Source: Candidatus Bipolaricaulota bacterium (GTDB taxonomy: Bacteria > Bipolaricaulota > Bipolaricaulia > RBG-16-55-9 > DRXL01). Taken from it: a stretch of 38,368 nt of DNA. The notes beneath the pieces are model-generated. The model was not told the DNA's origin, ran no database searches, and saw nothing but the letters and a program-made list of their open reading frames with translations. Every line of letters starts with the position of its first letter. Position 1 is the stretch's first letter. The stretch lies in NCBI GenBank assembly GCA_025061735.1, contig JANXAU010000017.1:1-38368 (forward strand), written 5' to 3'. A program made the position numbers and the translations under genes. Shown here piece by piece: positions 1-38,368 of this stretch.

Positions 1-70
1 TATCTCTATCGGCGCGCTCACGCACTCCGTCAGAGCGATAGATATGCATCTAGAGGTGCTGGTGCCATGA
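1..70 (+). CDS. nadC: Quinolinate phosphoribosyltransferase (NadC), C-terminal end only
   Basis: Only the last 22 codons are present, read from base 2 to the TGA at 68-70. The peptide contains ISIGALTHSVRAIDMHLEV, which matches the usual NadC C-terminus (a G-ALTHS motif followed by a short amphipathic tail). NadC converts quinolinate and PRPP to nicotinate mononucleotide. The stop codon overlaps the nadA start as ATGA, so the two genes are translationally coupled, and NadA makes the substrate of NadC. The neighbour and the motif support each other. The rest of the gene lies outside the window. Confidence 0.85.
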   Translation, partial: ISIGALTHSVRAIDMHLEVLVP

Positions 71-1020
71 CCGTCGTCGAACAGTTGGAGATCACCGAAG
101 AGATCAAGCGACTCAAGGCCGAGAAGAACGCCGTGATCTTGGCGCACAACTATCAGTTGCCCGAAGTGCAAGACTGCGCGGACTTCGTCGGCGACTCTTT
201 GGGGCTGTCCCAAGCGGCAGCCAAGACCGATGCCGATATTATCGTCTTCTGCGGGGTGCACTTCATGGCCGAGACGGCCTCGATCATCTGTCCGGAGAAG
301 AAGGTCTTGTTGCCCGATCTCGAAGCGGGCTGCTCGCTCGCCGCGACGATCAACGCTGAGCAACTGCGCCAATGGAAGGCCCAGCACCCCAACGCCGTCG
401 TCGTCGCGTATGTGAACACAACCGCGGAAGTGAAGGCCGAAGCAGATTATTGCTGCACGTCTACAAACGCCGTGAAAGTCGTTCAGGCGATCCCGCCTGA
501 TAAAGAGATCCTCTTTCTGCCCGATATGTTCTTGGGCGCGTACATCGAGAGAGTCACAGGGCGCAAGATGCACATCTGGATGGGGGAGTGTCACGTGCAC
601 GCGGGGATTCGTCCTCAAGACGTAGAGGCCGCGCGTGCTGCCCATCCCGACGCGGAGCTGCTGGTGCATCCAGAGTGTGGATGTTCTACGTCATGTATGT
701 ATCTGCAAGCCGCAGGTGCGCTGAAAGATTTTAAGACGAAGATCTTCTCTACGGAAGGGATGATCCGCTACGCGAAGGAATCACCCAGCCGGGAGTTCAT
801 CGTGGCAACCGAGGTGGGGATTCTGCATCGGATGAAGAAAGAAGCGCCGGGGAAGAGATTCTATCCGGCCAATCCCAACGCGATCTGCGAATATATGAAG
901 AAAATAACTCTAGAGAAGGTCTTGAGATCGCTGCGGGAAGAGATCTACGAGATTCGCGTGCCGGAGCCGACGGCGAGCCGAGCGCGAAGAGCGATTGAGC
1001 GAATGTTAGCGATTGTTTGA
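67..1020 (+). CDS. nadA: Quinolinate synthase
   Basis: NadA condenses iminoaspartate with dihydroxyacetone phosphate to quinolinate in de novo NAD synthesis and needs an oxygen-sensitive [4Fe-4S] cluster. At 317 residues it is the compact type known from thermophiles. The three cluster cysteines are visible: C89 in LEAGCSLA, C175 in WMGECHVHAG and C274 in NPNAICEYMK. Other family motifs are ILAHNYQ near residue 24 and HPECGCS near 201. The ATG at 67 overlaps the nadC stop, with GAGGTG just upstream as ribosome site. No nadB is visible, so the aspartate-oxidising partner must lie upstream or elsewhere. Confidence 0.97.
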   Translation: MTVVEQLEITEEIKRLKAEKNAVILAHNYQLPEVQDCADFVGDSLGLSQAAAKTDADIIVFCGVHFMAETASIICPEKKVLLPDLEAGCSLAATINAEQLRQWKAQHPNAVVVAYVNTTAEVKAEADYCCTSTNAVKVVQAIPPDKEILFLPDMFLGAYIERVTGRKMHIWMGECHVHAGIRPQDVEAARAAHPDAELLVHPECGCSTSCMYLQAAGALKDFKTKIFSTEGMIRYAKESPSREFIVATEVGILHRMKKEAPGKRFYPANPNAICEYMKKITLEKVLRSLREEIYEIRVPEPTASRARRAIERMLAIV

Positions 1021-1293
1021 GATAAAGCTAGACTGGGACGATGAGAGTGTCGAGCACATTGCGCGCCATTGCATTGAACCTGAAGAGGTTGAATCGGTCT
1101 GTCGAAGGCGCCATCTTCGCGAGCGTGGACGACAAAAGGCTTGTATATATTGGGTCAAACTGAAGAAGGGCGCTATTTGTTTATTGTACTAGCACGACGG
1201 CGTTCTGGGCACTATCGCGTGATAACAGCTCGCGAGATGACAGAGAACGAGCGGCGGCGCTATCGCAAGAGATTAAGAAAGAGAAGAATATGA
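1013..1293 (+). pseudogene. BrnT-like ribonuclease toxin, frameshifted
   Basis: Two adjacent frames together give one BrnT-like protein. The first runs from a possible TTG start at 1013 (MFEIKLDWDDESVEHIARH) and stops at the TAG near 1186. The second picks up around 1139 with LYILGQTEEGRYLF, then RVITAREMTENERRRY, and ends in a TGA that overlaps the ATG of the next gene (ATGA). These are the hallmarks of BrnT (FEWDE..., GqTe-GRyL, ARxMt-xERRxY). The change of frame corresponds to one missing base near 1100-1145, in a stretch containing CAAAAGG. It could be a real inactivating mutation, an assembly error or recoding. The overlapping antitoxin supports a former or still active toxin-antitoxin operon. 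Confidence 0.7.
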
Positions 1294-1568
1294 GTAAGAA
1301 GATCAGCTCGAAGATTCCTCGCTTTCGATCCGTTACAGAAGAGCGTCGTTTTTGGGAGACCCATGATGCGTTTGACACTCTTGGTGAGGAGGGCTGGGAG
1401 GTTGTCGAGGCGGGAACGCCAGTGCGCTCGTTGTACGTCGTCCGAGTAGGTCGTCATGGAGCGCTCGTGCGCATTCCCAAAGCGTTCTTAAAACAGCTGA
1501 GAGCCAAAAATGGGCAGAAGTTGCGGGTATGGACAGAAGGGAGCAAACTCATTCTGGAGACAGAATGA
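1290..1568 (+). CDS. Antitoxin of the BrnT-like module, with FWETHD and AbrB-like parts
   Basis: This 92-residue protein is encoded directly after the toxin reading frame with an ATGA overlap. The N-terminal part (KIPRFRSVTEERRFWETHD, residues 8-26) matches the start of BrnA/CopG-type antitoxins that pair with BrnT. Residues 47-92 look instead like an AbrB/MazE-type swapped-hairpin DNA-binding domain: GALVRIPKAFLKQL followed by a GQKLRVWTEGSKLIL strand pair. By inference it neutralises the toxin through the N-terminal region and represses the operon through the C-terminal domain. The combination is uncommon as far as I know. Since the toxin is frameshifted, the antitoxin may now be an orphan. 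Confidence 0.65.
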   Translation: MSKKISSKIPRFRSVTEERRFWETHDAFDTLGEEGWEVVEAGTPVRSLYVVRVGRHGALVRIPKAFLKQLRAKNGQKLRVWTEGSKLILETE

Positions 1569-1589
1569 AAAAAACGAGAAAGGAGTCTG

Positions 1590-2354
1590 ATGCTGGAGCG
1601 TCTTTCGTGGCTGAGGGCACGGGAGCTGTTTCGCACGGCTAAAGTCGCGCTGATCCCCGTGGGCAGCACCGAGCAGCACGGGCAGCATCTCCCCTTGGGC
1701 ACGGACTTTCTGACCGCGCAGACGTTAGCCGAATCCGTCGCTAAAGAATTGAATCTCGTCTGCACCCCCGTCATCCCCGTAGGCATCTCCGACCATCATA
1801 GACAGTTCTGGGGGACGCTCTGGGTTACACCCACTACGTTTCGCTGTTATATGAGAGAGATTGCGCAGAGTTTGGCCTATCATGGGATCAAGCGCTTGAT
1901 TTATGTGAACGGGCACGGCGGCAACAACGCTGCCCTGCAAGAAGTCTGTCGCGATCTGCGCCGAGAAGGGATTTTTTCCGTGCTCTATGCGTGGTGGCTC
2001 GACCCCGAAGTGCAGAAACTGCTGAATGAGCTGTTCAAGAGCCGTGGGACGCACGCGGGCGCGAGCGAGACGTCCATCGTTTGGGCGATAGACGCGAATT
2101 TAGTAGATCAAGCGCAGATGGAGGTCGCGGCGCGCGGGGCTTCTGAGGTCTTTGCCACGACCAAAGACGGTGCGCCCCTGCCCTTGGACACGCTAGATTT
2201 TTCGCAATCAGGAGCGACGCTCGATCCGCGAGAAGCCTCTCCCGAAGCGGGACGAAAGATTCTGCGCACCGCACAAGAGCGCTTGGCGAAGCTCGCCCTC
2301 TGGCTGCAAGAGGCCCCTGAGAAAGAGTTACAGAGCAAGCCGCATCTGCTTTAG
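1590..2354 (+). CDS. Creatininase-family amidohydrolase
   Basis: At 254 residues this is a typical creatininase-family metalloenzyme. Members hydrolyse cyclic or formyl amides such as creatinine or FAPy, and MftE-type members cleave peptides. Metal and active-site motifs are clear: E28 and H30 in GSTEQHGQHLPLGTD (residues 26-40), NGHGGNN near 109, and a HAGASET segment near 152 carrying the further acidic ligand. The ATG at 1590 follows GAAAGGAGTCTG, a good ribosome site. Substrate cannot be read from the sequence. No creatine or mycofactocin genes are nearby, so a specific name is not justified. Confidence 0.85.
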   Translation: MLERLSWLRARELFRTAKVALIPVGSTEQHGQHLPLGTDFLTAQTLAESVAKELNLVCTPVIPVGISDHHRQFWGTLWVTPTTFRCYMREIAQSLAYHGIKRLIYVNGHGGNNAALQEVCRDLRREGIFSVLYAWWLDPEVQKLLNELFKSRGTHAGASETSIVWAIDANLVDQAQMEVAARGASEVFATTKDGAPLPLDTLDFSQSGATLDPREASPEAGRKILRTAQERLAKLALWLQEAPEKELQSKPHLL

Positions 2355-2372
2355 TTACAAGCTGACAGCAGA

Positions 2373-2711
2373 TTACTTAGTCGTAGGCATCTTAGGGGGA
2401 GAGATCACGCTTCTGCGCTTGAGGATGTAGCCCCACACTGCAAGATAGGCCAGCACGGCTACCACGCGCATCCAAGGATGGAGCGGGTTAGGGCTGTCGA
2501 AGATGGTATCCATCAAGCCGTAAGTAACCACCCTAGCCGATGCTACAATTCCTCCTGCCCATAAGCAAAACTTTATCACACGCGGGTATTTGATCTCCGA
2601 TGCTGGCATTCTAACAAAGACGAACCATTGGAAAATCAAAACCAATACAAAACCAAACTTCATCCATATATCTACTTCTGTTGCGATCGCTGCTCTTGTG
2701 GCCTCATCCAT
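2373..2711 (-). CDS. Small membrane protein, unknown function
   Basis: I do not recognise the family. The 112-residue product has three likely membrane helices: around FGFVLVLIFQWFVFV, then VIKFCLWAGGIVASARVV, then VVAVLAYLAVWGYIL. The C-terminus is basic (KRRSVISPPK). Two starts are possible. The ATG at 2720 abuts AAGGAG with no spacing, whereas the ATG at 2711 lies 9 nt from it and is preferred. A strong promoter (TTGACT, 17 nt, TAAAAT) precedes it. It is a single gene convergent with the creatininase-family gene, whose stop is 18 nt away. Confidence 0.7.
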   Translation of the reverse strand: MDEATRAAIATEVDIWMKFGFVLVLIFQWFVFVRMPASEIKYPRVIKFCLWAGGIVASARVVTYGLMDTIFDSPNPLHPWMRVVAVLAYLAVWGYILKRRSVISPPKMPTTK

Positions 2712-2734
2712 AGCGGCCATCTCCTTACTTTCAT

Positions 2735-2763
2735 ATTTTAAACCCTCTGCGACTCTTAGTCAA
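2735..2763 (-). promoter_or_regulatory. Sigma-70-type promoter for the small membrane protein
   Basis: Reading leftward, TTGACT (2763-2758) and TAAAAT (2740-2735) are separated by exactly 17 nt. Transcription should start near 2728, giving a short leader that contains the AAGGAG ribosome site. Confidence 0.65.
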
Positions 2764-2835
2764 TTAGAGGCACGCTCGATGAACTCCAGCTCCTGCTGGA
2801 GGTTCTTGGGGGTGTACATCAAAACTTTCGCAGCT

Positions 2836-3421
2836 TTATGGGTTCCGCGGCGCGCACGCTTGGGCAGCGCTCTCGTTATAATTGCCCCCTTCGTTGCCCT
2901 CGACGAGATTTTCAGCGCATTCTGAAATATTTTCCGGAATCTCGGCTTGAACGCCGATACCCCGGTTGTTGCGGATCTCATTGCCCGTGAGCTTGCTTAC
3001 CTGTACGCTCTCCTTGAGCACAATCGCGTCGTCATTCTCGAAAAATTGTGATGCTTCGATGGCCCCTAGCGTCGCGTCCCCTTGAGCGAGGAGCGCCGTG
3101 GCGTTCTCGGAGAAGAGGCTGCGCTGCACGTTCAGCAAGCTGCTCTCTTGTGCAAGAATCCCTATACCGTTGCCCACAATCCGGTTCTCCACCACAGTGC
3201 CGCTTGCTTGCCCTTGGAGCACAAGAGCCCCTGTCCCAAGCCCAAATCTTTCGTTATTCTCCAGGACGGAGCGCTCCACCAGGACGAATGCTTCTCCCCC
3301 TACTATCATGCTCCCTTGATTATCCCGCACGGCGCTCTCCAGAAGATGGAGTGGCTATTTTGATTCCTATGAGAACGAATAGACCGACCAGACGCACGCC
3401 GCGCACGACGACGGACATCAT
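2836..3421 (-). pseudogene. Decayed secreted right-handed beta-helix protein
   Basis: A start with a good ribosome site (AGGAGG, 9 nt, ATG at 3421) opens a signal peptide (MSVVVRGVRLVGLFVLIGI) but stops after 33 codons at 3320. In another frame, from about 3350 to 2836, lies a beta-helix segment of about 165 residues. It has repeated asparagine-ladder turns: VLENNERFG, VVENRIVGNGIG, SLFSENATAL, QFFENDDAI, NEIRNNRGIG. The body resembles the beta-helix region of the intact gene at 12009. The simplest reading is a deletion plus frameshift that removed most of an exported beta-helix protein. An ATG at 3330 could still start a truncated protein without a signal peptide, but that is unlikely to be functional. 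Confidence 0.6.
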
Positions 3422-3503
3422 AAGTCTCGACCTCCTGTATCTCCTTGCTTGGCTGAAGGCAGTCGGCGATCTTCCTAGGTCTCACCTGGGAGCTATTACC
3501 GCA

Positions 3504-3533
3504 GCGGGCCGCAGGCCGCGCGCGGCCCGCCGC
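3504..3533. repeat. Palindromic GC-rich repeat, copy 1
   Basis: This copy holds a 29-bp sequence (3505-3533) found identically at 4070-4098. It folds as a hairpin: GCGGGCCGC at 3504-3512 pairs with GCGGCCCGC at 3522-3530. It lies 57 nt beyond the stop codon of the RelE-type gene, as REP-type elements often do. The two copies bracket the toxin-antitoxin pair. Confidence 0.75.
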
Positions 3534-3589
3534 TGTTGCACCCTGATCGCTGAGAGCTGTCGCGACGCGTGCCTACTTCTCCAGACCAT

Positions 3590-3847
3590 CTAGTAGGCTC
3601 TGGCACGATGCTTAATTCGATAGACCCGAACCTCCTTGGCTTGATCGTCCACGCTGTAGAGAATACGCCAATCCCCTACGCGGACACGATACCCGGGCGG
3701 ATGGACATCGCGGAGTTTTCTCACCCCTGGGGGACGGGGATTTTGCTCCAGCTCCAGCAGACGTTGGCGCACCCGACGCGCCACCACAGGATCGAGCCTG
3801 CGCAGATCCCGTTGAGCTGCCTCCTCCACCAGAACCCGGTAGCTCAT
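3590..3847 (-). CDS. RelE/ParE-family toxin
   Basis: The 85-residue basic protein has the RelE/ParE fold signature: YRVLVEEAAQRDLRRLD at the start, a central RKLRD...YRVRVGDWRILYSVDD, and a final VRVYRIKHRARAY strand. RelE members cleave mRNA on the ribosome, while ParE members poison gyrase. The sequence looks closer to RelE (GDWRILY, terminal KHR-AY), but the target cannot be assigned safely. The start overlaps the antitoxin stop by 4 nt. Confidence 0.85.
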   Translation of the reverse strand: MSYRVLVEEAAQRDLRRLDPVVARRVRQRLLELEQNPRPPGVRKLRDVHPPGYRVRVGDWRILYSVDDQAKEVRVYRIKHRARAY

Positions 3848-4038
3848 TCCCCAAGGGGATGGCCCTCAGCTTTGAGTTGCCGAAGGAACTCCCGAAGCTC
3901 GACGGCCTTGGTGGGATCGGACTCGGCGATAGCTTGCTCTAGGTCGAGGAGATCTTCGAGATCTTCGAGCAACTGGGCGACGACCGTGTCGGGCAGCCGG
4001 TCAATGAGCTGCTTGGCGCGTTCCTTGAGGGCGCTCAT
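3844..4038 (-). CDS. Antitoxin partner of the RelE-type toxin
   Basis: This 64-residue acidic, helical protein has the leucine-rich stretch VVAQLLEDLEDLLDLEQAI in the middle. It is encoded immediately before the toxin with a 4-nt overlap, the usual antitoxin-first order. The N-terminal segment MSALKERAKQLIDRLPD resembles short antitoxins of the RelB/DUF2281 kind. A clear AAGGAG site precedes the ATG, and TATAAT lies at 4064-4059. Family naming is uncertain; the role rests on position and composition. Confidence 0.75.
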   Translation of the reverse strand: MSALKERAKQLIDRLPDTVVAQLLEDLEDLLDLEQAIAESDPTKAVELREFLRQLKAEGHPLGE

Positions 4039-4058
4039 AGGGGTCTCCTTTCGGGGCT

Positions 4059-4064
4059 ATTATA
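4059..4064 (-). promoter_or_regulatory. -10 box for the RelE-type toxin-antitoxin operon
   Basis: A perfect TATAAT reads leftward about 20 nt before the antitoxin ATG. No good -35 is present because the palindromic repeat (4070-4098) occupies that place. Hairpin formation or a bound repressor there could affect expression. Confidence 0.45.
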
Positions 4065-4069
4065 CCCGA

Positions 4070-4098
4070 CGGGCCGCAGGCCGCGCGCGGCCCGCCGC
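4070..4098. repeat. Palindromic GC-rich repeat, copy 2
   Basis: This is an identical 29-bp copy of 3505-3533, with CGGGCCGC pairing with GCGGCCCG. It lies 32 nt beyond the stop of the WD40 gene and just upstream of the antitoxin promoter. Confidence 0.75.
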
Positions 4099-4129
4099 GG
4101 CGACAAGCTCAGCCCTGACAGCCCCTCCC

Positions 4130-4936
4130 TCACCTCCCCACCAAGTCGCCGACGTACCACAGTTTGATGGTCTGGTCAGCGGACCCAGAGGCAAGCAGTC
4201 GCCCATCAGGGCTGAATATCACAGACACAATCAAGTTGATCCTGTGCCCAGCAAGGGAGCGGACTTCTTGACCGCTGGTTACCTCCCACAGCTTAATGTT
4301 CCTGTCATTGGCTCCTGAAGCGAGCAGTTGTCCATTGGGGCTGAACGCCACGGACCAGACACCCCGAGTGTGCCCGGAGAGGGTGCGGACCTCGCGCCCG
4401 CTGCTCACCTCCCACAGCTTGATTTCCCCTTGGATGCAGCGGCCAGATCTGTCCGTGCGCCCACAAGAGTCGGAGGCGAGCAGTTGTCCATCAGGACTGA
4501 ATGCCACGGAAAAGACTATGTTTGTGGGCCCGGAGAGGGTACGGACGAGACTGCCACTAGCCACCTCCCACAGCTTGATGGTCTGGTCCAAAGCTCCAGA
4601 GGCAAGGAGTCGTCCATCAGGGCTGAACGCCACAGACCTGACATAGCTTGTGTGTCCAGAGAGGGTGCGGACTTCTTGGCCACTGGCGACCTCCCACAGC
4701 TTGACGGTATTGTCCTGGGCCCCGGAGGCGAGCAGCTTACCATCGGGACTGAACGCCACAGAAGTGACAACGCTCGTGTGCCCGGAGAGGGTGCAGACGG
4801 TGAAGGGCTGGGTGGGCGGACAGCGCACCTCCTGATAGCCCTGCTGCGCGATCCCGACTGGCCCGACGTTCCCCGCGGCCAAGGCTAAGCACACCACGGC
4901 CGCGCCCACTCCGATCAACTTCACGACGCGCCTCAT
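4130..4936 (-). CDS. Secreted WD40-repeat protein, five repeats
   Basis: This 268-residue protein starts with a signal peptide (RRVVKLIGVGAAVVCLALAAG). Five WD40 repeats follow, each of the form LSGHT-V-SVAFSPDG-LLASG-D-TIKLWEV. The third carries an insert with two cysteines (SDSCGRTDRSGRCIQGE), possibly a disulfide outside the cytoplasm. WD40 proteins are beta-propeller binding scaffolds, so no enzymatic role is implied. Five blades is fewer than the usual seven, and the protein ends 6 residues after the last WYV. It is therefore either truncated at the C-terminus, closes by oligomerising, or is a true five-blade form. The repeats are similar enough at DNA level to recombine. Confidence 0.85.
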   Translation of the reverse strand: MRRVVKLIGVGAAVVCLALAAGNVGPVGIAQQGYQEVRCPPTQPFTVCTLSGHTSVVTSVAFSPDGKLLASGAQDNTVKLWEVASGQEVRTLSGHTSYVRSVAFSPDGRLLASGALDQTIKLWEVASGSLVRTLSGPTNIVFSVAFSPDGQLLASDSCGRTDRSGRCIQGEIKLWEVSSGREVRTLSGHTRGVWSVAFSPNGQLLASGANDRNIKLWEVTSGQEVRSLAGHRINLIVSVIFSPDGRLLASGSADQTIKLWYVGDLVGR

Positions 4937-5087
4937 TGGGTATCCCTCCTTCTGAGTGGTCTCAGTTCTGCGCTACCATGCCCAGCACCACCGCCCCAAA
5001 ACTATAGACCATCACCCGCCTAAGCCCGCCCACAGCAGGCTTTGTGAAGACAAAAATTCAAAAAATTTACACCCTGAAGCCGTAGCT

Positions 5088-5096
5088 ATTATAGCA
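5088..5096 (-). promoter_or_regulatory. Extended -10 promoter for the WD40 gene
   Basis: Reading leftward, TGC-TATAAT (5096-5088) is a perfect extended -10. No good -35 is visible. A start near 5081 would give a leader of about 145 nt before the WD40 ATG. I see no gene in the 230 bases between the WD40 gene and the next one. Confidence 0.5.
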
Positions 5097-5166
5097 CAGC
5101 TTGCTCATAGTCTGACACAGCTCAGAGAGAGGGGCGTAATCCCCAATATCGGGCGAACCCGTGCGC

Positions 5167-5628
5167 TCATGGTCGCAGTTGCCCTAAGAAGCGCTCGATC
5201 TCCTGAGCGTAGATATTCTTGAGCTTGAGAGCATCTTCCACAACAAGCGCAACTCGCTTAGGGTCTAGCTCGGCTTCGTACGCATGGCGAAAGAAGTGTC
5301 GGAACGCGCGCAGATTGTCGAGCAATCTGTAGCTCTCTTCCGACAGCAGCGCTGGACGGACCGTCTCGATGGGGATCTTCATGCGCCGCAGAAGTTCTCG
5401 ATGATATTCTGCGCGCTCCGCAATGCGGTTCTCGAAGAATTCAGCGACGATCTTGAACAGATCTTCAAAAGCCGAATAGAGATTGTGCAATTGATATCCT
5501 AAGCTCTCAAGATAAACGGGGTCGTCGAGATGGGCTTGGCGTTCTTCGATCTTGGTGAAAATACGGGCGATCTCTTGACGTTGCGCATCGAGTGAGGCCT
5601 TCAAGAGTGCCCAGCGGGCTTCGTCCAT
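5167..5628 (-). CDS. hepT: HepT-like HEPN ribonuclease toxin
   Basis: This 153-residue helical protein is encoded after a minimal nucleotidyltransferase that overlaps it by 28 nt. It contains R110-HFFR-H115-A-Y117, an exact RX4HXY motif, the catalytic signature of HepT-type HEPN RNases. The flanking helices (YLESLGYQLHNLYSAFEDLFK, and LDNLRAFRHF leading into the motif) fit the four-helix HEPN bundle. In the characterised system MntA transfers AMP to the HepT motif tyrosine and silences it. The same residues are present here, so the same chemistry is likely. The ATG at 5628 lies inside the end of the partner gene. Confidence 0.8.
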   Translation of the reverse strand: MDEARWALLKASLDAQRQEIARIFTKIEERQAHLDDPVYLESLGYQLHNLYSAFEDLFKIVAEFFENRIAERAEYHRELLRRMKIPIETVRPALLSEESYRLLDNLRAFRHFFRHAYEAELDPKRVALVVEDALKLKNIYAQEIERFLGQLRP

Positions 5629-5966
5629 CGGATTCCCTCCCGTATGATCTGATCTTTGCGGGGATGTCTCTCCACCTGCACGATATCCACATCGCGAGCG
5701 AGCCGATCCAAGAGAAACGCGAGCGCTCGGAAGAAATCTTCATCGCGCAGCCCCACAAAAGCAATATCTATGTCGGACTCTTCAGAGAAGCGTTCTGGGC
5801 GCGTGAGCGAGCCGAAGAGATAGGCTTCTGTAAAGATGACTTCTTGAGAGAGTTCAGCGAGGGCTTCGTATACGGTGTGTATCAGCTCTTGGCGGAGCTG
5901 CTCGCGGCGCTCGCGGCGGCGCTCCAACGCTCGATCTAAGATATGCGTTGAGAACTTCGCGCTCAT
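5601..5966 (-). CDS. mntA: MntA-like minimal nucleotidyltransferase antitoxin
   Basis: The protein is 121 residues from the ATG at 5966. It carries the nucleotidyltransferase signature G52-S53 followed by D65-I-D67 (GSLTRPERFSEESDID) and a third acidic strand at DVDIVQV. MntA proteins adenylylate their HEPN toxin partner. The ATG at 5966 is chosen over one at 5990 because TATACT ends exactly 6 nt before it, with TTGCAT 17 nt further upstream. This predicts a leaderless mRNA, and no ribosome site is visible. It is encoded first and overlaps hepT. Confidence 0.82.
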   Translation of the reverse strand: MSAKFSTHILDRALERRRERREQLRQELIHTVYEALAELSQEVIFTEAYLFGSLTRPERFSEESDIDIAFVGLRDEDFFRALAFLLDRLARDVDIVQVERHPRKDQIIREGIRWTKPAGHS

Positions 5967-5972
5967 AGCTCC

Positions 5973-6001
5973 AGTATAGAGCCGTCCCATTGCCGATGCA
6001 A
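5973..6001 (-). promoter_or_regulatory. Promoter of the mntA-hepT operon, leaderless
   Basis: TTGCAT (6001-5996), 17 nt, TATACT (5978-5973), then 6 nt to the ATG at 5966. The predicted start of transcription coincides with the start codon. Confidence 0.6.
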
Positions 6002-6027
6002 AAATGGCGGGAGGCTAAAGCATTCAG

Positions 6028-6033
6028 TATGAT
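6028..6033 (+). promoter_or_regulatory. -10-like box directly before the second HEPN gene
   Basis: TATGAT ends 6 nt before the ATG at 6040, the same spacing as for mntA. No good -35 and no ribosome site are visible, so a leaderless transcript is possible. The two HEPN/nucleotidyltransferase operons share a 73-nt divergent intergenic region. Confidence 0.4.
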
Positions 6034-6039
6034 AACAAT

Positions 6040-6435
6040 ATGCGTGAAGAAGTGCGGTGGTGGCAAGAGGCCGGGCAGAGAGACTTAGCTATGGCTGAGC
6101 GTCTGCTCAAATCCAAATTCTATGAGGGAACCGCATTTCACGCGCAGCAAGCCGCCGAAAAATTTCTCAAAGCTCTCTTAGTGAAATATCGCATAGAGTT
6201 TCGCACCCACTCCTGCGCAGCTATGCTGAAAAAGCTGCACAAAAAGCTTCCTGTTGAGAAGCGATTGCTCACGCTAGCCCGCAAGCTCGACGTGCACTAT
6301 AGCGACGCTCGATATCCCAACAGCGTCGGCGGTTCGCCTCAGGAATTCTACGATGAAGCTATAGCTCAAGAGCTGCTCGACGCAGCCAAGGAGCTGATCG
6401 CCTATGCTGAAAAAGGGCTATCAGAAAGCGATTGA
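6040..6435 (+). CDS. HEPN-domain protein, second HEPN/MNT module
   Basis: This 131-residue HEPN protein has the typical opening (WWQEAGQRDLAMAERLLKSKFY) and the AFHAQQAAEKFLKALLV helix at residues 32-48. The second half has SDARYPNS and a helix with [12 protein letters not shown]. This form is typical of HEPN proteins encoded beside KNTase/MNT partners. No RX4HXY motif is present. R51 and H57 (RIEFRTH) could be the RX4-6H residues, but that is uncertain. By analogy it is a toxin RNase or a substrate-binding partner of the nucleotidyltransferase. The gene overlaps its partner by 32 nt. Confidence 0.8.
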   Translation: MREEVRWWQEAGQRDLAMAERLLKSKFYEGTAFHAQQAAEKFLKALLVKYRIEFRTHSCAAMLKKLHKKLPVEKRLLTLARKLDVHYSDARYPNSVGGSPQEFYDEAIAQELLDAAKELIAYAEKGLSESD

Positions 6436-6772
6436 GCGTTTTATGCGACGGCTCCGCCGCGAGATCCGTCTGCAAGGGGTGATTCTCTTTGGCTCGTGGG
6501 CCAAGGACGAAGCCTACCCCAGCAGCGATCTCGACTTGGCCGTGATCTCTGAAGACTTTCAAGGGCAACACCGCATCGCGCGACGGCTCTTCCTCGCTGA
6601 ACGATGGACCAGCGATGTCCCAGCCGATATTCTTGGGCTGACCCCTCAAGAGTTACGCACCGCGCCATCGCTGTTGGTGCGCGAGATTCTGCAGTACGGC
6701 CAAGTGCTCTTTGATACGGGTTGCGTGACCCAAGCACAAGCGAAACTCAAGGCTTCAGGAGGCAGACGATGA
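6404..6772 (+). CDS. MNT-family nucleotidyltransferase, second module
   Basis: The 122-residue protein contains G30-S31-W...D42-L-D44 ([19 protein letters not shown]), the nucleotidyltransferase metal-binding motif. A further acidic strand is at DVPADILGL. It probably modifies the HEPN protein encoded just before it. In this pair the HEPN gene comes first, whereas in the neighbouring divergent pair the nucleotidyltransferase comes first, so the two modules are not simple duplicates. Its stop overlaps the S-adenosylhomocysteinase ATG as ATGA, which ties a toxin-antitoxin module to a housekeeping gene in one transcript. Confidence 0.82.
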
Positions 6773-8013
6773 GCATCATTCGCGATCCGTCGCTTGCCCC
6801 CCAAGGGCAGCAGAAGATCACGTGGGTTCAGCGCCGCATGAGCTTGCTCAACAGAATCAAGTCCGAGTTCGAGCGCGAGCAGCCGTTCAGAAATCTCAGA
6901 CTCGCTCTGAGCATTCACTTAGAAGCCAAGACGGCCTATCTCGCTCAGGTGCTCCAGGCCGGCGGTGCCCGCGTCGCCGTGACGGGCTGCAACCCCTTAA
7001 GCACCCAAGACGACGTCGCCGCGGCTTTGGCCTCTTCAGGAGAGATCTTCGTCGCCGCCTGGCGCGGCGCCACTCCGCAAGAGTATGAGTCCCATCTCAA
7101 AGCCGTCTTGCAGATCCAGCCCCATATCATTCTCGATGACGGCGGGGATTTAACAAAACTTCTGCACGGCGAACTCTCTCACTTAGCGAAAGATATTCTC
7201 GGTGGCACCGAAGAGACAACCACGGGAGTACGACGCTTACGCGCGCTCGTCGCTCAAAATAAGCTCTTGTTCCCGATGTTCGCCGTCAACGATGCCCAGA
7301 TGAAGTTCTTGTTCGATAATCGCTACGGCACGGGGCAGTCCACCTGGGACGGCATCATGAGAACGACCAATCTCTCGATTGCCGGCAAAACTGTTGTTGT
7401 CGCGGGCTACGGCTGGTGCGGGCGCGGGATCGCCCTGCGCGCCAAGGGCCTTGGCGCCAACGTCATCGTCACCGAGGTCAACCCCGTGCGCGCCATCGAA
7501 GCCGTCATGGACGGCTTTCGCGTCATGAAGATGGTCGAAGCCGCCCCCTTGGGAGATATCTTCGTCACCGCGACGGGCTGCAAAGATATTATTACTGAAG
7601 AATCTTTGAGGGTTATGAAAGACGGCGCGATCTTGGCCAACGCGGGGCACTTTGACGTCGAGATCCGCAAGCCCGATCTAGAGCGCCTTTCGGTCGCGCG
7701 TCGCCCCATTCGCCTCAACGTCGAGGAGTTCGAGCTGAAGGACGGGCGTCGGCTCTATCTCTTGGCCGAGGGGCGCTTGGTCAATCTCGCTGCCGGCGAC
7801 GGCCACCCCGTCGAGATCATGGACTTGTCGTTTGCGCTGCAAGCGCTCACGCTCGCCTATATCGCCAAGCATCACGCGGAGTTGAAGCCCGGTCTCTATC
7901 CCGTGCCGCCGGAGATAGATGAGCGCGTCGCGCTGCTCAAACTCGAGACGATGGGGATTGCTATAGACGAGCTGACTCCTCAACAGCGGGCCTATCTTGA
8001 AAGAGCCCACTAA
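6769..8013 (+). CDS. ahcY: S-adenosylhomocysteinase
   Basis: The enzyme hydrolyses S-adenosylhomocysteine to adenosine and homocysteine and so drives methylation reactions. The 414 residues are in the range of the shorter Thermotoga/archaeal type that lacks the insert of the common bacterial enzyme. Visible motifs include [12 protein letters not shown] near 46, [15 protein letters not shown] near 73, [14 protein letters not shown] near 183, and the NAD-binding [12 protein letters not shown] near 209-220. The C-terminus lacks the usual KPxxYRY tail. The ATG at 6769 follows AGGAGG by 6 nt and is preferred over an in-frame ATG at 6721. Homocysteine produced here could feed the transsulfuration enzymes at 8802-10892. 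Confidence 0.95.
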
Positions 8014-8025
8014 ACTGAGTATACT
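7997..8025 (+). promoter_or_regulatory. Promoter of the rpsI-rpmE region
   Basis: TTGAAA (7997-8002), 17 nt, TATACT (8020-8025) is a near-consensus promoter that overlaps the end of the S-adenosylhomocysteinase gene. It predicts a start near 8032 and a leader of about 35 nt. Confidence 0.65.
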
Positions 8026-8065
8026 GATCGGAGTTTCATCAAGCTAGGAGGTCTAAGATTGCATT

Positions 8066-8527
8066 GTGATGAACACGCAAGTGGAATCAGCACCCAAGAC
8101 ACGGTTACCCAAGATCTTACCCGATGGCAAGATCCATGCCGTCGGGCGGCGCAAAGAGTCTGTAGCGCGGGTCTTTCTCAAACCCAACGGCGACGGCAAA
8201 GTGATCGTCAACGGAAAGCCCGCCGAGGTCTACTTCGCCGCCGATCCGTACATCAAGGATCGTCTGGAGCAACTGATCAAGCGTCCGTTTTACGTGACCA
8301 ACACGGTCAATCGCTACGACGTGATCGCCAATTGTCGTGGCGGAGGCTTCACGGGGCAGATGGAAGCGATTCGCCTTGGGATCGCGCGGGCGCTCTTGGC
8401 GGTCAATCCCGATTATAGACCGATACTGCGCAACGAAGGGCTGCTCACGCGCGATCCGCGCATGGTCGAGCGCAAGAAGTACGGCTTCCACAAGGCGCGG
8501 CGCGGCCAGCAGTTCAGCAAGCGCTAG
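8066..8527 (+). CDS. rpsI: Ribosomal protein uS9
   Basis: The 30S subunit protein has the usual [14 protein letters not shown] start of the S9 domain (residues 25-38), [19 protein letters not shown] in the centre, and the basic tail ending in QQFSKR that reaches the P-site. An N-terminal extension of about 24 residues precedes the domain. The start is not settled: GTG at 8066 and ATG at 8069 are adjacent, and AGGAGGT lies 13-16 nt upstream, longer than usual. The standard partner rplM is absent, and rpmE follows instead. Confidence 0.95.
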
Positions 8528-8571
8528 CAGGCTTCGCCTGCACCATTCGCCGTGCCGCCCGCAGCGGCACG
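8527..8571. other. Two tandem hairpins between rpsI and rpmE
   Basis: GCAGGC-ttc-GCCTGC at 8527-8541 begins right at the rpsI stop. CGTGCCGC-5 nt-GCGGCACG is at 8551-8571. Neither is followed by a T-run, so these are not intrinsic terminators. They may adjust mRNA stability or rpmE translation, but this is inference. Confidence 0.5.
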
Positions 8572-8590
8572 AGGAGTCTAAGGAGGTTCT

Positions 8591-8794
8591 ATGAAGCCAG
8601 GGATTCATCCCGAATTGAAGCGCGTCGTCATCCGGTGCTCCTGCGGGGCTGAGCTGGAGACGCTCTCCACCGTAGAGAACCTGCACGTGGACATCTGCTC
8701 CAAGTGCCATCCGTTCTTCACCGGAGAAGAGAAGCTGATCGACACCGAGGGGCGCGTGCAGCAGTTTGAGCGCCGCTACGGGAAGAAAAAATAG
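8591..8794 (+). CDS. rpmE: Ribosomal protein bL31, zinc-binding type
   Basis: This 67-residue protein starts MKPGIHPELKRV and contains CSCGAE (residues 17-22) and DICSKCHPFFTGEEK (35-49). That is the four-cysteine, zinc-containing form of L31 as opposed to the zinc-free paralogue. AAGGAGG precedes the ATG at good distance. It is probably co-transcribed with rpsI. Confidence 0.96.
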   Translation: MKPGIHPELKRVVIRCSCGAELETLSTVENLHVDICSKCHPFFTGEEKLIDTEGRVQQFERRYGKKK

Positions 8795-8801
8795 AGAAAA
8801 C

Positions 8802-9926
8802 ATGCGCTTTGAAACCAAGACGGTGCAAGCCGCGCGGGAGACCGACCCCATCACCGGGGCGCTCGTCCCGCCGATCCATCAGAGCGCCACGTTCGTTCAG
8901 GAAGAGCCGGGCGTCCACAAGGGCTATCCCTACGGACGCACCGGCAACCCCACCCGCGCTCTCCTAGAGAGAGCGATCGCTACCCTAGAGAACGGCCGGT
9001 ACGGCCTGGCGTTTGCCTCGGGCTTGGCCGCCGAAGACGCCATTCTTCACCTGTTGCAGCCCGGCGATCACGTCCTCTGCTGCGACGACGTCTACGGCGG
9101 AACGTATAGACTCTTTGAGCAAGTACGGCGCCGTTATGGGCTGGAATTCTCGTATTTCGACACGACCGACGCCACGGCCGTCAAGCCCCAGAAAAATACC
9201 AAGCTCATCTGGCTCGAATCCCCCACAAACCCGCTCTTAAAGATCGCCGACATCTCAGCAGTAGCCGAACGCAAAGGGAACGCCCTGCTCGTCGTTGATA
9301 ACACGTTTGCAACGCCCTATCTGCAACGCCCGCTAGAGCTGGGCGCTGATATCGTCGTACACAGTTCCACCAAATATCTCAGCGGGCACGGCGACGTGAT
9401 TGGGGGGCTGATCGTCACGTCGAACAGCGAGATCTACGAGAAGTTAAAGTTCTTGCAGAACGCCATCGGCGCGGTGCCCGGCCCCTTTGATTGCTGGCTC
9501 GTCCTGCGCGGCTTCAAGACCCTCGCCCTGCGGATGAAGGCGCACTCGGAGAACGCGCAGGCCGTCGCCGAATTTCTCAGCAAGCACAGAAAAGTCGAGC
9601 GCGTCTATTATCCCGGATTGGCTACCCATCCCGGCCACGCGATTGCCAAAAGACAGATGAACGGTCTTTACAGCGGGATGTTGAGCTTCGAGCTAAAGGG
9701 GGACGTGAAGAAGTTTGTGCAAGCAACGAGAGTTTTTGTGCTCGCAGAGAATCTGGGCGTGATTGAGTCGCTCACGACCCACCCAGCGACGATGACCCAC
9801 GCTTCGATTCCCCCCGAAGAGCGCGCTCGCCGGGGCATCAAAGACAATCTCGTGAGGCTTTCGGTGGGCATCGAGAACACGCAAGACTTGATCGAAGATT
9901 TGCAGCAAGCGCTTGAATGCGCCTAG
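8802..9926 (+). CDS. Cystathionine gamma-lyase/synthase family PLP enzyme
   Basis: This 374-residue member of the Cys/Met metabolism PLP family has YPYGRTGNPTR (42-52), ASGLAAEDA, DDVYGGTYRLF, and the PLP lysine K191 in HSSTKYLSGHGDVIGG. The C-terminal SLGVIESL/ATMTHASIP-type motif is seen as NLGVIESLTTHPATMTH. Gamma-lyase and gamma-synthase cannot be told apart securely by eye. The adjacent cystathionine beta-synthase-like gene and upstream S-adenosylhomocysteinase favour gamma-lyase (reverse transsulfuration: cystathionine to cysteine). The ATG at 8802 is chosen because an earlier in-frame ATG at 8766 would overlap most of the rpmE tail. The ribosome site is weak. Confidence 0.9.
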   Translation: MRFETKTVQAARETDPITGALVPPIHQSATFVQEEPGVHKGYPYGRTGNPTRALLERAIATLENGRYGLAFASGLAAEDAILHLLQPGDHVLCCDDVYGGTYRLFEQVRRRYGLEFSYFDTTDATAVKPQKNTKLIWLESPTNPLLKIADISAVAERKGNALLVVDNTFATPYLQRPLELGADIVVHSSTKYLSGHGDVIGGLIVTSNSEIYEKLKFLQNAIGAVPGPFDCWLVLRGFKTLALRMKAHSENAQAVAEFLSKHRKVERVYYPGLATHPGHAIAKRQMNGLYSGMLSFELKGDVKKFVQATRVFVLAENLGVIESLTTHPATMTHASIPPEERARRGIKDNLVRLSVGIENTQDLIEDLQQALECA

Positions 9927-9929
9927 ACT

Positions 9930-10892
9930 ATGCGCGTCGCAGAGAATCTGTTAGAGCTGATCGGCCAGACGCCGATGGTCGCGCTCAGTCGCATTAACCC
10001 CATCAAGGGCGTGCGGCTGCTGGCGAAATTGGAGTACTTCAACCCCGGTGGCTCGGTCAAGGATCGCATCGGGATCGCGATGATCGAGGCGGCCGAACGC
10101 GCGGGCCAGCTCAAACCCGGCGATTGGATCGTCGAGCCGACCAGCGGGAACACGGGCGTGGGACTCTGCATCGCCGCGATCCTGAAGGGCTATAAAGTTG
10201 TCTTCACCATGCCCGATAAAGTCAGCCCAGAGAAGATTGATCTCTTGAAAGCGTACGGGGCCGAAGTGGTCATCTGCCCGACGGCGGTCGCTCCCGAAGA
10301 CCCGCGAAGTTATTATTCGGTAGCGAAGCAGATCGCGCGGGAGCGCCCGGCCTTCTTGCCCAATCAGTACGAGAATCTCGCCAATCCCGAGGCGCACTAT
10401 CGCACGACGGGGCCAGAGATCTGGGAGCAGACGGACGGAAGACTCGACGCGTTCGTGGCGGGGATCGGCACCGGGGGCACGATCAGCGGCGTCGGGCGCT
10501 TCCTCAAAGAGAAGAATCCCCAAATAAAGATCATCGGCGCCGACCCCGAAGGCTCGATGATCTATACAGAATTCTATAAACTTCCGCACAACGTTCATAC
10601 GTATCTGATTGAGGGGATTGGAGAAGACATCATCCCCGGCACGCTCGATCTGAGCGTGATAGACGAGATCATTCGCGTCTACGACAAAGAGTCCTACGCG
10701 ATGGCGCGAGAATTGGCCCAGAAAGAGGCGATTCTGACGGGCAGCTCCGGCGGTGCCGCTTTAGTGGCGGCGTTGCGTTACGCCGAGAAGCTCAAGTCGG
10801 GGACGGTCGTGGTGCTCATCCCCGACACGGGACGGCAGTATCTGAGCAAAGTCTATTCCGAACGATGGCTCCGCGACAAAGGGCTGCTCTGA
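9930..10892 (+). CDS. Cystathionine beta-synthase / cysteine synthase family
   Basis: This fold-type II PLP enzyme of 320 residues has the PLP lysine K44 in NPGGSVKDR, PTSGNTGVGL, the GIGTGGTISGVGR phosphate-binding loop and GSSGGAA. The C-terminus, with YLSKVYSERWL, is more like cystathionine beta-synthases than O-acetylserine sulfhydrylases. No regulatory CBS domains follow, as in several bacterial beta-synthases. The likely reaction is homocysteine plus serine (or O-acetylserine) to cystathionine, which the preceding enzyme then cleaves. The gene starts 3 nt after the stop of that gene. Cysteine synthase activity remains possible. Confidence 0.88.
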   Translation: MRVAENLLELIGQTPMVALSRINPIKGVRLLAKLEYFNPGGSVKDRIGIAMIEAAERAGQLKPGDWIVEPTSGNTGVGLCIAAILKGYKVVFTMPDKVSPEKIDLLKAYGAEVVICPTAVAPEDPRSYYSVAKQIARERPAFLPNQYENLANPEAHYRTTGPEIWEQTDGRLDAFVAGIGTGGTISGVGRFLKEKNPQIKIIGADPEGSMIYTEFYKLPHNVHTYLIEGIGEDIIPGTLDLSVIDEIIRVYDKESYAMARELAQKEAILTGSSGGAALVAALRYAEKLKSGTVVVLIPDTGRQYLSKVYSERWLRDKGLL

Positions 10893-11452
10893 TCGGCAGT
10901 TTAGCGATCATCGCAGCACTGCTCAGCAGTTGCGATCTCTTCACGCCGCCGCTGGTGGTGATGCGCGAGGGATTTGAATCTGGGCTAAAGCTCTGGCACA
11001 AAGGATTGGATGTCCCGCCCGACCCAAGTACACGCAAGCCCGTCGTTTGGGAGATCGATCTCTCCCAAGAGCGAGTGATCGAGGGCAACTGGGCTACTCG
11101 CTGGTTTCTCGATGGTCGTCAAGGGGACGGCACAATCTGGCTGGTCACGCCGCTGAGCGTTCATAAGAACCGTCCGTTGACCGTGACGCTGTCGCTTCAG
11201 CTTTGGAGTGCCACGGTGAGCGCTCAGCCGCGTGCTCACGTTGTCGCTTACGCTGGGAGCTTAAGACCCGTCGAGGAGACCGAGTTCTCTTTCAAAGAGC
11301 CTGCTGATAAGAGAGCGGGCTGGCAGCGCTATCGGTTTGTGATCCCCGTGGGGAGCACCGAGGGCGAGCTGTGGGGGGCGCTGGAGATCAGCGCGGCGCA
11401 GAAGACGCTCTTAGAGTATTTTATAGATGACGTGCGGGTCGAGGTGCGCTGA
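10865..11452 (+). CDS. Lipoprotein of unknown function
   Basis: The 195-residue protein has a lipoprotein signal: positive start, hydrophobic LIGSLAIIAALL and a lipobox LLSSC with the modified cysteine near residue 23. The mature part begins DLFTPPLVV and contains beta-strand-rich sequence ending in YFIDDVRVEVR. That ending suggests a carbohydrate-binding-module-like jelly roll (FESG near the start and IDDVRV at the end are common there). Binding specificity is unknown. The ATG lies 28 nt inside the beta-synthase-like gene, so it is co-transcribed, though a shared function is not evident. Confidence 0.7.
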   Translation: MAPRQRAALIGSLAIIAALLSSCDLFTPPLVVMREGFESGLKLWHKGLDVPPDPSTRKPVVWEIDLSQERVIEGNWATRWFLDGRQGDGTIWLVTPLSVHKNRPLTVTLSLQLWSATVSAQPRAHVVAYAGSLRPVEETEFSFKEPADKRAGWQRYRFVIPVGSTEGELWGALEISAAQKTLLEYFIDDVRVEVR

Positions 11453-11460
11453 CGCAATAT

Positions 11461-11489
11461 TTGTCTTGCTCTCAGCTTTGCGCTATCAT
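11461..11489 (+). promoter_or_regulatory. Promoter of the Phd/RelE-type operon
   Basis: TTGTCT (11461-11466), 17 nt, TATCAT (11484-11489). The start of transcription would be near 11496, about 44 nt before the antitoxin ATG. Confidence 0.55.
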
Positions 11490-11539
11490 AGCGAACCTGA
11501 TAGAGCTTCATAAAGGCTGTTCGCAGGAGCAGAGATATT

Positions 11540-11743
11540 ATGAAACAGCATCAAAGACTCCCGCAGATTGTCCTTCGCAATGGCAAACCCGCTGCTGTTA
11601 TTTTAGATATAGATGAATACCAAGAGTTGCTAGAGCGCCTAGAAGACCTCGAAGATCTTCAAGCTTTGGAGAAGATGCGCAGGAGACCTCTCAAGTTTAG
11701 GAGATTAGAGGACTTCTTGAAGGAGTACAACCCTGGTGTATGA
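11540..11743 (+). CDS. Phd/YefM-family antitoxin
   Basis: The 67-residue protein has a short Phd-like DNA-binding start (RLPQIVLRNGKPAAVILDIDEYQELLERL), which is the conserved xxGKPxAVxxxxxEYxxL pattern. An acidic tail follows (EDLEDLQALEKM) that would wrap the toxin. Residues before QIVLRNG are fewer than in standard Phd, so the DNA-binding part may be shortened. It overlaps the toxin gene by 8 nt. Confidence 0.8.
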   Translation: MKQHQRLPQIVLRNGKPAAVILDIDEYQELLERLEDLEDLQALEKMRRRPLKFRRLEDFLKEYNPGV

Positions 11744-11993
11744 AGTGCTTCTCGAGCGCGCAGCTGAGCGCGATCTTAAGAGACTTTCTTCTAGGGAATT
11801 CTCAAAAGTCATTGCTGCAATCCGAGCACTGGCTGAGCATCCCCGCCCTCGGGGATGCAGGAAAATCTCTAGCTCTGAGCATGACTGGCGCATCCGCGTA
11901 GGGCCTTTTCGAGTCTTGTATGAGATTGATGATAAAGCTAAGATAGTACGGGTAATGCGCGTGAGACGAAGACCTAAGGCTTATATGCTCTAA
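11736..11993 (+). CDS. RelE-family toxin
   Basis: This 85-residue protein begins at a GTG inside the antitoxin gene. Its features are YEVLLERAAERDLKRL, a central SSSEHDWRIRVGPFRVLYEIDD and terminal RVRRRPKAY, as in RelE mRNA interferases. It is the same size and general design as the toxin at 3590, but the sequence is clearly different, so the two modules were acquired or diverged separately. Confidence 0.85.
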   Translation: MYEVLLERAAERDLKRLSSREFSKVIAAIRALAEHPRPRGCRKISSSEHDWRIRVGPFRVLYEIDDKAKIVRVMRVRRRPKAYML

Positions 11994-12008
11994 CAGGGAG
12001 GGACACCT

Positions 12009-14012
12009 ATGGCCTATCGCAGATATGTAGCAATCGTTGGCGTTCTGCTATTTTTCGTGATGGTTCTTACGCCCCTGGCGCTGGCCAAGACCATCGAAGT
12101 CCCCAAAGACTTCCCAACGATCCAAGCCGCGATCAACGCCGCCGAGCCGGGCGATCTCATCTTGGTCAGTCCGGGCAGCTATCGCGAGAACGTCAGTATC
12201 AAGAAGAGCATAGAGTTGCGCGGCTTCGGCCCAGAGACGGTTATCGACGGCAGCGCCGCACGCACGCGCCCCACGATCTGGATCCAAGACGCCACCAACG
12301 TTACGATTCAGAATCTCACGATCACCCGAGGGCGGCGCGGCATCCAAGTAGACCGCAGCAGCCAGATCGTGATCGCGAAGAATATCATTCGCGCCAATCG
12401 CCGCCAAGGGATTCTCATCACGGAGAACTCCCACACCGTCGAGATCCGCGAGAACCAGATTCTCGATACTGCCCCCGACGAGGGCAACGTCCTTGGCAAC
12501 GGCATCATCCTCAACGGCACCAAAGACGCCCGTGTTGTGAAGAATCTCATCGCGCGCAACGCCTACAGCGGGATTCGCCTCTTGAGCGCTGATGCCCAAA
12601 TCGAGGGCAACACCCTCGAAGAGAATAGGTTCTACGGCATCGAGATCTGGCCCAACTGGGTCGACTCGCCCGAAATCCCCTCCCAAGCCGTGATCGCCGA
12701 TAATATGCTGAAGAACAACGCGCGCGCCGGCCTCTTCATCACCGAAGAGTCCATCGCGCTCGTGCGCCACAATCAGATCGTCGAGACCACCAAAGACAGC
12801 GACAACCAACACGGCCACGCCCTGTGGGTGACCGACGGCTCTCTCGTCACTCTCGAAGAGAACGCGCTGGTGCGCAGTCAAGGGCATGGGCTGTTTGCCC
12901 CCTCCGGGCGCGTCCTGCTCGGCACCAATACGCTCTCGGAGAACCAGGGGTGTGGACTCTATCTCGCAGACGGCTCGTGGCTCTCTCTCGCTCCAGAAGC
13001 AAAACTCACTTTCACGGAGAATCGTTCTGGGGATGCGTGCGGCACGGCGCAGACCCTTGAACCCGGAAGGTCGCTGGCGCTTCCCCTCGTCGCCACCCAG
13101 ACGGGAGTGCTCAAAGCCCAAGCGCTCACGCTCACCCAAGATACGTCGCTTGTGCTGGCGCTCTTTGGGCCGGGCCAAGAGAACCCCTACGCGCAAGTGC
13201 AGCACCCGGAGCCGCTGAAGCTCAGCGTCGAAGTCTCTTCCGAGACGCTGGCTTTGGGGACACGCTGGAGGGCTGTTGTCGAAAACCGCGGCGACCGGAG
13301 CGCCCTAGTGATTCTCCAAGCGTCGGCGCCGTTTCGCCTGGGCAGTTGTGCCGATATCACGAACGAGTTCGGCATCCAGCTCTTTCACGTGGATGCGCCG
13401 CCGTTCAGCGAGCGCCAATGCAATATTTTCTATTCTTCTCTGAAGGCCGTCCCCGAAGGGATGCGCCGCACCACGACGTCGATTACAAACTATCCCAGCG
13501 ACCCGCGAATCGCCGGGAGCTACACCGGCGCGGGAAGGATCAATCTTTTCGGCCCGATGCTCCGCAGAACCCTCGCGTTCGTCTTCCTTCACGAGCTGGG
13601 GCATGCCGTGCAGGATCGCTTTGTCAGCCGCGAGCTGAACGCGCGCTGGCGCGAGCTGCACCGTCGTTCCGGGGACGACCCCGATCACTTCGTGAGCGAT
13701 TACGCCCAGACCAACCAAGCCGAAGATTTTGCCGAGACGTTCGCGCACTACGTCGAAGACACGCTAGAACTCCTAAGGATCGCGCGCGAGCGGGCCGCGC
13801 GCAATAAGACCCTGCTCCTCGAGAAAGTGAAGTTTATGACGGAGCTTTTCCGTATCGCGCGCGCCGATGGGTCTCTCAGCGCTTTTATCTATCAAGTGCA
13901 TATCAAGAGCGACGACGAAAAGGCGCGCCTGACGCTGCGCCGCGCCGAAGTCGAACTCGACAGCGATGCGCTCCCCAAGATTCCCCCAATGATAGAATGG
14001 GAAGAGTTTTAA
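12009..14012 (+). CDS. Secreted beta-helix protein with C-terminal HExxH zinc peptidase-like domain
   Basis: This 667-residue protein has a signal peptide (YVAIVGVLLFFVMVLTPLALA). A NosD/PbH1-type right-handed beta-helix starts at IEVPKDFPTIQAAINAAEPGD and runs to about residue 350, with many turns of the N-x-I-x-x-N type. A beta-rich linker (about 350-480) contains two cysteines. The last part has FLHELGHAVQDRF (near 526-538), an HELGH zincin motif. A glutamate-rich EDFAETFAHYVED about 50 residues later could supply the third zinc ligand, as in gluzincins. The helix may bind surface polysaccharide and the peptidase act on the same target; this is inference. The ATG follows GGGAGG. The decayed gene at 2836 is related. 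Confidence 0.8.
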   Translation: MAYRRYVAIVGVLLFFVMVLTPLALAKTIEVPKDFPTIQAAINAAEPGDLILVSPGSYRENVSIKKSIELRGFGPETVIDGSAARTRPTIWIQDATNVTIQNLTITRGRRGIQVDRSSQIVIAKNIIRANRRQGILITENSHTVEIRENQILDTAPDEGNVLGNGIILNGTKDARVVKNLIARNAYSGIRLLSADAQIEGNTLEENRFYGIEIWPNWVDSPEIPSQAVIADNMLKNNARAGLFITEESIALVRHNQIVETTKDSDNQHGHALWVTDGSLVTLEENALVRSQGHGLFAPSGRVLLGTNTLSENQGCGLYLADGSWLSLAPEAKLTFTENRSGDACGTAQTLEPGRSLALPLVATQTGVLKAQALTLTQDTSLVLALFGPGQENPYAQVQHPEPLKLSVEVSSETLALGTRWRAVVENRGDRSALVILQASAPFRLGSCADITNEFGIQLFHVDAPPFSERQCNIFYSSLKAVPEGMRRTTTSITNYPSDPRIAGSYTGAGRINLFGPMLRRTLAFVFLHELGHAVQDRFVSRELNARWRELHRRSGDDPDHFVSDYAQTNQAEDFAETFAHYVEDTLELLRIARERAARNKTLLLEKVKFMTELFRIARADGSLSAFIYQVHIKSDDEKARLTLRRAEVELDSDALPKIPPMIEWEEF

Positions 14013-14018
14013 GTGCGT

Positions 14019-14046
14019 TTGACAATCTCCCATGTTAAAATAGAAT
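14019..14046 (+). promoter_or_regulatory. Promoter of the peptide ABC transporter operon
   Basis: TTGACA (14019-14024), 16 nt, TAGAAT (14041-14046). The -35 is consensus. The leader would be about 15 nt and contains AAGGAGGTCG before the ATG at 14068. Confidence 0.65.
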
Positions 14047-14067
14047 AGATATGGCAAAGGAGGTCGC

Positions 14068-16662
14068 ATGAACCGACGACATGCCGCGCTGCTCATCTTG
14101 CTCGTGCTGATAGCTGCTCTTGCGCACGCTCAAGAGTACCAACGCCCCCATGATCAGCCTGGACCCGCCGTAGACATCGTCTATGTGCGTTCGTTTCCCA
14201 TTGATGTTGCACCCCTAGAATTAAAGGCCGGGAAGATGGACGTCTATCTCTTTGGGATTCGGCCTGCGGCCGCGCAGGCCCTGCGCGATATTCCCGATCT
14301 CACCCTCTACGAAGCAGCAGCAGGCACCAACTCGATCATTCTCAATCCTGCGCCCGCCCCTGAAGGCGAACTCAACCCCTTCTCGATCAAGAAGGTCCGT
14401 CAGGCCATGCACTATCTGCTCAATCGCGATTACGTGGCCAACGAGATCTTCAAGGGCATGGCCGTCCCGATGCTGGCCCACGTCAGCTCGATTGACTATG
14501 ACTATTTGGTGCTCTTTGAGCTGCTCCAAGCCGCCGAGCTGGGCTACAACCCGGAACGCGCCCGCACCATGATCGATCAGGCCCTCAGCGAGGCCGGAGC
14601 TACCAAGATAGACGGAGTCTGGCACTATCAAGAGAAGCCTATTACGGTGAAGTTCATCATTCGCACCGAGGACGAGCGCCGCGAGATCGGCGACGTCTTG
14701 GCCGCGGAGATGGAGAAGGTCGGCTTCAAGGTCGAACGCCTATATCGAGAATTCGGCCCAGCGCTCAAGATCGTCTACGAGACCGACCCCAAAGAGCTGC
14801 AATGGCACCTCTACACCGAGGGCTGGGGGCGCGCCGCGACGATCCGCTACGACACAGGGACGATCAACCAGATGTACGCGCCGTGGTGGGGAAACATGCC
14901 CGGCTGGCAGGAGTCCGGCTTCTGGCAGTACGAAAACCCCCAGATAGACGAGCTAGGCAAGCGCATCTATCGCATGGAGGTCTCCTCCAAAGAAGAGCGC
15001 GACGCGGCTTATCGAGAGGCCGCACGGCTCGGCTTGGAGGAGTCGGTGCGCATCTACGTCGTCAACGAGTTGAGAACGTTCGCGACGAACAAGAACATCG
15101 TGGGCGTGACGTTGGATTCGACCCCTGGCCTGCGCAACCCGTTCTTCTTGCGCTCGGCCTACATTCCGGGGAAGAACAGCCTCACCGTGGGGCACCTGTG
15201 GGTCTGGACCGAGCGTTCTACCTGGAACCCCATCGGCGGCTTCGGTGACGTCTATAGCGTAGATCTCTGGAGAAATATCTACGATCCTGCCGTGTGGAAC
15301 CATCCGTTCACGGGCGTGCCCATGCCCTTCCGCGCTACCTACACCGTCGAGACCGCTGGCCCTCATGAGAAACTCAGCGTCCCCGCCGATGCCGTCATGT
15401 GGAACGCCGAGCAACAGAAGTGGGCTCCCGTCGGCGAGGGCGTCCAAGCCGCCAGCAAGGTCGTCTTCGACTTCTCCAAGTACTATCAGAGCGTCTTCCA
15501 CCACGAGCAGAAGATCACTCCTGCCGATCTCTTCTACGATCTCTTCTTAACGTATGATATCGTCTTCAACACCGAAAAAGCCCAGATCGAGTCGGCGATT
15601 GCGAGCAGCAACCGCCCCATCTTAGAGCAGTTCAAAGGCTATCGGTTGATAGATAACAATCGCCTTGAAGTCTACGTAGATTACTGGCACTTCGATCCCA
15701 ATATGATCGCCAGCCGAGCTACGCCTTCGTCGCTGGCCGTGCCCTGGGAGCTATTAGCAGCGATGGAGCGCGTGGTCTTCACCAAGCGCCAAGCGGCGTT
15801 CACGGATACGGCCTCGGGCAAGTTCAAGGTCCCGTGGCTCAGCTTGGTCTTGCGGGAGCACGCCCAGATGGTGCGCGACGCGCTGATCGAGCTGCAAGAC
15901 CAACCGATCCCGCCCGCGTTGGTGCTCAACGGGCAGCCCCTGGTCACCCCTGAGGAGGTCCAAGCGCGCATCAAAGCCGCTTTGGAGTGGTTCGAGAAAT
16001 ATAAGCACTTGGTGATCAGCAGCGGCTCGTTCTATCTGGCGCGCTTTGACCCCGAAGCCCAATTTGCCGAGCTGCGGGCGTTTCGCCATCCGACCTATCC
16101 GTTCAAGCCGGGGGATCTCTACTTTGGGCTGCCCGAGCCGATCGAGTTCACGCGCATCGAGACCCCCGATCTGCGCATCGGCGAGCCGTATCGCGCGCGC
16201 GTAGACCTGCGCGGCCGGGGGAATCTGGGCCTGCGCTACGCGCTCATCGACACGGCCGCCGCCAAGATCGTCGCCTCGGGGGAGGCCCACCCCCAGAGCC
16301 GTCAGAGCGATCAGAGCTTCGTGATAGAGCTTTCGGCAGACGTAACCAAGCAGCTCTCGCCGGGGTTGTATCGGCTCGCTCTGGCGGCGTATAGCGACGC
16401 GCTCTCGCGCGTGAGCGAGGAGCAGAAGCCGATCACGGCCCAACTGCCACCCGCGCCCGCCACCCCCGAGCCTCCTCAACAGCAGCCAGAGCAGCCCCCT
16501 GTAACTCCGGCCCAGCCGACTCCACCTACGGCTCCGGCGACCCCAACAGCGCCGACCGCACCGGCTCCCCCGGATAACACCTGGCCGATGGTGGGGTTTG
16601 CCCTCGGGGCGTTGGCCGTGGCGCTCTTGGCGATCTGGTTGGTCACCAAGAAGCGCGGGTGA
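14068..16662 (+). CDS. Membrane-anchored peptide-binding protein of an ABC transporter
   Basis: This family 5 solute-binding protein has 864 residues: signal peptide (LLILLVLIAALAHA), two binding-protein segments, a Pro/Thr/Ala-rich linker (about 790-835), one C-terminal helix (MVGFALGALAVALLAIWLV) and KKRG. It is thus anchored at the C-terminus instead of by a lipid. The order of segments is unusual. Residues 40-340 resemble the usual second half (NPFSIKKVRQAMHYLLNRDYV, NPERARTMIDQAL). Residues 370-720 begin with what is normally the first half (WNPIGGFGDV, WRNIYDPAVW, ITPADLFY). I recall this arrangement from archaeal transporters. It should capture peptides for the four gene products downstream. 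Confidence 0.88.
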   Translation: MNRRHAALLILLVLIAALAHAQEYQRPHDQPGPAVDIVYVRSFPIDVAPLELKAGKMDVYLFGIRPAAAQALRDIPDLTLYEAAAGTNSIILNPAPAPEGELNPFSIKKVRQAMHYLLNRDYVANEIFKGMAVPMLAHVSSIDYDYLVLFELLQAAELGYNPERARTMIDQALSEAGATKIDGVWHYQEKPITVKFIIRTEDERREIGDVLAAEMEKVGFKVERLYREFGPALKIVYETDPKELQWHLYTEGWGRAATIRYDTGTINQMYAPWWGNMPGWQESGFWQYENPQIDELGKRIYRMEVSSKEERDAAYREAARLGLEESVRIYVVNELRTFATNKNIVGVTLDSTPGLRNPFFLRSAYIPGKNSLTVGHLWVWTERSTWNPIGGFGDVYSVDLWRNIYDPAVWNHPFTGVPMPFRATYTVETAGPHEKLSVPADAVMWNAEQQKWAPVGEGVQAASKVVFDFSKYYQSVFHHEQKITPADLFYDLFLTYDIVFNTEKAQIESAIASSNRPILEQFKGYRLIDNNRLEVYVDYWHFDPNMIASRATPSSLAVPWELLAAMERVVFTKRQAAFTDTASGKFKVPWLSLVLREHAQMVRDALIELQDQPIPPALVLNGQPLVTPEEVQARIKAALEWFEKYKHLVISSGSFYLARFDPEAQFAELRAFRHPTYPFKPGDLYFGLPEPIEFTRIETPDLRIGEPYRARVDLRGRGNLGLRYALIDTAAAKIVASGEAHPQSRQSDQSFVIELSADVTKQLSPGLYRLALAAYSDALSRVSEEQKPITAQLPPAPATPEPPQQQPEQPPVTPAQPTPPTAPATPTAPTAPAPPDNTWPMVGFALGALAVALLAIWLVTKKRG

Positions 16663-17726
16663 GGCTCTCTTCGCGTATGGCGCTCCTGCGGCTGCTGGCG
16701 ATCCGCGCCCTGACGATGGGCCTGGTCCTCGTGACCGTGCTCTTTCTCATGGTGCTCATCTTGGGGGCGACGGGGTATTCGGATTTGATCTTGAGAAACA
16801 TCGTGCGCGAGGAGCTGCGCTTCATCCGTCAAGGGCTGGCCGAGACGATCCGCGATCCGGCCGAGCTCGAGCGCGCTCTGGAGAAGATCCGCCAAGACCG
16901 CGAGATTCTCTACGGGCTAGACAAGCCCTGGTACACCCGGCTCCCCCAGATGATCGTGAGGGTGCTCACGCTCGACTTGGGAGAATCGCGCACGCTCCAG
17001 ACGGCTCGCGGCAGCCGCCTCGTCTCTGAGATCATCTTAGAGCGCCTGCCCAACACGATCTTGCTCTTCACGACCGCTTGGTTTGTCTATGTTCTCATCG
17101 GGATTCCCTTAGGGGTCTATCTCTCCACGCGCGTCGGCGGACGGATAGATCGAGCGCTCTCGGTCTTCGCCTCGGTCTCGTATGCCGTGCCCACGTGGTG
17201 GCTGGCGCTCTTCATGATCATGATCTTCGCGATCTCTCTGAGGATTCTGCCTTCGGGGGGCATGTACAGCAGCCCGCCCCCGGAAGGCGGACTTGCGCGC
17301 TTTTTAGATTTAGCGTATCACACGATCCTGCCCGTCATGACGTTGGTGCTGGCTGCCGTCGGCCCCGTGATCTACTCGACGCGGACCCTCACGCTGACGA
17401 CCGCGCAAGAGGATCACGTCACCTACGCGCGCGCCAAGGGCCTCGACGAGCGCGCCGTCATGTACCGTCATATCTTGAGGGTTGCCGCTCCCCCTATCGT
17501 GACCGGGTTGCTCTTGGGCCTGACGGGCACGATCGCCGGGGGGATCTTAACCGAGACGGTCTTCAACTGGCGCGGCATGGGCCGGCTCTACTGGGATGCC
17601 CTGCGCGGCACCCCCGACGAAGCCGTCATCATCGGCCTGACGTTCATCTACACGCTCATCTACGTCTTGGCGCGCTTCGTCTTAGAAGTGCTCTATCTGG
17701 TCTTAGACCCAAGGGTGAGATATTGA
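16659..17726 (+). CDS. Peptide ABC transporter permease, DppB type
   Basis: This 355-residue inner-membrane protein has a first helix at ALTMGLVLVTVLFLMVLILGA, an extracytoplasmic loop of about 90 residues, and then the binding-protein-dependent transport domain. The latter has IPLGVYLSTRVG and a DppB-like EAA loop (YARAKGLDERAVMYRHILRVA) that contacts the ATPases. The terminal ALRGTPDEAVIIGLTFIYTLIYVLARF is typical. The GTG at 16659 overlaps the binding-protein stop (GTGA). An ATG at 16677 is the alternative start. Confidence 0.92.
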   Translation: MRLSSRMALLRLLAIRALTMGLVLVTVLFLMVLILGATGYSDLILRNIVREELRFIRQGLAETIRDPAELERALEKIRQDREILYGLDKPWYTRLPQMIVRVLTLDLGESRTLQTARGSRLVSEIILERLPNTILLFTTAWFVYVLIGIPLGVYLSTRVGGRIDRALSVFASVSYAVPTWWLALFMIMIFAISLRILPSGGMYSSPPPEGGLARFLDLAYHTILPVMTLVLAAVGPVIYSTRTLTLTTAQEDHVTYARAKGLDERAVMYRHILRVAAPPIVTGLLLGLTGTIAGGILTETVFNWRGMGRLYWDALRGTPDEAVIIGLTFIYTLIYVLARFVLEVLYLVLDPRVRY

Positions 17727-17730
17727 CCTC

Positions 17731-19137
17731 ATGGAAGAACGAAGCTTTCTCCGCATCTTCTTGGCGAGCGGCCCTGGGCGCATCGGCTTGGTCTTTCTGG
17801 GCGTGATTATCGCTATCTCTGTCTATGTGCTCACACAGTACCCGTTGGACTATGGTCTAAAAGTCTGGAACAACCCGGCGCTGTGGGCCGATTACCCCAA
17901 AGAAGCCCCGCCCATCTGGATTCGGCTCTTTGGCGTCAACGCCGTCCCGCATACGATCCTAGAGCTGCGCACCCCCACCCAGCGCGATCCCAATGGGAGC
18001 CTCTACACCGTCGGGTTGGAGTGGGGGGACCTGCCCCCAAGGTTCATCTCGCTCACGTTAGGGAAGATCGATTTCCATCGCGAGCGCCCTCCGGTCATCA
18101 CGCTCTCGCTGCGGCGTCCCGATGGAAAAGAGATTCGGCTCTTTCAGCACTCCCCGCTGCGCCCCCAAGCCAACGAATCCCCCCCCTACGTGCGTTACGA
18201 AGTCCCCCGACGGTTCGCGCTCAGCGCCGATACGACCGTCCAATCGGTGGTCGCCAGTTGGTTGCGCAGCGAGTTCAACTTAAGCATTACAGCGTCAGCC
18301 TTGAGAGATCACGTCCCTGCGGCGCTCTTTGGCACTCCCGTCTCGGATCGGGAGTTCCGGCCCCTCCCCGGACGCTACGAGTTGCGCGTTCGCGTTGATA
18401 CTCCCGACCCTCGCGACACGCTAGAGAAGCTCACGGTCGTGCTGGGCGGCTCGGCCTACGGCTTGATGGGAACGGATACGATTGGTCGAGATCTAGCGCA
18501 AGGGCTGCTCTTTGGCTTCCCCGTCGCGCTCTTCATCGGGTTGTTCGTCTCGATCATCACGACGTTCGTCGGAGCGGCTTTGGGGATTTTGAGCGGCTAT
18601 CTGGGGGGCTGGGTGGATGCGTTCATCCAGAGATTCACCGACATCGTCGTCAGCGTGCCCACGCTGCCGTTGTTGATCTTTCTCGTCGTGCTCTTGGGGT
18701 CGAATCTCTTTTATATTATGCTGTTTATCGCGGCGTTTGGCTGGACGGGCTTGACGATCGTGATCCGCCCGATGGTCTTGCAGCTACGCGAAGGCCAACT
18801 GATAGAAGCCGAGAAGAGCTTAGGGGCGTCGCGCTGGCGGATCATGGCGCGGCACATCTTCCCCCAGTTGGGGCCGTACATCTTTGCGCAGCTTATCTTT
18901 TTCACGCCCTCAGCCATTCTGACCGAAGCGGGCCTGAGCTTCTTGGGGCTGGGAGACCCGTCGCTGCCCACGTGGGGCCAGATTCTGGAGCGCGGCTTTC
19001 GCACGGGCGCTGTCTATCTGGGCTATTGGTGGTGGGTGCTCCCACCGGGGTTGCTGATTGTCTTCACGGCCGTGACGTTCTTGTTATTAGCTCTCGCTCT
19101 GGAACCCATCGTCAATCCGCGCCTGAGGAGAATGTGA
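17731..19137 (+). CDS. Peptide ABC transporter permease, DppC type, with large external domain
   Basis: At 468 residues it is far longer than the usual DppC (about 300). After the first helix (IGLVFLGVIIAISVYVL) comes an extracytoplasmic region of roughly 200 residues, rich in beta strands (PHTILELRTPTQRDPNG, PPVITLSLRRPDGKEIRLF). Then comes the normal core: LMGTDTIGRDLAQGLLFGF, the EAA loop EAEKSLGASRWRIMARHIFP and LSFLGLGDPSLPTWGQIL. The extra domain may dock the membrane-anchored binding protein. It starts 4 nt after the DppB-type gene. Confidence 0.9.
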   Translation: MEERSFLRIFLASGPGRIGLVFLGVIIAISVYVLTQYPLDYGLKVWNNPALWADYPKEAPPIWIRLFGVNAVPHTILELRTPTQRDPNGSLYTVGLEWGDLPPRFISLTLGKIDFHRERPPVITLSLRRPDGKEIRLFQHSPLRPQANESPPYVRYEVPRRFALSADTTVQSVVASWLRSEFNLSITASALRDHVPAALFGTPVSDREFRPLPGRYELRVRVDTPDPRDTLEKLTVVLGGSAYGLMGTDTIGRDLAQGLLFGFPVALFIGLFVSIITTFVGAALGILSGYLGGWVDAFIQRFTDIVVSVPTLPLLIFLVVLLGSNLFYIMLFIAAFGWTGLTIVIRPMVLQLREGQLIEAEKSLGASRWRIMARHIFPQLGPYIFAQLIFFTPSAILTEAGLSFLGLGDPSLPTWGQILERGFRTGAVYLGYWWWVLPPGLLIVFTAVTFLLLALALEPIVNPRLRRM

Positions 19138-19138
19138 G

Positions 19139-20146
19139 ATGGCTTTCTTAGAAGTCCAAGACTTGACGCTCTATTACGACACGCATCGCGGCCCGGTGCG
19201 CGCGGTGGATCGCGTCTCGTTTTCTTTAGAGAAAGGGGAAGCTTTGGGGATTGTGGGCGAGTCGGGCTGCGGCAAGAGCAGCATCGCGCTGGCGCTGATC
19301 CGCGTCTTGCCCAAGAACGTCCACACCTACACGGGCAGCGTGCGGCTCGACGGGCGCGAGCTGCTTTCGCTCTCCGATGAAGAGTTCCGTCGCCAGATCC
19401 GCTGGCGCAAGATCTCGATGGCGTTTCAAGGCGCGATGAACGTGCTCAATCCCGTGCTGAAGGTCGGCTATCAGATCGCGGAGCCGTTGCTGCAAGATGG
19501 CCAGATCCCCAAAGAGAGGGCGTTTGCGCGCGTCCGAGAGATCTTGCAGTTGGTGGGGCTACCGCCAGAGACGGCCGAGCGTTTTCCGCATGAGCTTTCC
19601 GGGGGGATGAAGCAGCGCGTCGTGCTGGCTACTGCGCTGGTCTTCAACCCCAGCTTAGTGATTCTCGACGAGCCAACTTCGGCCCTGGACGTGAGCGTCC
19701 AAGCGCAAATTATGAACTTACTAAAGAGACTGAAATCCGAGCTGGGCTTGACGTTTATCTTTATCACGCACGACATCGCATTGGCCAGCGACCTCTGCGA
19801 CCGTCTGGGGATCGCCTATGCGGGGCAATTGGTCGAAGAAGGCCCGATAGAAGAGATCTTGCAGCGTCCGACCCATCCGTACACGCAGGGGTTGCTGGCG
19901 AGCATGCCGCTGCTGCACTCGGACAAGCCGCCGTCGTTTATTCCGGGGGCGCCGCCGGGGTTAATAGATCCCCCAAAGGGCTGTCGCTTTGCGCCGCGCT
20001 GCCCGTATCTCTTTGAGCGCTGCGAGCAGCCACCGCCGCTCTTGGAGACATCGCGCGGCAGCCGTGCCCTCTGTTGGTTGCTGGCCGAACGCTCCTCCCG
20101 CTCGCAGCCGACCCCCGATCAGAATCCGGAGAGAGAATCGCCATGA
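19139..20146 (+). CDS. Peptide ABC transporter ATPase, DppD type
   Basis: The 335-residue ATPase has Walker A GESGCGKSS (residues 39-47), Q-loop FQGAMNVLNPVLKVG, signature LSGGMKQR, Walker B LVILDEPTSALD and switch histidine ITHDIAL. The C-terminal oligopeptide-transport region includes a cysteine motif, CRFAPRCPYLFERC. The family uses three cysteines of this kind for an Fe-S cluster. It starts just after the DppC-type stop. Confidence 0.94.
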   Translation: MAFLEVQDLTLYYDTHRGPVRAVDRVSFSLEKGEALGIVGESGCGKSSIALALIRVLPKNVHTYTGSVRLDGRELLSLSDEEFRRQIRWRKISMAFQGAMNVLNPVLKVGYQIAEPLLQDGQIPKERAFARVREILQLVGLPPETAERFPHELSGGMKQRVVLATALVFNPSLVILDEPTSALDVSVQAQIMNLLKRLKSELGLTFIFITHDIALASDLCDRLGIAYAGQLVEEGPIEEILQRPTHPYTQGLLASMPLLHSDKPPSFIPGAPPGLIDPPKGCRFAPRCPYLFERCEQPPPLLETSRGSRALCWLLAERSSRSQPTPDQNPERESP

Positions 20147-21171
20147 AAGCACTCAAAGATATGGTGCGCCTAGAAGACGTGCACGTGCACTTTGTGCTGC
20201 GACGCGGACTCTTTCAGCGGGGTATTGTGCACGCGGTCAACGGCGTCTCGCTCTCGATTGCTGCGCAAGAGATCGTTGCGTTGGTGGGGGAGTCGGGGAG
20301 TGGAAAGACGACGCTGGGGCGCGTCTCGTTGCGCTTGGAGCGTCCTACTGTGGGCCGCGTCTGGTTCGACGGCCGAGAGATTTCGCACCTGAGCGAGGGA
20401 GAGCTGCGAGAGTTTCGGCGACGGGCGCAAGCTGTATTTCAAGACCCGTATTCGAGCATCAACCCGTATATGACGGTCGCTCAGATCGTTGAAGAGCCTC
20501 TGATTATTCACAAGATCGGCAGCCGCTCCGAGCGCCTCGCGCACGTCGAAGCTCTCTTGGAGGCGTTGCGGCTGCATCCGGTGCGGGAGTTCATGCAGAA
20601 ATTCCCCCATCAGATGTCGGGGGGGCAGCGCCAGCGCGTCGCCTTGGCCCGCGCGCTTATCCTCAACCCTGACTATCTCATGGCCGACGAACCCGTCTCG
20701 ATGATTGACGCCTCCAGTCGCGCCGAGATCTTGCAACTGATGCAAGAGCAGCAGAAAGAACGCGGGATGGCCGTGCTCTATATTACTCACGACATCGCCA
20801 CGGCAAGACACTATGCTCATCGAATCGGCGTGATGTATCTGGGCAGTCTCGTCGAGCTGGGGCCGTCGCGTCGGATCATAGATCACCCGTTGCACCCATA
20901 TACGCAGCATCTCATCGAAGCCGTACCGGAGCCAGACCCGGCCAACCGTCACCGTCAGCGCCAAGTCGTCCCCGGCGAGCCACCCTCGCCGATTCATCTG
21001 CCCAAGGGCTGTTTCTTCCATCCGCGCTGCCCCAAGTTCATGAAGGGCCTTTGCGACGCGGCGCGCCCGGCGCTCAAAGAAATCGAATCGGGGCACGCCG
21101 TCGCGTGCTATCTCTATCACCAAGAGTCCCTCAAAGAGGCGAAGACCGAGCAAGTCGCTGCTCAAGTCTAA
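20143..21171 (+). CDS. Peptide ABC transporter ATPase, DppF type
   Basis: The 343-residue second ATPase has Walker A GESGSGKTT, Q-loop FQDPYSSINPYMTV, signature MSGGQRQR, Walker B YLMADEPVSMID and switch ITHDIATA. The Cys-rich tail has CFFHPRCPKFMKGLC. The ATG at 20143 overlaps the DppD stop as ATGA and fits the family start, so it is preferred to an in-frame ATG at 20074. It completes a five-gene binding protein, permease, permease, ATPase, ATPase operon. Confidence 0.94.
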   Translation: MKALKDMVRLEDVHVHFVLRRGLFQRGIVHAVNGVSLSIAAQEIVALVGESGSGKTTLGRVSLRLERPTVGRVWFDGREISHLSEGELREFRRRAQAVFQDPYSSINPYMTVAQIVEEPLIIHKIGSRSERLAHVEALLEALRLHPVREFMQKFPHQMSGGQRQRVALARALILNPDYLMADEPVSMIDASSRAEILQLMQEQQKERGMAVLYITHDIATARHYAHRIGVMYLGSLVELGPSRRIIDHPLHPYTQHLIEAVPEPDPANRHRQRQVVPGEPPSPIHLPKGCFFHPRCPKFMKGLCDAARPALKEIESGHAVACYLYHQESLKEAKTEQVAAQV

Positions 21172-21192
21172 GTGCGCTATACGCTATAATAG

Positions 21193-21381
21193 GTGAAGAA
21201 GCTCTACGCGCGCGCGAGGGTCACTGAGTATTGGCTTGTAGATCCAGAGAAGAAGACCGTCGAAGTCTTCACGCTGGGCCAGAAAGGGTTTGAGCGCGTG
21301 GCTATCTTCAAGAGAGACGAAACGCTCACGTCACCCCTCTTAGTGGGACTTCACATCTCCCTTAAAGAGATCTTCTCCTAG
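21193..21381 (+). pseudogene. C-terminal fragment of an Uma2/DUF820 nuclease-fold protein
   Basis: Sixty-two codons from a GTG encode LYARARVTEYWLVDPEKKTVEVF, which matches the conserved end of Uma2 (DUF820) proteins (YA-AGVPEYWIVDP---TVEV). The first two thirds, including the catalytic D/E-x-K region, are absent. It lies 21 nt after the transporter operon. TATAAT at 21185-21190 sits just before the GTG and might drive it. Most likely it is a remnant. Confidence 0.6.
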
Positions 21382-21430
21382 CTGCGAGCATTGGATCTAC
21401 AGCAGCACGAATGAGTCAACCGCAGGGATA

Positions 21431-22684
21431 TCACGATTTATGGCTGAGCTTCTCAATCAGCGCTTCGACCGTGAACAGTTGTTCTTCTCCGCTGCGCATG
21501 TCGCGCAGCTTTACTTTGTCCTGAGCGACTTCATCCGGCCCGACAATCACTACAAACGGGATATCATACGCGTTGGCGTATTTTAACCCATCGCTGATGC
21601 CCTTGGCCCCAAAATCTATATCTGTTCTGATCCCCGCGCGACGAAGCTGCTGACAGACCCGGCGCCCCTCTAAAAGTAGATTCTTAAACGGGATGACGTA
21701 GACTTGGGTGACCGTCTTGCGCATGGGCAGATCACGGCGTTGTTCTTTCAGTACCTCGAGGATCGGCTCCAAGCCAAACGAGATTCCTACCGCGGGGATC
21801 TTTTCGGTGCTCTCTAAGAACTGCCCGATCATATTGTCGTAGCGCCCGCCCGCGGCGAGCGATCCCGTGACCGAAGACTCTTTTGCATAGACTTCGTAGA
21901 TCGTCCCGGTGTAGTACGACAGCCCTCGGGCGAGCGAGGGCGTCCAGACGACGCGTGGGGCTTGGAGAAAGGTTAGCACGGGTTCAAGCTCGTGATAGCC
22001 TGCGCTGTTTTTGAGAGCTTCGGGATCTTGCGCACCAGAGAGAAAGCGCTCCGCGCTCTCTTGTGTGAGTCCTCTCTCGACCATCTCGCGAAGGACTCCT
22101 TCTGTCCCGATCTTTTCGAGCTTATCTAACGAAAGAATAGCGGCATCTGTCAGCGCTTCGGGCACGCCGGCCATGCGGGCCATCTCGGAGAGGATCTTTC
22201 TGTTATTGATCTTGACGATCACTTCGATCCCCAGGCGCTCGAAGACGTCGAGCGCCAGCTGCACGCACTCGGCGTCGGCCAGCGGTGAGCTGGAACCAAC
22301 AATATCGGCATCGCACTGATAGAATTCTCTGGTGCGGCCTTTCTTGATCGGGCCATCGCGATAGACCGTGCCAATCTGGTAGCGTTTGAACGGGCGCTTG
22401 ATGGTGGGATTCATGCCGACGAAGCGTGCTAAGGGAACAGTCAAGTCGTAGCGCAGCCCCAAATCTCGGCCCCCTTGGTCGGTGAGCCTGAACGTCTCCT
22501 TGAGGATCTCCTCGCCGCCGGAGTATTTAGCTGAAAGAACCTCCCAGCGTTCGACGACGGGGGTTTCTAAGGGGCTGAAGCCGTACAGCTCAAAGATCTC
22601 TTTAAGCGTAGCGATGACGTCATCCCGAAGGATCTTCTCTTCGGGCGGGAAGTCGCGCATCCCGCGCGGGAGTTGCAGTTCCAT
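21431..22684 (-). CDS. hisS: Histidyl-tRNA synthetase
   Basis: This class II synthetase has 417 residues. It has PRGMRDFPPEE at the start, motif 2 around YQIGTVYRDGPIKKGRTREFYQCDADIVG, the histidine-binding LSYYTGTIYEV and AAGGRYDNMIG of motif 3, and the C-terminal anticodon-binding domain (QVYVIPF onwards). The ATG at 22684 has no ribosome site, but a promoter places the -10 only 8 nt upstream. It is convergent with the transporter operon. Confidence 0.97.
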   Translation of the reverse strand: MELQLPRGMRDFPPEEKILRDDVIATLKEIFELYGFSPLETPVVERWEVLSAKYSGGEEILKETFRLTDQGGRDLGLRYDLTVPLARFVGMNPTIKRPFKRYQIGTVYRDGPIKKGRTREFYQCDADIVGSSSPLADAECVQLALDVFERLGIEVIVKINNRKILSEMARMAGVPEALTDAAILSLDKLEKIGTEGVLREMVERGLTQESAERFLSGAQDPEALKNSAGYHELEPVLTFLQAPRVVWTPSLARGLSYYTGTIYEVYAKESSVTGSLAAGGRYDNMIGQFLESTEKIPAVGISFGLEPILEVLKEQRRDLPMRKTVTQVYVIPFKNLLLEGRRVCQQLRRAGIRTDIDFGAKGISDGLKYANAYDIPFVVIVGPDEVAQDKVKLRDMRSGEEQLFTVEALIEKLSHKS

Positions 22685-22692
22685 AAGAGATT

Positions 22693-22721
22693 ACTTTAAC
22701 AGCTAGAAGAGGCGCGTGCAA
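22693..22721 (-). promoter_or_regulatory. Promoter of hisS, nearly leaderless
   Basis: TTGCAC (22721-22716), 17 nt, TAAAGT (22698-22693), then 8 nt to the hisS ATG. The start of transcription would be 1-2 nt before the codon. Confidence 0.5.
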
Positions 22722-22734
22722 GGTTGCTCGATCT

Positions 22735-22764
22735 TTGACAGAAGGGCCCTCTATACGTTACTAT
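22735..22764 (+). promoter_or_regulatory. Promoter of the COG2403 gene
   Basis: Consensus TTGACA (22735-22740), 18 nt, TACTAT (22759-22764). It diverges from the hisS promoter, with the two -35 boxes 13 nt apart. Confidence 0.6.
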
Positions 22765-22819
22765 AGAACCGCTCACTTCTATCGCTAGTCTTTTGGTTAT
22801 CTTGCACGAGGTGATCTTG

Positions 22820-24130
22820 ATGAAGCGCGTGCTCATTATGGGCGCCGCCGGACGCGACTTTCATAACTTTAACGTCTATTTTCGCGATAACCCCAATTAT
22901 CAAGTCGTCGCCTTCACCGCCACCCAGATCCCCGACATCGAAGGCCGCAAATACCCCGCTAAACTCGCCGGCAAACTCTACCCCAAAGGCATCCCCATCG
23001 AATCCGAAGACGACCTCGTCACCCTCATCCGAAAGCACGATATCGATCTTGTCGTCTTTTCGTACAGCGACGTCTCGCACCAGCACGTGATGGAGCGCGC
23101 CAGCCGCGCCCTGGCCGCCGGCGCCGACTTTATGCTCCTCGGCCCCAAAGCCACCCAGCTGCGCTCTACCAAGCCCGTCATCTCCGTAACTGCTGTGCGC
23201 ACCGGCGCCGGCAAGAGCCAGACCACCCGCCGCGTCGCCGCCATCTTGCGCGAACTGGGCCAGCGCGTCGTCGTCGTCCGCCATCCCATGCCCTACGGCG
23301 ATCTCGTCGCCCAAGAGTGCCAACGCTTCGCCAGCTACAAAGACCTCGACCGCTATCACTGTACCATCGAAGAGCGCGAAGAGTACGAACCCCACATCGC
23401 CAACGGCAACGTCGTCTACGCCGGCGTGGATTATGAAAAGATCCTGCGCATGGCCGAACGCGACGCCGATGTGATCCTCTGGGACGGAGGCAACAACGAC
23501 TTCTCTTTCTATAAGTCTGATTTAAATATCGTCGTGGCCGACCCCCTGCGCGCCGGCCACGAAGTCACCTACTACCCCGGCCACGTCAATCTGCTCTTGG
23601 CCGATGTCGTGATCATCAACAAAGTAGACACGGCCGGAAGAGCCGAGATAGACCGCGTGCGCGAGAACATCCGCGCGTTCAATCCTAGGGCCAAGATCAT
23701 CGAAGCCGTCTCGCCGCTTTTTGTCGAAGACCCCCGCGTGATCGAAAATAAGCGTGTCTTGGTCATCGAAGACGGCCCAACGCTCACCCACGGGGAGATG
23801 GGCTACGGCGCGGCAACACTGGCTGCCGAGAAGTTCGGCGCTAGAGAGATCGTGGACCCTCGCCCCTATGCCGTCCACTCGATTGCCCAAACTTTTAAGA
23901 AATATCCCCACATCGGCAAGCTGCTCCCCGCGATGGGATACGGTGAAGAGCAGATTCGGGATCTGGCCAGGACGATCCGCCGCACCCCTTGCGACGCCGT
24001 CGTCATCGGGACGCCGATAGACCTGCAACGACTGATCAAATTCGAGGTCCCCACGACGCGCGTGCGCTACGAACTCCAGGAGATCGGCCACCCCACCCTG
24101 AAAGACCTGATCGCGCCGCTGGTCCGTTAA
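22820..24130 (+). CDS. COG2403 P-loop protein, cyclic 2,3-diphosphoglycerate synthase-like
   Basis: The 436-residue protein has an N-terminal Rossmann-like start (KRVLIMGAAGRDFHNFN) and a P-loop at residues 127-135 (RTGAGKSQT). A Walker B-like VILWDGGNNDFSFY and a nucleotide-specificity-like VIINKVDTA follow. The family is annotated as predicted GTPase or cyclic 2,3-diphosphoglycerate synthase. In thermophilic methanogens such an enzyme makes the thermoprotective solute cDPG. Whether this bacterial member does so is unproven. The ATG at 22820 follows GAGGTG, a better start than the one 27 nt earlier. Confidence 0.85.
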   Translation: MKRVLIMGAAGRDFHNFNVYFRDNPNYQVVAFTATQIPDIEGRKYPAKLAGKLYPKGIPIESEDDLVTLIRKHDIDLVVFSYSDVSHQHVMERASRALAAGADFMLLGPKATQLRSTKPVISVTAVRTGAGKSQTTRRVAAILRELGQRVVVVRHPMPYGDLVAQECQRFASYKDLDRYHCTIEEREEYEPHIANGNVVYAGVDYEKILRMAERDADVILWDGGNNDFSFYKSDLNIVVADPLRAGHEVTYYPGHVNLLLADVVIINKVDTAGRAEIDRVRENIRAFNPRAKIIEAVSPLFVEDPRVIENKRVLVIEDGPTLTHGEMGYGAATLAAEKFGAREIVDPRPYAVHSIAQTFKKYPHIGKLLPAMGYGEEQIRDLARTIRRTPCDAVVIGTPIDLQRLIKFEVPTTRVRYELQEIGHPTLKDLIAPLVR

Positions 24131-24213
24131 GCCCAGACATCGGTCACGTGCAGACCAGACAGAAGCCCACCGGCGCTTAGGCGTCCTTCCTTCGTTTTGC
24201 GGAGCGCTTCGCC

Positions 24214-24219
24214 TATAAA
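24214..24219 (+). promoter_or_regulatory. -10-like box of the exported protein gene
   Basis: TATAAA ends 9 nt before the ATG at 24229. No ribosome site is seen and only a poor -35 (TTCGTT, 24191-24196), so a nearly leaderless transcript is possible. Confidence 0.35.
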
Positions 24220-24228
24220 GAACGCCGT

Positions 24229-25323
24229 ATGAAGCGATTATCACGCGCTCTGCTTTGCGGTCTGCTCGTCTTGGTCTTCAGTGCGGTGATGCCTACGGTC
24301 GTCGTGGGGCAACAGTTTCTCGGGCGCTTCCTCAGCGAGCTGACGTTTCAGCCCACAGCTCCCTACTTCGTGAACGCGGAGTTTCGCGTGCTGTCTAAGA
24401 TCAGCGTCGCCGAAGCGGCGTTCGCGATAGACTCGAAATTCGATGTGGGGGCACTGCGCTGGCAGCGGTTTATCGCGTCGGTGACCGTGCCGCCGCTGAG
24501 CGCGCGCAATCGTCTGACGTTCGTGAACGGCTTTGCCTTCGGCAAGAACGAACTGGTCGCCGCGTTGCAGTTTGGCGGGGTTGCCCTAGGCATCGAGCTG
24601 ATTCTGCACAATCAAACCGCGACGTTCGACATCGAGTGCCCGCCTACGCCCATGACGCCCTCATTAGAAGTGGGCTTGGTGATCGAGGCCGGAGTCCGCA
24701 CCGAGTTCTTCGCGGTCGCCAGCTATACGGGCTTTGGCGTCATTCGCTTAGTAGAAGACTTAGATCAAGAGCAGTTGCCCATTATTAACGAGCCGTTTGC
24801 GTTTGAACCCCGGATCGTGATGCTTGATATCTTCAGCGAGCGCGAGCCGGATCGTCTCATCGTCGCGCCCTTTCAGTTCACTGAGCAAGTCGTCGCGTTT
24901 GAGTTCTATCTGATGAACGTCGTCTCGCTGAGTTCGCTCTCGGTCTTCACGCCGCTAGGATGGAAGAAGCAAATCCCCGGCTTGCTGGTGAAGGTCGACG
25001 CACCGGCGGCAAATCTGAAACTGCGCTTCAGCGTCAGCTCGACGTTTGAGCTGCCCGGCTTCTTCTTGACGTTCTTGCCCGTAGAGCTGGACTTGCGTTG
25101 GCTCTTCTTCCAATGGCGCAGCTTCACGCTCTTTGGCGATCCACCAGGGCCGACGCCCTTCTCGTTCCGCAAGCAAGTCTTCCAATCGCTCTTTGAGCTG
25201 AACTTCTTTCGAGGGTTCTTGGAGCTGTGCTTAGGTCCCGACTGCCCTTGTCCATTTGGGGGTCTGATCCCTAATCTACGCTGGCGCTTCGGGATCGAGC
25301 TGCGATTCCTCTTCGGCCCTTAA
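24229..25323 (+). CDS. Exported protein of unknown function, beta-rich
   Basis: I do not recognise the family. The 364-residue protein has a signal peptide (MKRLSRALLCGLLVLVFSAVM, cleaved near VVGQ). It then alternates hydrophobic and polar residues in strands of 8-12 residues with many aromatics, for example FGGVALGIELILHNQTATFDI and LRWRFGIELRFLF at the end. This resembles an outer-membrane beta-barrel or a periplasmic all-beta protein. Two cysteine pairs (C-P-P-T-P around residue 140, and CLGPDCPC near 336) could form disulfides. It converges on pafA, and the two stop codons are 2 nt apart. There is no sign of a role in the proteasome. Confidence 0.65.
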   Translation: MKRLSRALLCGLLVLVFSAVMPTVVVGQQFLGRFLSELTFQPTAPYFVNAEFRVLSKISVAEAAFAIDSKFDVGALRWQRFIASVTVPPLSARNRLTFVNGFAFGKNELVAALQFGGVALGIELILHNQTATFDIECPPTPMTPSLEVGLVIEAGVRTEFFAVASYTGFGVIRLVEDLDQEQLPIINEPFAFEPRIVMLDIFSEREPDRLIVAPFQFTEQVVAFEFYLMNVVSLSSLSVFTPLGWKKQIPGLLVKVDAPAANLKLRFSVSSTFELPGFFLTFLPVELDLRWLFFQWRSFTLFGDPPGPTPFSFRKQVFQSLFELNFFRGFLELCLGPDCPCPFGGLIPNLRWRFGIELRFLFGP

Positions 25324-25325
25324 TG

Positions 25326-26786
25326 CTATAGACGCTTGAGGAAGGCTTCAGCTTCTTCTTCGTAGGTGTGAAAGGGATTGGCCAAGACTAGCGTCTTCTT
25401 CGGTTCGACGAAGACCCCGTCCCACTCGATCATATACTCGTGCTTGCCGCGCGTACGCAGCCCGCGCACGATCATGGCGCGCCCGTAGGCGCGTGTATCC
25501 ACGGGTGGGTCTTCCATAGCTCGCAAGATCGCCCTATCGCTGACAAGCCGCACGCGATCTTCCAGGGCATAATGCAGCCCGTACTCTGGATCAATGTTGT
25601 GATATTCTAAATCTAGGCTGTGGATTGCCTCCGACTGCCACGAGAGGCCCTCGGCCTCTTGGTAGAGCCGCAACAATTTGTATTTAGCGACCCAGTCGAG
25701 CCGGTCGGCGAGCGTGAGCGGATCGCGTTCAAGAGCATCCAACGTGCGCTCCCACTCGCGCAGGACTTCGTCGGTCTCGGCATCGCGTCCCAAGAAGCGC
25801 TTCTGTGCCGCTTGTAGATAGATTCTTTGTAAGTCTATCGCCGAGATCGTCTGGCCGTTCTCGCGCCGCACCAGCCAGCGCCACGTCGGATCCCGCGAGA
25901 TCTCCTTCATGGCTTTTAAGGGCTGCACCAACTCGACGCCCAAGGGCACCGCGCGCTCTTCCAACAGATCGAGCACCAGGACGGTGGTGCCCATCTTGAG
26001 GAACGTCGCGTACTCGGAGGGATTGGCCTCCCCAAAGAGCAGATGGAGTCGGGGGCTGCGCGACAGCTCGTACATCTGATCCCACTTGGGGTTGATGAGC
26101 GCGCGGCTGAAGCGCACCCGCCCCGAGACCGTGTGCAGGATATGATCGGCGCGCTGCGAGAGCTGAAAATCTACGGTGGGATCGGGTTCGACGCTGTAAG
26201 CGGCGTCGACAAAGACATAATCAGCCGGGTGCCGGCTGCGCTGGTGGGAGAGGCGCTGCCAGTCGCTGGTCAGGCGATGCCCGCCCGCACGACCGGCCCC
26301 CGCGAAGATCTGGCGCGTCACCAAGAAGGGCACCAATTTTTCCAGGGCTTGCCGCCACGAGAGCGCCTCGACGTTGACCGAATAATTCTCATGACACCCG
26401 AAGGTATGCCCCGCAAAGTGATCCACGCTGTTGTTGTAAAAGCCGACGCGCTCGTGCCAGCGCAGGGCGCGCAGCGTCCGGACGATCAAGCGCTGGCCGG
26501 CGCGCTCATACGCGATGAGATCCCTCAGAGAGCGACACTCGGGGGTCGCGTACTCCAGATGCGTCCCGACGGCGTCGATGTAGAGCCGTCCCCCGTTGAT
26601 GAGAAAGCCCCCGGCCTCGGCCGGCTCAAAGTACATATCGCGCGTGTGCAGATCGAGCAGCCCCCACTGCCCCCGCGCGAAGATCGCCTCTTTGACCCGT
26701 TCGACGACCGTCTCGTACGACCCCAGAGCCGTATCACGCACCAGGCAGCCAAACTCCGTCTCCAGACCGACGATGCGATGTTCCAT
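25326..26786 (-). CDS. pafA: PafA-type ligase for the UBact modifier
   Basis: This 486-residue member of the Pup ligase/deamidase family (glutamine-synthetase-like fold) would attach the modifier's C-terminal glutamate to lysines of target proteins using ATP. Catalytic features are present: E9/E11 in GLETEFG, D71 in NGGRLYID, YNNS near 117, FGCHENYSVN near 129, FQLSQRAD near 207. It departs from the Mycobacterium enzyme in three ways. HPEY after the catalytic Asp reads HLEY. An insert of about 36 residues (169-205) precedes FQLSQRAD. The INTRDEPHAD motif is replaced by INPKWDQ. The ATG at 26786, 5 nt after the prcA stop, gives a family-like N-terminus; an upstream in-frame start would add 48 unrelated residues. 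Confidence 0.88.
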   Translation of the reverse strand: MEHRIVGLETEFGCLVRDTALGSYETVVERVKEAIFARGQWGLLDLHTRDMYFEPAEAGGFLINGGRLYIDAVGTHLEYATPECRSLRDLIAYERAGQRLIVRTLRALRWHERVGFYNNSVDHFAGHTFGCHENYSVNVEALSWRQALEKLVPFLVTRQIFAGAGRAGGHRLTSDWQRLSHQRSRHPADYVFVDAAYSVEPDPTVDFQLSQRADHILHTVSGRVRFSRALINPKWDQMYELSRSPRLHLLFGEANPSEYATFLKMGTTVLVLDLLEERAVPLGVELVQPLKAMKEISRDPTWRWLVRRENGQTISAIDLQRIYLQAAQKRFLGRDAETDEVLREWERTLDALERDPLTLADRLDWVAKYKLLRLYQEAEGLSWQSEAIHSLDLEYHNIDPEYGLHYALEDRVRLVSDRAILRAMEDPPVDTRAYGRAMIVRGLRTRGKHEYMIEWDGVFVEPKKTLVLANPFHTYEEEAEAFLKRL

Positions 26787-26791
26787 AATCT

Positions 26792-27523
26792 TTAGATAAA
26801 CCGCGACAGAGCTGTTTTCACGTCGCGGTCCTCCAGCATACGGAATCTCCGGTCGCGCCGCGAGTCGCGCTCCAGCAGCGCCGCTTCTAGCCTCCCGTGG
26901 CGCAGCTCTTGGGTCAGGCGCTCCTCCCATCTCTCTCCCGACTCTTTGAGAGAGCTACGCCCTACCACCCATGCTCGCAACGCGATCTCCAACGCGGCTT
27001 CCAGCTTAGGGACTCGCTTCAACTCGCTCAAGACTTGCTCCATCTCCACACGACTGGCCTCTCGCCCCGCCGCGGCTGCGTAGCGGTGATGGAGCGAAAA
27101 CTCGCCATCGTAGTTTAACAGATAATAGAGATCGTCTTCCGGGGTTGGCTCGACCTGGGCAAAGAGTCCCAAGAAGACCAGGGGCAATCTCAGGGGATCG
27201 CTGAAGCCCCGCTTGAGTGCCGGGCTGAGGGCCACGCCCACGACCCGCTGAATCGAGACGTCGTCGGGGCTGCGCTGGAAGCCCTCGGCGTGCGCAAAAT
27301 CTACGGCCAACTGACGGACGGCCTCTAGATCAGACTGATTCCCCAGCCCGGAGAACGCCAGACGGTCGTAGATCTCGAAGATCTTGCGCTGGCCACGCCG
27401 CACCGTCAAGAGCAAGATCCCCTCTTGGGTAGAGAGGGCCACCACGGGGCTGCCCTCTTTGAGACGGTCTTCGACGTAGTCGGCCTTCTGGCGGAGCGTC
27501 TGTTGCCAATTGTAGGGGGTCAT
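26792..27523 (-). CDS. prcA: 20S proteasome alpha subunit
   Basis: This 243-residue alpha subunit forms the outer rings and gate of the bacterial 20S core. The N-terminus YNWQQTLRQKADYVEDRL parallels the actinobacterial PrcA start, and the next strand SPVVALSTQEGILLLTVRRG is the first strand of the Ntn fold. YDRLAFSGLGNQSDLEAVRQLA follows the family pattern (D-iafag-G---e---lr). As expected for alpha subunits it lacks the catalytic N-terminal threonine. The start overlaps prcB by 4 nt, which suggests coupled synthesis of the two subunits. Confidence 0.93.
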   Translation of the reverse strand: MTPYNWQQTLRQKADYVEDRLKEGSPVVALSTQEGILLLTVRRGQRKIFEIYDRLAFSGLGNQSDLEAVRQLAVDFAHAEGFQRSPDDVSIQRVVGVALSPALKRGFSDPLRLPLVFLGLFAQVEPTPEDDLYYLLNYDGEFSLHHRYAAAAGREASRVEMEQVLSELKRVPKLEAALEIALRAWVVGRSSLKESGERWEERLTQELRHGRLEAALLERDSRRDRRFRMLEDRDVKTALSRFI

Positions 27524-28293
27524 AGGGTGAGCAGCTCGCGCTGGAGCGCGCGCAGCAGATCTTCTGAGAGTTCTTGAACACCGTCGGCGGTCACGGTCTT
27601 GGCCGAGGGCAGTCGGCGAATCCCGCTGGTGGCGGTATCGAGCGAAGCGGCGATCTCTAAGAGCAGAAGCGTCTCGCGCAGCGCCTCTTCGAGCTTCATC
27701 TGGCGGAACGGGCGTTTGGTGCGCACGATGTACTCAAACGCGCCGCGAATGCGCTCCGCTCCGGAGCCGGCCGCGCCAAACTCGCGGCTCTCGAAGCGCG
27801 CTCCCATGGCGTCGTAGAAGAAGATTCGGCCTTCGCGCTTCTCCCTGTCAAACGCGCTGACGATGGGCAAGAACCCCCCAATCCCTTGGAGCGCTCCCGG
27901 CAGGGCACGCCCCAGCACGCGCGAGACTTCGTGAAGCTTGCCCTCCAAGCTCATCTCTTGGAGCTGACTGCGCGCGTAGTACTTGAACGAGTGCTGCAGA
28001 AAGCGTACGGCCTCCGAAGCCGCCGCATACGAGCCCGCGATAGCGATGAGCGTCTCGTCGTCGAGCTTCAATATCTTTTCGGCCTCTTCGTAGAAGATCG
28101 CGTTGCCCGCGGTAGCGCGACGATCGGCGACGTTCAAGACGCCCTGGTCGAACTTCACGGCGATCACCGTCGTGCCGTGCACGTCGACCAGAGAAACTTG
28201 ATGGGTTCGTAAGTCGGCGTCCACCGTGGGGAACCGAATCCCCTGAGCCTCTAAGAGGCTCATCAAATCGCCAGGACTCCTTCGCTCAGACAC
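27520..28293 (-). CDS. prcB: 20S proteasome beta subunit (catalytic)
   Basis: The 257-residue precursor has a 40-residue propeptide ending in DVHG, then TTVIAVKF. Self-cleavage before T41 would expose the nucleophile. The other catalytic residues fall exactly where expected: D57 is Asp17 and K73 is Lys33 of the mature protein (VADRRATAG, EKILKLDDE). AGSYAAASEAVRFLQ and the GGFLPIVSAFD strand fit the PrcB family. It assembles with PrcA into the 28-subunit protease. It lies 31 nt after the UBact gene. Confidence 0.96.
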   Translation of the reverse strand: MSERRSPGDLMSLLEAQGIRFPTVDADLRTHQVSLVDVHGTTVIAVKFDQGVLNVADRRATAGNAIFYEEAEKILKLDDETLIAIAGSYAAASEAVRFLQHSFKYYARSQLQEMSLEGKLHEVSRVLGRALPGALQGIGGFLPIVSAFDREKREGRIFFYDAMGARFESREFGAAGSGAERIRGAFEYIVRTKRPFRQMKLEEALRETLLLLEIAASLDTATSGIRRLPSAKTVTADGVQELSEDLLRALQRELLTL

Positions 28294-28324
28294 GTTGTAA
28301 GTCCTCCGGTTGACAAGCTAAGAG

Positions 28325-28492
28325 CTACTCCCCGCTGCGCTGCCGATAGCGCTGCGCCTGACGCGGATCCACACGGCGCATCTTCTCTAAAAGCCTTTCG
28401 GCATCGGGCTTAGGAACGTTGGGCGTCCGCGGGCCATCGCCCTCTTCGCGCTTCGTCCACGGTTCGCTCGGCCTGACGATTCGCTCCGGCAT
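28325..28492 (-). CDS. UBact, a bacterial ubiquitin-like (Pup-like) protein modifier
   Basis: This short gene (55 codons plus TAG) lies between dop and prcB, exactly where pup sits in actinobacteria. The product starts MPERIVRPSEPWTKREEG, has the core GDGPRTPNVPKPD (residues 18-30), and then a helix-prone, arginine-rich end RRVDPRQAQRYRQRSGE. These are the hallmarks of UBact, the Pup-like modifier known from Nitrospirae and several candidate phyla. Like Pup it is small, polar and probably disordered. It ends in Ser-Gly-Glu55, the form ready for ligation. Lysines K14, K28 and K37 could carry chains. AAGGAGGG precedes the ATG by 7 nt, so high expression is likely. Gaps are 23 nt to dop and 31 nt to prcB. 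Confidence 0.93.
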   Translation of the reverse strand: MPERIVRPSEPWTKREEGDGPRTPNVPKPDAERLLEKMRRVDPRQAQRYRQRSGE

Positions 28493-28515
28493 CGTGAAGG
28501 CCCTCCTTTCTCAGA

Positions 28516-30003
28516 TTAGAGCTGCTTTATCATACGCCAAAGCGCTCGCGGTGTCGAGGCCGCCTCTATGCTCTCCAAGGCAAGAGCGTTCAGGCGACCG
28601 TCCACCCAGCGTGTCAAGTCAATAGTAAGCTCTCCCTCGCCGTCGCGCAAGTGGATCTTGCCCCAGTTGAGGGCTAGGATCGAATCTGAGAACTTCTGCA
28701 CGCAGAGGCCGCGCACCCAGGCGCGCGTCTCTTTGGGAGGACTCTTGCGCGCTTGCTCTATCTCCGAATCGCTCACTATGCGCCGACAGCAGCCCTGACG
28801 CTGCAACTCGTAAAACAACCCCCGCTGCGGATCCAGATTGTGATACTCCAAGTCCAGGCTGCGCAGGATCTCGTCTTGCCATGTGAGCCTCTCCGACTCT
28901 ACAAATTGCTGCAACAGCTGATACTTAGCTGCCCAGTCGACGCGATCCGCGCAGCGCGTGGGATCGCGCTCTAGGTCGTCTAGGATAGACTCCCATTCGC
29001 GCAGCACCCAGTTGGTCTCCTCGTCGCGCCCAAGAAAGAGCTCTTGAGCCGCGCGCAGATAGAGGCGCTGTAGCTCCAGAGCCGAGATCGTGCCCTCGCC
29101 TTCCAGCTCGACGATCCAACGACGGTTGGCATCGCGCGAGAGCTTCTGCAGGGTCTCTACGGGCTGTTTGAGCCTTCCCGGCGGGCCGTAGCCCAATTCG
29201 AGCATCCCAAGCACCAACGCGGTTGTCCCTATTTTGAGGGCGGTCGCGTACTCGTTCAAATTAGCGTCGCCGCAGATGACGTGCAAGCGGCGATAGTGCT
29301 TGGCATCGGCGTGGGGTTCGTCGCGGGTGTTGATGAGCGGGCGACGATGGAGCGTATCCACGCTGCATAGCTCGGTGAAGAAGTCTGCTCGTTGCGAGAG
29401 CTGAAAGTCTATCTTGGGATCGGATTCGCTCCCCACACGACCCGCCCCAGCGAAGAGAATGCGCGTCACCAGAAAGGGCGTCAAGCCCGCGATGAGCCGC
29501 TCGAAGGGGAGCTTGCGCTGCACAAGATAGTTCTCGTGGCAGCCGTAGCTCATGCCGTGATAGTCTATATTGTTTTTGAAGATCGAGACGGCGCGCCCGG
29601 TCCGTTGGGCGTACGCTTGGGCGGCCTCCCAGACGATGCGTTCGCCGGCTTTGTCGTGGGCGATTAAGCCGCGCAGCGAGCGGCATTCGGGGGTGCTGTA
29701 TTCGGGATGCCCGTGGTCGTGATAGAAGCGTGCGCCGTTGCCGAGCACGCGATCGGCGTGGTCTTCCGAGGCGCTGAGCATCCGGTGGGTGGGCTTCTCG
29801 TAGCGAGCGTCTTCGGGATTGACGGAGAGCGCGGGGGCGCGTCCGCCGCGCGCGTCGCGCAGCGGGTCTTCATCGCTGTAGTCCCACGGGCCGGTTCCGG
29901 GATAGCTCTGGACGAGCGCGCGGGCTTCGTCGGCCAATTCGGCAATCTCCACCCCCTCGATGAAAATCCCGTACTCGGTTTCGATCCCCAAGAGACGATC
30001 CAT
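28516..30003 (-). CDS. dop: Dop-type deamidase/deconjugase of the modifier
   Basis: The 495-residue homologue of Dop removes the modifier from substrates and in Gln-ended systems converts the terminal Gln to Glu. It is assigned as Dop and not ligase because it has WDYSDEDPLRDARGG (residues 40-54), matching the Dop loop region of mycobacteria. It also has NGARFYHDHGHPEYSTPE with the catalytic D96, FKNNIDYHGMSYGCHENYL, and intact INTRDEPHADAKHYRRLHV. GIETEYG at 6-12 holds the metal-binding glutamates. It is the first gene of the proteasome operon. The ATG has no ribosome site and sits 6 nt after a -10 box, so translation from a leaderless mRNA is expected. Confidence 0.92.
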   Translation of the reverse strand: MDRLLGIETEYGIFIEGVEIAELADEARALVQSYPGTGPWDYSDEDPLRDARGGRAPALSVNPEDARYEKPTHRMLSASEDHADRVLGNGARFYHDHGHPEYSTPECRSLRGLIAHDKAGERIVWEAAQAYAQRTGRAVSIFKNNIDYHGMSYGCHENYLVQRKLPFERLIAGLTPFLVTRILFAGAGRVGSESDPKIDFQLSQRADFFTELCSVDTLHRRPLINTRDEPHADAKHYRRLHVICGDANLNEYATALKIGTTALVLGMLELGYGPPGRLKQPVETLQKLSRDANRRWIVELEGEGTISALELQRLYLRAAQELFLGRDEETNWVLREWESILDDLERDPTRCADRVDWAAKYQLLQQFVESERLTWQDEILRSLDLEYHNLDPQRGLFYELQRQGCCRRIVSDSEIEQARKSPPKETRAWVRGLCVQKFSDSILALNWGKIHLRDGEGELTIDLTRWVDGRLNALALESIEAASTPRALWRMIKQL

Positions 30004-30009
30004 GTTTTT

Positions 30010-30038
30010 ATTATGCCAGTTTGGTATTGATCTAGCAA
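30010..30038 (-). promoter_or_regulatory. Leaderless promoter of the dop-UBact-prcBA-pafA operon
   Basis: TTGCTA (30038-30033), 17 nt, CATAAT (30015-30010), then 6 nt to the dop ATG. The predicted transcription start is the A of the ATG. It lies in the 47-nt gap after the nitrilase gene, so the operon can be expressed apart from the upstream genes. Confidence 0.65.
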
Positions 30039-30050
30039 CGTGACGTGATC

Positions 30051-30854
30051 TTAGGGAGAGCCCCTGCGCACTACACGCTCATCCTCAATCTTCTCAAGAG
30101 TAAGACTATCGGCGAGATAGGGCCAACGCTGGCGCGCTTCGGCGATCTGCGCGAGATCAATCTTGACCGTATAAACGCCCTCGGCGTCTTCAGCCTCAAA
30201 GAGCACCTCTCCCCGAGGCGAGACGACCATCGAGTGCCCGCTCACCGGACGATCATCGGGATAGAAAGATTTCGTATTATTCGCAAACGCTACGAAGATC
30301 GTGTTCTCGGCGGCGCGGGCACACAGCAGCGATCTCCAAAGCCCTATGCGATTCTCGGGAATATTTGAGGGGTTGAAGAGAATGTGAATCTCGCGCTGCG
30401 CCAAAGAGCGCACCAGCTCGGGATAAAAAAGATCAACGCAGATTGCTACCCCAAAGCGCGCTTTTTCTGATGAGAAGACGGGCAAACGCTCCCCAAAGCG
30501 CAAGAACGCGCGCTCGCCTACAGCATTTGATGGGAAGATTTTTTCAGCGTATCCCACGACAGCGCCGTCGGGACTGATAACGTGCCCAAGGGCGATTCTG
30601 TGGTCTCTACGCTCGACGATGAGACTGCCTGTGAGCAGCGTGTAGCGCCCCTGCTGAGCGTATCGCCCCAGAAGCGCAAGCACGTCCGCAAGCTCCCCTT
30701 CGTTGAACACGACGACGCCGGCCCAGTTCTCCGGCAGACAAACAATATCTACGTTGCGAATCTGTTCGAGCAAGCGCGTGACGGTCTGGAGATTCTTCGC
30801 TCTGTCGAGCCGATCACGCGCTGGTTGCACAAGGGCGATCTTCATCGCGCTCAC
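30051..30854 (-). CDS. Nitrilase-family carbon-nitrogen hydrolase
   Basis: This 267-residue amidohydrolase has the Glu-Lys-Cys triad: E in CLPENWAG (near 42), K in YAEKIFPS (near 108), C in GVAICVDLFYPE (near 142). GHSMVVSPRGEVL follows near 210. Such enzymes hydrolyse amides, for example omega-amidase or N-carbamoyl substrates. The specificity cannot be read here. The start is GTG at 30854, overlapping the upstream stop, or ATG at 30845 (MKIALVQPA). It is on the same strand as the proteasome operon and just before it, but the operon has its own promoter. Confidence 0.88.
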   Translation of the reverse strand: MSAMKIALVQPARDRLDRAKNLQTVTRLLEQIRNVDIVCLPENWAGVVVFNEGELADVLALLGRYAQQGRYTLLTGSLIVERRDHRIALGHVISPDGAVVGYAEKIFPSNAVGERAFLRFGERLPVFSSEKARFGVAICVDLFYPELVRSLAQREIHILFNPSNIPENRIGLWRSLLCARAAENTIFVAFANNTKSFYPDDRPVSGHSMVVSPRGEVLFEAEDAEGVYTVKIDLAQIAEARQRWPYLADSLTLEKIEDERVVRRGSP

Positions 30855-31513
30855 CCTTCAGGGCGCTCTCCAAAGATCTTTGTGCCAATGCGCACGACGT
30901 TCGCGCCCTCTTCTAAAGCGATCCTATACGTGTTGCTCATACCCATCGAGAGATACTTCATCTCGACGTTGGGAATGCTTAGAGCCTTGAGGCTCTCAAA
31001 GAGCTTCTTCGTCTCTTGGAAGTACGGACGAGCCTCTTCGGGGTTGCCAAAGCGCGGCCCCATCGTCATCAAGCCCAAAACTTTGAGATGGGGAAGCGGC
31101 GCGACTTCTCTAATCAGAGTCTCAGCGTCTTCGGGGAGGACTCCCGACTTTTGCGGCTCGCGCCCGCTGTTGATCTCGATCAAGACGGGCATCGTCTTCC
31201 CCAAGCGAGCGCAGTGCTTCTCCAGCTCGTGCGCCAGCTCTACGGAGTCGAGCGTCTCGATCATATCAAAGATTTCTACAGCCCTCTTCGCTTTGTTTCT
31301 CTGTAAGTGTCCGATCATGTGCCATTGGGCGCGCCGCCCGATCACCGAAAAAGCTCGCTCGGCTTCTTGGACGTAGTTCTCGCCGATGATCGGCACCCCG
31401 GCTGCGATGGCTTCTGAAATCTCTTGGGGCGTGCGCCCTTTCGCCGCCGCCACCAAGAGCACCCCCGGGGGCAGCTCGGCTAGGAGCTTCTGGACGTTCT
31501 CGCGAATGGTCAT
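30851..31513 (-). CDS. YggS/PROSC-type PLP homeostasis protein
   Basis: The 220-residue single-domain PLP protein has the alanine racemase-like barrel. PLP lysine K25 is in VAAAKGRTP. IGENYVQEA (43-51), WHMIGHLQRNKAKRAV (near 64-79), LSMGMSNTYRIALEEGANVVRIGTKIFG at the end are the family signature. It buffers PLP in the cytoplasm and has no known catalytic turnover. It overlaps the nitrilase gene by 4 nt. Confidence 0.95.
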   Translation of the reverse strand: MTIRENVQKLLAELPPGVLLVAAAKGRTPQEISEAIAAGVPIIGENYVQEAERAFSVIGRRAQWHMIGHLQRNKAKRAVEIFDMIETLDSVELAHELEKHCARLGKTMPVLIEINSGREPQKSGVLPEDAETLIREVAPLPHLKVLGLMTMGPRFGNPEEARPYFQETKKLFESLKALSIPNVEMKYLSMGMSNTYRIALEEGANVVRIGTKIFGERPEG

Positions 31514-31519
31514 AGTCTA

Positions 31520-31591
31520 GGCCCTCACCCCGGCCTAACGGCCACCCCTCTCCCGTCGGTGACGACGGGAGAGGGGACGGGGGTGAGGGCC
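31520..31591. repeat. Palindromic element, intergenic copy
   Basis: Seventy-two bases begin with GGCCCTCACCCC and end with GGGGTGAGGGCC. Inside are a GGCC-taac-GGCC mini-hairpin and a 13-bp stem (CCCCTCTCCCGTC with its complement). It fills the gap between pepA and the YggS-type gene. Related elements lie at 32312-32361 and 34968-35036. Confidence 0.8.
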
Positions 31592-33109
31592 TCACCAATC
31601 TTGTAATAACTGCATGAGCAATCGCACCCCGTACCCCGTTGCGCCCTTGGCGTGATAGAGCCGGCTTTCGACGTCATACGCGACCCCAGCGATGTCTAGG
31701 TGCGCCCAGGGATAATTAACGAACTCCTTCAAGAAGATCGCGCCGATGGACGCGCCCGCCTGCGGGCCTTTGTTCGCGCTGTTTTTGATATCGGCGATCT
31801 CGCTCTTGATGATCTCTTTGTATTCTTCATAGAGGGGCAAGGGCCAGACGCGCTCCCCTGTCTGTTGGGCAGCTTTCTGAATCTTCTGAGCAAGAGACTC
31901 GTCGTTGGAGAACAAGCCGGCGGCTTCTTTGCCCAGCGCAATCGTGCACGCGCCCGTCAGTGTCGCTACGTCTATCACGGCTTGGGGATTGTATCTTTGG
32001 GCATAGACGAGCGCATCGGACAGCACCAATCTCCCTTCCGCGTCGGTGTTGGTCACTTCGACGGTCTTGCCGTTGGAGATTCTTATGACATCGCCGGGCT
32101 TGAGGGCCTTGCCCGACGGCAAGTTCTCGGCGGCAGCAACTAAGCCCACAACCGAGATGGGCAGCTTCAGCCGCGCGACCGCGCGCATCACGCCCAAGAC
32201 GGCCGCCGCGCCGCTCATGTCGTACTTCATCGCCTCCATGCCCTCGCGGGGTTTGATCGAGATACCCCCGCTGTCAAACGTGATCCCCTTGCCCGCCAGC
32301 ACGATGGGCCGACCCTCACCCTGCCCCCTCTCCCTTAAAGGGGGAGGGATGGGGTGAGGGTTGTACTCTAGCACGATGAGTCTTGGCGGCTCGTCGCTGC
32401 CCTTGCCCACCGCGAGAATCCCGCCCATGCCCATCTGTTCTAAAATTTTCTCGTCGAAGACCTCGCAGCGCAGCCCAAGCTCTTGAGCTAGCTCTTGCGC
32501 ACGACGCGCCAGCTCCCTTGGGGTCAGGCTCTGCCCCGGCTCGTTCGCAAGATCACGAGCCAAGCACACAGAGTCTGCAATGATCTGCCCCTGCTGCGCC
32601 CCACGCTTCAGTTGCTCTATTTTCTCTGCGCTGTGCTCGACAATGCGCAGACGCTCGAGCTTGATCGGCTCTTCGGGTTTCTTAAATTTTTCGAAGCGAT
32701 ATAAGCCCAGCAGCGTCCCTTCGACGGTTGCTTGGGCCGCTAGTTGGGGATCCAGCCCGCCGATGCCCGCGCCGTGCGCGAGGGCCGTCAGCTCTGGGAG
32801 AGATTTCGCGACGCGGGCGGCAACGGCGCTCACTTCGCGAACGACATCGGCTGAAAATCTTTCAGACGGTCCCAGGCCGACCAACAAGACGCGCTTGGCT
32901 CCGAGCTTGCCGCGCGTGCGCAGCCAGAAGACCTCGCCCTTCTTGCCCGAGAAATCTCCATCGGCCAAGACCTCCGAGAGCGCACCGTCGAGAGCTCTGT
33001 CAACAGCACCAGCGGCCCCACCAGGGCGCTGCACGCCCTGAAAGATCCCCAGACAGATCGCTTCGGTCTCGACTTTGGTGATATCGCCTTGCTCTACAGA
33101 TACGTGCAT
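31592..33109 (-). CDS. pepA: Leucyl aminopeptidase (M17) with an in-frame palindrome insert
   Basis: This 505-residue M17 metallopeptidase removes N-terminal residues from peptides, a plausible final step after proteasomal degradation. Active-site motifs are GKGITFDSGGISIKP (273-287), MKYDMSGAAAVLG and NTDAEGRLVLSDAL with its metal-binding Asp/Glu. Between LIVLEY and RPIVLAGKG, residues 250-266 (NPHPIPPPLRERGQGEG) are the translation of a palindromic repeat. Normal family members pass directly from one strand to the next there. The insert is in frame and in a surface loop before the active-site domain, so activity may survive. A promoter lies at 33133-33161, and GAGGGGGGA is the ribosome site. 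Confidence 0.95.
   Translation of the reverse strand: MHVSVEQGDITKVETEAICLGIFQGVQRPGGAAGAVDRALDGALSEVLADGDFSGKKGEVFWLRTRGKLGAKRVLLVGLGPSERFSADVVREVSAVAARVAKSLPELTALAHGAGIGGLDPQLAAQATVEGTLLGLYRFEKFKKPEEPIKLERLRIVEHSAEKIEQLKRGAQQGQIIADSVCLARDLANEPGQSLTPRELARRAQELAQELGLRCEVFDEKILEQMGMGGILAVGKGSDEPPRLIVLEYNPHPIPPPLRERGQGEGRPIVLAGKGITFDSGGISIKPREGMEAMKYDMSGAAAVLGVMRAVARLKLPISVVGLVAAAENLPSGKALKPGDVIRISNGKTVEVTNTDAEGRLVLSDALVYAQRYNPQAVIDVATLTGACTIALGKEAAGLFSNDESLAQKIQKAAQQTGERVWPLPLYEEYKEIIKSEIADIKNSANKGPQAGASIGAIFLKEFVNYPWAHLDIAGVAYDVESRLYHAKGATGYGVRLLMQLLQDW
32312..32361. repeat. Palindromic element inside pepA
   Basis: Fifty bases run from ACCCTCACCC to GGGTGAGGGT, with an inner CCCCCTCTCCCTT / AAGGGGGAGGG stem. 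It is a shorter relative of the elements at 31520 and 34968. It encodes about 17 extra residues without breaking the frame. Confidence 0.8.
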
Positions 33110-33132
33110 ACGAAGAATCCCCCCTCTTCACA

Positions 33133-33161
33133 AGTCTATCTCAGCTGGGATCGGGTGACAA
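33133..33161 (-). promoter_or_regulatory. Promoter of the pepA operon
   Basis: TTGTCA (33161-33156), 17 nt, TAGACT (33138-33133). The leader is about 17 nt and includes the GAGGGGGGA ribosome site. Confidence 0.6.
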
Positions 33162-33239
33162 CCTCGGCGAGGAGGGAACCTGAGAAGCGTCATGCCCAAA
33201 ACCAGCCCACGTCATTGCGCACCGGAGAAAATTTTTGGG

Positions 33240-33245
33240 TAGAAT
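33240..33245 (+). promoter_or_regulatory. -10 box of the hydrogenase operon
   Basis: TAGAAT, 23 nt before the first hydrogenase ATG. The only -35 candidate is TTGCGC at 19 nt spacing, which is weak and might need an activator. Confidence 0.4.
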
Positions 33246-33268
33246 AGACCGAACAGAGGACGAATGCT

Positions 33269-34402
33269 ATGAGCGATGAACAATTCATCATCGAGGGCAC
33301 AGATTTCCAAAAGCTGCTGGACGCGCTGCGCCAGCAGGGCTACACGACCGTTGGCCCCACCGTGCGCGATGGCGCTATCGTCTACGACGAGATCGCTTCT
33401 GTGAAAGACTTGCCCATCGGCTGGACGGACGAGCAAGACGGCGGCCGATATCGACTCCAAAAGCGAAACGATCAAGCCCTCTTTGGCTACGTCGTCGGGC
33501 CCCATTCGTGGAAGAAGTTCTTGCACCCCCCGGTCTTGTCACTGTGGAAGGCGCGCAAGAACGGAAAGAGCTTTGAGATTCTCCCCAATCGTAACGACTC
33601 CCCTCGCTATGCGTTCATCGGCGTTCGCTCGTGCGAGTTGCACGCGATCTTTATCCAAGATCGCGTCTTCACCAACGGAAAATTCATAGATCCGCACTAT
33701 CAAGCTCGCCGTCAGAAGGTTTTTATCGTCGCGGTCAACTGCGTCCAAGCCGGCGGCACCTGCTTCTGCGTCTCGATGAAGACCGGCCCGAAAGCCACTC
33801 TTGGATTCGATCTGGCGCTCACAGAGATCATAGACGGTCAGAAGCACTATTTCGTTGTCGAGGTCGGCACGGAGAAGGGCGCCGAGATCATACAAAGAGT
33901 GCCGGCGAAGCCCGCTCAGCCCAACGATATACAAATCGCCGAAGAGCGCATCGCCCGCGCGGCCCAGCAGATGGGGCGCCATCTCGACACGACCGATATT
34001 AAGAATCTGCTCTATCGAAATTTAGAGCACCCGCGCTGGGACGAAGTCGCTACGCGCTGCCTCAACTGCGCCAACTGCACGATGGTCTGCCCCACCTGCT
34101 TCTGCACCACGGTAGAAGACGTGACCGACCTGACGGGCACCGAAGCCGAGCGCGTGCGCAAGTGGGACTCGTGCTTCACAATGGATTTTTCGTACATTCA
34201 CGGCGGGAGCGTGCGCGCGTCGGCCAAGTCGCGCTATCGGCAGTGGCTCACGCACAAGCTTGCCAGTTGGATAGATCAGTTCGGGACTTCAGGCTGCGTC
34301 GGCTGTGGACGGTGCATCACGTGGTGTCCCGTAGCGATTGACATCACCGAAGAGGTTCGTGCGATTCGTGAGAGCGAGCAAGTCAGCAAGAAAGGGGAAT
34401 AG
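33269..34402 (+). CDS. hydB: Group 3b-like [NiFe] hydrogenase beta subunit, Fe-S protein
   Basis: The 377-residue protein resembles the HydB subunit of sulfhydrogenase-type complexes. It would carry electrons between the flavin subunit and the hydrogenase dimer. Two [4Fe-4S] motifs are visible: [16 protein letters not shown] (near 265) and [17 protein letters not shown] (near 340). The first half includes [19 protein letters not shown] and [12 protein letters not shown], also seen in the family. It is first in a five-gene operon. Confidence 0.9.
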
Positions 34403-34404
34403 CG

Positions 34405-34866
34405 ATGGAGATGTTGGATCGTCTGTTGGCCGAACACCCGTTCTTTAAAGACTTAGACCCGCGCTACATCAAGCTGATCGCTGAGTGTGCGCGCAACGTT
34501 ACGTTCAAGGCTGGAGATTTCATCTTTCGGGAGGGAGACCCCTCTAATAAGTTCTGGCTGATTCGCTCTGGCAAGGTGTCGCTGGAGGTCTTTGCTCCCG
34601 GACGTGGGCCAATCATGATCGAGACGCTCGGCGACGGCGACGTGATGGGCTGGTCGTGGGCCGTGCCGCCCTACAGAAAACAGTACGATGCCCGCGCTCT
34701 CGAGCTGACGCGCGCGCTGGAGTTCGATGCCCTGTGCATTCGCGGCAAGTGCGACGAAGAGCCAAAGCTCGGCTATGAACTCTTCAAGCGTTTTGCTCAG
34801 ATCATCGGGCAGCGCTTGCAGGCCACTCGTCTCCGATTGATTGATATCTATGGCGGTCGCAGTTAA
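34405..34866 (+). CDS. Cyclic nucleotide-binding-domain protein in the hydrogenase operon
   Basis: The 153-residue protein is a single cNMP-binding (Crp-like) domain: [29 protein letters not shown] (35-63) and [14 protein letters not shown] (72-85). A helix follows, and no DNA-binding domain. It may regulate the complex or be a structural subunit, but it cannot act as a classical transcription factor. The canonical phosphate-binding GE-A-R motif is not clear ([14 protein letters not shown] instead), so ligand binding is doubtful. It overlaps the gamma gene by 17 nt. Confidence 0.85.
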
Positions 34867-35755
34867 GCCCCAGACGATTGAGATCTCGGCTGATCCGATG
34901 GTGCCCGTGCCGTATCGGGTGCTGCGCGTGCGGCGCGAGACGCCGGATACGTTTACGTTAGAATTAGAGGCCCTCACCTCGGCCTTCGGCCACCCCTCTC
35001 CCGTCCAGACGGGAGAGGGGTCGGGGGTGAGGGCCTTTGCACCGGGCCAGTTCAACATGCTCTATCTCTTCGGCGTGGGCGAAGTGCCTATCTCGATCAG
35101 CGGCGACCCGGCGCAGCCCGAGGTCTTGGTGCACACGGTACGCGCTGTGGGCGCTGTGACAAGAGCGATCTGTGCGCTCAAGCGCGACGAGATCGTAGGG
35201 GTGCGCGGCCCCTTCGGCAGCGCCTGGCCCGTAGCAGAAGCCGTTGGGAATGACATTGTGATCGTCGCTGGGGGCGTGGGCTTAGCCCCGCTGCGCCCGG
35301 CGATCTATCACTTATTAAACCATCGCCACGAGTACGGACGCGTCGCGCTGCTCTACGGCGCGCGCACGCCCAAAGATATGCTCTACAAAAGAGAGCTTTC
35401 GGAATGGCGCGGGCGCTTTGACATCCAGGTCGAGGTCACCGTAGACGCTGCCAGACCCGACGAGTGGCGCGGCAACGTGGGCGTCGTCACGACGCTCATC
35501 TCGAGAGCGAATTTCGATCCGTTCCACACAACGGCGCTCGTCTGCGGCCCAGAGGTGATGATGCGCTTCACGATTCTGGAGCTCCAGAAGCGCGAGCTGC
35601 GCGACGATCAGATCTATATCTCGATGGAGCGCAACATGAAGTGCGCTATCGGGTTCTGCGGGCACTGTCAGTACGGCCCAAACTTTGTCTGCAAGGACGG
35701 TCCGGTCTTCCGATTTGACAAAGTCAGGGAGCTTTTCGGAAAGCGAGAGATCTGA
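34850..35755 (+). CDS. hydG: Group 3b-like hydrogenase gamma subunit, FAD/NAD(P)-binding, with in-frame palindrome insert
   Basis: The 302-residue flavin reductase-like subunit passes electrons to NAD(P) (Pyrococcus HydG type, unrelated to the [FeFe] maturase of that name). It has [13 protein letters not shown] (FAD domain), [21 protein letters not shown] (nucleotide-binding), and a C-terminal Cys cluster [20 protein letters not shown] for [2Fe-2S]. Residues 40-63 ([20 protein letters not shown] and on) come from a 69-bp palindromic element inserted in frame between TFTLELE and FAPGQFN, which are adjacent strands in normal homologues. The ATG at 34850 lies within the end of the preceding gene. 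Confidence 0.92.
34968..35036. repeat. Palindromic element inside hydG
   Basis: The element is 69 bases, exactly 23 codons, from AGGCCCTCACC to GGTGAGGGCCT. It has a GGCC-ttc-GGCC mini-hairpin and a CCCCTCTCCCGTC/GACGGGAGAGGGG stem, nearly the same as the intergenic copy at 31520. Its length keeps the reading frame open. Confidence 0.85.
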
Positions 35756-35756
35756 G

Positions 35757-36539
35757 ATGCCCAAAGCGAAGAGGCCGAAGATTGCTGTCTGGAAGTTTGC
35801 GTCGTGCGACGGATGCCAATTGAGTCTCTTAGACTGCGAAGACGAGCTGCTTGCCGTCGCTGGAGCTGTTGATATTGCGTATTTTCTAGAAGCGTCGCGC
35901 GCGGTCGTCAAGGGGCCGTACGATATTTCGCTCGTCGAAGGCTCGATCACGACCCCGCACGACGCCGAACGCATCCAAGAAGTGCGCCGCGTCTCCACAT
36001 TCTTGATCACGATTGGGGCGTGCGCGACGGCGGGAGGCATCCAGGCCCTGCGCAACTTCAAGGACGTCAAAGAGTTTATCTCGATCGTCTACGCCAAGCC
36101 CGAATATATCAGCACGCTCGACAAATCAACGCCTATTGCCGATCACGTCAAAGTAGACTTCGAGCTGCGCGGCTGCCCCGTGAATAAATATCAGTTGATC
36201 GAAGTGATCAATGCGTTTCTGAACCGGCGCAAGCCGAACGTGCCGACTTATAGCGTCTGTGTGGAGTGCAAGCGGCGGGGGACGCCGTGCGTGATGGTGG
36301 CGCGCGGGACGCCGTGCTTGGGGCCGGTGACGCAGGCGGGCTGTGGCGCGATCTGCCCGGCGTACCATCGCGGCTGCTACGGGTGCTTCGGCCCCAAGGA
36401 GACTCCCAATACAGTATCGCTGAGCGCATGGTGGCGAAAGCTCGGCGTCAACGATCACGACTTGGTTCGGGCGTTCCGGGGCTTCAACGCCTACGCCGAG
36501 CCGTTCCGAAAAGAGAGTGAGCGCTATGAGCAAAGATAG
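35757..36539 (+). CDS. hydD: Group 3b-like hydrogenase delta (small) subunit
   Basis: The 260-residue small subunit would hold the Fe-S clusters. Visible are [15 protein letters not shown] (proximal cluster, near 15-29), [18 protein letters not shown], and the Cys-rich end [20 protein letters not shown]...[19 protein letters not shown]. It lacks a Tat signal, so the enzyme is cytoplasmic. The ATG at 35757 is the second base after the hydG stop and matches the family start; a longer in-frame opening is ignored. It is coupled to hydA by overlap. Confidence 0.93.
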
Positions 36540-37818
36540 AACGATCAAAGTGGACTATCTGGCGCGCGTCGAGGGCGAGGGCGCACTCTACGTCAAGGTC
36601 AGGGGCAATACAGTTACAGATGTGAAGCTGAAGATCTTCGAGCCGCCGCGCTTCTTTGAAGCGTTCTTGCGCGGGAGAAGCTTCAGCGAAGCTCCAGATA
36701 TTACCGCGCGCATCTGCGGAATCTGCCCGATTGCGTATCAGATGAGTGCGTGTCACGCGATGGAGGACGCCTGCGGCGTTGCTGTAGACGGGCAACTGCG
36801 AGCACTGCGTCGGCTCATCTATTGCGGCGAATGGATCGAGAGTCATGTGCTGCACGTGGCGATGTTGCACGCCCCGGATTTTTTGGGCTACGAGAGCGCG
36901 ATCCACATGGCCAAAGACTATCCCGATCTGGTGCAGCAAGCTCTCAAGCTCAAGAAAGCCGGAAACGAGATCGTCGCGTTCCTTGGGGGGCGGGAGATTC
37001 ATCCCATCAACGTGCGCGTCGGGGGCTTTTACAAAGTCCCCACCAAGAACGAGCTTCGCGAGCTAGTCCCCAATCTGCAATGGGCGCGCGACGCGGCCTA
37101 TGAGCTGGTGCGCTGGACGGGGTCTTTAGAGTTTCCAGATTTCGAGCAAGGCTATGAGTTCGTCGCGCTGCGACATCCAGACGAGTACCCGTTCAACGAA
37201 GGACGGCTTGTCTCGAGTAAGGGCTTGGACATCGCGATTCGCGAGTACGAAGAGCACTTTATCGAGGAGCACGTCGAGCATTCCAACGCGCTGCACTCCG
37301 TGATCAAAGGGCGCGGGAACTATTTCGTTGGTCCGTTGGCGCGCTACAATCTCAACTTCGATAAACTCCCGCGCTTGGTGCAAAAAGCTGCCAAAGAAGC
37401 GGGTCTTGGCCCAGTCTGCAAGAACCCGTTCCAGAGCATTATCGTTCGTGCAGTGGAGACGCTCTATGCGTGCGAAGAAGCCTTGAGAATCATCAATCAG
37501 TACGAGATGCCGGAGAAGCCTTTTGTAGAAGTGCACCCGCGGGCCGGGGTCGGCTGCGGCTGTACCGAAGCGCCACGGGGCATTCTCTACCATCGGTATC
37601 GAATTGACGATCAGGGCACGATCTTGGATGCCAAGATCGTCCCGCCCACGTCGCAAAACCTGAAGACCATCGAGAGCGACCTGCGGCACTTCGTCCCCAA
37701 TAACATCAGTCTCTCTAAAGATCAGTTAACATGGAAGTGCGAACAAGCGATTCGCAATTACGACCCATGCATCTCGTGCGCGACGCACTTTCTCAAGCTT
37801 GAGATCGAGCGCGAGTAA
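36526..37818 (+). CDS. hydA: Group 3b-like hydrogenase alpha (large, NiFe) subunit
   Basis: The 430-residue catalytic subunit has both NiFe-binding CxxC pairs: C64/C67 in [15 protein letters not shown] and C415/C418 in DPCISCATH. Nine residues (FLKLEIERE) follow H421, which is where a maturation protease cuts, so this looks like the unprocessed form of a nickel-dependent enzyme. No protease or Hyp genes are in the window. It works with hydB, hydG and hydD in NAD(P)-linked H2 (or sulfur) metabolism. It is the last gene before an intrinsic terminator. Confidence 0.95.
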
Positions 37819-37830
37819 AAGAGTGTGATC

Positions 37831-37870
37831 AAGATCAGTCAAGACGCTGATCTTCCTCAGCGTCTTTTTT
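37831..37870 (+). terminator. Intrinsic terminator of the hydrogenase operon with overlapping alternative hairpin
   Basis: AAGACGCTGA (37841-37850), a 6-nt loop and TCAGCGTCTT (37857-37866) form a perfect 10-bp stem followed by TTTT. An upstream AAGATCAG (37831-37838) can pair with CTGATCTT (37847-37854), which would destroy the terminator stem. This is the layout of a terminator/antiterminator switch, though only the terminator is certain. Confidence 0.88.
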
Positions 37871-37916
37871 GTTATGAGGGGCTAGAGTAAGGTAGCTTGG
37901 AAAGGAGGGGAGCACA

Positions 37917-38228
37917 ATGGCGATGACGCGCCGGTGGAGCGAAGAGGAGATCTTAGACCAAGCAACGTGTGTGATGACCGAGTGCGGCGAGCGGGCGACG
38001 CGCTGCACGATGCTGGAGATCGTGCTTGATGAGTTGATCGAGCGTGTAGGGCCGTGGAAGTTGGCGCACTTCATCGCGACGAGCAAGAACGAAGCGGCAG
38101 CAGCGGCGCTGGGGAAGTATCTGGAGCAGAACTGGCCGGACTATGCCCATAAAGTGACCGAGCTGCTCGAAGCGACTTCGTGGCAGAAGGGGGAAGAAGA
38201 GCTAGAGCGCGAGTTCGGCGGGGATTAA
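37917..38228 (+). CDS. Small conserved-looking protein, unknown function
   Basis: I do not recognise it. The 103 residues are soluble and mostly helical. Three cysteines lie in the first third (DQATCVMTECGERATRCTM), which could bind metal or a cluster, and the end is acidic (KGEEELEREFGGD). A strong AAAGGAGGGG ribosome site precedes the ATG at 37917 (MAMTRRWSEEEI). It is read in the same direction as the hydrogenase operon, 46 nt after its terminator. Read-through at that terminator would tie its expression to hydrogenase transcription. Confidence 0.7.
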   Translation: MAMTRRWSEEEILDQATCVMTECGERATRCTMLEIVLDELIERVGPWKLAHFIATSKNEAAAAALGKYLEQNWPDYAHKVTELLEATSWQKGEEELEREFGGD

Positions 38229-38237
38229 ATTTTAAGC

Positions 38238-38243
38238 TAGAAT
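38238..38243 (+). promoter_or_regulatory. -10-like box before the alcohol dehydrogenase gene
   Basis: TAGAAT ends 9 nt before the ATG at 38253. There is no ribosome site and no clear -35, so a nearly leaderless transcript is possible. Confidence 0.4.
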
Positions 38244-38252
38244 AAGAGCACC

Positions 38253-38368
38253 ATGAAGGCGATGGTGCTCCAGCAGCTCACCCGGCTCGACGAGAACGCA
38301 GCTCCTTTAGCGTTAGAGACGCTGCCAGATCCCGTCCCCCGAGAGCGCGAGATCTTAATAAAAATCTC
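38253..38368 (+). CDS. Zinc-dependent alcohol dehydrogenase family, N-terminal end only
   Basis: Thirty-eight codons are present, starting MKAMVLQQLTRLDENAAPL and continuing LETLPDPVPREREILIKI. This is the standard N-terminus of medium-chain zinc alcohol dehydrogenases (MKAMVL..., L-PxPxPxxGEVLVKV). The zinc ligands lie beyond the window end, so substrate and activity cannot be judged. Confidence 0.8.
   Translation, partial: MKAMVLQQLTRLDENAAPLALETLPDPVPREREILIKI

Follow-up and report, generated by a model that had tools for sequence, protein, structure and literature searches.

A run of five minus-strand genes, read from 30003 down to 25326 of the window (the whole 38,368-nucleotide stretch of DNA analysed here), very probably constitutes a complete UBact-proteasome system, as judged from its sequence. 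The genes encode, in order, a Dop-type enzyme, a 55-residue UBact, the proteasome subunits PrcB and PrcA, and a PafA-type ligase (Table 1). All five frames lie on the minus strand where the original prediction of a complete dop, UBact, prcB, prcA and pafA operon had placed them, and its coordinates need adjustment only for the last gene. The listed pafA reading frame extends to 26930, yet the more likely start is an ATG at 26786, five bases past the prcA stop codon, and pafA thus probably spans 25326-26786. The system is a further example of an already described type, the UBact type, in a member of the Bipolaricaulota related to Fraserbacteria; it extends the UBact record, and the question of the missing ATPase is settled for this genome.

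Table 1. Features of the UBact-proteasome operon, in order of transcription
Feature	Position	Strand	Description
dop	28516..30003	-	Depupylase-type enzyme, 495 aa; Dop loop present, D96
UBact ribosome-binding site (AAGGAGG)	28502..28508	-	Upstream of ATG, by eye
UBact	28325..28492	-	55-residue ubiquitin-like modifier, C-terminal SGE
GGAGG ahead of prcB	28303-28307		By eye
prcB	27520..28293	-	20S proteasome beta subunit; mature N-terminus at T41, after a propeptide
prcA	26792..27523	-	Divergent 20S proteasome alpha subunit
pafA	25326..26786	-	Ligase, 486 aa (start ATG at 26786); D71, no Dop loop

The modifier and its enzymes

The product of 28325-28492 passes the curated cut-offs of both available UBact models, with 73.6 bits against Pfam PF20513 (cut-off 27.8; E 1.1e-20) and 73.8 bits against NCBIfam NF033388 (cut-off 35; E 9.5e-21), which bears out the reading of this 55-codon gene as UBact. 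Since UBact was the only family listed by Pfam and NCBIfam at E values up to 1, the Pup family models (PF05639 and TIGR03687) gave no match to this product. The earlier view that the gene is easily missed holds only in part, Pfam and NCBIfam each having a UBact model. The frame between dop and prcB, whose conservation the original prediction had left as a point to be checked, is kept in place and sequence in Bipolaricaulota and Armatimonadota. The order of the genes is conserved as well. The modifier ends in Gly-Glu, an ending found in 32 of the 56 compared loci, the other 24 ending in Gly-Gln; this set is counted without the window, includes one gene (G062) twice and holds two loci (L104 and L105) of a single genome.

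Dop and PafA both match PF03136, with E values of 1.9e-160 and 2.6e-118, respectively. The product of 28516-30003 is closer to Dop than to PafA, reaching 458.8 bits against TIGR03688 (cut-off 492.3) compared to 355 bits against TIGR03686, and its best matches among solved structures are Dop chains (4b0r/5lrt). The product of the gene at 25326 is separated by a narrow margin (278.4 bits for the PafA model vs 272.6 for the Dop model) and in a phmmer search its top-scoring PDB chains are Dop; it is named PafA because it bears no Dop loop and groups with the PafA rows of the alignment. The catalytic residues align with those of Nonomuraea Dop and of solved chains. D96 of Dop and D71 of PafA, the latter numbered from the ATG at 26786, had been assigned correctly, and are kept in 52/52 and 35/35 other loci.

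The proteasome core and its ATPase

PrcB matches PF00227 (E 3.9e-23) and scores 124.7 bits against TIGR03690, under the cut-off of 191.9. Its residue 41 aligns with residue 1 of a solved chain (1q5q_H), and the predicted triad T41/D57/K73, equivalent to T1/D17/K33, proved correct and is kept in all 53 other loci. The more divergent PrcA scores 78.4 bits against TIGR03691 (E 5.3e-22; cut-off 139.05, not reached), matches PF00227 at an E value of 0.0013, short of the cut-off, and matches alpha subunits in the PDB with an E value of 3e-8. PrcA K47 corresponds in the alignment to the presumed docking-pocket lysine, a position occupied by Lys in 51/51 PrcA sequences, the window's own included. Like PrcB, PrcA and the Dop and PafA enzymes, the ARC ATPase described below scores under its NCBIfam equivalog cut-off.

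The ATPase was said to be absent from the window and perhaps encoded elsewhere, and a search of the genome indeed located an ARC/Mpa homologue on another contig (C38). This protein reaches 442.2 bits against TIGR03689 (under the cut-off of 504.75) vs 180 bits for PAN, contains two OB domains and an AAA domain by Pfam together with a coiled coil recognized by eye, and aligns with Mpa at E 1.7e-99 (5kwa), the alignment with fuller Mpa chains covering residues 69-562 of 576. The further suggestion that a non-canonical ATPase may serve is not needed given this homologue, although it does lack the canonical docking tail. No match to Bpa was found in the genome, where controls were likewise silent, so that this search is evidence neither way, and a search for CDC48-type ATPases returned three matches below the cut-off, one of which is ARC itself and another weakly ARC-like by tblastn.

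The ARC of this genome ends in ETVV. The last two residues of ARC are Val or Ile in all 43 tails readable from UBact-bearing lineages, and none of the 43, as counted by alignment, has a tyrosine at the penultimate position, as the GQYL docking motif does. These tails cover Bipolaricaulota and Armatimonadota-type loci only, and the rule is limited to them because the contig scan used patterns from the window's order. A frameshift that would yield a QYL tail was sought past the ARC stop codon in three frames, and none was seen. The ATPase of the actinobacterial control, Nonomuraea (a single genome), ends in GQYL, and passages of two papers describe mycobacterial Mpa as using a GQYL tail (PMC8755798; PMC12288473). 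The lack of this tail makes the coupling of ARC to PrcAB less certain. We have seen no mention of a [Val/Ile]-[Val/Ile] ARC tail in the literature.

Distribution and alternative readings

Within the phylum, UBact was found in 15 of the 19 genomes of one order (own genome included) and in 0/81 others. Of the 100 phylum genomes searched, 16 have Pup_ligase, 16 carry an OB domain of the proteasomal ATPase and 15 encode a strong PrcB, and all of these, like those with UBact, belong to the same 19-genome order. None of these four features was found in either genome of family f4. The absence of UBact and PrcB from a further genome (G064) is attributable to contig breaks, its dop starting at the end of one contig (C224) and its pafA ending on another (C155). 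An apparent second UBact in G062 was rejected, since its two hits lie at the ends of two short contigs (3789 and 3411 bases) and are identical where they overlap, which suggests a single gene broken in the assembly. The contig scan for further loci, in which 167 stretches matched the pattern and 56 were confirmed, returned the locus of Ca. Fraserbacteria RBG_16_55_9 (L063), which we take to be among the organisms first named for UBact. The modifier is also known from Nitrospirota and other phyla.

This distribution bears on an improbable reading, in which the tagging and proteasome arms are uncoupled, with UBact serving as a non-degradative modifier, ARC as a free unfoldase, and PrcAB opened by an unknown activator. 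The uniformly tyrosine-free ARC tails would be in keeping with such an arrangement, as would the position of ARC, unlinked to the operon both in the genus of the window and in its sister genus. Elsewhere, 8 genomes of the order have ARC next to dop, and in 27/41 UBact loci outside the order it lies upstream of dop (no ARC end was seen within the available sequence of the other 14, some of them short contigs). This linkage, the co-occurrence of the parts across the order with their joint absence from f4, and the invariance of both the aliphatic ARC ending and the PrcA lysine argue for a coupled system.

It is very improbable that the operon is decaying or was recently acquired and is non-functional. 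The divergence of PrcA, the separation of ARC and the location of pafA on a separate contig in two genomes (G051 and G056) might be read in that way, but the catalytic residues are kept, UBact extends over eight genera and four families of the order, and its pooled pN/pS is only 0.23 (uncorrected, 11 genomes), being low both inside the family and in comparison with one genus from a different family. UBact is under purifying selection. The shortness of the 55-codon frame might invite the notion of an ORF that arose by chance between two genuine genes, but this is refuted by profile scores far above the curated cut-offs, a ribosome-binding site, the frame conserved in two phyla, and the same pN/pS, leaving it virtually no probability.

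Proposed mechanism

In the favoured reading of a coupled, degradative system, the steps would follow those of the Pup pathway. PafA with ATP would activate the side-chain carboxylate of the C-terminal Glu of UBact and join the activated modifier to lysines of target proteins; no deamidation would be needed, since the UBact gene already ends in Glu. Dop would remove the tag, while ARC would catch UBact, unfold the attached target and deliver this to the PrcA/PrcB chamber for cleavage, presumably by Thr41 of PrcB. Docking of ARC may proceed through its tyrosine-free end of two branched aliphatic residues by way of the conserved PrcA lysine. The uniformity of this tail raises the question of what lets the motor of a bacterial proteasome dock when a motif like GQYL or HbYX is missing.

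UBact in phage sequences

In nine IMG/VR contigs, UBact-family proteins with a Gly-Glu terminus are encoded beside phage genes. The window's UBact and that of one phage, searched against 50,697 phage records, gave no match (best E 2), and 16 stretches of viral contigs that fit the pattern for Dop/PafA relatives include none that is related. The T4 major capsid protein Gp23 found no match in the nine viral records, with controls equally silent, so that this search too is evidence neither way. A phage UBact with a Gly-Glu end and no detected Dop or PafA of its own would be ready for conjugation, such that host proteins might be marked during infection or the host system jammed. We infer these roles for the ARC tail and the phage UBact, and the combined proposal, of a separate docking code in the [Val/Ile]-[Val/Ile] end of ARC and of T4-like phages that captured UBact and borrow the host ligase or jam the system, is tentative, with the chances somewhat against it. 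Viruses of eukaryotes exploit ubiquitin; the phage contigs suggest that bacterial viruses may act on the host proteasome via its tag.

Comparison with known systems

UBact, with its conjugation system and proteasome, was reportedly described in 2017 by Lehmann et al. The present system shares with it the UBact protein, Dop, PafA, PrcB and PrcA in an operon and an ARC in the genome; nothing essential differs, ARC being unlinked here, and the [Val/Ile]-[Val/Ile] tail is common to the Bipolaricaulota and Armatimonadota-type loci read. The archaeal PAN/20S system likewise possesses a 20S core and an AAA motor with an OB domain, but neither UBact nor Pup_ligase was matched in four archaeal control genomes, and the ARC described here is closer to the bacterial proteasome ATPase model than to PAN. 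The Pup system of Actinobacteria has a similar gene order, and its Pup ends in Gly-Glu or Gly-Gln. The same enzyme families with aligned catalytic residues are found in both, whereas the tag here is UBact and not Pup by profile, and the ARC ends in two aliphatic residues rather than GQYL.

The UBact-proteasome operon and its products

The five genes named in the original prediction, dop, UBact, prcB, prcA and pafA, all read on the minus strand in that order (Table). The listed pafA open reading frame extends upstream to 26930; its homologous part begins only at residue 49-52 of that frame, and the ATG at 26786 is therefore the likelier start.

Table. Coordinates of the operon, its neighbours, the ARC genes and related loci
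Feature	Position	Strand	Remarks
dop	30003-28516	minus	495 residues
UBact	28492-28325	minus	55 residues; AAGGAGG at a suitable distance upstream (by eye)
prcB	28293-27520	minus	GGAGG at a suitable distance upstream (by eye)
prcA	27523-26792	minus	start overlaps end of prcB
pafA	26786-25326	minus	486 residues; start five bases past prcA stop
Genes upstream of dop	30051-33109	as dop	M17 aminopeptidase, alanine-racemase-N-domain protein (YggS-like by eye), carbon-nitrogen hydrolase
Apparent [NiFe] hydrogenase cluster	33269-37818		Fe-S protein, small and large subunits
364-residue protein	24229-25323		convergent with pafA
ARC, window's genome (G000)	contig C38, about 26793-28523 (= L050:4797-6524)	minus	two OB domains and AAA domain
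ARC, G064	L034:1525-4611		intein
ARC, G062	L044:1759-3789		intein
Insert, G060	L035:4090-10640		resembles MoxR/DUF58 operon (by eye)
Small gene, G053	L045:4544-4807		HicB-type antitoxin-like (by eye)
Phage UBact (examples)	L117:6388-6546; L120:9953-10117; L121:2913-3077

A profile search of the 55-residue product, which the original prediction had proposed as a check, returned the UBact model as its sole match (E 1.1e-20 in Pfam, 9.5e-21 in NCBIfam), well exceeding both curated cut-offs. The 495-residue protein lies nearer to Dop than to PafA by profiles and PDB chains and bears the Dop loop. The 486-residue protein is without this loop and groups with PafA in alignment; its Dop and PafA profile scores are near equal, and its top PDB matches by phmmer are Dop chains. 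In alignment with solved structures, PrcB residue 41 falls on the N-terminal threonine of the mature subunit. PrcA is divergent and falls under the Pfam cut-off; it matches PDB alpha subunits at E 3e-8 and the bacterial alpha model at E 5.3e-22. The catalytic residues singled out from the sequence are kept in every other locus compared, namely T41, D57 and K73 of PrcB (53/53), D96 of Dop (52/52) and D71 of PafA (35/35).

Among the neighbouring genes, the M17 aminopeptidase could finish proteasome peptides; in the genome G055, this aminopeptidase gene lies immediately upstream of dop. The 364-residue protein has no Pfam match at E 0.001, and the position of its gene is conserved in G055. A gene for a cyclic-nucleotide-binding protein sits within the apparent hydrogenase cluster.

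The proteasomal ATPase and its C-terminal tail

The unfolding ATPase, absent from the window, had been suggested either to lie elsewhere or to be replaced by a non-canonical one, and a search of the rest of the genome (1.64 Mb in 80 contigs, 93% complete) located it. The proteasomal ATPase OB domain has a single match, on contig C38, in a protein of 576 residues counted from a TTG or 572 from the presumed start. Its score is 442 bits with the model for bacterial proteasome ATPases, whose cut-off is 504.75, and 180 with that for PAN, and residues 69-562 of the protein align with Mpa chains; the missing ATPase is therefore ARC, encoded outside the window. In two related genomes (G064 and G062) the ARC gene is split close to its Walker A site by a LAGLIDADG-containing intein; the ARC of the window's genome shows no intein.

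ARC tails were compared in 43 sequences. Sixteen come from the order, in which 17 genomes show evidence of ARC (G049 is the one left out), and 27 from UBact loci elsewhere; of those 41 loci, 14 had no ARC end within the stretch examined. Each of the last two residues is Val or Ile in all 43 tails, and a penultimate tyrosine occurs in none. Among actinobacterial ARCs, one with a complete C-terminus was examined, that of Nonomuraea, and it ends in GQYL. PrcA K47, a Lys in 51/51 PrcA sequences, aligns in the Rhodococcus-type chain 1q5q to a residue that we take to be the pocket lysine. In mycobacteria, Mpa is described as binding the core via a C-terminal GQYL with tyrosine penultimate (PMC8755798), and another source states that this motif is widely conserved and that the related activator PafE requires an alpha-subunit lysine (PMC12288473). 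The UBact-lineage tail is conserved yet different from GQYL, which suggests that these ARCs may have a docking code of their own. No paper on such a Val/Ile tail was found by title or abstract in a literature set without most subscription journals.

Distribution, gene order and selection

The phylum search covered 100 genomes, including the window's own. Genome counts for the four markers were 15 (UBact), 16 (Pup_ligase), 16 (ATPase OB domain) and 15 (strong PrcB, at E below 1e-30), and every one of these genomes belongs to a single order of 19; UBact, Pup_ligase and the OB domain occur in none of the 81 genomes outside it. Eight further genomes gave PrcB matches no better than E 1.6e-6, and these weak hits are taken to be HslV-like. 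UBact is distributed over eight genera and four families of the order; a further family of two genomes (f4) is without the UBact-proteasome set, and G049 (69% complete) has the ATPase domain alone, within a 339-residue open frame.

Gene order varies. ARC adjoins dop in eight genomes (G047, G048, G057 and G060-G064), the G064 locus being interrupted by contig ends, and is separate from the operon in the genus of the window and in the sister genus, lying about 34 kb off on the same contig in G054. The pafA gene is on a separate contig in G051 and G056, and a multi-gene insert separates prcB from prcA in G060. In G053, a small gene beside a masked stretch lies between UBact and prcB.

Searching genome contigs more widely with the UBact alignment recovered 56 loci, from Bipolaricaulota/Acetothermia, Ca. 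Fraserbacteria RBG_16_55_9 and OFTM103, Armatimonadota-type names and some titles without a phylum. One locus has a 98% identical UBact, and the window's source is taken to be a Fraserbacteria-related member of the Bipolaricaulota.

Purifying selection acts on the UBact frame: uncorrected pN/pS is 0.11 for the comparison with G055, 0.15-0.19 for those with the sister genus and 0.29-0.33 for those with G048, G061 and G062, distant pairs being close to saturation and the pair with G056, a genome of the window's own genus, uninformative with its single change; the pooled value over 11 genomes is 0.23, likewise uncorrected. UBact ends in Gly-Glu in 11 and Gly-Gln in 4 of the 15 genomes of the order, and in 32 and 24, respectively, of the 56 wider loci (G062 counted twice, the window left out). 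On the model of Pup, some relatives would depend on Dop to deamidate their tag, a step that the window's system would not need.

UBact genes in phage contigs

A search of IMG/VR with UBact alignments identified nine contigs (L114, L115 and L117-L123), fragments that are viral by IMG/VR classification, with UBact-family proteins of 53 to 55 residues that score 46 to 54 bits (cut-off 27.8) and all end in Gly-Glu. Their pooled pN/pS is 0.28 (seven sequences, two identical). Since L117 and L118 are 98% alike across long stretches, the nine represent fewer than nine lineages. A dNMP kinase (PHROG 139), by itself common across phages, lies no more than about 1 kb downstream in all except L121. Further PHROG matches comprise a gp32-type single-strand binding protein (L115 and L122, the latter at E 4e-109), exonucleases and an alpha-glucosyltransferase (L120 and the other part of that record), DNA methyltransferases (L117, L120, L122), endolysins (L114, L115, L121) and two baseplate wedge proteins (L121), a gene set from which we would read these contigs as T4-like. 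A search for the Gp23 capsid gave no match, though neither did its controls.

No relatives of Dop or PafA were found in the viral contigs, no UBact match among 50,697 phage records, and no mention of UBact or pupylation in the few papers that searches on phage-encoded tags returned, judged mostly by title and abstract. The phage UBact may mark host proteins, jam the host system or do something else.

Relation to known systems

UBact, with its conjugation system and proteasome, was reportedly described in a 2017 paper by Lehmann et al., which PMC12441361 and PMC12751074 cite, and the window operon belongs to this already described kind. Dop/PafA homologues are noted as sporadic in Armatimonadetes and other phyla in PMC7947786. 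The interest added beyond the known system lies in the ARC tail and in the phage UBact genes.
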